From Clostridia bacterium (lineage in GTDB: Bacteria; Bacillota; DSM-521; Neomoorellales; SLTJ01), in the NCBI GenBank assembly GCA_004347685.1, contig SLTJ01000009.1, positions 1 through 32,345 on the forward strand: 32,345 nt of DNA, given 5' to 3'. Within the stretch, counting starts at the first letter, position 1, and each line of letters opens with the position of its first letter. The notes under the pieces were generated by a model, which saw only the letters and a program-made list of their open reading frames with translations, made no database searches and was not told the DNA's origin. Below, piece after piece: positions 1-32,345 of this stretch. A program made the position numbers and the translations under genes.

Positions 1-193
1 TTCGCTCTGCTGCGCGATAACCGAGCCTATTCTGAGCCAAAGAAAGAGGTGATGGTCTAAAACAGGGCTACAACCGCCAGTAATTCCTGTTCCTGAAAGA
101 CGATTGGCTTCCAGGGAGTGGTACTATACTCTTTTTTCGAGAAGAGCGTCCCTTTACCTAAAAAATTCCTCTTGACACCTTCACCCCATTCTA
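1..193. other. Left edge, no supported gene
   Basis: I see no gene here. A short plus-strand reading frame is open from the window edge to a TAA at about position 60, ending in residues SEPKKEVMV. It could be the last 19 codons of a gene lying to the left, but it is too short to identify. The rest is AT-rich spacer with no convincing promoter. Confidence 0.3.
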
Positions 194-358
194 CTTTACC
201 GATCCCGCTATAGAACAGCGGGGCCGGGGGGCCAACGCAATACCAGAATAGGACTACGTCCCGGTCAGGCGGCAGTGTGGCGCTGCCCCAGCAGGTGCAT
301 GGATGCCCGCCAGCCCGCCAGGTGCTCCTGGGCGTTGGGGGTGTGCCGCCGCAGGCCG
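194..358. repeat. Repeat A, copy 1 (glycosyltransferase 3' end plus trailer)
   Basis: This block recurs at 31390-31553 with only a few substitutions and one 2-base indel, and its coding part recurs again at 32047-32171. It covers the last codons of the family 2 glycosyltransferase and about 70 bases past the stop. The trailer includes a small inverted repeat, CCCGCT-7 bases-AGCGGG, with no T-run, so it is not a clear terminator. All copies are in the same orientation and bracket almost the whole window. Confidence 0.85.
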
Positions 359-765
359 TGCCAGATGATACCCCAAAGGATCACCCGGGACAGCACCAGG
401 ATGCCTAGAACGACGGCAGTAAGCGCCTGCCTGGGCCGGGAGTAATGCTTGCGGGCTAAGTACTGCAGGTTGGCGGTAAACAGGCGGATTTTCCACCCCG
501 CATTCTTTACCTCTCCGCCGCCCCCCAGCAAGTGCACCGCTTTCACTTCGGGCAGGAAGTAAACGCCGTAACCCCCCGCGCGCACCCGGTAGAGCAGTTC
601 CACCTCGTCCACGTACATGAAGATGTTTTTATCAAAGCCGCCGATTTGCTCGAACACCTCCCGCGGCATCACACAGGGTACTTTAGCCATACTGCAGATC
701 AGGCGAAACCAAGTGTTTAAGGATATGCGCCAGCACTGGGTTTTGCTGATCCCATGTGGCCAAGG
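265..765 (-). pseudogene. Glycosyltransferase family 2, C-terminal remnant
   Basis: The readable part shows the C-terminal half of a rhamnosyltransferase-like family 2 glycosyltransferase: REVFEQIGGFDKNIFMYVDE, then LLYRVRAGGY and a late His. The pattern is the acceptor-side ED/E region that follows the catalytic domain in WbbL-type enzymes. It is followed by a hydrophobic segment (LTAVVLGILVLSRVILWGII). The N-terminal nucleotide-sugar binding half with its DxD motif is missing. The homologous frame stays open upstream of the ATG at 690, to about 765, overlapping the 3' end of the ligase gene, so the junction lies inside that overlap. The first ATG is therefore not a native start. Two more copies of its 3' end lie near the right edge. 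Confidence 0.75.
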
Positions 766-2288
766 GCTGTCTCCTTGTCATGGTCATCCTGTCGTCTCTG
801 AAAGTGACTATAACAAGCCAGTCCAACCATGAGTATGTAGTTAAGAGTAGGATTAATTGTAGAATCCTCCGTCAAGGCTAGAATGAGATAAGCCAGGAAA
901 ATACCTAGGACGGGTAGTAGTCTGCCAGAGTACGAATACACCTTCCGCTGTATGATAAATACCTTACACGCAGCAGTCAAAACCAGATACGCAAGAAGAA
1001 CGGCGGGAACTAAACCACTTGCCCCAGCCAGAAATATGAATCCATTGTGCGAGGCCCCGCTTCCAACTGCACCGCTAATTTGATATTTGAAACCCTCGCT
1101 TCCATAACCAAGGAAAGGCTTGGCCTCTATCAGCGCGATTCCTTTCTTATATGTCTCCACCCTCACGAGTACCGACGTGTCTTCATAAAAGGTGGGTAAG
1201 GTTGAGGCACGGGCCGCGGCCATCTCTAACACGTTTGGCATCCACTTTGCCGCTGTCAGATATGCCAAAGCGACGGCACCAACAAGTACGCTCATGGCTA
1301 TCAGCGTTTTGGAGAGCCTACCGGCCTTTCCCAACATAACAAGGGTAAGTGCCCCTGACACAACGATAGCCGTACGCGTGCCTGTACCTAATATCGCTGC
1401 TATGATCAAAAGCAGACATACTATCACGATGCTAAACATAATTTTGCTTTTCTTGTTACCGGAGATAATATATGCCAAGACAAACATGAACGCAAAAACA
1501 AGGTTTTGGGCCAGAGCATTGGGGTGACCAATATTGCCGGTAGCTCTATAAACGCCGCCAGTGGAAATTACTTTCATACTGGAATCAGCCAAGAACATAC
1601 GGCCTAAGGTTTGGTTAATATTTTCTACCAGGTCAAATCCGCCCAAATAAAATCCTAGCTGTTGTACCAGTGAAATAATGGCAACGACAGCCATCCCCGC
1701 AACAAAGCCGATCGTAACAGAATTTAATAGTAGGTGTTGGGGCTTATAGAAGGCTAGGCTAGTCCTCACATAAAAATATACTATGACCGCCTCTAACCAC
1801 CTGAGTACGTAAGAGATACTTCGTGGTGCATCAATAAACGAGGAAGTGTTTAGGAGAGAAAGGGCAAGGAATGCAGCAAATCCCAAGACCAAGTAGTCAT
1901 TAATCACCGACAATGGGCGCGGAATAATACTCTTTGTTCGAAGCAAAGAAGGGAGCATACAGACTACAAATAGATCGCTCATCCTAATAGAATAACTCTG
2001 GATGGGAAAGAAAAGGTCGGCGGCGACAAAATAGAAGAATAGCCCTACAAACAGCCCGTTATTAGCAGATCTACATCTTTCCAAAGCCCAGCAAACCAAA
2101 AGGGCCAATGTGGCAATGAATAGGTACATACTTATGCCCGCCGACAAAGACCCTAGTGCTACAGCCAGGAGGACCACAGCGGGAATACGCGTAGCGGAAC
2201 GGTGCAGCAGCCCAGGTTCTAAATGGTTAGTTCGAGGATTCAAAATACCTGTCCCCCACAAGAAAGGCTTATTCAAATTCGTGTCCAC
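717..2288 (-). CDS. O-antigen ligase / polymerase family membrane protein
   Basis: This 523-residue protein has about 10-12 hydrophobic segments and the features of the O-antigen ligase (Wzy_C/WaaL) family. There is a GTGTRTA motif at about residue 300, equivalent to the STRS region. A large outer loop contains RVETYKKGIALIEAKPFLGY, and a following ASHNGF stretch carries the conserved His-Asn. Such enzymes polymerise lipid-linked repeats or transfer glycan to an acceptor at the outer membrane-leaflet face. The start is a GTG overlapping the upstream glycosyltransferase by 16 bases, with no obvious ribosome binding site, which suggests translational coupling. The last ~25 residues (from about QRRQDD) are hydrophilic and may be fused from the adjacent glycosyltransferase remnant. 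Whether it is a ligase or a polymerase cannot be decided from sequence. Confidence 0.85.
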   Translation of the reverse strand: MDTNLNKPFLWGTGILNPRTNHLEPGLLHRSATRIPAVVLLAVALGSLSAGISMYLFIATLALLVCWALERCRSANNGLFVGLFFYFVAADLFFPIQSYSIRMSDLFVVCMLPSLLRTKSIIPRPLSVINDYLVLGFAAFLALSLLNTSSFIDAPRSISYVLRWLEAVIVYFYVRTSLAFYKPQHLLLNSVTIGFVAGMAVVAIISLVQQLGFYLGGFDLVENINQTLGRMFLADSSMKVISTGGVYRATGNIGHPNALAQNLVFAFMFVLAYIISGNKKSKIMFSIVIVCLLLIIAAILGTGTRTAIVVSGALTLVMLGKAGRLSKTLIAMSVLVGAVALAYLTAAKWMPNVLEMAAARASTLPTFYEDTSVLVRVETYKKGIALIEAKPFLGYGSEGFKYQISGAVGSGASHNGFIFLAGASGLVPAVLLAYLVLTAACKVFIIQRKVYSYSGRLLPVLGIFLAYLILALTEDSTINPTLNYILMVGLACYSHFQRRQDDHDKETALGHMGSAKPSAGAYP

Positions 2289-3487
2289 CGATCATGTCGG
2301 ACTACCGAATTATAAAGGTCTAAGTACTGCTCAAGGATCTTTCCGGGCTCAAAATCACGGGCCTTTGCTAAGCAAGTCGGTTTCATCTGTTCTGTCAGGC
2401 GGGGATTTTCGAGAAAAAGCTCAATTACCCTGGATAAATATTCCGGTCGGTCAGGGTCAAAGATAAAGCCCGTCTTTCCCTCCTCAACAATCTCTGGTAT
2501 GCCACCCCTACGGGCCGCTATAACAGGGACTCCATACGCGTAGGCCTCAAATACAGTTCTACCTAAAGGCTCATGCCACAGCGAAGGAACTACCAAAACG
2601 TCTACTTGCCGCAGCAAGTCTTCCGGCTTCACGAAGCCCAGGTACCTTATGCTAGAGGATGAAAACCGACTCCGGAGGTGATTTTCATACTCAATATTCC
2701 CTGTACCACCCAGCCATACCTCCACATGCCCATCTTTGAACTCATTCACCGCACTGAGGAGCAATTCCACACCCTTGGCAGGATGGAGCCGTCCAAGATA
2801 ACCGAGCCTTAGCGGTCGGGCGCCTTTAACCAAGGCCCGCTCCCCAGCCGTTTTCGGCGCCTCGTAAGCGTTGACGATGACCCGGCGCACCAAGGCATTG
2901 GGAAAATACCCCGCCTCAAGGTGCCGGCCTAAAAGAAAACTACTGATCCCCACAACTGCCTCAACCTGGCTAGAAAGGTAGCGCCTGGGCATGGCATAGA
3001 CCCTGCATGCAGCACATCTTCTTTCACAGTTATTTCCATGATTGAACATACTTGAGCGCGGGCAAAGCAGGTAGTAGTCTCGGATGGTGTGAACAAGCGG
3101 CAAGTGGTAGCGCCTTACGAGTGGCCAGACCGCGACCGAGAATCCCGCCAGGTTGTTCGTATGAACGACATCAGGCCTTTCGTCTTCAAGAATATTTATA
3201 AGGGGATGCGCCATAAAAAGGTTAAAAGTGTCTATAGCGTGCCAAAGGGGTTTGAGCCCGCCCGGATTCGCTCTCCCTTGAAACGGCCAGTAGACATTGC
3301 GCAACCCAAGGTAATATACCTTGACTCCGTTGACCCAATCCATATGTATTCCTGGTTCTGGCCGGGTACTTACCACTACTGAATCGTTCCCGGCACCCGC
3401 CAGGGCCTCTGCCAAAAACTGCACCGAGCGCTCAGCGCCGCCCAGGATACTAGGATAATAGAGGGTGTTAATCAGAAGTACCTTCAC
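2273..3487 (-). CDS. Glycosyltransferase family 4
   Basis: This is a GT-B fold sugar transferase of family 4. The N-terminal domain starts VKVLLINTLYYPSILGGAER, the glycine-rich acceptor loop of the family. The C-terminal domain has LGYLGRLHPAKGVELLLSA and then PSLWHEPLGRTVFEAYAYG, which holds the EX7E donor-binding signature. I prefer the GTG at 3487 to the upstream ATG at 3532. The sequence from the GTG matches the family N-terminus, and GAGGTG lies 11 bases before it, while the ATG has no ribosome binding site. A cysteine cluster (residues about 150-165, CERRCAACR) lies in the N-terminal domain, as seen in some family members. The sugar donor is unknown. Confidence 0.88.
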   Translation of the reverse strand: MKVLLINTLYYPSILGGAERSVQFLAEALAGAGNDSVVVSTRPEPGIHMDWVNGVKVYYLGLRNVYWPFQGRANPGGLKPLWHAIDTFNLFMAHPLINILEDERPDVVHTNNLAGFSVAVWPLVRRYHLPLVHTIRDYYLLCPRSSMFNHGNNCERRCAACRVYAMPRRYLSSQVEAVVGISSFLLGRHLEAGYFPNALVRRVIVNAYEAPKTAGERALVKGARPLRLGYLGRLHPAKGVELLLSAVNEFKDGHVEVWLGGTGNIEYENHLRSRFSSSSIRYLGFVKPEDLLRQVDVLVVPSLWHEPLGRTVFEAYAYGVPVIAARRGGIPEIVEEGKTGFIFDPDRPEYLSRVIELFLENPRLTEQMKPTCLAKARDFEPGKILEQYLDLYNSVVRHDRWTRI

Positions 3488-3561
3488 GCTGTACCGAACA
3501 CCTCGCCGTCGAGCCCCGAAGGCTAGGGCCATTTATCATGCTATTGAACAAGAGGGCGTGG

Positions 3562-4620
3562 TTATACAATAGCCTCTACCTTGCCAAGCCGTCCGCGCCA
3601 TCCGGCTGCGGTTGCCCTCAGAACAACGGTGGCCGAAACGCAGGAAAGGTGCTTCCCTCGGAACCGGAGCGTAAGGACTTGGACATAGAGCAATAGGAGG
3701 TAGATGAACGCGTTGATTATGTATATATGGCTCCTCCTCCATCCCCATATATTCACCTCAAGAAAGACACGGTTGCGCACCGAGTAAAATAACCGGGCCA
3801 GGTTGCCTTCTTCGCCGTCCAAAAGGAGCCTCTTGGCACGCCAGCGGCTATCAGTGGGATGAGAAATGTGCCAAGACTTTTCCAGATCTTCTATATGACT
3901 TCCGGCAACAAGATAGATTGGATAGCCTAGCTTCACAAACCGTGCGGTGAATTCGTGGTCATCCCCGTACAGGTAGAAATCACTCTCTGGGAGGCCAACT
4001 TTAGATAAGATCTCCGTACTGAAAAACAGCCCGCCGAAAGGCGCATAAGGTACCTCAAGAGGGACATCCGCAACAAGCTGCCGGGCCGCTACATTACCAC
4101 CGTTTTTGAAAGCCCGACCCCATATCTTCCGCGGCAGGTCCAGCACAGAGAAACCCAAGAAACTATACTTCCTGCAAAATGCCTTTTCCACCGGAACCGC
4201 CCTGGCACGAAGGAGGTATTCCTCCCGGTCGTCGCGCAGAGACAGTAAGGTAGCCTGGGGTTCTACCATGTCGAGTGCTCTAATTAATTTTTCTAGGGCG
4301 TCGGGGGCCGGGAGATTATCATCGTCCAGACACCACACATATTTACATCCAAAGGCCGCGGCGGCTCTAATAGCCTCCCTATAACCAATAGCGGAGCCCA
4401 TATTCTCATTAAGAGTGACGATGTGCATCTTATGCTCCCTGTCAGCCAGGCCCACAAGAAGGCTTTTCGTCTCCTGGCTGGCCCCATTGTCGCAAACCAC
4501 AACCCGCAATATCTGGTCACCAGCCGTTTGCGAGAAGACTCCCTGGAGGACCTGAACAAGAAGACCGGATCTATTACCGTACGTCACAATGGCAACTGCT
4601 ACACTGATACCCGTATCCAT
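3562..4620 (-). CDS. Glycosyltransferase family 2
   Basis: This GT-A fold transferase of 352 residues opens with VAVAIVTYGNRSGLL. It has a nucleotide-binding VVVCDNGA strand, a metal-binding triple Asp in WCLDDDNLPAPDALE, and a C-terminal acceptor motif GDDHEFTARFVKLGYPI. A hydrophobic stretch near residue 310 (IINAFIYLLLLYVQVL) suggests a membrane anchor. The layout resembles GlfT-type galactofuranosyltransferases. Because a UDP-galactopyranose mutase gene lies two genes upstream, transfer of galactofuranose is a reasonable inference but is not proven. The start is an ATG preceded by GGATAGGGA. Confidence 0.87.
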   Translation of the reverse strand: MDTGISVAVAIVTYGNRSGLLVQVLQGVFSQTAGDQILRVVVCDNGASQETKSLLVGLADREHKMHIVTLNENMGSAIGYREAIRAAAAFGCKYVWCLDDDNLPAPDALEKLIRALDMVEPQATLLSLRDDREEYLLRARAVPVEKAFCRKYSFLGFSVLDLPRKIWGRAFKNGGNVAARQLVADVPLEVPYAPFGGLFFSTEILSKVGLPESDFYLYGDDHEFTARFVKLGYPIYLVAGSHIEDLEKSWHISHPTDSRWRAKRLLLDGEEGNLARLFYSVRNRVFLEVNIWGWRRSHIYIINAFIYLLLLYVQVLTLRFRGKHLSCVSATVVLRATAAGWRGRLGKVEAIV

Positions 4621-4676
4621 TCCCTATCCACTCCAAAGCGAGTGCAAGACACTGGCCTCAGATTGCACCTGATTCC

Positions 4677-5885
4677 TTACTGGGCCACCGCCTGTGCAGG
4701 ATTCGATAGCCCCATAATTTCCGCCATTCTTCCTACCGACCGTTCCCATGTATATAATTTTGCGTCCTTCGCAGCCTGAACCGAAAGGCTTTGCCTTAAC
4801 CCTTCGTTTTTATAAAGAGTAACGATTGCTTCTGCCATGGCTTTGGGCTCTTTCGGCGGTACTACATAGGCGTTGTGGAGATGGCGTGCGTAATCCTCCG
4901 TACCGAACGGGGTTGTAACCACCGCAGTTCCAGAGGCCATCGCTTCAAGAGGAAACAAAGGAAAGCTTTCATACCAAGACGAGGCCAATAGGACATGAGC
5001 AGAAGAGTAGGCCCGCCTCAATAAGCTTCCGGTGATAAACCCCAGGGGTACGTATGAGGCAATTTCGTTATCAGGAGGCAAGAGGGCATCGCCAAACACT
5101 CGCCATTCTAGGTTAGGTATTACTTCCCGTGCCAACCGGATGGCTTCCGCAGCGTCTTCAAAACCTTTCCATTTTGCATTTCTACCCCCGTAACTGACCA
5201 CAATAAACCGCTCATCTGTTGCGGGAGGATTTCCGTCTGGATAGAAATCCTCATGCCTTATCGCATTTGGACAGATTCTCGCCTCAATACCGAACTCCTC
5301 GTAGAGACGATCTGCCAACCAAGAAGAATTGGCGATTATTTGCAAGGGTAACCGGTAACTAAGCCAGGCATCAATAAATGCAAGATCTGGCTCATCGTAG
5401 TCAACCGAAAAATAAGGCTCGAAGTGTTGGGCAAAGTAAAACTTCTTGCCACTACCAAACATGTACGCCACTATAGCAGTCGAGTAGTGGGTTGCGAGGG
5501 TAATATCGGCCGGTGGTAAGTTATCGTACAAATTATCAATCTGCATGGCACGCTGGAAGCTATAGGGTAGGCCCTTTCTGAACCGGTGAAGGAAAAGCCG
5601 CATAAATGATTTTCCCACTTCTCTTTTGGATGTATTTTTATGAAGAAATTCTTGAAGAACCGAAATGGTTTTGGCAAAATCGTTCCAAAAGCTATTTCTG
5701 AGATGCATTATCTCAAACTTGGGCTTAAACCACTCAGGTTCGCTACTGGAAGTAATTGGAATAACCCTAACTTCATGACCCATCTCAGCAAGGCCATTAG
5801 CGTACTCGAAAACACACAAGAGCCCGCCAGAAAACTTGTTGCGTGGTATTCCGGAAACGATGATGTTTATCCGGGACATCTTCAA
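4677..5885 (-). CDS. Glycosyltransferase family 4 (WsaF-like)
   Basis: The N-terminus RINIIVSGIPRNKFSGG followed by LCVFEYANGLAEMGHEVRVI is typical of GT4-type rhamnosyl- or related transferases. The C-terminal half has VVSYGGRNAKWKGFEDAAEA and SSWYESFPLFPLEAMASGTA, the donor-binding EX7E region. The start is probably the TTG at 5885: it overlaps the stop of the upstream mutase gene by 4 bases, and GGAGG lies 7 bases before it. An ATG two codons later is the alternative. The close packing with glf supports one operon. Acceptor and donor are not known. Confidence 0.87.
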   Translation of the reverse strand: MKMSRINIIVSGIPRNKFSGGLLCVFEYANGLAEMGHEVRVIPITSSSEPEWFKPKFEIMHLRNSFWNDFAKTISVLQEFLHKNTSKREVGKSFMRLFLHRFRKGLPYSFQRAMQIDNLYDNLPPADITLATHYSTAIVAYMFGSGKKFYFAQHFEPYFSVDYDEPDLAFIDAWLSYRLPLQIIANSSWLADRLYEEFGIEARICPNAIRHEDFYPDGNPPATDERFIVVSYGGRNAKWKGFEDAAEAIRLAREVIPNLEWRVFGDALLPPDNEIASYVPLGFITGSLLRRAYSSAHVLLASSWYESFPLFPLEAMASGTAVVTTPFGTEDYARHLHNAYVVPPKEPKAMAEAIVTLYKNEGLRQSLSVQAAKDAKLYTWERSVGRMAEIMGLSNPAQAVAQ

Positions 5886-7000
5886 CCTGCTACCTCCTCA
5901 AAGAGCTGCAGCGCCTGGGCCACTGCCTGATCCATGTTGTAATATTTATAGTCGGCGAGCCGCCCCGCGAAAAGCACGGTATTCCCCAGCTTTCTAGCTT
6001 CCTTAAGATACGACAGATAGCGGTCGTAATTCTCCTGCCGTGGAACAGGATAATACGGCTCATTTCTGTCCGGTACGTATTCCTCCGGATATTCATAGGC
6101 AAGAGCGGTCCAGGGCACCCTCTGCCCAGCCAGGTGTTTGTATTCAGTAATTCTGGTGAAATCGTACTCGTTGGGGTAGTTTACCGTGCCCACCTCCTGG
6201 TACCACTCTTCATTAAAGGACACGAAGTCAAACCACAGGCTGCGATAGGGTAACGGCCCGTAGGCATAGTCGAAAAAAGCATCTAGCGAGCCGGTATAAA
6301 TCATGCGGTCAAACTTCACATCCTCAACGATCTCCTTATAGTCAGCGTTCAGGAGTACGTGTATGTTTGGGTGCTTGAGCATTCGCCGGAACATCGTCGT
6401 ATAACCTTCCATCGGTATGCCCTGATAGGCATCCTGAAAGTAACGGTCATCACGACCAACGCGTACCGGCACCCGGCCGGTAACCAGCGGGTCCAATTCC
6501 TCGGGCTTCAGACCCCATTGTTTTAAGGTATAGCCGTAAAAAACCCTTTGGTAAATGTATTCTGCCAGCACCTGTAGATCCATATCACCAGCCTCTTTCA
6601 GCTCAAGGATAGGTACGCTCGCGGAAAAGCCATAATTGGAGATTAGCGTGTCCTCAAGTTTCCCGGCGTACCTGGCCGGGAAAAGGGCATAAAGGGAGTT
6701 TAAGTTAAAAGGCACGGGTACCTTTTTGCCGTCAACCACCGCCAGCACCCGGTGCTGGTAAGGGCGCCAGCGAGTGAATTGGGATAGGTAATCCCATACC
6801 GCTCTGTTGCTAGTGTGAAAGACATGAGGGCCATAGCGGTGCACCAGGACACCCGCAGCATCATATTCATCGTACGCATTGCCGCCTATATGGTCCCGGC
6901 GCTCCACGACAAGTACCTTTTGACCCAATTGCGAGGCAATGCGCTCCGCAAGCGTACAACCCGTTATACCTGCCCCTACGATAAGCCAGTTTACATGCAC
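5882..7000 (-). CDS. glf: UDP-galactopyranose mutase
   Basis: This flavoenzyme converts UDP-galactopyranose to UDP-galactofuranose. The 372-residue length is normal. The N-terminal FAD-binding fold is clear (NWLIVGAGITGCTLAERIA), followed by the family signatures HIGGNAYDE and HRYGPHVFHT. Arginine and tyrosine residues of the substrate pocket occur in GRVPVRVGRDDRYF and in YKYYNMDQAVAQAL at the C-terminus. The start is a GTG at 7000. It indicates that the glycan made here contains galactofuranose, as found in several clostridial and actinobacterial surface polymers. The downstream glycosyltransferase gene overlaps by 4 bases. Confidence 0.95.
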   Translation of the reverse strand: MHVNWLIVGAGITGCTLAERIASQLGQKVLVVERRDHIGGNAYDEYDAAGVLVHRYGPHVFHTSNRAVWDYLSQFTRWRPYQHRVLAVVDGKKVPVPFNLNSLYALFPARYAGKLEDTLISNYGFSASVPILELKEAGDMDLQVLAEYIYQRVFYGYTLKQWGLKPEELDPLVTGRVPVRVGRDDRYFQDAYQGIPMEGYTTMFRRMLKHPNIHVLLNADYKEIVEDVKFDRMIYTGSLDAFFDYAYGPLPYRSLWFDFVSFNEEWYQEVGTVNYPNEYDFTRITEYKHLAGQRVPWTALAYEYPEEYVPDRNEPYYPVPRQENYDRYLSYLKEARKLGNTVLFAGRLADYKYYNMDQAVAQALQLFEEVAG

Positions 7001-7087
7001 AAATATCTCTACCTACTTTCCGAATAAACTCTGTGTGCCCCTCTTTTTACTGAAAAAAGATTTTTGCCCCCCTGCCTACCGGCCCTT

Positions 7088-8410
7088 TCATGGCTTACCC
7101 GACAAATGGCGGCCTATTAGCGGGTTTAGATTATCTAACGACAAAGTGGTTAACATTGCAGACGTAACAAATACCTCACTAGTTAAAACCGATAGAGCCA
7201 TCCCGGTAGCTTCTAACAAAGGCGCTAGTATAAGCGCCAGTACTATATTAATTAGCCCTGCGCTGAAAAGGATGGCTGTAAACTTTTTGTCCTTGCCAAA
7301 AGGTAACATTAGCTGGATACCTAAAATATTACTCACCCCTATGAGCAAGGGTAAAGCCGCCAGTACGCGGATTACCATTATCGAAGGCTCATATCCCGGT
7401 CCCAGAACTATTCTGACAATCATCGGGGCACCTGCAAATAGAGCAACAGATAAGATTAGGCCTATACCTCCCATGAAAAATAACATCCGTCTCCCCCACT
7501 GAAGGGCTAAGGCTTTTGATTCTGATGCCATTTTACTGAACCGTGGATATGCCGCTTGAGAAACCGGACTTAACATTCCGACTATCGCCTTCACGATCTT
7601 TTCGGCCGCGCTGTAATACCCAACAACGGTGTTGTTGGTCAATAGCCCTAGTATAAAGGCGTTTCCAACAGTATACAGGCTGACCGAAGCCTGGGATAAG
7701 AAGAGCGTCCATCCCCCAGCCATTTCCTCCCAAATGCCTCGCCAGGAGGGAAGCGCTGGCCGCAGCTTGAACATATGAAACGCCACCACTACCCCGGCTA
7801 CACCAGCAGCAACAGCGCCGAGGCTGGTAAGGCCAGCGTAAAGCAGGTAATCGTCTGGCTGGTGAATAATGGTGAAAATACCAATAACAACCAGGAGACG
7901 CATAACCAGGTTTATCACCGAGATGGCAACCATTTTCTCCATCCCCTGGTAGAGCCATACTGGAAATAGTGTATTGCCTAAAACAGACCCATATAGAACA
8001 AACAACAGTGCTGCCATGTCGTGGAGCTTCGGAACTAGGCTAACTAAAACCAAAAGTACAACCATACCAGCAATGCAGAACAGCATTTTAGCTGCCCAGA
8101 CGTTAAATACTGTACGACTAATCGCTACCTGATCGCCACGGTTAACAGAAATTTTCCGGGTGGCTGATAACGCAAAACCATAGTCTACGAAAAGGGTAAA
8201 GTACGCCGTGAGACTTTGCCCAAAGGCTACCGTTCCATAGCCTGCCGGTCCTAAAACGCGAACCAAATACGGCACCGTAATAAGAGGCACTACATAATTA
8301 GCAATTTGAATGACGTATAAGGAGCCAGCATTCTTCGCCACTGAACTACGCAGTGCCGCTTTAAGTATTAGGTTCATATCTTGTCGTAACGTATGGATTG
8401 CCAAATTCAT
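7088..8410 (-). CDS. Oligosaccharide flippase (Wzx type)
   Basis: This 440-residue polytopic membrane protein belongs to the polysaccharide biosynthesis (MOP) flippase superfamily. The N-terminus has NAGSLYVIQIANYVVPLITV and PYLVRVLGPAGYGTVAFGQS, the hallmark of the family, and about 12 hydrophobic segments follow. It would move lipid-linked repeat units across the membrane before polymerisation by the O-antigen ligase-like protein encoded 5 kb downstream. The start ATG has only a weak ribosome binding site (TAGGGTAG). A second ATG 11 codons in is possible. The family does not reveal the transported sugar. Confidence 0.9.
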   Translation of the reverse strand: MNLAIHTLRQDMNLILKAALRSSVAKNAGSLYVIQIANYVVPLITVPYLVRVLGPAGYGTVAFGQSLTAYFTLFVDYGFALSATRKISVNRGDQVAISRTVFNVWAAKMLFCIAGMVVLLVLVSLVPKLHDMAALLFVLYGSVLGNTLFPVWLYQGMEKMVAISVINLVMRLLVVIGIFTIIHQPDDYLLYAGLTSLGAVAAGVAGVVVAFHMFKLRPALPSWRGIWEEMAGGWTLFLSQASVSLYTVGNAFILGLLTNNTVVGYYSAAEKIVKAIVGMLSPVSQAAYPRFSKMASESKALALQWGRRMLFFMGGIGLILSVALFAGAPMIVRIVLGPGYEPSIMVIRVLAALPLLIGVSNILGIQLMLPFGKDKKFTAILFSAGLINIVLALILAPLLEATGMALSVLTSEVFVTSAMLTTLSLDNLNPLIGRHLSGKP

Positions 8411-8502
8411 GCTTGTTCTACCCTATTCTACTTTACTTTGTACTGGTTATCTCTATGTATGCTTTACCAAATCCTGCCAGGTTCTACCTCCACTTCGTCG
8501 GT

Positions 8503-9495
8503 TTACTGCTTGGCTGCATTTTCGCTCCACCCGTTTAACCACTGCACTTCCTTGGCCACGCCGTCCTTTAAAGGGACACGGGGCTGGTATTCCAAAACCG
8601 ATCGGGCCTTATCTAGACAAGCCCAGGTGTGCCTTACGTCGCCCTTTTGAGTTTCCGCCTGTCGTATACGCACACCGTCGCTGAGGATTTCCTTTAATGC
8701 CTCCAACACTTGGGTTAGCGTTACGCGCGACCCCCCGCCGATGTTAAATACTTCACCGGGCGGGGCGTTAAGCGCCAGCAGGTTGGCCTCGATGATGTCG
8801 GAGACGTAGGTGAAGTCTCGGGTCTGCTGACCATCGCCGTAGGTCTCGATCTCTTTGCCCTCGAGGGCGGCCCGAATGAACTTGTAGAAGGCCATGTCCG
8901 GCCGCTGGCGAGGGCCGTAAACGGTGAAGTAGCGCAGGGAAACCGTTGGCACTTGAAAGTTCTTCCAATAAAGATAGCACAGGTGCTCGGCGGCCAGCTT
9001 GGTCACCCCATAAGGGGATACCGGGCGGCATACAGCGTCCTCCCGCATGGGCAACTGATCAGTATCGCCGTAAACCGAGGAACTGGAGGCGTAGATGAAT
9101 CTCTTGATGTTTTCTTTACCTTTGCAGACCTCGAGCAAAAGCTGCGTGGCTAGGACGTTGTTTCTAACATAGACCTCAAAAGATTTTCCCCAACTGGCCC
9201 GCACTCCGGCCTGGGCCGCCTGGTGAAATACATAGTCCACCTCTGATAGAAGTTGCTCCAGAGAGGGACGTAAATCGGTCGTATCTCCCAGGCCCTTATC
9301 TAAGTCCAGGATATTAGCCTCAAGCAAACGAAAACGTGGGTTATCCCTGAACCCAGCTATGTTTCTCTCCTTATAAGCGCGGGGATAGTAGTCCTCAAAG
9401 GAATCTAGTCCAACGACCTCCCATCCGTCTTCCAGGAGCCTTTCACACAGGTGGGAGCCGATAAACCCGGCCGCCCCGGTAACTAGTGCCTTCAT
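8503..9495 (-). CDS. NAD-dependent nucleotide-sugar epimerase (GalE / UDP-glucuronate 4-epimerase type)
   Basis: An extended short-chain dehydrogenase of 330 residues. The NAD-binding GAAGFIGSHL motif is at the N-terminus. The catalytic region has YASSSSVYGD and then YGVTKLAAEHL, giving the Tyr-x3-Lys pair. SLRYFTVYGPRQRPDMAFYK is typical of the UDP-glucuronate epimerase / UDP-glucose 4-epimerase group, and GDGQQTRDFTYVSDI follows. The ATG is preceded by GGAGGAAATAGTGAC, a good ribosome binding site. It could supply UDP-galactose to the mutase encoded downstream, or UDP-galacturonate from the UDP-glucuronate made by the dehydrogenase at 11960-13267. Sequence alone does not decide between the two. 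Confidence 0.88.
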   Translation of the reverse strand: MKALVTGAAGFIGSHLCERLLEDGWEVVGLDSFEDYYPRAYKERNIAGFRDNPRFRLLEANILDLDKGLGDTTDLRPSLEQLLSEVDYVFHQAAQAGVRASWGKSFEVYVRNNVLATQLLLEVCKGKENIKRFIYASSSSVYGDTDQLPMREDAVCRPVSPYGVTKLAAEHLCYLYWKNFQVPTVSLRYFTVYGPRQRPDMAFYKFIRAALEGKEIETYGDGQQTRDFTYVSDIIEANLLALNAPPGEVFNIGGGSRVTLTQVLEALKEILSDGVRIRQAETQKGDVRHTWACLDKARSVLEYQPRVPLKDGVAKEVQWLNGWSENAAKQ

Positions 9496-9662
9496 GTCAC
9501 TATTTCCTCCACCAACAGCTCCGCTATCTTAAAAGTGTACTGCTACTATTCTTTGGCCAATTCTATGTATTACATAACCAAATCTTTCCAGAGCCGACAG
9601 TCATAGTGTTTCTCACCAAAATGACAAAAGGAGGCGTCCCGCGAAGATTAACGTCATCAAAC

Positions 9663-10967
9663 TTATGCATGATCCTTATAACGGATCAAACGTTCGTACT
9701 CGGCATCGTCTTGAAGTTTGCCAGCCAGAAAATCTACCCATTCTTGGGTATAAACGAAGTCATTATGAACTTCATCAAACTGGCAAAACTCGGTTTCACA
9801 CCCTTCTGCCGTCTTTTGGCGGGGCCGGACATTATACATTTTCCAGGCATTAACGTGTTCAGGAATGATCCTAAAAACCTTGCCAATCCTGGCCTGAACT
9901 TGCTCAGCTACTTTCTTTGGGGAGTATTTGCCGACGTTAACCGCCTGAACGACCCTGCTTTTGATTAGCACAATGTCCTGTTCATACTGTTCCATCTCAG
10001 AGGGGTTATCGGGATCATACTTAATGAACTGAACACAGTAGTCTGCCGACTTAGCATGGTTTCCGAGCATCGGAACAAGAAATACACGGAAACTAAACTC
10101 AGGCCTGGCAACAATATCATCTGGAAGGAGATCCTTATAACGTTTAATAAAAGATCGGACTTCTTCGTATTCTTTACTTTGCAATCGCCTTTTCGCACTT
10201 ACCTTCTGTTTTAACGACGTGGTACTGAACTGCAGCGAGAAAGCTAAAGTCTGATTGAGAGCGTAATATTCACCAAAGTTCTCAACCAGAAACTTCTCGT
10301 AGTTCAGCAGCGCCGCCTGACATTCCCCAGCGACTTCCCAATCAATAGCGGGAAGGTACCTGTGTTCGATCTTGTCTCGCAACCCAACGAGGAATTCAAT
10401 GTTCGCCCTCTCAGCGCAGTTACGGTCGCCGTAAAATGCGTTTAGGCATTTCCGAATATCCCAAGCTCGACGTTCCCCGTCTTCGGCTAAGAGGTATCTA
10501 CCCTCTTCATCTTTATAGAAATACTCCTGACCATTCTTTTCAAAATATGCATGAAGGATAGACGTCCAAGCGATGGTCATAAAAACAGTATAGCCATGCG
10601 ATCGAAACATGGACAACGGGTTATTATAGACCTGGACTGCTAGTAATGCCGCTTCCCTAGACTTATTAACCAAATCCTCAACACGTCTTGGCAGGACTGG
10701 TCGCAATGGATCAATAAATAGCTCGACCTTCTGCGAATGCAACCGTATAAATGCCTCCAGGGGGAGATCGGTTATACCTTCAACCCGGTACTTCCCGTCT
10801 GCCTCTTTAACGATAAACTGAGACCATTTCTTGCTCAGGTAAATTTCTATTGTCGATCGCTTCCAGCCACTCCTGGCTTCTAATTCTTCTAAAGTAAACG
10901 TCTCCCCTAATCTCTCTTTCTCGGTGAAGAATTCATAGGCTTTCATACAGTAGCTTGTCGTCCCCAC
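9663..10967 (-). CDS. DUF3644-type protein with HEPN-like RxxxxH motif
   Basis: This 434-residue protein resembles DUF3644 proteins, which are usually uncharacterised. Residues 1-60 look like a winged-helix DNA-binding domain. Residues 85-240 are mostly helical and contain R197-DKIE-H202, the RxxxxH pattern of HEPN ribonucleases. The C-terminal region has AWKMYNVRP and FVYTQEWVDFL. GTG at 10967 is a good start, since GGGGGTGATT lies just upstream; an ATG 7 codons later is possible. It sits between glycan genes although it has no obvious glycan role, so it is probably an inserted defence or stress gene. The HEPN link is my inference from the motif, not a database result. Confidence 0.7.
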   Translation of the reverse strand: MGTTSYCMKAYEFFTEKERLGETFTLEELEARSGWKRSTIEIYLSKKWSQFIVKEADGKYRVEGITDLPLEAFIRLHSQKVELFIDPLRPVLPRRVEDLVNKSREAALLAVQVYNNPLSMFRSHGYTVFMTIAWTSILHAYFEKNGQEYFYKDEEGRYLLAEDGERRAWDIRKCLNAFYGDRNCAERANIEFLVGLRDKIEHRYLPAIDWEVAGECQAALLNYEKFLVENFGEYYALNQTLAFSLQFSTTSLKQKVSAKRRLQSKEYEEVRSFIKRYKDLLPDDIVARPEFSFRVFLVPMLGNHAKSADYCVQFIKYDPDNPSEMEQYEQDIVLIKSRVVQAVNVGKYSPKKVAEQVQARIGKVFRIIPEHVNAWKMYNVRPRQKTAEGCETEFCQFDEVHNDFVYTQEWVDFLAGKLQDDAEYERLIRYKDHA

Positions 10968-10992
10968 TTAGAAATCACCCCCGCACCACGCG

Positions 10993-11181
10993 CTAGACCA
11001 AGGGCCCGGCCCGGAGGAGCTTACAGCTGTGGCCGTTGGGCGTAGAGAGAAAATCCAGTGCCCGGATATCCTTGGGGAAGCAGGAGCCGCCATAGCCGAT
11101 GCCCGCCGCGAGAAAGCTGAAGCCAACGCGCGGGTCCAGGCCGACGGCCCGGCTCACATTGGTGATGTCTGCGCCCAGCTT
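10993..11181 (-). pseudogene. UDP-glucose 6-dehydrogenase remnant
   Basis: Translation in one minus-strand frame gives about 62 residues that match the middle of UDP-glucose dehydrogenase: KLGADITNVSRAVGLDPRVG, then the catalytic GYGGSCFPKDIRALDF. It ends at a TAG. The same region occurs in the intact dehydrogenase gene at about 12440-12600 but is clearly diverged, so this is an old fragment or comes from a second dehydrogenase. Its upstream edge abuts the stop codon of the broken MazF gene exactly. It has no start codon and is not functional. Confidence 0.8.
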
Positions 11182-11517
11182 TTAAAGATACCCGAGTAGG
11201 CTTCGATAAGCGGTAAGCAAGGCTGCCGGGTGGATTACGTCTATCTTCGCCTTAATATCGCAGAGGAAAAACGACTAAAGCTGCCTCTTTGACGGTTTTT
11301 CCGGGCCTACGGTCTCCCAGTCGCTAACCAGAACGTCGTCACCTTTAGCCGGTTTGCTGGAAATTGGGAGAACAATGTACCTACCTTGGTCATTAAGATG
11401 CTCGCGGCTCACTACTACCGCCGGGCGTACCTTGCTTAGCGGCCTGCCAGTGCCTCGCTCAAGCCAGGGAATGTTCACCAACACCACGTCGCCGAAGCAA
11501 TAGTAGTTCTTGCTCAT
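11182..11517 (-). pseudogene. MazF/PemK-like toxin with internal stop
   Basis: The first 80 codons match the MazF-like toxins at 23206-23541 and 28280-28615 (FGDVVLVNIPW, GRPLSKVRPAVVVS). A TAG at 11275-11277 replaces the glutamine codon found in those copies. The frame then continues homologously to the same end (HPAALLTAYRSLLGYL, TAA at 11182-11184). The missing 31 residues form the last strand and helix of the fold, so the toxin is probably inactive. The antitoxin gene overlaps its 5' end by 59 bases, as in the other two copies. Confidence 0.85.
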
Positions 11518-11644
11518 ATAGCCGGTCTACTTTCTCATCCTCAATGTCATCGTAAAGCAGGCTAGCGCTCCGGCGTACCAGCTCGGCCGCCTCCAGGTCG
11601 ATATACCTACCCTCTGCCATGATGCGCTTTTCTTCCCGCCTCAT
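11459..11644 (-). CDS. Putative antitoxin of a MazF-like toxin (family 1, older copy)
   Basis: This small acidic protein of about 61 residues contains ELVRRSASLLYDDIEDEKVD and ends RRRGVGEHSLA. Near-homologues lie at 23483-23668 and 28557-28742, always directly upstream of a MazF-like toxin and overlapping it by exactly 59 bases. That layout is typical of a coupled antitoxin-toxin pair, but I do not recognise the family. ATG at 11644 is chosen because AGAGGTGAT lies just before it. The predicted -10 box is at 11664-11669, so the 5' leader would be only about 13 bases. With the toxin broken, this antitoxin may be an orphan. Confidence 0.65.
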   Translation of the reverse strand: MRREEKRIMAEGRYIDLEAAELVRRSASLLYDDIEDEKVDRLYEQELLLLRRRGVGEHSLA

Positions 11645-11663
11645 AGAGATCACCTCTGTCCCG

Positions 11664-11692
11664 ATTATACCACCTGCCCTACCGGGCTACAA
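11664..11692 (-). promoter_or_regulatory. Hub promoter repeat R1
   Basis: The minus-strand sequence has TTGTAG, a 17-base spacer and TATAAT preceded by TGG (extended -10). It matches five other copies in the window (R2-R6), though its -35 box has diverged from TTGGCG. It should drive the antitoxin gene that starts about 20 bases downstream. Confidence 0.75.
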
Positions 11693-11959
11693 GCGGCAGG
11701 TATTTTGCCATTCTAACCTCCCAGGCCTCTTTCCTACCGGTATCCAGTACTATTACTTCGAAACCGCAGAAACATATGAGTCGCGATCCAATGAATTGCT
11801 ACACAGCTATATGTACTATCATCACCCTAACCCGGACTAGCCGGAACCAAAAGGCACCCGACTTTCTTTCCATTTTGCGAAGATGTTTGCGGCATAGGCC
11901 CTATCGCACGTAAAACCGTGTCTGCCACTGTGATCACGCCATAGAAGGTACCTCTGATG
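11693..11959. other. Spacer between ugd and the TA module
   Basis: I see no gene, RNA or clear terminator here. The plus-strand frames in this stretch lack family features and a ribosome binding site. It lies directly after the ugd stop codon, so the precursor operon may end here, but no stem followed by a T-run is visible. Confidence 0.4.
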
Positions 11960-13267
11960 TTAATACTCCCTCACCTGTACCCGCCGGCCGATGCCTACGT
12001 ATACCAGGCCGCAGGCGAGGAGTTTTTCGATGGGCAGGCAGTTCCGGCCGTCCAACACTACCCGAGGCGGCTGCATGTGGTGGCTGGCTGCCTCCCAGTC
12101 CAGGGTGATAAATTCGGGCCATTCGGTGGCCACCACAGTGGCGTGGGCGTCGTCGAGGGCCTGAAGGGCAGTGCTGGTATAGGTGACATCCGGGGGCAAC
12201 ACCCTCCTGGCGTACTCCATGGCGGCCGGGTCGTAGGCCCGCACCCGGGCGCCTTCGTCCAGGAGCAGCCGGATGATGTCAATGGCCGGGGCCTCGCGTA
12301 CGTCGCCGGTGCCGGGTTTGAAGGCCAGGCCCAGGACGGCGATTTCTTTATCAGCCAGCCCCCCCAGGGCGGCGGCGAGCTTGCGCGCGGCTTCCAGCCG
12401 CTGGCGTTGGTTGACCTCGATTACGGCCTTAAGCAAATTGAACTGGTGGCCGTTCATGCTGGCGATAAAGTCCAGGCCGCTGGTGTCCTTGGGAAAGCAG
12501 GAGCCGCCGTAGCCCAAGCCGGCCTGCAGGAAGTGGGGGCCGATGCGCGGGTCCAGGCCCACGGCGTTGGCCACAAAAAGCACGTCCGCGCCCACAAGCT
12601 CGCAGAGGTGGGCGATTTCGTTAATGAAAGAGATCTTCGTAGCCAAGAAGGCGTTGGCCGCGTACTTGGTCATCTCCGCGCTGGCCACGTCCATGTGGAT
12701 AACCGGAGCTTCAATGTCCGCGTAGAGGGCCTTTACCTGCTCTACGACCGTCGGGTCGTCGGCCCCGATGACGATGCGGTCGGGGTGGTACCAGTCGTAG
12801 ACGGCCCGGCCTTCCCGCAGGAATTCGGGGTTGGAAACGTAACGGATTGGCACGCGCGCCTTGCTCAAGAAGCGCTCCTGAAGCTTGGCCCCGGTGCCGG
12901 GCGGGACTGTGCTTTTCATGACCAAGAGAACCGGCTCGGTGACCATCGCGGCCACTCCAGCCACTACCTCCTGCACCTGGGAGAGGTCCACCTTGCCGCT
13001 AGGCAGGGAGGGGGTACCCACAGCCACCATGGTGATGTCGGCGGGCGGGGCACCGGTTAGCTCCGCGGCAAAAGAAAGGCGGCCCATGCCGACAGCCTTA
13101 TGTAATAGCTCGTCCAGGCCCTCCTCGCGGAAGGGCACCTTCCCCTCTCTAAGACAGCTCAGCCGGGCCGGGTCCTTTTCCACGCGGGTAACTTGATGCC
13201 CGCTGTTGGCCAGCCCGCAGGCCGCTACCAGGCCCACGTAACCAGCGCCTACCACGGTTACGCGCAA
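11960..13267 (-). CDS. ugd: UDP-glucose 6-dehydrogenase
   Basis: It oxidises UDP-glucose to UDP-glucuronate with two NAD. The 435-residue length is normal for the family. The N-terminal Rossmann fold starts VTVVGAGYVGLVAACGLA. The catalytic cysteine is in GYGGSCFPKDTSGLDF at about residue 258. The C-terminal domain has LAFKPGTGDVREAPAIDII. The start is a TTG at 13267 with GGAG ten bases upstream; no ATG fits the family N-terminus. It is the last gene of the precursor operon, 70 bases after rmlB. UDP-glucuronate may feed the epimerase at 8503-9495 or be used directly in the glycan. Confidence 0.93.
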   Translation of the reverse strand: MRVTVVGAGYVGLVAACGLANSGHQVTRVEKDPARLSCLREGKVPFREEGLDELLHKAVGMGRLSFAAELTGAPPADITMVAVGTPSLPSGKVDLSQVQEVVAGVAAMVTEPVLLVMKSTVPPGTGAKLQERFLSKARVPIRYVSNPEFLREGRAVYDWYHPDRIVIGADDPTVVEQVKALYADIEAPVIHMDVASAEMTKYAANAFLATKISFINEIAHLCELVGADVLFVANAVGLDPRIGPHFLQAGLGYGGSCFPKDTSGLDFIASMNGHQFNLLKAVIEVNQRQRLEAARKLAAALGGLADKEIAVLGLAFKPGTGDVREAPAIDIIRLLLDEGARVRAYDPAAMEYARRVLPPDVTYTSTALQALDDAHATVVATEWPEFITLDWEAASHHMQPPRVVLDGRNCLPIEKLLACGLVYVGIGRRVQVREY

Positions 13268-13337
13268 ATTGAATCATCTCCAGAACTCGAATATCTTGAG
13301 GCGGCTTTGCCGTGAGCGCGCGATGTGGCAACCAGAC

Positions 13338-14381
13338 TCAGCCAACAACACCGCCATACCATCTCCGGGCATACTCCAAGTACTCACCACTGATAATGCG
13401 CTCCCACCAGTCCCGGTGCGCCATATACCACTCAATTGTGCCTGCAAGGCCCGAATCAAAGCTGACCTGCGGCTGCCAGCCAAGCTCCGCCATAAGCTTG
13501 GCCGGGTTGATGGCGTAGCGCCGGTCGTGGCCGGGGCGGTCCTGGACGAATTTGATCAGGGTTTCGGGTTTCCCCAAAAGGCGAAGGATGGTTTTGACGG
13601 TGTCCAGGTTGGTGCGTTCGTTATTGGCGCCAATGTTGTAAACCTCGCCTGGTTGCCCCTTTTGCAAGGCCAAATCCAGGGCCCGGCAGTGGTCCTCCAC
13701 GTGGACCCAGTCCCGGACGTTTAGGCCATCGCCGTAGACGGGGACGGGTTTGTCCTCCAGGGCGTTCAGGATCACCGTGGGGATGAACTTCTCCGGATGC
13801 TGGTAAGGGCCGTAGTTGTTGCCGCAGCGGATAGTCACCACCGGTACGCCGAAGGTAACGAAGTAGGCGCGGCCCAGGAGGTCGGCCGCGGCCTTGCTGG
13901 CGGAGTAGGGGCTGTTAGGGGCCAGAGGGCTCTCCTCGGTAAAGGGCGGGTCCGCCAGCCCCAGGGAGCCGTAGACCTCGTCCGTGGACACCTGGAGGAA
14001 CTTGACCACCCCGTACTGCCTGGCGGCTTCCAGGAGGACCTGCGTCCCCTTGACGTTGGTCTCAAGGAAGGGCGCCGGGTCCAGGATGCTGCGGTCCACG
14101 TGGGACTCGGCGGCCAGGTGGGCCACCAGGTCGAAGTGATACCGGGCGAAGAGGGCGTCCACCAGCTCCCGGTCAGCCACGTCGCCGTGGACGAAGGTGT
14201 AGCGGGGGTCGTGCTGGACGGCGGCCAGGCTCTCCAGGTTGCCGGCGTAGGTGAGCTTGTCCAGGTTCACCAGGCGCCAGTCCGGGTGCTCGCGAAGCAA
14301 GTAGTGGATGAAGTTACTGCCGATAAAGCCGGCACCCCCTGTAACTAGGAGCGCTTCCTTGTCACTGTTGCTCAATGGCAA
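13338..14381 (-). CDS. rmlB: dTDP-glucose 4,6-dehydratase
   Basis: The second step of dTDP-L-rhamnose synthesis, forming dTDP-4-dehydro-6-deoxyglucose. Its 347 residues have the NAD motif VTGGAGFIGSNF, the substrate loop HLAAESHVDRSI, the catalytic STDEVYGSL region and YSASKAAADLL with the Tyr-x3-Lys pair. NNYGPYQHPEKFIP and QDRPGHDRRYAI are also diagnostic. The start is one of two TTG codons (14381 or 14375). GGAGG is only 3 bases from the first but 9 from the second, so the second is the better fit. The gene overlaps the upstream DUF5647 gene by 14-20 bases. A frameshifted, 3'-truncated second copy lies at 29546-30093, and a third scrap at about 22125-22225. Confidence 0.95.
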   Translation of the reverse strand: MPLSNSDKEALLVTGGAGFIGSNFIHYLLREHPDWRLVNLDKLTYAGNLESLAAVQHDPRYTFVHGDVADRELVDALFARYHFDLVAHLAAESHVDRSILDPAPFLETNVKGTQVLLEAARQYGVVKFLQVSTDEVYGSLGLADPPFTEESPLAPNSPYSASKAAADLLGRAYFVTFGVPVVTIRCGNNYGPYQHPEKFIPTVILNALEDKPVPVYGDGLNVRDWVHVEDHCRALDLALQKGQPGEVYNIGANNERTNLDTVKTILRLLGKPETLIKFVQDRPGHDRRYAINPAKLMAELGWQPQVSFDSGLAGTIEWYMAHRDWWERIISGEYLEYARRWYGGVVG

Positions 14382-14640
14382 TTCCCTCCAAACGAGAAAC
14401 TGCTTCCGGTCGTAACCCGCTTATCTTCACGTACACGACTTTACCACCTTCCTGACAAATCTGTTCGGCCATTTCGAGGTTAAACCTGGCGAGCTCCGTA
14501 TCGTATTCTGGGACGAAAACTAGGGTTACGCCCTCCGGAATGCTCCTGTCGAGCTCAGGATGGCTAAGAAGGTACCGGCTAAACTCGACAGCGAGCTCAG
14601 AGTTTCTTTGGAAAAATTCATCATATGTCATTTTCACCAC
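14362..14640 (-). CDS. DUF5647-like small protein, possible antitoxin
   Basis: A 92-residue protein starting MVKMTYDEFFQRNSELAVEF, with PEYDTELARFNLEMAEQI in the middle and a positively charged end. It resembles the DUF5647 group as I remember it; function is not established. It overlaps the gene upstream by 20 bases and the rmlB start downstream, so all three are likely to be translated together. A 5'-truncated copy sits beside the second rmlB fragment at 30077-30325 with the same overlap. That suggests this gene was joined to rmlB before the duplication rather than inserted recently. The pairing with a small basic protein upstream looks like a TA module. Confidence 0.65.
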   Translation of the reverse strand: MVKMTYDEFFQRNSELAVEFSRYLLSHPELDRSIPEGVTLVFVPEYDTELARFNLEMAEQICQEGGKVVYVKISGLRPEAVSRLEGIAIEQQ

Positions 14641-14950
14641 TCCCGAGGAAGTTACTCTTGTAGAGTTTCCAGTTTGATTTTATGTCATAATCGGCGAATG
14701 TCAACGCTTCATTTAAATTCCTGGCGAAGATAGGTGTTTTCTTTTCTTCGCCACCTCGATCTAGCACGTCTCGGTGGGCAAAACCATGAGAGGTATCGTA
14801 CCTTACTACAGCATACCAGTCCTTCCCAACTCTAGTTTCATATTGAAGCATAAACTCCACGACGGTATTCTTTAAGCGGCGGTGAAAATGTCTGTATCTA
14901 TCAGTTGGTGTGAGCATAGCCACGTATTCAACTGTGCGCAAGGCAATCAC
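14621..14950 (-). CDS. Small hypothetical protein paired with DUF5647, possible toxin
   Basis: This protein of up to 109 residues has YRHFHRRLKNTVVEFMLQYE, WYAVVRYDTSHGFAHRDVLD and a final DIKSNWKLYKSNFL. It is rich in His, Arg and Tyr. I do not recognise a named domain with confidence. The GTG at 14950 lies inside the 3' end of rmlD; an ATG at 14917 (residue 12) is an alternative. It overlaps the following DUF5647-like gene by 20 bases. Size, basic character and overlap fit a toxin of a two-gene TA pair placed inside the rhamnose operon, but this is an inference from context. Confidence 0.55.
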   Translation of the reverse strand: MIALRTVEYVAMLTPTDRYRHFHRRLKNTVVEFMLQYETRVGKDWYAVVRYDTSHGFAHRDVLDRGGEEKKTPIFARNLNEALTFADYDIKSNWKLYKSNFLGSGENDI

Positions 14951-15800
14951 CTATGTAGCGGCCAAGGGCGTCCTCCCAGGAGGGGAGGAGGTAGCCGATG
15001 GTTTCCGCCAGTGGCCAGGGGTCAAGGGCGGAGTTGGCCGGCCGCCGGGCCGGGCGGGGAAACTGGGCCGTCTTTACCGGCTCAAGACGTATCTTGATAC
15101 CGGCCTGCTCCAGAATGGCCCGGGCCAAGCCGTACCAGGTCGTTATTCCCTGGTTGGTAATATGGTAGGTGCCGTAGGCGCCGGTACCTACTAGATCGGC
15201 CAGAGCGCAGGCCAGATCCTCCGCGTATGTAGGACAGCCATACTGGTCGTCAACTACGGCTAGCTCCTCTTTCTCCCGGGCCAGGCGGAGGATGGTATCA
15301 ATAAAGTTTACTCCTCCCTGGCCGAAAAGCCAGGAAGTGCGTACCAGGTAGTAGTTTGGGGCGATGGTCTCCAGGAAACGCTCGCCCAGGTATTTGCTCC
15401 GGCCGTAGGCATTGATGGGGTGGCGGTGATCGTAAATATTCCAGGGACTTTCCTTATCGCCCGGGAAGACATAGTCGGTGCTGATGTGCACCAGGTCTAT
15501 ACCGCTCGCTTTGCAGGCCAAGGCTAGATTGCGTACACCCAACGCATTTACGGCCAGTGCTCCGGCTACTTCACTTTCGGCCTGGTCTACCCCAGTATAG
15601 GCCGCGCAGTTAACTGTCACTGCCGGCCTGTACTCCCGTACCGCCTTACGGACTGCCTGCAGATCGGTAATGTCAAGCTCACGATGCGCCAGGGGCACCA
15701 CCTGCCAGCCCCGTCTCTGGAACTCACAGACTACGGCTCGGCCCAGCATACCTCCGGCACCGGTAACCAGCACCGTCTTCAGGCTTTCCCCGTCACCCAT
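14928..15800 (-). CDS. rmlD: dTDP-4-dehydrorhamnose reductase
   Basis: The last step of dTDP-L-rhamnose synthesis. The protein begins MGDGESLKTVLVTGAGGMLG and has the NAD(P)-binding glycine motif, HISTDYVFPGDKESPW, and YGRSKYLGERFLE with the catalytic Tyr and Lys. The C-terminus contains RPANSALDPWPLAETIGYL. ATG at 15800 is chosen over one at 15857: GGGAGATCAGGC precedes it, and the longer N-terminus would lie within rmlC. It overlaps rmlC by 8 bases. Confidence 0.94.
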   Translation of the reverse strand: MGDGESLKTVLVTGAGGMLGRAVVCEFQRRGWQVVPLAHRELDITDLQAVRKAVREYRPAVTVNCAAYTGVDQAESEVAGALAVNALGVRNLALACKASGIDLVHISTDYVFPGDKESPWNIYDHRHPINAYGRSKYLGERFLETIAPNYYLVRTSWLFGQGGVNFIDTILRLAREKEELAVVDDQYGCPTYAEDLACALADLVGTGAYGTYHITNQGITTWYGLARAILEQAGIKIRLEPVKTAQFPRPARRPANSALDPWPLAETIGYLLPSWEDALGRYIGDCLAHS

Positions 15801-16254
15801 GCCTGATCTCCCAGGAATAGGGGATGGACGGGTCGTTGTACGCCAGCCTGTATTCATCCGGCTCCTGGTAGTTATATAGTTCTGTGGGGAAGTTTACTAT
15901 GAGCGCCGTCTGGTTGCCTTCGGCGGTGAAGCCGTGATACACCAGAGGTGGGATCTTTAACAGCACCGGGTTGAGGTAGCCGATATGGAATTCATTTATC
16001 AGTCCCTTGGTATGGCTACCCTCACGGCTGTCATATAACACCACCTTGGCCATACCAGCGACGCAGACGAAGTGGTCCCACTGCCGTTTATGGTAGTGCC
16101 AGGCTTTGATAACGCCGGGGTAACAGGCAGTCACATAGGACTGGCTGAACTTGTCGAACTCCTCCCAGTCGGAACGGAGCATTTCCATGAGATAGCCACG
16201 CTCGTCGGGAATAACCCGGAGCTGGCGGATTTTTACTCCTTCGATAAGCTCCAC
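15793..16254 (-). CDS. rmlC: dTDP-4-dehydrorhamnose 3,5-epimerase
   Basis: The third enzyme of dTDP-L-rhamnose synthesis; a cupin fold. Its 153 residues include IPDERGYLMEMLRSDW, VIKAWHYHKRQWDHFVCVAG with the catalytic His, and PPLVYHGFTAEGNQTALIVN. It is shorter than the classic ~180-residue enzyme, in line with the shorter subgroup in Firmicutes and archaea. The GTG start at 16254 has AGGAGG six bases upstream. It sits between rmlA and rmlD. Confidence 0.9.
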   Translation of the reverse strand: MELIEGVKIRQLRVIPDERGYLMEMLRSDWEEFDKFSQSYVTACYPGVIKAWHYHKRQWDHFVCVAGMAKVVLYDSREGSHTKGLINEFHIGYLNPVLLKIPPLVYHGFTAEGNQTALIVNFPTELYNYQEPDEYRLAYNDPSIPYSWEIRHG

Positions 16255-16283
16255 GATAAGCCTCCTAGGACCGTTGTCACATG

Positions 16284-17351
16284 TTATACCACTACCTGGC
16301 AGTCGTCACCGACAAAGAGGCGCAAGGCCCGGCGGCCTTCGGGGGCCTTTTCTACGCGGGCGTTCCTGCCGATGAGGCTGTCCTCGATCTGGGGGATGTC
16401 GCTGAGGGCGCAGTTCTCAAGCACTACCGAGTGCTCTATGCCTACCCGCTCCAGGCGACTACCGTTGCCGATGGCGGTAAAGGGGCCGATAAAGCAGTCC
16501 TTTACGCGGACGTTCGCGCCGATTACCGCCGGGCCGCGGATGAGGCTGTTTTCTATGACGCTGCCCTCCCCTACCTCTACCCGGCCGCTAAGCTTGGTGG
16601 TTTCATCCACCCGGCCGCGCACGTCTTCTTTGGTATAGGCGTCCAGCACGGCCCGATTGGCTTCCAGGATATCGTCCTTTTTCCCGGTGTCCAGCCACCA
16701 GCCTTCCACCCGGCGGGCCACTACCCTGCCGCCGCCATCCAGGAGTTCCTGGATGGCATCGGTTATCTCCAGCTCCCCCCGCCAGGAGGGCCTGATACGG
16801 GCGATGGCCTGGTGGATGGTTGGACGGAAAAGGTAAATGCCGACTAGGGCCAGGTTGGACGGGGGATCTTTAGGTTTTTCAATCAAGCGGACCACCGAGT
16901 CCGCCCCGTCCAAAACCGCTACCCCAAACTGCCGGGGGTCGGGGACTTCCTTGAGCATGATGAGGGCATCGGCGCTGTCCGCGTGGAAGGCTTCTACCGC
17001 CGCATTGACCCCGCCCTGGATGAGGTTGTCCCCCAGGAACATCAAAAAGGGCTCGTTGCCCAGAAAGTCCCGGGCGGTCTTCACCGCGTGGGCCAGGCCT
17101 AAAGGCTCTGCCTGCAGTATGTAGGTCACCCGGGCCCCAAACCGGCTGCCGTCACCCACGGCCTCTTTTACGCTTTCCCCGGTTTCGGGAGAGATGGTTA
17201 CGCCGATGTCGGTAATGCCGCACTCCGTTACCTGCTGGAGGACAAAAAATAAAATGGGCCGGTTGGCCACGGGGATCAATTGCTTGGTTGTGGTGTAGGT
17301 AAGGGGCCGCAAGCGAGTACCCCGGCCGCCTGCGAGGACGAGCGCTTTCAC
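16284..17351 (-). CDS. rmlA: Glucose-1-phosphate thymidylyltransferase, long form
   Basis: The first enzyme of dTDP-L-rhamnose synthesis, joining dTTP and glucose-1-phosphate. The N-terminal nucleotidyltransferase has [20 protein letters not shown] and [13 protein letters not shown]. At 355 residues it is longer than the ~290-residue RmlA. The extra C-terminus is a left-handed beta-helix of hexapeptide-type repeats ([20 protein letters not shown]). This form is common in thermophiles, Firmicutes and archaea. GTG at 17351 has GGAGG ten bases upstream. It is the first gene of the precursor operon, behind the repeat B leader. Confidence 0.94.
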
Positions 17352-17480
17352 CAGGCGCTAACCTCCTGTCTTGAAAATAACTGCTGACATTTTCATCCGC
17401 TGCTGGCCCCACCTGGGTGGCACGGGTATCTCTCATGAAATACTCTACCATGCACGGCAACGGTAAGGGATCAAGCTGAA

Positions 17481-17516
17481 GCCGCCGGTGCTTACCGCAC
17501 CGTCTGACCCGGCGGC
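17481..17516 (-). promoter_or_regulatory. GC-rich leader hairpin upstream of rmlA
   Basis: On the minus strand GCCGCC pairs with GGCGGC at the base, and GGTGC pairs with GCACC around a GGTAA loop. An unpaired GGGTCAGAC-type bulge lies on the 5' side. No T-run follows, so it is not an intrinsic terminator. The copy at 27716-27751 is unchanged. It may be a protein- or ligand-binding RNA element, but it does not match a riboswitch that I can recall. Confidence 0.45.
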
Positions 17517-17555
17517 CGTTTCTTTCCGGGCTGCCTCGGGCAGGCGCAGTCATTC

Positions 17556-17584
17556 ATTATGATGTATCGTACCACTTTATGTAA
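17556..17584 (-). promoter_or_regulatory. Putative second promoter in the rmlA leader
   Basis: The minus strand has TTACAT, 17 bases, and CATAAT. The same boxes occur in copy 2 at 27791-27819. The boxes are only moderate matches to sigma-A, so this is a weak call. Confidence 0.4.
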
Positions 17585-17810
17585 TTATGTAACCCCTATT
17601 TTTTCGTTATATATAGCCTACGTGGGGTACACGCATTTTCACGCTTGTTGGGCCGGTTGTCCCGGCAACGGCTTGTACGACACAGGTATATATTCACTGC
17701 TTTTCCTGGAAGTCCTGCTACTGCCAGGAAAAAATGGCAAGGAACATTATTCCTGACAGGGCGCGGCTGGATGCGCCGCGCGGCAGGGGCCGGCATGGAC
17801 AACCTTTGGC

Positions 17811-17853
17811 AGTATATCATACGGTCGGGGACCGTTGTGTGATGGCCATCACA
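17811..17853 (-). promoter_or_regulatory. CRP-like operator and -10 box, copy 1
   Basis: A perfect palindrome TGTGATGGCCATCACA lies at 17838-17853, matching the TGTGA-N6-TCACA consensus of the CRP/FNR family. TATACT lies at 17816-17811 on the minus strand. If transcription starts 7 bases beyond it, the palindrome centre falls at about -41.5, the class II activator position. The spacing is the same in copy 2. No good -35 box is present, as expected for activator-dependent promoters. Confidence 0.6.
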
Positions 17854-17932
17854 GTACGGCAAGTTGAACAAGTTACGCTTTATTCCAAGAGTCGCTCCTC
17901 CGTGCCGCTCTTCAACATTACCACATCCGGCC

Positions 17933-18127
17933 CTACCACGCCTCCAGAGAAAGGCCTTCTATCGGCTTGAAATGAGTATCTCGGGATACCAAGGTAAGAC
18001 CATGTTGCAACGCGGCCGCAGCGATCCAAATATCGTTTTCCGGTATGGGGTGACCCTTGACCTTTAATTGCGCCTTGACCTGACCGTAGTAATACGCGGT
18101 CATCCGGTCGCAGGTAATTATTGTGAC
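17933..18127 (-). pseudogene. VapC (PIN domain) toxin, C-terminal remnant
   Basis: One minus-strand frame reads YYYGQVKAQLKVKGHPIPEN, then DIWIAAAALQHGLTLVSRDT and ends LSLEAW at a TAG. This is the C-terminal half of a VapC ribonuclease, with the conserved Asp of NDxWIAA. The N-terminal half with the first acidic residues is missing and a TGA blocks the frame upstream. The fragment is fused behind a broken HicA gene, in a different frame. Confidence 0.8.
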
Positions 18128-18407
18128 TCAGCACACCGTTCTCCGGACCGCCGATGTGGGCTTCCTCAATCAGCCTGGCCTCATAATCGTCGCGGCTGAG
18201 GGGGCACTCTAATAGCGCTACAAAATCCCTCATAGAAAGCCGGCATTCCTTTGCAATATGTCTTAGGTTATCATCCGATATGTCCTTGTGACTGGAACCG
18301 CGGCTGGTTTTCGTCCATACCGCTGTCTTGCGACCGGAGATGGTATAGTACCCTAAAACCCTTACGCTGCAATTGTTTTTCAACCTCTTCACGCTTCCGT
18401 GGCGCCA
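18128..18407 (-). pseudogene. HicA-like toxin with N-terminal frameshift
   Basis: From a TTG at 18407, four bases after the stop of the gene upstream, the frame reads MAPRKREEVEKQLQRKGF. The match then jumps to another frame as LGYYTISGRKTAVWTKTSRG, followed by SSHKDISDDNLRHIAKECRL. Together these fit a HicA-type RNA-binding toxin with the conserved His, interrupted by a frameshift at about 18350. A frame starting with GTG at 18392 is open through the region but would carry a non-homologous N-terminus. The C-terminal end runs into the VapC scrap. Confidence 0.65.
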
Positions 18408-18410
18408 AGA

Positions 18411-18719
18411 CTACCCGGCCTCCCTGAACATTTCCTGTAAATCGTGCCTCAGGCGCCGGGCGTCGCCAGATAACCGCTCCTCCGGAGCCTTAACGTATTC
18501 CAACCACAGCCACACGATATCCTCCTGGAAGGTCTCAATGGCCTCCTCCCGCGTAGCGCCCTCCGCAATGATACCAAACTTAGGCATCTCTATAACAACC
18601 TTCTGGCCCTCGAAATAAGGCCTTACCTCTACCGGCCTGGTGGCTTGCAGGGTAAGGTCCGGAGTAGAGAACGACAGAAGTCGTGCTGACGTTAGGTCAA
18701 GTTCTCCAATTTCACTCAC
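18411..18719 (-). CDS. HicB-like antitoxin
   Basis: This 102-residue protein has YFEGQKVVIEMPKFGIIAEG followed by ATREEAIETFQEDIVWLWLE, the partially degraded RNase H-like fold of HicB antitoxins. The region after residue 75 is charged and helical. The GTG start overlaps the stop of the upstream reading frame by 4 bases (GTGA). The broken HicA gene starts directly after it. With the toxin frameshifted, this antitoxin may have no partner. Confidence 0.65.
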   Translation of the reverse strand: MSEIGELDLTSARLLSFSTPDLTLQATRPVEVRPYFEGQKVVIEMPKFGIIAEGATREEAIETFQEDIVWLWLEYVKAPEERLSGDARRLRHDLQEMFREAG

Positions 18720-19060
18720 ATGACCGTCCGTCTTACAATCCTAGGCTCTTGCAGGACTCCTGCGATCCGGGAGCGGACCTCAGGAATCAGTCGGCGCGGC
18801 ACCTCGCCCAGGTCACCTTGCACCGATAGCACCCAGCCATCCCCCTTGCGCGGGCAATAGCTTTCCACGGACCTCAAGATGCGTTTACGGTACTGGCGGT
18901 CCGGGAAAAGATCTAGCAGGTCTTCGTGCCTTTGTACCTGGGGGAGCCTGCCCAGCAGGCTAAGGTATTTGTGGCGTACTACCAGCCCAAGATCACCTAA
19001 ACCGGGGAATGGTAGCTGGGCCTGAGGTGCTTCGCCCACCTCCGCTACCACTTCGTAGCT
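18716..19060 (-). pseudogene. Unidentified gene, 3' part
   Basis: I do not recognise this reading frame. The likely native part is its last ~85 residues: KYLSLLGRLPQVQRHEDLLD, then YRKRILRSVESYCPRKGDGW and RLIPEVRSRIAGVLQEP. The N-terminal ~30 residues are read out of frame from oxidoreductase DNA, so the gene has probably lost its own 5' end. It overlaps the HicB-like gene by 4 bases and may once have been part of that operon. Confidence 0.4.
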
Positions 19061-19061
19061 G

Positions 19062-19427
19062 CCCGGTCCAGGTCCACCCGCTCCCGGTCCACGTCCAGGC
19101 ACACCACGCGGCAGCCGGCGGCCCGGCCACCACCTGCCCGGCGGTGCTGTAGCCCAGGGGCTGGGCCTGGCTGGTTTTTTCCCGCACCTTCCGCCAGGTG
19201 CGGCGCACGCCTTCTTCCCGCACCTTTTGCCAGACTTTTTCGACTAAATCTGGCCGGCGCAGGGCCTTGGCCAGCAAACCCTCGGTGCCGCTCTTTAAGG
19301 CCGCTCCCTCGGTGCCGCCGGAGATGAGGGAAAAGGCGTTGGCCACCAACACCTCTTTGTCACCCGGGGTGGGGGCGCGGACCTCTTCAACCACGATTTG
19401 GCCGTTCTTGAGGAAGACTTGTTTCAT
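19062..19427 (-). pseudogene. Bi-domain zinc-type oxidoreductase, N-terminal remnant with internal deletion
   Basis: From ATG 19427 the protein begins MKQVFLKNGQIVVEEVRAPT and continues through FSLISGGTEGAALKSG to QAQPLGYSTAGQV. That is the N-terminus of the alcohol dehydrogenase / Gfo-Idh fusion oxidoreductases found in glycan loci. After GQV the sequence jumps, in another frame, to RAAGCRVVCLDVDRERVDL, part of the NAD-binding fold. About 100 or more residues are therefore missing, as is the whole Gfo/Idh half. The first ~15 codons recur in two other chimeras (23107-23192 and 28181-28266). Confidence 0.75.
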
Positions 19428-19498
19428 GACTACGACCTCAGCATTTCCTCGATTTTTAGGCATTTACCGCCCTCAGCTCGAATGTTTCCCCTGCCGGG

Positions 19499-19810
19499 TC
19501 AACCCCGCCGAAGGGCAAGAACTCGTCGGGCCACCCCGGAATTCACTGGAACGATTTCAAACACAGACAGCAGCAACTCGGTCTTTTCAACCGACTCTGC
19601 GTCTTTCATCGTTCTCCCCGCGAAAAGCTCTGCTTCGGTTATGGCGGAAATGATTAGCTGATCCTGAGCTTCTCGTTTTCCCACCAAAAGGTTTTTGGCC
19701 GGGGGAAAACCTCTGAGGTGGTCAACAAGGATATCAGTATCAAAAACGAACCGGACCGCACCCTTAACGGGCTTCTCGGTCCGTCCAATCTCGGCGTAAG
19801 GCTTCAACAT
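19499..19810 (-). pseudogene. VapC (PIN domain) toxin, truncated after N-terminal half
   Basis: The protein contains FVFDTDILVDHLRGFPPAKN with the first catalytic Asp, IISAITEAELFAG with the conserved Glu, and stops at RRVLALRRG. A complete VapC would continue for about 40 more residues with the NDxxIAA motif. The start is uncertain: an ATG at 19810 is in frame and overlaps the VapB gene, and no start lies closer to the conserved FVFDTD. The toxin is likely dead. Confidence 0.75.
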
Positions 19811-20003
19811 ACTCAATTCCGCTTCTTTCCCCAGCCCAAGCACCAAAACTAGCTTCTAACGGGTCAACGGCAAGTTTTTCCAGTACTATTCTCCCACCTT
19901 CGGCATAAACCCGTATCTTCTCTCTTTTATTAATTGATACAGCATCTCGTATTGCCTTGGGGATGGTAATACGGAAGTCATCCCCTATTATTTCAATGCT
20001 CAC
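19764..20003 (-). CDS. VapB-like AbrB/SpoVT antitoxin
   Basis: The N-terminal swapped-hairpin DNA-binding domain is VSIEIIGDDFRITIPKAIRD followed by REKIRVYAEGGRIVLEK. The C-terminal tail (WAGERSGIEYVEALRRDW) is the usual toxin-binding segment. GTG at 20003 is chosen because GGGGG lies 9 bases upstream; another GTG at 20027 has no such site. Transcription is likely from hub promoter R2, about 75 bases upstream. Its partner VapC is truncated. Confidence 0.8.
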   Translation of the reverse strand: MSIEIIGDDFRITIPKAIRDAVSINKREKIRVYAEGGRIVLEKLAVDPLEASFGAWAGERSGIEYVEALRRDWTDREAR

Positions 20004-20077
20004 TTTTATCGCCCCCTTTTTACGCACTGTACCTCTTGCCAGCGGTGACGCTGGCCATGGCCACCACCTCCGTCTCC

Positions 20078-20106
20078 ATTATACCACCCGATCTACCGGG
20101 CGCCAA
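20078..20106 (-). promoter_or_regulatory. Hub promoter repeat R2
   Basis: TTGGCG, 17 bases, TATAAT on the minus strand, with TGG before the -10 box. The repeated block extends a further ~85 bases upstream, where it supplies the in-frame end VLGAGKDKTGEAGLVALGAR of the MazF chimera. It should transcribe the vapB gene. Confidence 0.8.
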
Positions 20107-20701
20107 GCGCCACGAGTCCTGCTTCGCCGGTCTTGTCTTTCCCGGCCCCCAGGACGTGCACCTGGAAGCCCCGCGGCGGGCCCGAGCCATAGCCCCGCCA
20201 GGGTTCAAGCTCAAGGTTACGCACGAAGGTTTCGGCCATGTGCCGGCCGTCGAAGCCGCGACAGGCTATCAAAGACTCGGCCGCTAGGCCCCTTTCTAGG
20301 CCTTCGTTGATCCAATCCTGGACAATACTGGCTTCCTGTAGCATCTTCGTCTCCTCCTTGAAGAACTTGAATAGAAAGTCCCGGCTAAAGTAGCGCGCCG
20401 CCACGGTAATGGCCACCGAAACGAACTCGGCTTTTCGTGCCTGCCAGTCGAGGTTTTTAATCTGATCCGCCAGTACTACTCCAGAAATCCCGGCGGTTGA
20501 AGGTAGCGAAACCTCAAAGGGATACCCCTTCCTCTTGGACGTGATCGGGCACATTAAGGCGAGCCCCACTTTGCCGTTATATGATTTTGGGGAAACGACC
20601 AAAGCCGGCCGTCTTCCGGCCTGTTCATGTCCAGCTTGGGGATTGAACTCAAGCCACACGATGTCCCCCCGGTCAGGTACGTAACCTTTTGGGCTCACCA
20701 C
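20093..20701 (-). pseudogene. MazF toxin fused to an Rpn-like tail and the hub repeat
   Basis: Residues 1-90 are a MazF endoribonuclease: DRGDIVWLEFNPQAGHEQAG, RRPALVVSPKSYNG and PFEVSLPSTAGISGVVLADQ. MazF would normally end after about 20 more residues. Instead, from residue ~95 the frame reads AARYFSRDFLFKFFKEETKM then QEASIVQDWINEGLERG, which looks like the C-terminus of a PD-(D/E)XK or Rpn-type protein. The last ~27 residues come from hub repeat R2. The frame is open through both joints, giving a 202-residue chimera. The MazF fold lacks its last helix, so activity is doubtful. Confidence 0.7.
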
Positions 20702-20928
20702 TCTTCACGTCCCATGGGTAAGCCCATGTCCACTTCGCCGTGTAAGTTTTCAGGTGTAACCTTTGAAAGAAGCTCCTCCAGAGTGTACCGTTTGCGGCGG
20801 ATAACGATCCTGTGGTTATCCGCTTCTACTTCCACCGGAGTCCCCTCAGTAAGCCCCAGTTGCTGGGCGAGCGGCTTTGGGATGCGTATACCGAGACTGT
20901 TCCCCCATTTCTGCACACGCGGCTCCAC
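20695..20928 (-). CDS. mazE: MazE antitoxin (AbrB/MazE fold)
   Basis: It contains VQKWGNSLGIRIPKPLAQQL and TPVEVEADNHRIVIRRKR, the swapped-hairpin DNA-binding domain of MazE, followed by a toxin-binding tail that ends GLPMGREEW. GTG at 20928 has AGAGGTG about 8 bases upstream and fits the family start; an ATG at 20934 would be too close to the site. The stop overlaps the MazF start by 7 bases, so the two are coupled. MazE usually represses its own promoter, and a palindrome lies directly upstream. Confidence 0.88.
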   Translation of the reverse strand: MEPRVQKWGNSLGIRIPKPLAQQLGLTEGTPVEVEADNHRIVIRRKRYTLEELLSKVTPENLHGEVDMGLPMGREEW

Positions 20929-20940
20929 GTCCATCACCTC

Positions 20941-20956
20941 TTTTGTTTATACAAAA
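20941..20956 (-). promoter_or_regulatory. Putative MazE operator
   Basis: TTTTGT and ACAAAA are inverted around a 4-base centre, just upstream of the mazE ribosome binding site. A possible -10 box (TATACT) overlaps its upstream side. The position fits autoregulation by MazE, but the -35 spacing (15 bases to TTGATT) is poor. Confidence 0.4.
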
Positions 20957-21008
20957 AGTATACCTTTCCGCTGAAAAAATCAAGGCCTTTCGCGACGCCA
21001 GAAGACCG

Positions 21009-21275
21009 TCAGGCAACCATGTTAATCAGGGCCGGGGTGACAAAGGCCTCCAGCATGGCCGCCACCGCCAGCAAAGGCAGGGGGACGCGCAGGAAGAAAC
21101 GGAACCTCTCACCCGGGCCGATCCTGACCCGGGGGGCGTAGCCGCAGGCCGCCACCAGGGCACCCAATTCCACCACGCCGTGGGGCAGAATACCCGCCGC
21201 CAGGACCCGGGCGGGGAAAAGAAGACTTTCCGCATATTCTTCGGCCAGGCAAAGAGCAAAATCGGGCTGGTTCAT
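21009..21275 (-). pseudogene. Stage II sporulation protein M family, C-terminal remnant
   Basis: Residues ILPHGVVELGALVAACGY and the closing MLEAFVTPALINMV are signatures of the SpoIIM family, a membrane protein in the engulfment complex of spore formers. Two hydrophobic segments remain out of five. The N-terminal half is missing and the frame starts at a junction with a plus-strand HigB scrap. Either this is a scrap of a real spoIIM gene or of a SpoIIM-like paralogue; it hints at a spore-forming ancestry. Confidence 0.7.
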
Positions 21276-21368
21276 GCTATAGTCAAAAAGAGCCAGCGGC
21301 TGTCGCCAAAGGATATCCGGCTGGCTGCTAAGCGGCTAAAAGAGTGGAAGGAGGTGCAGGGAGAATGA
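21273..21368 (+). pseudogene. HigB/Gp49-like toxin, C-terminal remnant
   Basis: The plus-strand frame reads AIVKKSQRLSPKDIRLAAKR then LKEWKEVQGE and stops. It matches the last helix of Gp49-like HigB toxins. The catalytic part is missing. The stop overlaps the next ATG by ATGA, as in intact HigBA operons. It is one of the few plus-strand scraps here. Confidence 0.65.
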
Positions 21369-21478
21369 CCACTCTTAGGGAGCATTTAAAGGAGCAGATG
21401 AAGGACCCGGCTTTCCGCGAAGCCTGGGATGAAAGTGAATTGAGCTACCAGGTCGCCCGCACCTTGATAAAGCTCAGG
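21365..21478 (+). pseudogene. HigA-like antitoxin, N-terminal remnant
   Basis: ATG at 21365 has GGAGGTGCAGGGAGA upstream. The product starts MTTLREHLKEQMKDPAFREA and continues SELSYQVARTLIKLR, the N-terminal helices of HigA-type XRE antitoxins. The helix-turn-helix that should follow is lost at a join with a minus-strand scrap at about 21478. Confidence 0.65.
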
Positions 21479-21558
21479 ACGTGCACCTCGAACCCGGCGG
21501 CGCGCCAGAGGTTGTGGTCCAGGAAGGTCTTGGTGCCGAAAAGCAGGCGGCGGCGCAT
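21445..21558 (-). pseudogene. Unidentified fragment sharing the hub-repeat tail
   Basis: The frame reads MRRRLLFGTKTFLDHNLWRA followed by AGFEVHVLSFIKVRATW. I do not recognise the family. Its RAAGFEVHVL segment is also found in the chimeric ends at R2 and R4 (GFxVxVLGAGKD), so it may represent another piece of the gene from which the hub repeat came. It abuts the Uma2 stop codon. Confidence 0.4.
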
Positions 21559-21562
21559 GAGT

Positions 21563-21885
21563 TTATTGCCTCCCCTGCGGGAGAACTCCCAGTTCGGCCA
21601 ACGCCTCGATCCCGGCCAGGGGAGGATCAGCCCAGAGCCATTCGATTTTCAGCCGAAGGCCGGCGATCACGCGGCTGCGATAAATGCCTTCCCTCCCGGC
21701 CATGACCACACTATAGCGGCCGTGATCCGAAAGGCAGTAGAACTCGGCCTCCTCCTTATCCGGGTCTACCAGCCAGTACTCCGGCACCCCGGCCCTTTCG
21801 TATTCCTTGAATTTCTCCCCCCGGTCCCGGGCCAGGCTCTCGGGCGAAGTTATTTCTACCACCAGGTCCGGAGCGCCGGCAAAAT
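21563..21885 (-). pseudogene. Uma2-type endonuclease, 3' copy
   Basis: 323 bases that repeat 30330-30652 with about 3-4 differences. They encode APDLVVEITSPESLARDRG, EYWLVDPDKEEAEFY and the full C-terminus. The N-terminal half is missing. Homology begins precisely at the TAA stop and ends inside codon positions for the conserved PDLVVEI motif, so one catalytic Asp region is kept but the first (EPDIIFI) is lost. Confidence 0.85.
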
Positions 21886-21949
21886 TCTACCATCCCCAAG
21901 TCCAGCTCACAACACCGTAGCCCGGGATGTTCTTAGGCATACAGCGCTC

Positions 21950-22130
21950 TCAATTCATAGGACTCGGTGCGGGTTCGGTATGGCCAACAGTCAAAAACTC
22001 GTGCGGCGCCTTAATGGGTACAGGCGCGGTCGATATATCTGGATCATCCCGGCAGGCGTCCTCTAACGATTGGACAGCAAGCCTAAGTCTGGCAATCGCT
22101 TCATCTCGCGATTTTCCCTGACCTACCGGC
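21950..22130 (-). pseudogene. HicB-like antitoxin, C-terminal remnant
   Basis: The frame has QGKSRDEAIARLRLAVQSLE, then DDPDISTAPVPIKAPHEFLT, close to the intact HicB-like protein at 26547-26786. The N-terminal strand region is missing and the frame is joined in phase to an rmlB scrap. It has no own start codon. Confidence 0.75.
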
Positions 22131-22225
22131 TGGTCTGCGGCTGCCAGCCGTATTCTTCCTGCAGCCTTGCCGGGCTGATTGGCGTAGCGGCGGTCGTGGC
22201 CGGGGCGGTCCTGACCACCGTCAGG
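22125..22225 (-). pseudogene. rmlB scrap
   Basis: The motif QDRPGHDRRYA of dTDP-glucose dehydratase is followed, in another frame, by LQEEYGWQPQTS. Both occur near residues 270-300 of the intact RmlB. It is a third rmlB fragment and contains at least one frameshift. Confidence 0.75.
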
Positions 22226-22261
22226 GCCCCTAGTTTTCCTGATACAGCCTTGGCGCATGGC

Positions 22262-22474
22262 CTATTCGGCGTCATCCCACTCTCTCTGTGAGATCCCTGC
22301 CTGCTTCAAAATCTCTTTAATCAGGCTGGCACTTATGTCACTCTGGTGAGGATTGGGCACTCTGATCTTCAACTGACCCTGGCGCATAAAAGAGTGGCGC
22401 CCACCTGAAAAAGGGCCCTCAAAGCCTAACCTACGCAGGCGACGAATAAGTTCTCGCCGGCTTAGCGGGTTCAC
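22262..22474 (-). CDS. hicA: HicA toxin
   Basis: This 70-residue double-stranded RNA-binding-like protein is a ribosome-independent mRNA interferase in known HicA systems. It shows SRRELIRRLRRLGF, GGRHSFMRQGQ with the catalytic His, and SLIKEILKQAGISQREW. The length is normal. GTG at 22474 overlaps the antitoxin stop by 4 bases (GTGA). The pair appears intact. Confidence 0.9.
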   Translation of the reverse strand: MNPLSRRELIRRLRRLGFEGPFSGGRHSFMRQGQLKIRVPNPHQSDISASLIKEILKQAGISQREWDDAE

Positions 22475-22719
22475 GCCTCAACTACCAACCGGTTGAGATC
22501 TACGCCACCAACTTTAGGCAGGGGATCACGATCTCGCAGTTTAAGTACCAGCCATTCCTCCAAAACCTCCTGGAGCACTTCACGGCATTTCTCCAGGGTA
22601 CCCTCATTGGCCCATACGCCCTGGCACGCAGAGATCTCACCAAAAAAAGTACCATCGTCCAGCTTCTTATACTTAGCCTCGGCCATAGCCGCCTGGACAA
22701 AAGCTGAAAGAAGAGCCAT
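22471..22719 (-). CDS. hicB: HicB antitoxin
   Basis: It has the HicB pattern KLDDGTFFGEISACQGVWA and then EKCREVLQEVLEEWLVLKLR. ATG at 22719 has GGAGGAACG upstream; a GTG 5 codons earlier is less likely. It precedes hicA with a 4-base overlap. Its start overlaps the 3' end of another HicB-like gene by 47 bases. Confidence 0.85.
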   Translation of the reverse strand: MALLSAFVQAAMAEAKYKKLDDGTFFGEISACQGVWANEGTLEKCREVLQEVLEEWLVLKLRDRDPLPKVGGVDLNRLVVEA

Positions 22720-23023
22720 TTGCCGTTCCTCCACTTTTAGGTGTCAAACACGCTCTCAGTCTTTCTACCAACTTTTCTTCGGCCACACTTTCTCGCAGGC
22801 GCCAGACCTCTCTCTTGCGAATAAATCCAGCCTCCTCCAGCACTTCGTTGAGCGTTCCCATCTGGTCACACTCCTCAAGAAATCCCTCCACCGCTTCCAA
22901 CAGGGCCTGGCGTACCTGGTCCAAGGTCTCAGCGAAACTTGATACGTTCAATTCCCGGCATACCCCAACATATACGTCGTCCTCTCTAAAAAACTCCCCG
23001 CGAAACTCCACCCTCGGTATCAC
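22673..23023 (-). CDS. Solitary HicB-like antitoxin with altered C-terminus
   Basis: VEFRGEFFREDDVYVGVCRE is followed by FAETLDQVRQALLEAVEGFL and FIRKREVWRLRESVAEEKLV, a HicB-like domain plus a small C-terminal domain. GTG at 23023 has GGGGAT upstream. The last 20 residues, read through the start of the next hicB, are probably not native. No HicA of its own is present; perhaps a deletion joined two HicB genes. Confidence 0.6.
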   Translation of the reverse strand: MIPRVEFRGEFFREDDVYVGVCRELNVSSFAETLDQVRQALLEAVEGFLEECDQMGTLNEVLEEAGFIRKREVWRLRESVAEEKLVERLRACLTPKSGGTANGSSFSFCPGGYGRG

Positions 23024-23106
23024 GTAGCCATCCCCTTCCGTTCCCTGCAGTATGTGGCGCATATATATAGCACTTAATATTAGAAGATACATGCGCAAAG
23101 CCGCCG

Positions 23107-23192
23107 GCGATGACGGTTACCCGCAGGTAGTCCTGCAGGGCTTCGTCTTCTTCAACCACGATTTGGCCGTTTTTTAGGAAGACTTGCTGCAT
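23107..23192 (-). pseudogene. Oxidoreductase N-terminus fused to Ugd N-terminus
   Basis: The frame starts MQQVFLKNGQIVVEED, the first 15 residues of the bi-domain oxidoreductase, then reads LQDYLRVTVIAGGF, which resembles the first strand of UDP-glucose dehydrogenase (RVTVVGAGYVG). The rest is out of register. No function is expected. Confidence 0.55.
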
Positions 23193-23205
23193 AGGACGGC
23201 GCTCC

Positions 23206-23541
23206 TTAGAGGTACCCGAGTAGGCATCGATAGGCGGCGAGCAAGGCTGCCGGGTGCATCACACCTATCTTCGCCTGAACATCGTAAAGAATAAACGGCT
23301 GAATTTGCATCTTGGAGGGCTTTGCCAGGCCAGCGGCTTCCCATTCCGGAACCGGGATCTCATCGCCCTTGGCCGGTCTGCTGGAGATCGGGAGGACAAT
23401 GTACCTGCCTTGCTCGTTGAGATGATCACGGCTCACTACTACCGCGGGGCGAACCTTGCTTAGTGGCCTGCCGGTGCCCCGCTCAATCCACGGGATGTTC
23501 ACCAGCACCACGTCGCCGAAGCGATAGTAGTTTCTGCTCAT
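23206..23541 (-). CDS. MazF/PemK-like toxin
   Basis: A 111-residue protein of the PemK/MazF ribonuclease fold. It has RFGDVVLVNIPWIERGTGRP, SKVRPAVVVSRDHLN and RYIVLPISSRPAKGDEIPV. The C-terminal ILYDVQAKIGVMHPAALLAA completes the fold. ATG at 23541 is preceded by AGGAGG at about 12 bases. It starts inside its antitoxin gene with 59 bases of overlap and is identical in protein to the copy at 28280-28615. Confidence 0.87.
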   Translation of the reverse strand: MSRNYYRFGDVVLVNIPWIERGTGRPLSKVRPAVVVSRDHLNEQGRYIVLPISSRPAKGDEIPVPEWEAAGLAKPSKMQIQPFILYDVQAKIGVMHPAALLAAYRCLLGYL

Positions 23542-23668
23542 ATACCCGGTCTACCTCCTCATCCTCAATGTCATCGTAGAGCAGGCTGGCGCTTTGGCGG
23601 ACCAATTCGGCTGCTTGTGCAGCCTCCTTGAGCTCACCGGACTTGCTTTGCCTTTCTTCACTGCCCAT
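23483..23668 (-). CDS. Putative antitoxin of the MazF-like toxin
   Basis: About 61 residues with ELVRQSASLLYDDIEDEEVD and YEQKLLSLRRRGAGEH. ATG at 23668 is preceded by GGGTGAAGGGT. The longer frame up to 23716 runs through the promoter boxes and cannot be the start. The protein family is not one I know. It lacks the MazE beta-hairpin and is mostly helical, with an acidic patch (DDIEDEE) suited to binding a basic toxin. Confidence 0.7.
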   Translation of the reverse strand: MGSEERQSKSGELKEAAQAAELVRQSASLLYDDIEDEEVDRVYEQKLLSLRRRGAGEHPVD

Positions 23669-23687
23669 ACCCTTCACCCCCAACTCC

Positions 23688-23716
23688 ATTATACCGCCCG
23701 CCCTACTGGGCGCCAA
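23688..23716 (-). promoter_or_regulatory. Hub promoter repeat R3
   Basis: TTGGCG, 17 bases, TATAAT; the predicted start is about 13 bases before the antitoxin ATG. On its upstream side it supplies the last codons (SEVKLVALGAQ) of a wecC fragment. Confidence 0.8.
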
Positions 23717-23982
23717 GCGCCACGAGTTTTACCTCGCTGGCATCGGCCGGCTCTGCCTCAGACCGCGCTACCAGGTTGCCGGAGTGAACGGCGGCCTTGA
23801 GCACTGTCGCCAGGCCAGGCTCGGCGATGGGCACGGCGGCCCGGTTCACGACGTCAACTACCGCGGGATTGACGTCCACGCCTACAACGGCAAAGCCATT
23901 GGTGGCCAGTAGCGCCGCCGTAGGCAGGCCTATATAACCCAGGCCCAGGACACAAATCTTATGTACGGAGCAGTTGTCTTCC
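23703..23982 (-). pseudogene. UDP-N-acetylmannosamine dehydrogenase (WecC-like), N-terminal fragment
   Basis: From ATG 23982: MEDNCSVHKICVLGLGYIGL, then PTAALLATNGFAVVGVDVNP, the Rossmann fold of the WecC/UgdA-type dehydrogenases. After about 80 residues the frame enters hub repeat R3 and stops at LVALGAQ. It is a shorter copy of the gene at 26839-27654; the nucleotide sequence is similar over about 240 bases. Confidence 0.8.
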
Positions 23983-24011
23983 ATAGCCTTTCCCCTTTTC
24001 CGCCTCCCCAA

Positions 24012-24404
24012 TCATTGCCCTTCGTGAAACCGGGCCAAGAATTCCAGGTCCTCCCGGGCCAGGTCGTCCACCCCGGCCAGCGATTCCAGGTGGTGGCGCA
24101 GCTCGTGCCGGACCGTCCGCCGGATCTCCCGCTCCCAAACCCCGCGAGGGCTGTCCCTGAGGAGCGCCGCGAAGGATCCATAGTAGAGCACCACGCGCCG
24201 GCCCAGGAGGCCGTCCCAGACGTACTCCCCCAGGACGAGCAGCTCCCCGTCCCGCTTCTCCTCGGGCAGCGCCACGAAGCCCCCGTTCAGCTCCCGGCAA
24301 AGCCGGGGAGGGATTTCGTCGACTATCCTGTCCGCCAGCCGGGTGAACTCCCCGAAGGAGAGTCCGCGCGGCTCCTCCCGCGGCGCTTTCAAGGCCCTTT
24401 CCAT
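24012..24404 (-). CDS. Zincin-like metallopeptidase family protein
   Basis: A 130-residue protein with HELRH at residues 100-104, the HExxH zinc motif, and preceding RVVLYYGSF and EREIRRTVR. It fits the small Zincin_1 (DUF1025) family, whose activity is poorly characterised. The ATG at 24404 has a purine-rich stretch directly against it, so the true start may be elsewhere or lost. A wecC scrap follows downstream. Its neighbours are fragments, so it may be a survivor of an older gene block. Confidence 0.65.
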   Translation of the reverse strand: MERALKAPREEPRGLSFGEFTRLADRIVDEIPPRLCRELNGGFVALPEEKRDGELLVLGEYVWDGLLGRRVVLYYGSFAALLRDSPRGVWEREIRRTVRHELRHHLESLAGVDDLAREDLEFLARFHEGQ

Positions 24405-24431
24405 CTCCTCCCATGCCGACGGCCCGACCGG

Positions 24432-24752
24432 TCAGGCGGTGTCATATCTGTTTCGGTGAAGGGGTTCGAAGGGGCGCCCGTCGTTGGCGATGCGAACGAC
24501 GTCGGGGCCGAGATCGATTAGAATCCGCCTGCTGCCCGCGTCGTCCGCGTTTTGAAGGAACTCCATAAGGAAGTGGCCCACCTGCGGGAACATCATCATA
24601 ATACGGTCGAGCGCGCCGGACAAGGCATCCTTGAGGGCCTCGGGGCCTTCGAGCCTTTGCTGGGCGAGCCGTTCGACGTGCTGGCGCGCTTCTTCTTCCG
24701 AACGTACGTAGCATACACCCACGAGTATCCCCCCTTTTCTACTGAACAACAA
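24432..24752 (-). pseudogene. Sacsin-like / GHKL ATPase, N-terminal fragment
   Basis: Residues 62-75 read LMEFLQNADDAGS, the N-box (ExxxN) of GHKL ATPases as in sacsin N-terminal domains, followed by LGPDVVRIANDGRPFEP, the start of the DxGxG box. The frame breaks off soon after, so most of a protein usually over 800 residues is gone. Proteins with this domain occur in bacterial defence islands. That role here is only suggested. Confidence 0.65.
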
Positions 24753-24882
24753 ATTGCTTCAGTGAAAGAATTTTCGGCTTCCCCTCAGCCTTTTGTGCTC
24801 GGCAGGCTTCGGGTTGCCGTAACCCGGAAGTTCGTCAGCCTTATCCCCGGACCGCCATACTCCCGACCGGGTTTCCAACTAC

Positions 24883-25184
24883 TGGACCCCCTGGGGCCGA
24901 GCCTTCGATATTGGGCTTACTACCCGAGAAGCCATTACGAGGCTGGCCGCAGGGGTTTCCTCAGAGGAGGCCGGAAGTGACGCCGAGAGCGCCAACGGAA
25001 ACGGCTCACTGATGCGCATCCTTCCCGTGGCCCTTTATTTTGCCGGAGCCGGTACGGCCGCAATCTTGGCGGCAGCCCACCGGGTTTCCAGCCTCACGCA
25101 CCGCACCCTCGTTCGCTGATGGCCTGCGGCTATTACTGCGTTCTGGCAGCCAACCTGCTCCACGGCCGGGACTTCTCCCGCTGA
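24883..25184 (+). pseudogene. ADP-ribosylglycohydrolase fragment with frameshift
   Basis: The plus-strand frame reads WTPWGRAFDIGLTTREAITR, then ESANGNGSLMRILPVALYFA and AHRVSSLTHRT, typical of the DraG-like family that removes ADP-ribose. It then shifts frame near 25105 to LMACGYYCVLAANLLHGRDF and stops. Both ends of the gene are missing. The conserved metal-binding Asp/Glu of the N-terminus are absent. Confidence 0.75.
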
Positions 25185-25208
25185 AAGGAGGCACGTAGCA
25201 GGAAAACC

Positions 25209-25957
25209 ATGGGAAAAATCTCGATAATCAACCCGCGGCGTATTATGCTGGCCGGCTTACTCTTTACATGTACCGGAATGCCGACAGCGCCTCTGCTCAT
25301 CGTCTGCCACGGGTTCACCGGCAGCAAGGAGGGCCGGGGAAAAGCCTTGGAAATGGCGGAGTGGCTGCAAGGAAAAGGAATAGCCTGCCTGCTTTTCGAC
25401 TTTGCCGGCTGTGGGGAGAGTGAGGGCGAATTCCAGGATATCACCCTGAGCCACCATGTAGAGGATATCGGCAGCGTGGTTAGCTTCTGCCGCTCCAACA
25501 TGTGGGCGAACCTGGCCCTGTTAGGACGCAGCTTCGGAGGAGCCGCCGCCCTGGCCTACGCCAGTGCCAGCCACGAAATCCGCGGCGTATGTACCTGGTC
25601 GGCACCTGCCCACCTGGACCGCCTGTTCGGGTCCGGGCGGACGGCTTCACCGGCCCGAAAGGTACGGCAGTACGCCTGAAGGAAGAGTTTTTTACTGATC
25701 TTCAGCAACATGATCTGCTCAAGGCTGCCAGCCGCATATCTCCCCGGCCCCTGCTGGTAATTCACGGTACTGCTGACGACGTAGTGCCTATCCAAGACGC
25801 CATAGATCTCGGCGCCGCCGCTGGAGAACCCAAAGAACTCTTGCTACTACCCGGCGCCGACCACCAACTCAGCCGGCACTACCAGCAAGCCTGGGAAGCA
25901 GTCTACCGGTGGATAGGCCAGTGGGCCCTGGCGGGAAATAACTACGGGGAACGCTAA
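25209..25957 (+). pseudogene. Alpha/beta hydrolase with a single frameshift
   Basis: Residues 30-130 of the first frame have LLIVCHGFTGSKEGRGKALE, the nucleophile elbow GRSFGG (Ser at residue 108) and VCTWSAPAHL. The match continues in another frame from about 25640 with LKEEFFTDLQQHDLL, PLLVIHGTADDVVP (Asp) and LLPGADHQLS (His). Joined, they form a complete ~250-residue serine hydrolase. The shift lies at about 25630-25650, in a GC-rich run, so either a mutation or a sequencing error is possible. ATG 25209 has AGGAAAACC upstream. Confidence 0.8.
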
Positions 25958-25969
25958 TTTTATGGGCAA

Positions 25970-26411
25970 CCCAAGACATCCGGCCTGCATAAAAGACAGG
26001 TCTGTGACCACGGCCATCCGTAGCTGCAACATTCCGGATGTACGGATGCGGTTCACGGTGACCTGGCTCAGGTGGATACCCTCGAAACGGGCCAGGTGGT
26101 CTCTTAGCTTCCTGGACCAAAGGCAAGGGATGGGCCTTTTTCACCTCTACCACCCGGGCCTGGACCTCGGGTGGTGTTTCCTGGGCCGGGTTCTTGGGGG
26201 CTGGGGAGATATCCTTAAGACCCTCCTCGCCCTTTTGCCGGTAACGGGCCAGCCAGCGGTAGTACACCGACTTGTGCAGGCCGTACTTCTGGCAGACTTG
26301 CTCTACGGTGAGGTGCTTCTCCCGACCTTCCTCCAGGACCCGCAGCTTAAAATCCTTGCTGTAGCGTTTTCTGGGTTTAGTCTGGGTTAGGTCTTCAAGT
26401 TGGGCTTCCAT
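25970..26411 (-). pseudogene. IS481/IS3-like transposase, N-terminal remnant
   Basis: The first frame gives RKRYSKDFKLRVLEEGREKH and YGLHKSVYYRWLARYRQKGE, a transposase helix-turn-helix. The match shifts frame near 26127 to KLRDHLARFEGIHLSQVTVN, the second helix-turn-helix, then ends. The DDE catalytic core is missing. I found no pair of terminal inverted repeats, so the element limits are unknown. Confidence 0.7.
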
Positions 26412-26546
26412 TGCAATTAACTCCTCCTTGGGCCCTAGCCCAAGGGAGAACAGGTGTCAACCGATCTCCTGCCGGCCCCCTATCCCCCCAAGGGGGCCAG
26501 GCTTCCTAGCCCAAAGTGTAAAGGGAATTACGTGAGGGGGCAAGTC
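26412..26546. other. Non-coding stretch with two palindromes
   Basis: No gene is visible. CCTTGGG and CCCAAGG are inverted around CCCTAG at 26426-26445. GGCCCCC and GGGGGCC are inverted around 11 bases at 26474-26498. Neither is followed by a T-run. They may be transposon-end structures or weak terminators. Confidence 0.35.
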
Positions 26547-26786
26547 TCATTTGTGGCTGTATACAACACCGCCGAAGGTCAAGAACTCGTGTAACTCCTT
26601 GATAGGTACCGGCGCCGTATAGATATCCGGGTCGTCGTATGACGCCTCGAGCAGTGAAGAAACGGCCACCTTAAGTTTCTCAACGGCTTCTTCCCGGCAA
26701 CTCCCCTGCCCCACGCAGCCGTTTTCTAGACACAGGGCCACCCACTGGTCAGAGGTCTTTCTCAAGACGACGGTGTAGAAACCCAT
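26547..26786 (-). CDS. HicB-like antitoxin, no partner
   Basis: A 79-residue protein with YTVVLRKTSDQWVALCLENG, VGQGSCREEAVEKLKVAV and PVPIKELHEFLTFG. The N-terminal strands and helix fit the HicB fold. The ATG at 26786 has GAGGG about 10 bases upstream and lies ~38 bases after the -10 of hub promoter R4. No HicA gene is adjacent. It is the intact relative of the fragment at 21950-22130. Confidence 0.7.
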   Translation of the reverse strand: MGFYTVVLRKTSDQWVALCLENGCVGQGSCREEAVEKLKVAVSSLLEASYDDPDIYTAPVPIKELHEFLTFGGVVYSHK

Positions 26787-26823
26787 CCCTTTGTTCCCTC
26801 GCTTTGTTCATTGCTTCCTCTTC

Positions 26824-26852
26824 ATTATACCACCCGCCCTACTGGGCGCCAA
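26824..26852 (-). promoter_or_regulatory. Hub promoter repeat R4
   Basis: TTGGCG, 17 bases, TATAAT on the minus strand. Upstream the repeat extends to about 26935 and forms the end of a truncated wecC gene. Downstream it shares GAAGCAATGAA with R6. Confidence 0.8.
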
Positions 26853-27654
26853 GCGCTACGAGTTTTACCTCGCTGGGTCTATCTTTCCCGGCCCCCAGGA
26901 CGTACACCGCGAAACCGGCGGCGCGCCGGCGGATGACCTCCCAGGCGCTGATGTCCAGCTCGGCGCAGATGACGGCCAGCTCGTTGGCCAGGGCGATGTT
27001 CACGTCGCGGTAGGTGTTTTCCATGAGCTTGACCATCTCGGCGGTGGTGGCGTCGGTGAGGTGGATTTGGCCCTCGACGAAGCGGGCGTAGATGGCCTTG
27101 GCCGCTTCGGCGCTTTCCTTAGTGAGACCGCCGATAATGCGGTCGTTCCCGATCAGCTCTTTGAGGATGCGGCCCGGAAGCACCCGCTCCGGGCAGTGGG
27201 CCACCAGAAGGTTCTGGCCGGCTACCAGGCCTGAGCGGGCCAGGACGGGTGCCAGGAAATTGCGCGTGGTGCCCGGCGGCGAGGTAGATTCCAGGATGAC
27301 CAGATTCCCGGGGACCAAAAGGGGCCGGATTGATTCGGCGGCCTGCGCAATGTAGCTCAGGTCGGCCTTCTTTTCCTCGCTGACGGGGGTGGGAACCGCG
27401 ATAATAAAGGCATCGGCCGGCTCTGCCTCAGAGCGCGCTACCAGGTTGCCGGAGTTGACCGCCGCCTTGAGTAGCGTAGCCAAGCCAGGCTCGGCGATGG
27501 GGACGGTGGCCCGGTTTACCGCTTCAACCACCATGGGGTTAACGTCCACGCCCACAACGGCAAAGCCGTTCGTGGCAAGTAACGCTGCCGTAGGCAGGCC
27601 GATGTAACCCAACCCCAGGACACAGATCTTATGTACCGAGTGGTTGTCTTCCAT
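26839..27654 (-). pseudogene. WecC-like dehydrogenase, C-terminally truncated
   Basis: The product begins MEDNHSVHKICVLGLGYIGL and carries ILESTSPPGTTRNFLAPVLA, CPERVLPGRILKELIGNDRI and TAEMVKLMENTYRDVNIALA. These are signatures of UDP-N-acetyl-D-mannosamine dehydrogenase. At about residue 245 of an expected ~420, before the catalytic Cys region, it enters hub repeat R4 and ends GAGKDRPSEVKLVALGAQ. Without catalytic Cys and the C-terminal domain it should be inactive. The frame is otherwise uninterrupted. It lies directly downstream of leader copy 2, and no UDP-GlcNAc epimerase gene is in the window. Confidence 0.85.
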
Positions 27655-27687
27655 AGCTTAGAGAGTTAATACCTCCATTTTTTCCCT

Positions 27688-28103
27688 CACGGCAACGGTA
27701 CGGGATCAAGCTGAAGCCGCCGGTGCTTACCGCACCGTCTGACCCGGCGGCTATTTCTTTCCGGGCTGCCTCGGGCAGGCGCATTCATTCATTATGATGT
27801 ATCGTACCACTTTATGTAATTATGTAACCCCTATTTTTTCGTTATATATAGCCTACGTGGGGTACACGCATTTTCACGCTTGTTGGGCCGGTTGTCCCGG
27901 CAACGGCTTGTACGACACAGGTATATATTCACTGCTTTTCCTGGAAGTCCTGCTACTGCCAGGAAAAAATGGCAAGGAACATTATTCCTGACAGGGCGCG
28001 GCTGGATGCGCTGCGCGGCAGGGGCCGGCATGCATAGCGTGTGATAGTATATCATGTAGCCAGGTACTGTTGTGTGATGGCCATCACAGTACGGCAGGTT
28101 GAT
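27688..28103 (-). repeat. Repeat B, copy 2: leader of the wecC-like gene
   Basis: The second copy of the 416-base leader, starting 33 bases from the wecC-like start codon. It keeps the hairpin (27716-27751), the second promoter (27791-27819) and the CRP-like operator. Differences are concentrated in about 30 bases around 28031-28065. Confidence 0.85.
28046..28088 (-). promoter_or_regulatory. CRP-like operator and -10 box, copy 2
   Basis: TGTGATGGCCATCACA is at 28073-28088 and TATACT at 28051-28046 on the minus strand. The distance between them equals that in copy 1, although the bases between them differ at several positions. Confidence 0.6.
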
Positions 28104-28279
28104 AGCGGATGTGATCAGTCGCAAGGTGAAATTCACCCGGGCCGGCAATGCACCCGGAAGATACATGCGCAAAACCGCCGGCGATGACGGTTACCCGCAG
28201 GTAGTCCTGCAGGGCTTCGTCTTCTTCAACCACGATTTGGCCGTTTTTTAGGAAGACTTGCTGCATAGGACGGCGCTCC

Positions 28280-28615
28280 TTAGAGGTACCCGAGTAGGCA
28301 TCGATAGGCGGCGAGCAAGGCTGCCGGGTGCATCACACCTATCTTCGCCTGAACATCGTAAAGAATAAACGGCTGAATTTGCATCTTGGAGGGCTTTGCC
28401 AGGCCAGCGGCTTCCCATTCCGGAACCGGGATCTCATCGCCCTTGGCCGGTCTGCTGGAGATCGGGAGGACAATGTACCTGCCTTGCTCGTTGAGATGAT
28501 CACGGCTCACTACTACCGCGGGGCGAACCTTGCTTAGTGGCCTGCCGGTGCCCCGCTCAATCCACGGGATGTTCACCAGCACCACGTCGCCGAAGCGATA
28601 GTAGTTTCTGCTCAT
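28280..28615 (-). CDS. MazF/PemK-like toxin, duplicate
   Basis: The 111-residue product is identical to that of 23206-23541, including SKVRPAVVVSRDHLN. Everything said of that copy applies. Two identical toxins under identical promoters within 5 kb would act as one system with doubled dosage. Confidence 0.87.
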   Translation of the reverse strand: MSRNYYRFGDVVLVNIPWIERGTGRPLSKVRPAVVVSRDHLNEQGRYIVLPISSRPAKGDEIPVPEWEAAGLAKPSKMQIQPFILYDVQAKIGVMHPAALLAAYRCLLGYL

Positions 28616-28742
28616 ATACCCGGTCTACCTCCTCATCCTCAATGTCATCGTAGAGCAGGCTGGCGCTTTGGCGGACCAATTCGGCTGCTTGTGCAGCCTC
28701 CTTGAGCTCACCGGACTTGCTTTGCCTTTCTTCACTGTCCAT
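28557..28742 (-). CDS. Putative antitoxin, duplicate
   Basis: It differs from the copy at 23483-23668 by one residue near the start (Asp for Gly at position 2). ATG 28742 has the same GGGTGAAGGGT site. It overlaps the toxin by 59 bases. Confidence 0.7.
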   Translation of the reverse strand: MDSEERQSKSGELKEAAQAAELVRQSASLLYDDIEDEEVDRVYEQKLLSLRRRGAGEHPVD

Positions 28743-28761
28743 ACCCTTCACCCCCAACTCC

Positions 28762-28790
28762 ATTATACCCCCCGCCCTACTGGGCGCCAA
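28762..28790 (-). promoter_or_regulatory. Hub promoter repeat R5
   Basis: TTGGCG, 17 bases, TATAAT. The repeat ends upstream at about 28817, at a junction with a plus-strand gene fragment. Confidence 0.8.
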
Positions 28791-28817
28791 GGGCCACGAG
28801 TTTTACCTCGCTGGGTC

Positions 28818-29475
28818 TATCTTTCCCGGCCCTGGGCGGTTCCCTTTACTTCTGGGGCGGCGTGTTTTTCGCTGTGGCTATAACGCGCCATGTTTCCCTT
28901 AGTGATTTGGCTGTTGCCTGGTTTGGCGGAGAATTCTTGATCAACCAGGCCAAGTACTTGCTGAATGACTACCGGGATATAGCCAGCGATCGGCTCCATC
29001 CCCGCAAGAAAGAACGGGCTTCCGCCAGCGGGAGTATCCCCGGAAGGTGGTTACCCGCCCTGTTTGCCGGCCGAACGGCCGCCGGGTTGGCCCTGCTTTG
29101 CTGGTTTTTGCCGGCAGTGCTTCCTTTTGCCCTCCTCCTGCCTTTGATCCAGGTTTTATACGAAAGCGTAAAAAGAATCCCTCTTGCTAACGCCGGCGTA
29201 GCGGCCTCCGGTGCGCTGGTCCGGTTTGCCGCCGGCTTTTGCGCCAGCGCGGGGGGATGGCTGGCGCTCCTTCCCTGCCTGCTCGTTTACGCTCAGCGGA
29301 TAGCCATTTATCTCGCGGCCTACGCTGCGGAGGGGCGTTATCTCTTGCGATGCCGGGCCGTCCCAGGGAAAGAATACACCCTGTTTTACGCCCGGCGCCC
29401 CTACCTGGAAAAGCTTGGCCTAGCCTGTTTTCTGGGTCTGCTCGGGTACGCGCTCGCTCAATCCGCCCCAGCTCC
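28818..29475 (+). pseudogene. UbiA family prenyltransferase fragment
   Basis: The plus-strand frame contains NDYRDIASD, the NDxxDxxxD metal-binding motif of UbiA prenyltransferases, then RLHPRKKERASASG, which resembles decaprenyl-phosphate phosphoribosyltransferases. Several hydrophobic segments follow. The frame is open upstream of the GTG at 28862 (ALGGSLYFWGG), so the native start is lost at the junction with repeat C. The C-terminus runs into inverted rmlB DNA near 29475. If related to DPPR synthase it would have served arabinose or related lipid-linked sugar synthesis. Confidence 0.75.
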
Positions 29476-29545
29476 CCACGTGAGAAACATCGGCGGGCAT
29501 CCTGGCCTGGGGGAATTGAGAGTCGACGGGGAAAAGAAGACGGGT

Positions 29546-30093
29546 AATCACCACCGGCGCGCCGAAGGTGACGAAGTAGGCGCGGCCCAGGAGGTCGGCG
29601 GCGGCCTTGCTGGCGGAGTAGGGGCTGTTGGGCCGCAGGGGGCTTTCTTCGCTAAAGGGAGGGTCTTCCGGCCCCAGGGAGCCGTAGACCTCGTCGGTGG
29701 AGACCTCGAGGAACTTCCGCACCCCGCACTTTTTGGCCGCTTCCAGCGGGACCTGGGTGCCCTTGACGTTGGTTTCGATGAAGGGTGAGGGGGCCAGGAT
29801 GCTGCGGTCCACGTGGGACTCGGCGGCGAGATTGGCCACCAGGTCAAACCCATCCCGGGCGAAGAGTTGATCGACCAGTTCCCGGTCGGCCACGTCGCCG
29901 CGGACAAAGGTGTAGCGCTGGTCGTCCTGGACGTCCGCCAGGTTTTCCAGGTTCCCGGCGTAGGTGAGCTTATCCAGGTTCACCAGGCGCAGTCCGGGTG
30001 CTCCCGCAAAAGGTATTTGACGAAGTTTGAGCCGATGAAGCCGACGCCGCCGGTTACCAGGACGGCCGTTCTCTCCTTAGCGCTTAATGGCAA
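29546..30093 (-). pseudogene. rmlB second copy, frameshifted and 3'-truncated
   Basis: The first 35 codons from TTG 30093 read MPLSAKERTAVLVTGG and FIGSNFVKYLLREHPD. A base is missing at about 29988 relative to the intact gene (GACTGCGCC for GACTGGCGCC), and the match continues as LVNLDKLTYAGNLENLADVQ, HVDRSI and YSASKAAADLLG. It stops at GAPVVI, with the C-terminal half lost. It is similar to, not identical with, 13850-14381. Confidence 0.87.
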
Positions 30094-30325
30094 CCCCTTC
30101 CAGACGAGAAGAGCTGTGTGGCCTTAGCTTCGCTATCCTAACAAAGGCTACCTTGCCACCCCCATGCTCGATCTCCCTGGCCATTTCAAGGTTAAATTCT
30201 CTGAGTTCGTTGTCATACTCAGGAAGAAAGATGAGGGTAGCCTCGGTAGGTAGATGCTTATCAAGCTCTGGGTGGTCAAGGAGGTATCTACTGAATTCGA
30301 TAGCCAGCTCGGAGTTTCTTTCGAA
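30077..30325 (-). pseudogene. DUF5647-like gene, 5'-truncated copy
   Basis: The frame reads LFERNSELAIEFSRYLLDHP, FLPEYDNELREFNLEMAREI and ends SSRLEGVAIKR. It corresponds to all but about the first 8 residues of the protein at 14362-14640. It overlaps the rmlB copy by about 17 bases and is joined at its 5' end to the Uma2 stop codon. Confidence 0.8.
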
Positions 30326-30329
30326 GAGC

Positions 30330-31076
30330 TTATTGCCTCCCCTGCGGGAGAACTCCCAGTTCGGCCAGCGCCTCGATCCCGGCCAGGGGAGGATCAGCCC
30401 AGAGCCATTCGATTTTCAACCGAAGGCCGGCGATCACGCGGCTGCGATAAATGCCTTCCCTCCCGGCCATGACCACACTATAGCGGCCGTGATCCGAAAG
30501 GCAGTAGAACTCGGCCTCCTCCTTATCCGGGTCTACCAGCCAGTACTCCGGCACCCCGGCCCTTTCGTATTCCTTGAATTTCTCCCCCCGGTCCCGGGCC
30601 AGGCTCTCGGGCGAAGTTATCTCTACCACCAGGTCCGGAGCGCCGGCAAAATAGGTGGGGCGCAGGTGGGCGAGGTTTTCTTCCCGAATAAAAATGATGT
30701 CCGGTTCGCGGCCATGACCCACGGGCTCCGGCAGGCGGATAACGAAAGGCGCGGTGAGAACCTGCCCCAGCTTTTTCAGCAGCACGTAGTTTGAGAGGAA
30801 GCTGCTCAAAAATACGTTTATTCTTTGGTGCTTCGTAGCCGCCGGCGACAATAAGGTGACCTCCCCATCCACCCATTCGGCCCAGGTATCTTCGTCACCC
30901 CAGGCCAGGAACTCTTCAAAGCTCATTTTGCCGGGCGGCACGGGGCGGCCAGCTTCCGGCCGATACCTGGCGGCTGTTTCCTTGAGCTCATCTTCGTCAA
31001 ACCCGGCCACTAAGCCCACTCCTTTTGGCGCAGAATACTGGGGCCAGGCAACAACTCCCCGCTCATGCTTCGCCAA
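30330..31076 (-). CDS. Uma2-type PD-(D/E)XK endonuclease
   Basis: A 248-residue protein. From about residue 51 it follows the Uma2 family: MSFEEFLAWGDEDTWAEWVD, GREPDIIFI, APDLVVEITSPESLARDRG and EYWLVDPDKEEAE. The Asp, Glu and Lys residues expected for a restriction-like nuclease core are present. Uma2 genes are very common in thermophiles and cyanobacteria, with unknown function. The TTG at 31076 is the most upstream start allowed (a TAA lies shortly before); the ATG of residue 51 is another candidate. Hub promoter R6 lies about 60 bases upstream. Its 3' half is duplicated at 21563-21885. Confidence 0.8.
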   Translation of the reverse strand: MAKHERGVVAWPQYSAPKGVGLVAGFDEDELKETAARYRPEAGRPVPPGKMSFEEFLAWGDEDTWAEWVDGEVTLLSPAATKHQRINVFLSSFLSNYVLLKKLGQVLTAPFVIRLPEPVGHGREPDIIFIREENLAHLRPTYFAGAPDLVVEITSPESLARDRGEKFKEYERAGVPEYWLVDPDKEEAEFYCLSDHGRYSVVMAGREGIYRSRVIAGLRLKIEWLWADPPLAGIEALAELGVLPQGRQ

Positions 31077-31132
31077 GAGCAGCGCTTCCGCCCTTCGGCG
31101 CCAAGGATTGTGTTATTCATTGCTTCCCCCTC

Positions 31133-31161
31133 ATTATACCACCCGCCCTACCGGGCGCCAA
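31133..31161 (-). promoter_or_regulatory. Hub promoter repeat R6
   Basis: TTGGCG, 17 bases, TATAAT on the minus strand. The repeat continues upstream for only about 20 bases. It should transcribe the Uma2 gene. Confidence 0.8.
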
Positions 31162-31389
31162 GGGCCACGAGTTGTGCCTCGGGATTAATGTCACCCGCGA
31201 AACGGAGCTCATTCCCTTTGCCCCCCAGGTGTGTTGTGCCTGAGTGAAAATTCCGCGGCGACGTGCCTAGCTTCCTTAATGAGTGCTCTGATGTCCAACA
31301 TCTAGCTCCTCAAGTTTACGCTTACATGTCGCAATACCGTCCACCGCCTGTTCCCATTCCCGGGCATCAGACTCTACCTCCTCCCCCCG
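31162..31389 (-). other. Stretch with short unidentified reading-frame scraps
   Basis: Two overlapping minus-strand scraps are visible: one reading VESDAREWEQAVDGIATCKR and ending at a TAA near 31280, and a second starting MLDIRALIKEARHVAAEF. They look like ends of small coupled genes, perhaps a TA pair, but are too short to name. Nothing else is supported. Confidence 0.3.
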
Positions 31390-31553
31390 CTTTACCGATC
31401 CCGCTATAGAACAGCGGGGCCGGGGGGCCATCGCAATACCAGAATAGGACTACGTCCCGGTCAGGCGGCAGTGTGGCTGCCCCAGCAGGTGCATGGATGC
31501 CCGCCAGCCCGCCAGGTGCTCCCGGGCGTTGGGGGTGTGCCGCCGCAAGCCAT
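31390..31553. repeat. Repeat A, copy 2
   Basis: Matches 194-358. The minus strand encodes LRRHTPNAREHLAGWRASMH, the end of the family 2 glycosyltransferase, but a 2-base deletion shifts its last codons. It ends precisely where the hicA region begins. Confidence 0.85.
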
Positions 31554-31559
31554 ACCAAG

Positions 31560-31781
31560 CTACAGCAACTCTACGAAGTCCCTCACGTTCAACCCTGCCT
31601 GGCGAATGATGGCTCGCAATGTGCCCCGGTCCAACTCTTTATGATCGGGCACAACAACCTGCGCGAAGGGATCGTCCCTTCGCATAACCATATGGCTTCC
31701 TTCTTGCCGCCTAAGGTAAAAGCCGGCTTTCCCCAACGCCCTGACACACTCCTTACCCGAAACCCCTGGCAATTTGTTCAT
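31560..31781 (-). CDS. hicA: HicA toxin
   Basis: A 73-residue HicA with VRALGKAGFYLRRQEGSHMV, the catalytic His in GSHMVM, and TLRAIIRQAGLNVRDFVELL. The length is normal and no key residue is missing. It overlaps the antitoxin by 4 bases. The pair is a complete type II system, probably active on mRNA when the antitoxin is depleted. Confidence 0.93.
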   Translation of the reverse strand: MNKLPGVSGKECVRALGKAGFYLRRQEGSHMVMRRDDPFAQVVVPDHKELDRGTLRAIIRQAGLNVRDFVELL

Positions 31782-31984
31782 AGGGCAACCACTATGGTCT
31801 CGAAGCGCTCCTCAGGAACCGGTAGGTGGTCCTCCTCCATGGCAGCAATATAACCTTGAATGGCCTCCCTAATATTGGCGATAGCTTCTTCTTTGGTTCT
31901 CCCCTGGCTGATGCAGCCTGGCAGGCTCGGGCACTCCGCTACCCAGTAACCGTCCTCGCCTGGATAAAGAACGACCTGCCTCAT
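31778..31984 (-). CDS. hicB: HicB antitoxin
   Basis: A 68-residue HicB: YPGEDGYWVAECPSLPGCIS, then QGRTKEEAIANIREAIQGYI. It contains the degenerate RNase H fold but no DNA-binding C-terminal domain, as in short HicB proteins. ATG 31984 has GGTGAG upstream. It is the first gene of the pair. Confidence 0.93.
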   Translation of the reverse strand: MRQVVLYPGEDGYWVAECPSLPGCISQGRTKEEAIANIREAIQGYIAAMEEDHLPVPEERFETIVVAL

Positions 31985-32046
31985 GATCTCACCATCCTTT
32001 GCGCCATAGCCGATAGCCTACATGTATTTTACCACGCCTCTTGCCC

Positions 32047-32171
32047 GCCCGCCAGGTGCTCCCGGGCGTTGGGGGTGTGCCGCCGCAAGCCGTGCCAGAT
32101 TATCCCCCACATGGTTACCCTGGACAGAACCAGTATCCCCAGGGACAATGTGGTCAGCGCCTGGCGCGGCA
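32047..32171 (-). pseudogene. Glycosyltransferase C-terminal remnant (repeat A, copy 3)
   Basis: The minus strand encodes RQALTTLSLGILVLSRVTMW then HGLRRHTPNAREHLAG, matching the hydrophobic tail of the glycosyltransferase remnant at 265-690. It is more diverged than copy 2, and is cut at both sides. Confidence 0.75.
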
Positions 32172-32279
32172 CCAAGACTTGCCCCCCGCGCTCCCGATAA
32201 CTCCCTCGTCCAGGACCTCTTCTACGGCCACGCTACAAGCTTCCTGCTTCAAGTAGTTTTTCCCTGTAGACCTTGGTGA

Positions 32280-32345
32280 ACCGCCGTATACCGACCGGTA
32301 CGTACGGTGGTGTGAGAGGACGGGGGCTAGCCGCCCCCTCCTACT
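32280..32345 (+). ncRNA. Group II intron 3' end (domains V and VI)
   Basis: ACCGCCGTA at 32280-32288 pairs with TACGGTGGT at 32303-32311, with TACC/GGTA above and a CG bulge on the 3' side. That is the domain V shape of bacterial group II introns. It is followed by a second GC-rich hairpin, GGGGGC/GCCCCC, and CTCCTACT at the window edge, as in domain VI with a bulged A. Overall it strongly resembles intron 3' ends that I recall from bacteria. No reverse transcriptase frame is visible upstream, so the intron body is lost or truncated. The 3' exon lies beyond the window. Confidence 0.7.

Follow-up and report, generated by a model that had tools for sequence, protein, structure and literature searches.

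A DUF3644 protein with a predicted HEPN fold in a clostridial glycan operon is probably a stand-alone anti-phage ribonuclease

The window analyzed here, a 32,345-nucleotide stretch of a Clostridia bacterium genome (assembly GCA_004347685.1, contig SLTJ01000009.1), raises the question of what a DUF3644 protein does inside a glycan operon. The preliminary description ascribed a HEPN-type Arg/His motif and a preceding winged-helix-like domain to this protein, and proposed a single-gene abortive-infection nuclease. The gene indeed lies within the operon and on the same strand, with the epimerase (8503-9495) adjoining it on one side. On the other side, the MazF gene reported as broken contains one stop and is separated from the DUF3644 gene by a 57-residue fragment of a UDP-glucose dehydrogenase. 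The features are collected in Table 1. Our preferred reading, to which we assign a probability of roughly 0.7, is a ribonuclease of winged helix/HEPN/winged-helix-like architecture that works as a stand-alone anti-phage unit of the abortive-infection type.

Table 1. Coordinates of the DUF3644 gene, its domains and its flanks in the window, and of comparable features at the loci of relatives (L numbers)
Feature	Position	Strand	Basis or remark
DUF3644 / PDC-S19 gene	9663..10967	(-)	434 aa, GTG start, no internal stop
GGGGGTGA, ribosome-binding-site-like, 7 nt 5' of GTG	10975..10982	(-)	read from the sequence; putative
N-terminal winged helix, residues 1-79	10731..10967	(-)	model; CymR 3t8t Z 7.7, 77 aligned, 2.4 A
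HEPN domain, residues 94-234	10266..10688	(-)	model; 2hsb Z 10.2, 120 aligned, 2.7 A
Codon of R197 (Rx4H motif)	10377..10379	(-)	94/94 sequences
Codon of H202 (Rx4H motif)	10362..10364	(-)	94/94 sequences
C-terminal winged-helix-like domain, residues 350-417	9717..9920	(-)	models; Xrn1 2y35 Z 7.9, 79 aligned, 2.7 A; tentative
Second UDP-glucose dehydrogenase gene fragment, 57 aa, upstream flank of the DUF3644 gene	11008..11178	(-)	61% identical to 11960-13267 across 57 aa
MazF/PemK toxin gene, one internal stop; outside the DUF3644 unit	11185..11517	(-)	Pfam, repeat comparison
Methylase + restriction-enzyme pairs of relatives	L023 11334-13501; L028 5552-7670; L045 5201-7343; L022 11711-13882; L027 1939-4122		
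One-ORF integron cassettes of relatives	L041 9949-11317; L082 around 1780-2930		

The frame is intact, with an in-frame ATG at codon 8, and its assignment to the DUF3644 family is borne out by two profiles. Pfam DUF3644 (PF12358) matches residues 99-279 with an E value of 5.6e-51 (173.2 bits against a cut-off of 27.6) and is the only Pfam domain of the protein, and the PADLOC candidate family PDC-S19 (PDLC04950) matches residues 92-430 with an E value of 1.6e-117 (390.7 bits). The window protein differs from these models in its N-terminal winged helix, which lies outside both matched stretches, and in its solitary position in a glycan operon. No NCBIfam family is matched at E<=0.001, and the best sequence matches in the PDB are not convincing, having E values of 0.61 for the protein itself and 0.46 for a profile of 74 sequences. 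The DUF3644 match is the single one in the assembly; among 398 genomes drawn from the phylum, one of them its own, nine have a match, seven of them above the cut-off. A blastn search with a Klebsiella homologue against 20,395 E. coli records returned no match, and a promoter and terminator scan gave counts at the level of chance.

The window protein contains two Rx4H spacings, at R197 and R366, where 0.56 is expected, and 44% of 2000 shuffles of the protein contain at least one. The spacing alone was therefore rejected as evidence for a HEPN domain, and it is conservation that decides whether the motif is real. For this count, 100 frames were reduced to 94 distinct sequences by dropping L007-L009 (weak or fragmentary), L083 (a split gene) and identical copies. 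All 94, the window protein included, keep R197, H202, N115, N189 and N222, which makes R197/H202, as opposed to the R366 spacing, the conserved one. Since one of the two peptide patterns used in the genome scan was placed around the Rx4H motif, the sources of the conserved sequences were counted separately: 32 of the other 93 sequences were found independently of the motif (21 GTDB loci by the second pattern only and 11 by HMM or tblastn searches), and both residues are kept in all 33 such sequences when the window protein, a twelfth of the latter group, is included. The more distant L007, outside the alignment, reads R-D-x3-H and so has the R-x4-H spacing as well. The residue after the arginine is N in 89 of the 94 sequences and D in the window protein (D198), as also in L005 and L007. 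In the part of Anantharaman et al. (PMC3710099) consulted here, N, D or H are the usual residues at this position, and the window motif R197-D198-x3-H202 fits the HEPN pattern of Rx4-6H with a polar residue after the arginine. The HEPN-like spacing reported at R197 and H202 is thus real, and both residues pass the conservation check proposed for them.

An AlphaFold2 model of the window protein, built from 74 sequences, has a mean pLDDT of 87.8 and places a winged helix at residues 3-62 and the HEPN helices at residues 94-115, 122-144, 185-201 and 209-231; short extended segments lie between the second and third HEPN helices. R197 and H202 lie at the end of the third helix, which is the active-site place of the HEPN superfamily according to the consulted text of PMC3710099. 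A plain Foldseek search of the PDB and of viral models gave no match at E<=0.001, and HEPN chains are absent among the 50 Foldseek matches listed, appearing only in a second look with VIA-align. In that comparison, the eight highest-Z chains are all HEPN proteins or HEPN-containing Csm6, with Z values of 8.0-10.2 over approximately residues 86-242: AF0298 (2hsb) is the best, followed by Csm6 (6tug, Z 8.9) and by the HEPN-toxin entries 6m6w, 7bxo, 5yep, 6m6u, 8xeh and 8yuf (Z 8.0-8.8). By VIA-align's own note, Z values of 8-10 are moderate for a helical bundle. The predicted fold is that of the HEPN superfamily, as the preliminary description had anticipated, and the winged-helix-like domain that it placed before the HEPN domain is backed by the model and by its best match, CymR. 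This N-terminal domain also resembles many winged-helix regulators in VIA-align, and at least 60 residues precede the HEPN domain in 36 of the 94 sequences, a count of length rather than of fold in each. When modeled by itself (pLDDT 84.1), the C-terminal part contains a winged-helix-like unit at residues 350-417, which best matches residues 864-964 of Xrn1, a stretch that we take to be a winged helix, and then the MerR-type PbrR (Z 4.8). Residues 283-345 are largely of low confidence in the models.

The HEPN identity of the family and its candidate status in PADLOC are already known; a family overlapping DUF3644 appeared in print as a HEPN family in 2013 (Anantharaman et al., PMC3710099). In the consulted part of that paper, the EC042_2821-type family is described as having a conserved Rx4-6H motif, a fusion to a wHTH domain in some members and a location in restriction-modification (R-M) operons. 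Compared with this description, the window protein is alike in its Rx4H motif and its N-terminal winged helix. However, residues 240-420 of EC042_2821 are assigned a REase fold there, whereas the window model is winged-helix-like at 350-417 and of low confidence over much of 283-345. Inspection by eye of the strongly conserved positions showed no D-(D/E)xK pattern, a result limited by the low confidence in that stretch. The location in an R-M operon is not shared by the window gene. PrrC and RloC, described in the same text as HEPN ribonucleases that act as a back-up of R-M systems or alone, carry an ABC-ATPase domain, whereas the window protein has DUF3644 only by Pfam. The HEPN-MNT toxins (SO_3166 and others) have the HEPN fold in common with the window protein, but the latter has extra domains on both sides, and no nucleotidyltransferase was found among the neighbors scanned. 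AF0298 is a single domain of 126 residues that typically lacks the motif histidine (PMC3710099, consulted part). Csm6, the HEPN domain of which aligns over 141 residues of the window model, belongs to type III CRISPR systems, whereas the window protein has no further Pfam domain.

In a tree calculated from the HEPN and C-terminal columns, a quick tree with long-branch warnings, the window protein falls in a clade of 11 (SH-aLRT 98). Seven of the ten other members are R-M-linked, with an R-M, methylase or Hma gene within three genes. Five of the ten (L022, L023, L027, L028 and L045) lie beside the same kind of type II module, which consists of a D12 N6-adenine methylase (PF02086) and a DUF6996/DUF6997/DUF7226 restriction enzyme (PADLOC REase_II, 6.2e-48, in L023). 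In L028 the genes overlap: DUF3644 at 3892-5187, a small gene at 5184-5555, the methylase at 5552-6388 and the enzyme at 6381-7670. The L027 pair lies on the strand opposite the DUF3644 gene. The linkage of this pair to winged-helix DUF3644 genes is seen in Bacillota and in one Bacteroidota genome. Additionally, the second and third genes upstream in L026 form an Hma pair, and L031 has an N6_N4 methylase on the opposite strand. Three members are without R-M neighbors: the sequence ends 462 bp after the gene in L024 and inside the gene in L062, and L025, where there is room, gave no hit.

The neighborhoods of this clade fit the main rival to our reading, a PrrC-like guard in which an R-M enzyme restrains the HEPN nuclease and inactivation of the R-M system by a phage sets it free. 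Under this model, the window copy would either respond to an R-M system that is not linked to it or have been left behind as a stranded remnant. The pairing of five of the ten relatives with the D12 methylase and the DUF6997 enzyme, two more standing by Hma or N6_N4 methylase genes, speaks for such a guard, as does the consulted text of PMC3710099 with its PrrC model and its proposal concerning HEPN proteins linked to R-M systems. We nevertheless consider it unlikely. The partners of DUF3644 genes belong to R-M types I, II, III and IIG and to Hma, which leaves no single partner interface. Furthermore, no D12 methylase was found in the window genome, where control genomes gave matches, and a search of it with the L023 restriction enzyme, run without a positive control, found nothing; other N6 and N4/N6 methylase matches are present. 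Two N6-methylase matches of this genome (G000 C13:72301-72765 and C1:155685-156005) each contain an internal stop.

A conserved gene of approximately 100 codons directly follows the DUF3644 gene in three of the five type II modules (L022 11272-11565, L028 5184-5555 and L027 about 1493-1769), the L027 copy being split into two frames; the L022 and L028 copies match no Pfam family. Such a gene might encode an antitoxin, and the DUF3644 protein could then be the toxin of a toxin-antitoxin pair, restrained by this or another neighbor or by its own N-terminal winged helix, with a role in maintenance or stress instead of phage defense. HEPN-MNT toxins are among the best fold matches, and a MazF remnant lies nearby. 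However, a tblastn search with the small gene matched neither the window nor seven clade loci (L023, L024, L025, L026, L031, L045 and L062, the sequences of L024 and L062 stopping close to or inside the DUF3644 gene), no nucleotidyltransferase family occurs in the scanned neighbors, and the MazF remnant is a separate repeat with three copies in the window. We regard a toxin-antitoxin pair as improbable.

Across the family, a genome scan of which the best 80 of 186 relatives were kept (L022-L101) was extended by 6 loci from viral contigs and by annotated plasmid and phage records. A gene for an R-M-type (I, II, III or IIG), methylase, Hma or DrmD-like helicase protein lies within three genes in 33 of 94 loci, a count that leaves out L001, L004, L017 and L059, and in 19 of the 57 loci with all six neighbors; 23 of the 61 loci without such a gene have fewer than six neighbors on the contig. 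These 61 loci count against our preferred reading, as does the label "R-M-linked" in being unclustered over the whole tree (26 changes, with 155 of 500 shuffles as low); such scatter suits frequent exchange of partners and gives ancient linkage no support. Genes of R-M type make up 55 of 481 near genes against 3 of 502 far genes (11 loci left out), an enrichment that is inflated because the seeds were picked from near genes. The PADLOC and Pfam tallies, which are free of this bias, compare 150 adjacent genes (of 155, five short or contig-edge genes being dropped) with 105 genes six places away. In both tallies 25 families are listed for each set, and overlapping models count one protein repeatedly. 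PADLOC families at E<=1e-15 number 230 in the former and 51 in the latter. In Pfam, the adjacent genes include N6_N4_Mtase (7), Eco57I (5), D12 (2) and C5 methylase (2), none of which is among the 25 listed of 125 for the distant genes. Overall, there are 92 Pfam families for the adjacent genes against 125 for the distant ones, so the adjacent genes are on the whole less well characterized. These R-M neighborhoods support the defense role suggested for the protein. Among the loci, L016, a viral contig, encodes a 760-residue DUF3644 protein (4367-6649) with approximately 400 extra N-terminal residues that match no Pfam family, and the Arsenophonus homologue L083 (9974-11229) is broken into three reading-frame pieces.

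R-M genes are absent around a second group of relatives, which occur in integrons of Gammaproteobacteria and appear to be mobile as single genes. When approximately 10 kb on each side of the gene are compared between Colwellia L041 and Shewanella L040, the only common segment of at least 300 bp is one of 1,461 bp at 95.4% identity, which holds just the DUF3644 gene and the flanking site sequence. L043 (Shewanella, with 261 bp upstream) matches L041 over 1,369 bp at 98.4%, and L036 has the same unit at approximately 91-92%. The matching end sites of an integron cassette are known as R' and R''. In L041, GTTAAATGGC precedes the gene and GCCATTTAAC follows it; the two are exact reverse complements, with one mismatch in L043. 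The end pair of L041 is followed by an attC-like hairpin (DNA fold of -18.0 kcal/mol against -9.3 for shuffles), and GGCGTTA occurs 11 times on both strands of this locus where 2.3 are expected. End pairs of the R'/R'' type were found at 7 of 98 homologue loci (L010, L036, L041, L043, L075, L077 and L082), whereas 50 random pairings of ends gave a mean of 0.66 and a maximum of 2 loci; L040, read by eye, is an eighth, missed by the script since its called start lies upstream.

Whole attC sites, sought by regular expression, are present several times in L041, L043 and L075; the search gave none for L010, L077 and L082 on the strand of the gene. By eye, the Luteimonas locus L082 has a shorter hairpin site after the gene that is repeated just before it, and in L077 a clear attC site was not found. 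L041, L043, L040 and L036 are one-gene cassettes, as are L010, L075 and L082 with fewer sites to check. L075 and L082 have the form of the protein without the N-terminal domain; an apparent N-terminal match upstream of L082 (query residues 9 to about 90) was discarded, as it passes through a stop and the preceding attC. No R'/R'' end pair surrounds the window gene. An integron-cassette HEPN family is listed as a separate row (PDB 3jrt) in the consulted part of PMC3710099.

Phages and their satellites form a third context. As a tblastn query, the window protein matches 37 phage records (25 from Streptococcus and 10 from Staphylococcus), and the copy from Staphylococcus phage B_UFSM4 matches 46. 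In the four records inspected, the satellites Javan127, Javan344 and Javan9 and phage B_UFSM4, the DUF3644 gene adjoins the integrase gene in the same direction. The spot beside the integrase is a usual place for cargo. The other side is occupied by a putative transcriptional regulator in Javan127, by a hypothetical protein and then a divergent putative regulator in Javan344 and Javan9, and by two small genes and a repressor in B_UFSM4. P4-like satellites are described as carrying HEPN genes among others in the consulted part of PMC9122126, in which DUF3644 does not appear. The one-ORF cassettes, and the three satellites in which the gene stands alone next to the integrase, agree with the single-gene character claimed for the system. 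As they carry the DUF3644 gene without R-M genes, they weigh against the guard model and favor autonomy.

The window copy itself is solitary and outside any R-M operon; it is also outside any defense island, which counts against our preferred reading. The MazF remnant beside it is a diverged copy of unbroken genes at 23206-23541 and 28280-28615 (-), which encode identical 111-residue proteins within a 658-bp repeat (99.4% identical DNA). The region of 13.5-32.3 kb contains many duplicated and partly decayed pieces, among them 17453-17867/27688-28102 (95%), 21559-21885/30326-30652 (99%) and 13828-14613/29541-30325 (77%); additionally, 194-363 is repeated at 31390-31557 (96%). Given the dehydrogenase fragment, the broken MazF gene and these duplications, the DUF3644 gene is at a recombination-scarred spot. 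The GC content is 45.1% in the DUF3644 gene, 54.8% in the epimerase gene and 63-65% in the dehydrogenase and dTDP-glucose dehydratase genes; the downstream glycan genes have 47-53%, so low GC alone does not mark the DUF3644 gene out. When 61 genomes were searched with the epimerase, a second genome of the genus was not among the matches listed, those from other genomes reaching at best 58% and 46% identity, and 9496-11700 gave a near DNA match of 39 bp in one plasmid record.

Such surroundings would also suit a decaying passenger without function. The dehydrogenase fragment and the broken MazF gene flank the DUF3644 gene amid many duplicated pieces, the Arsenophonus homologue is in three frames, and the end branch of the window protein is long (0.85 against a median of 0.4), which together with D198 makes drift possible. 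However, the window gene has a full-length frame, all five invariant residues and a sequence upstream that resembles a ribosome-binding site, and we consider decay quite unlikely. A working part in the glycan operon, such as a regulator acting through the winged helix, can be pictured from the position of the gene inside the operon on the same strand and from the resemblance of the winged helix to transcription factors. Of the 92 Pfam families matched by the 150 adjacent genes of relatives, the 25 listed include no glycosyltransferase, and a glycan role seems to us highly improbable. The window gene seems to be an orphan whose relatives form an R-M-linked clade, and to have no functional link to the glycan operon.

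In light of the R-M operons, phage satellites and one-gene cassettes of its relatives, the DUF3644 protein is most likely a stand-alone anti-virus device. As in characterized HEPN ribonucleases, two protomers would pair and bring their Rx4H motifs together in a single metal-independent RNase site, and the winged helices may bind nucleic acid and keep the nuclease off. Infection, signaled by phage nucleic acid or protein or, in the R-M-linked relatives, by neutralized restriction, would free the nuclease, which may then cut tRNA or mRNA and stop phage production at the expense of the cell. The fold, the active-site conservation and the defense contexts come from computation, and we infer the dimer, the RNA target, the trigger and the protection. 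A more far-reaching version, which we put forward tentatively as possible, takes DUF3644 proteins of the winged-helix/HEPN/winged-helix type to be RNases that sense phage on their own and whose single gene has been passed repeatedly among R-M systems of types I, II and III, Hma, DISARM-like, Gram-positive satellite and gammaproteobacterial integron contexts, with the winged helices responding to one shared sign of infection, for instance phage or damaged DNA; read in this manner, the protein would need no dedicated partner or antitoxin.

The literature collection searched by family name contained no experimental report on the DUF3644 family and no mention of PDC-S19 or DUF6997; DUF3644 and EC042_2821 are each named in one paper. 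The integron and type II contexts of DUF3644 are useful additions to what is known of the family, with no claim to a first sighting of the cassettes. The cassettes (L041 and L043), the Javan satellites and the type II module (L023, L028 and L045) make it testable whether an R-M partner is required by a HEPN effector of this kind.
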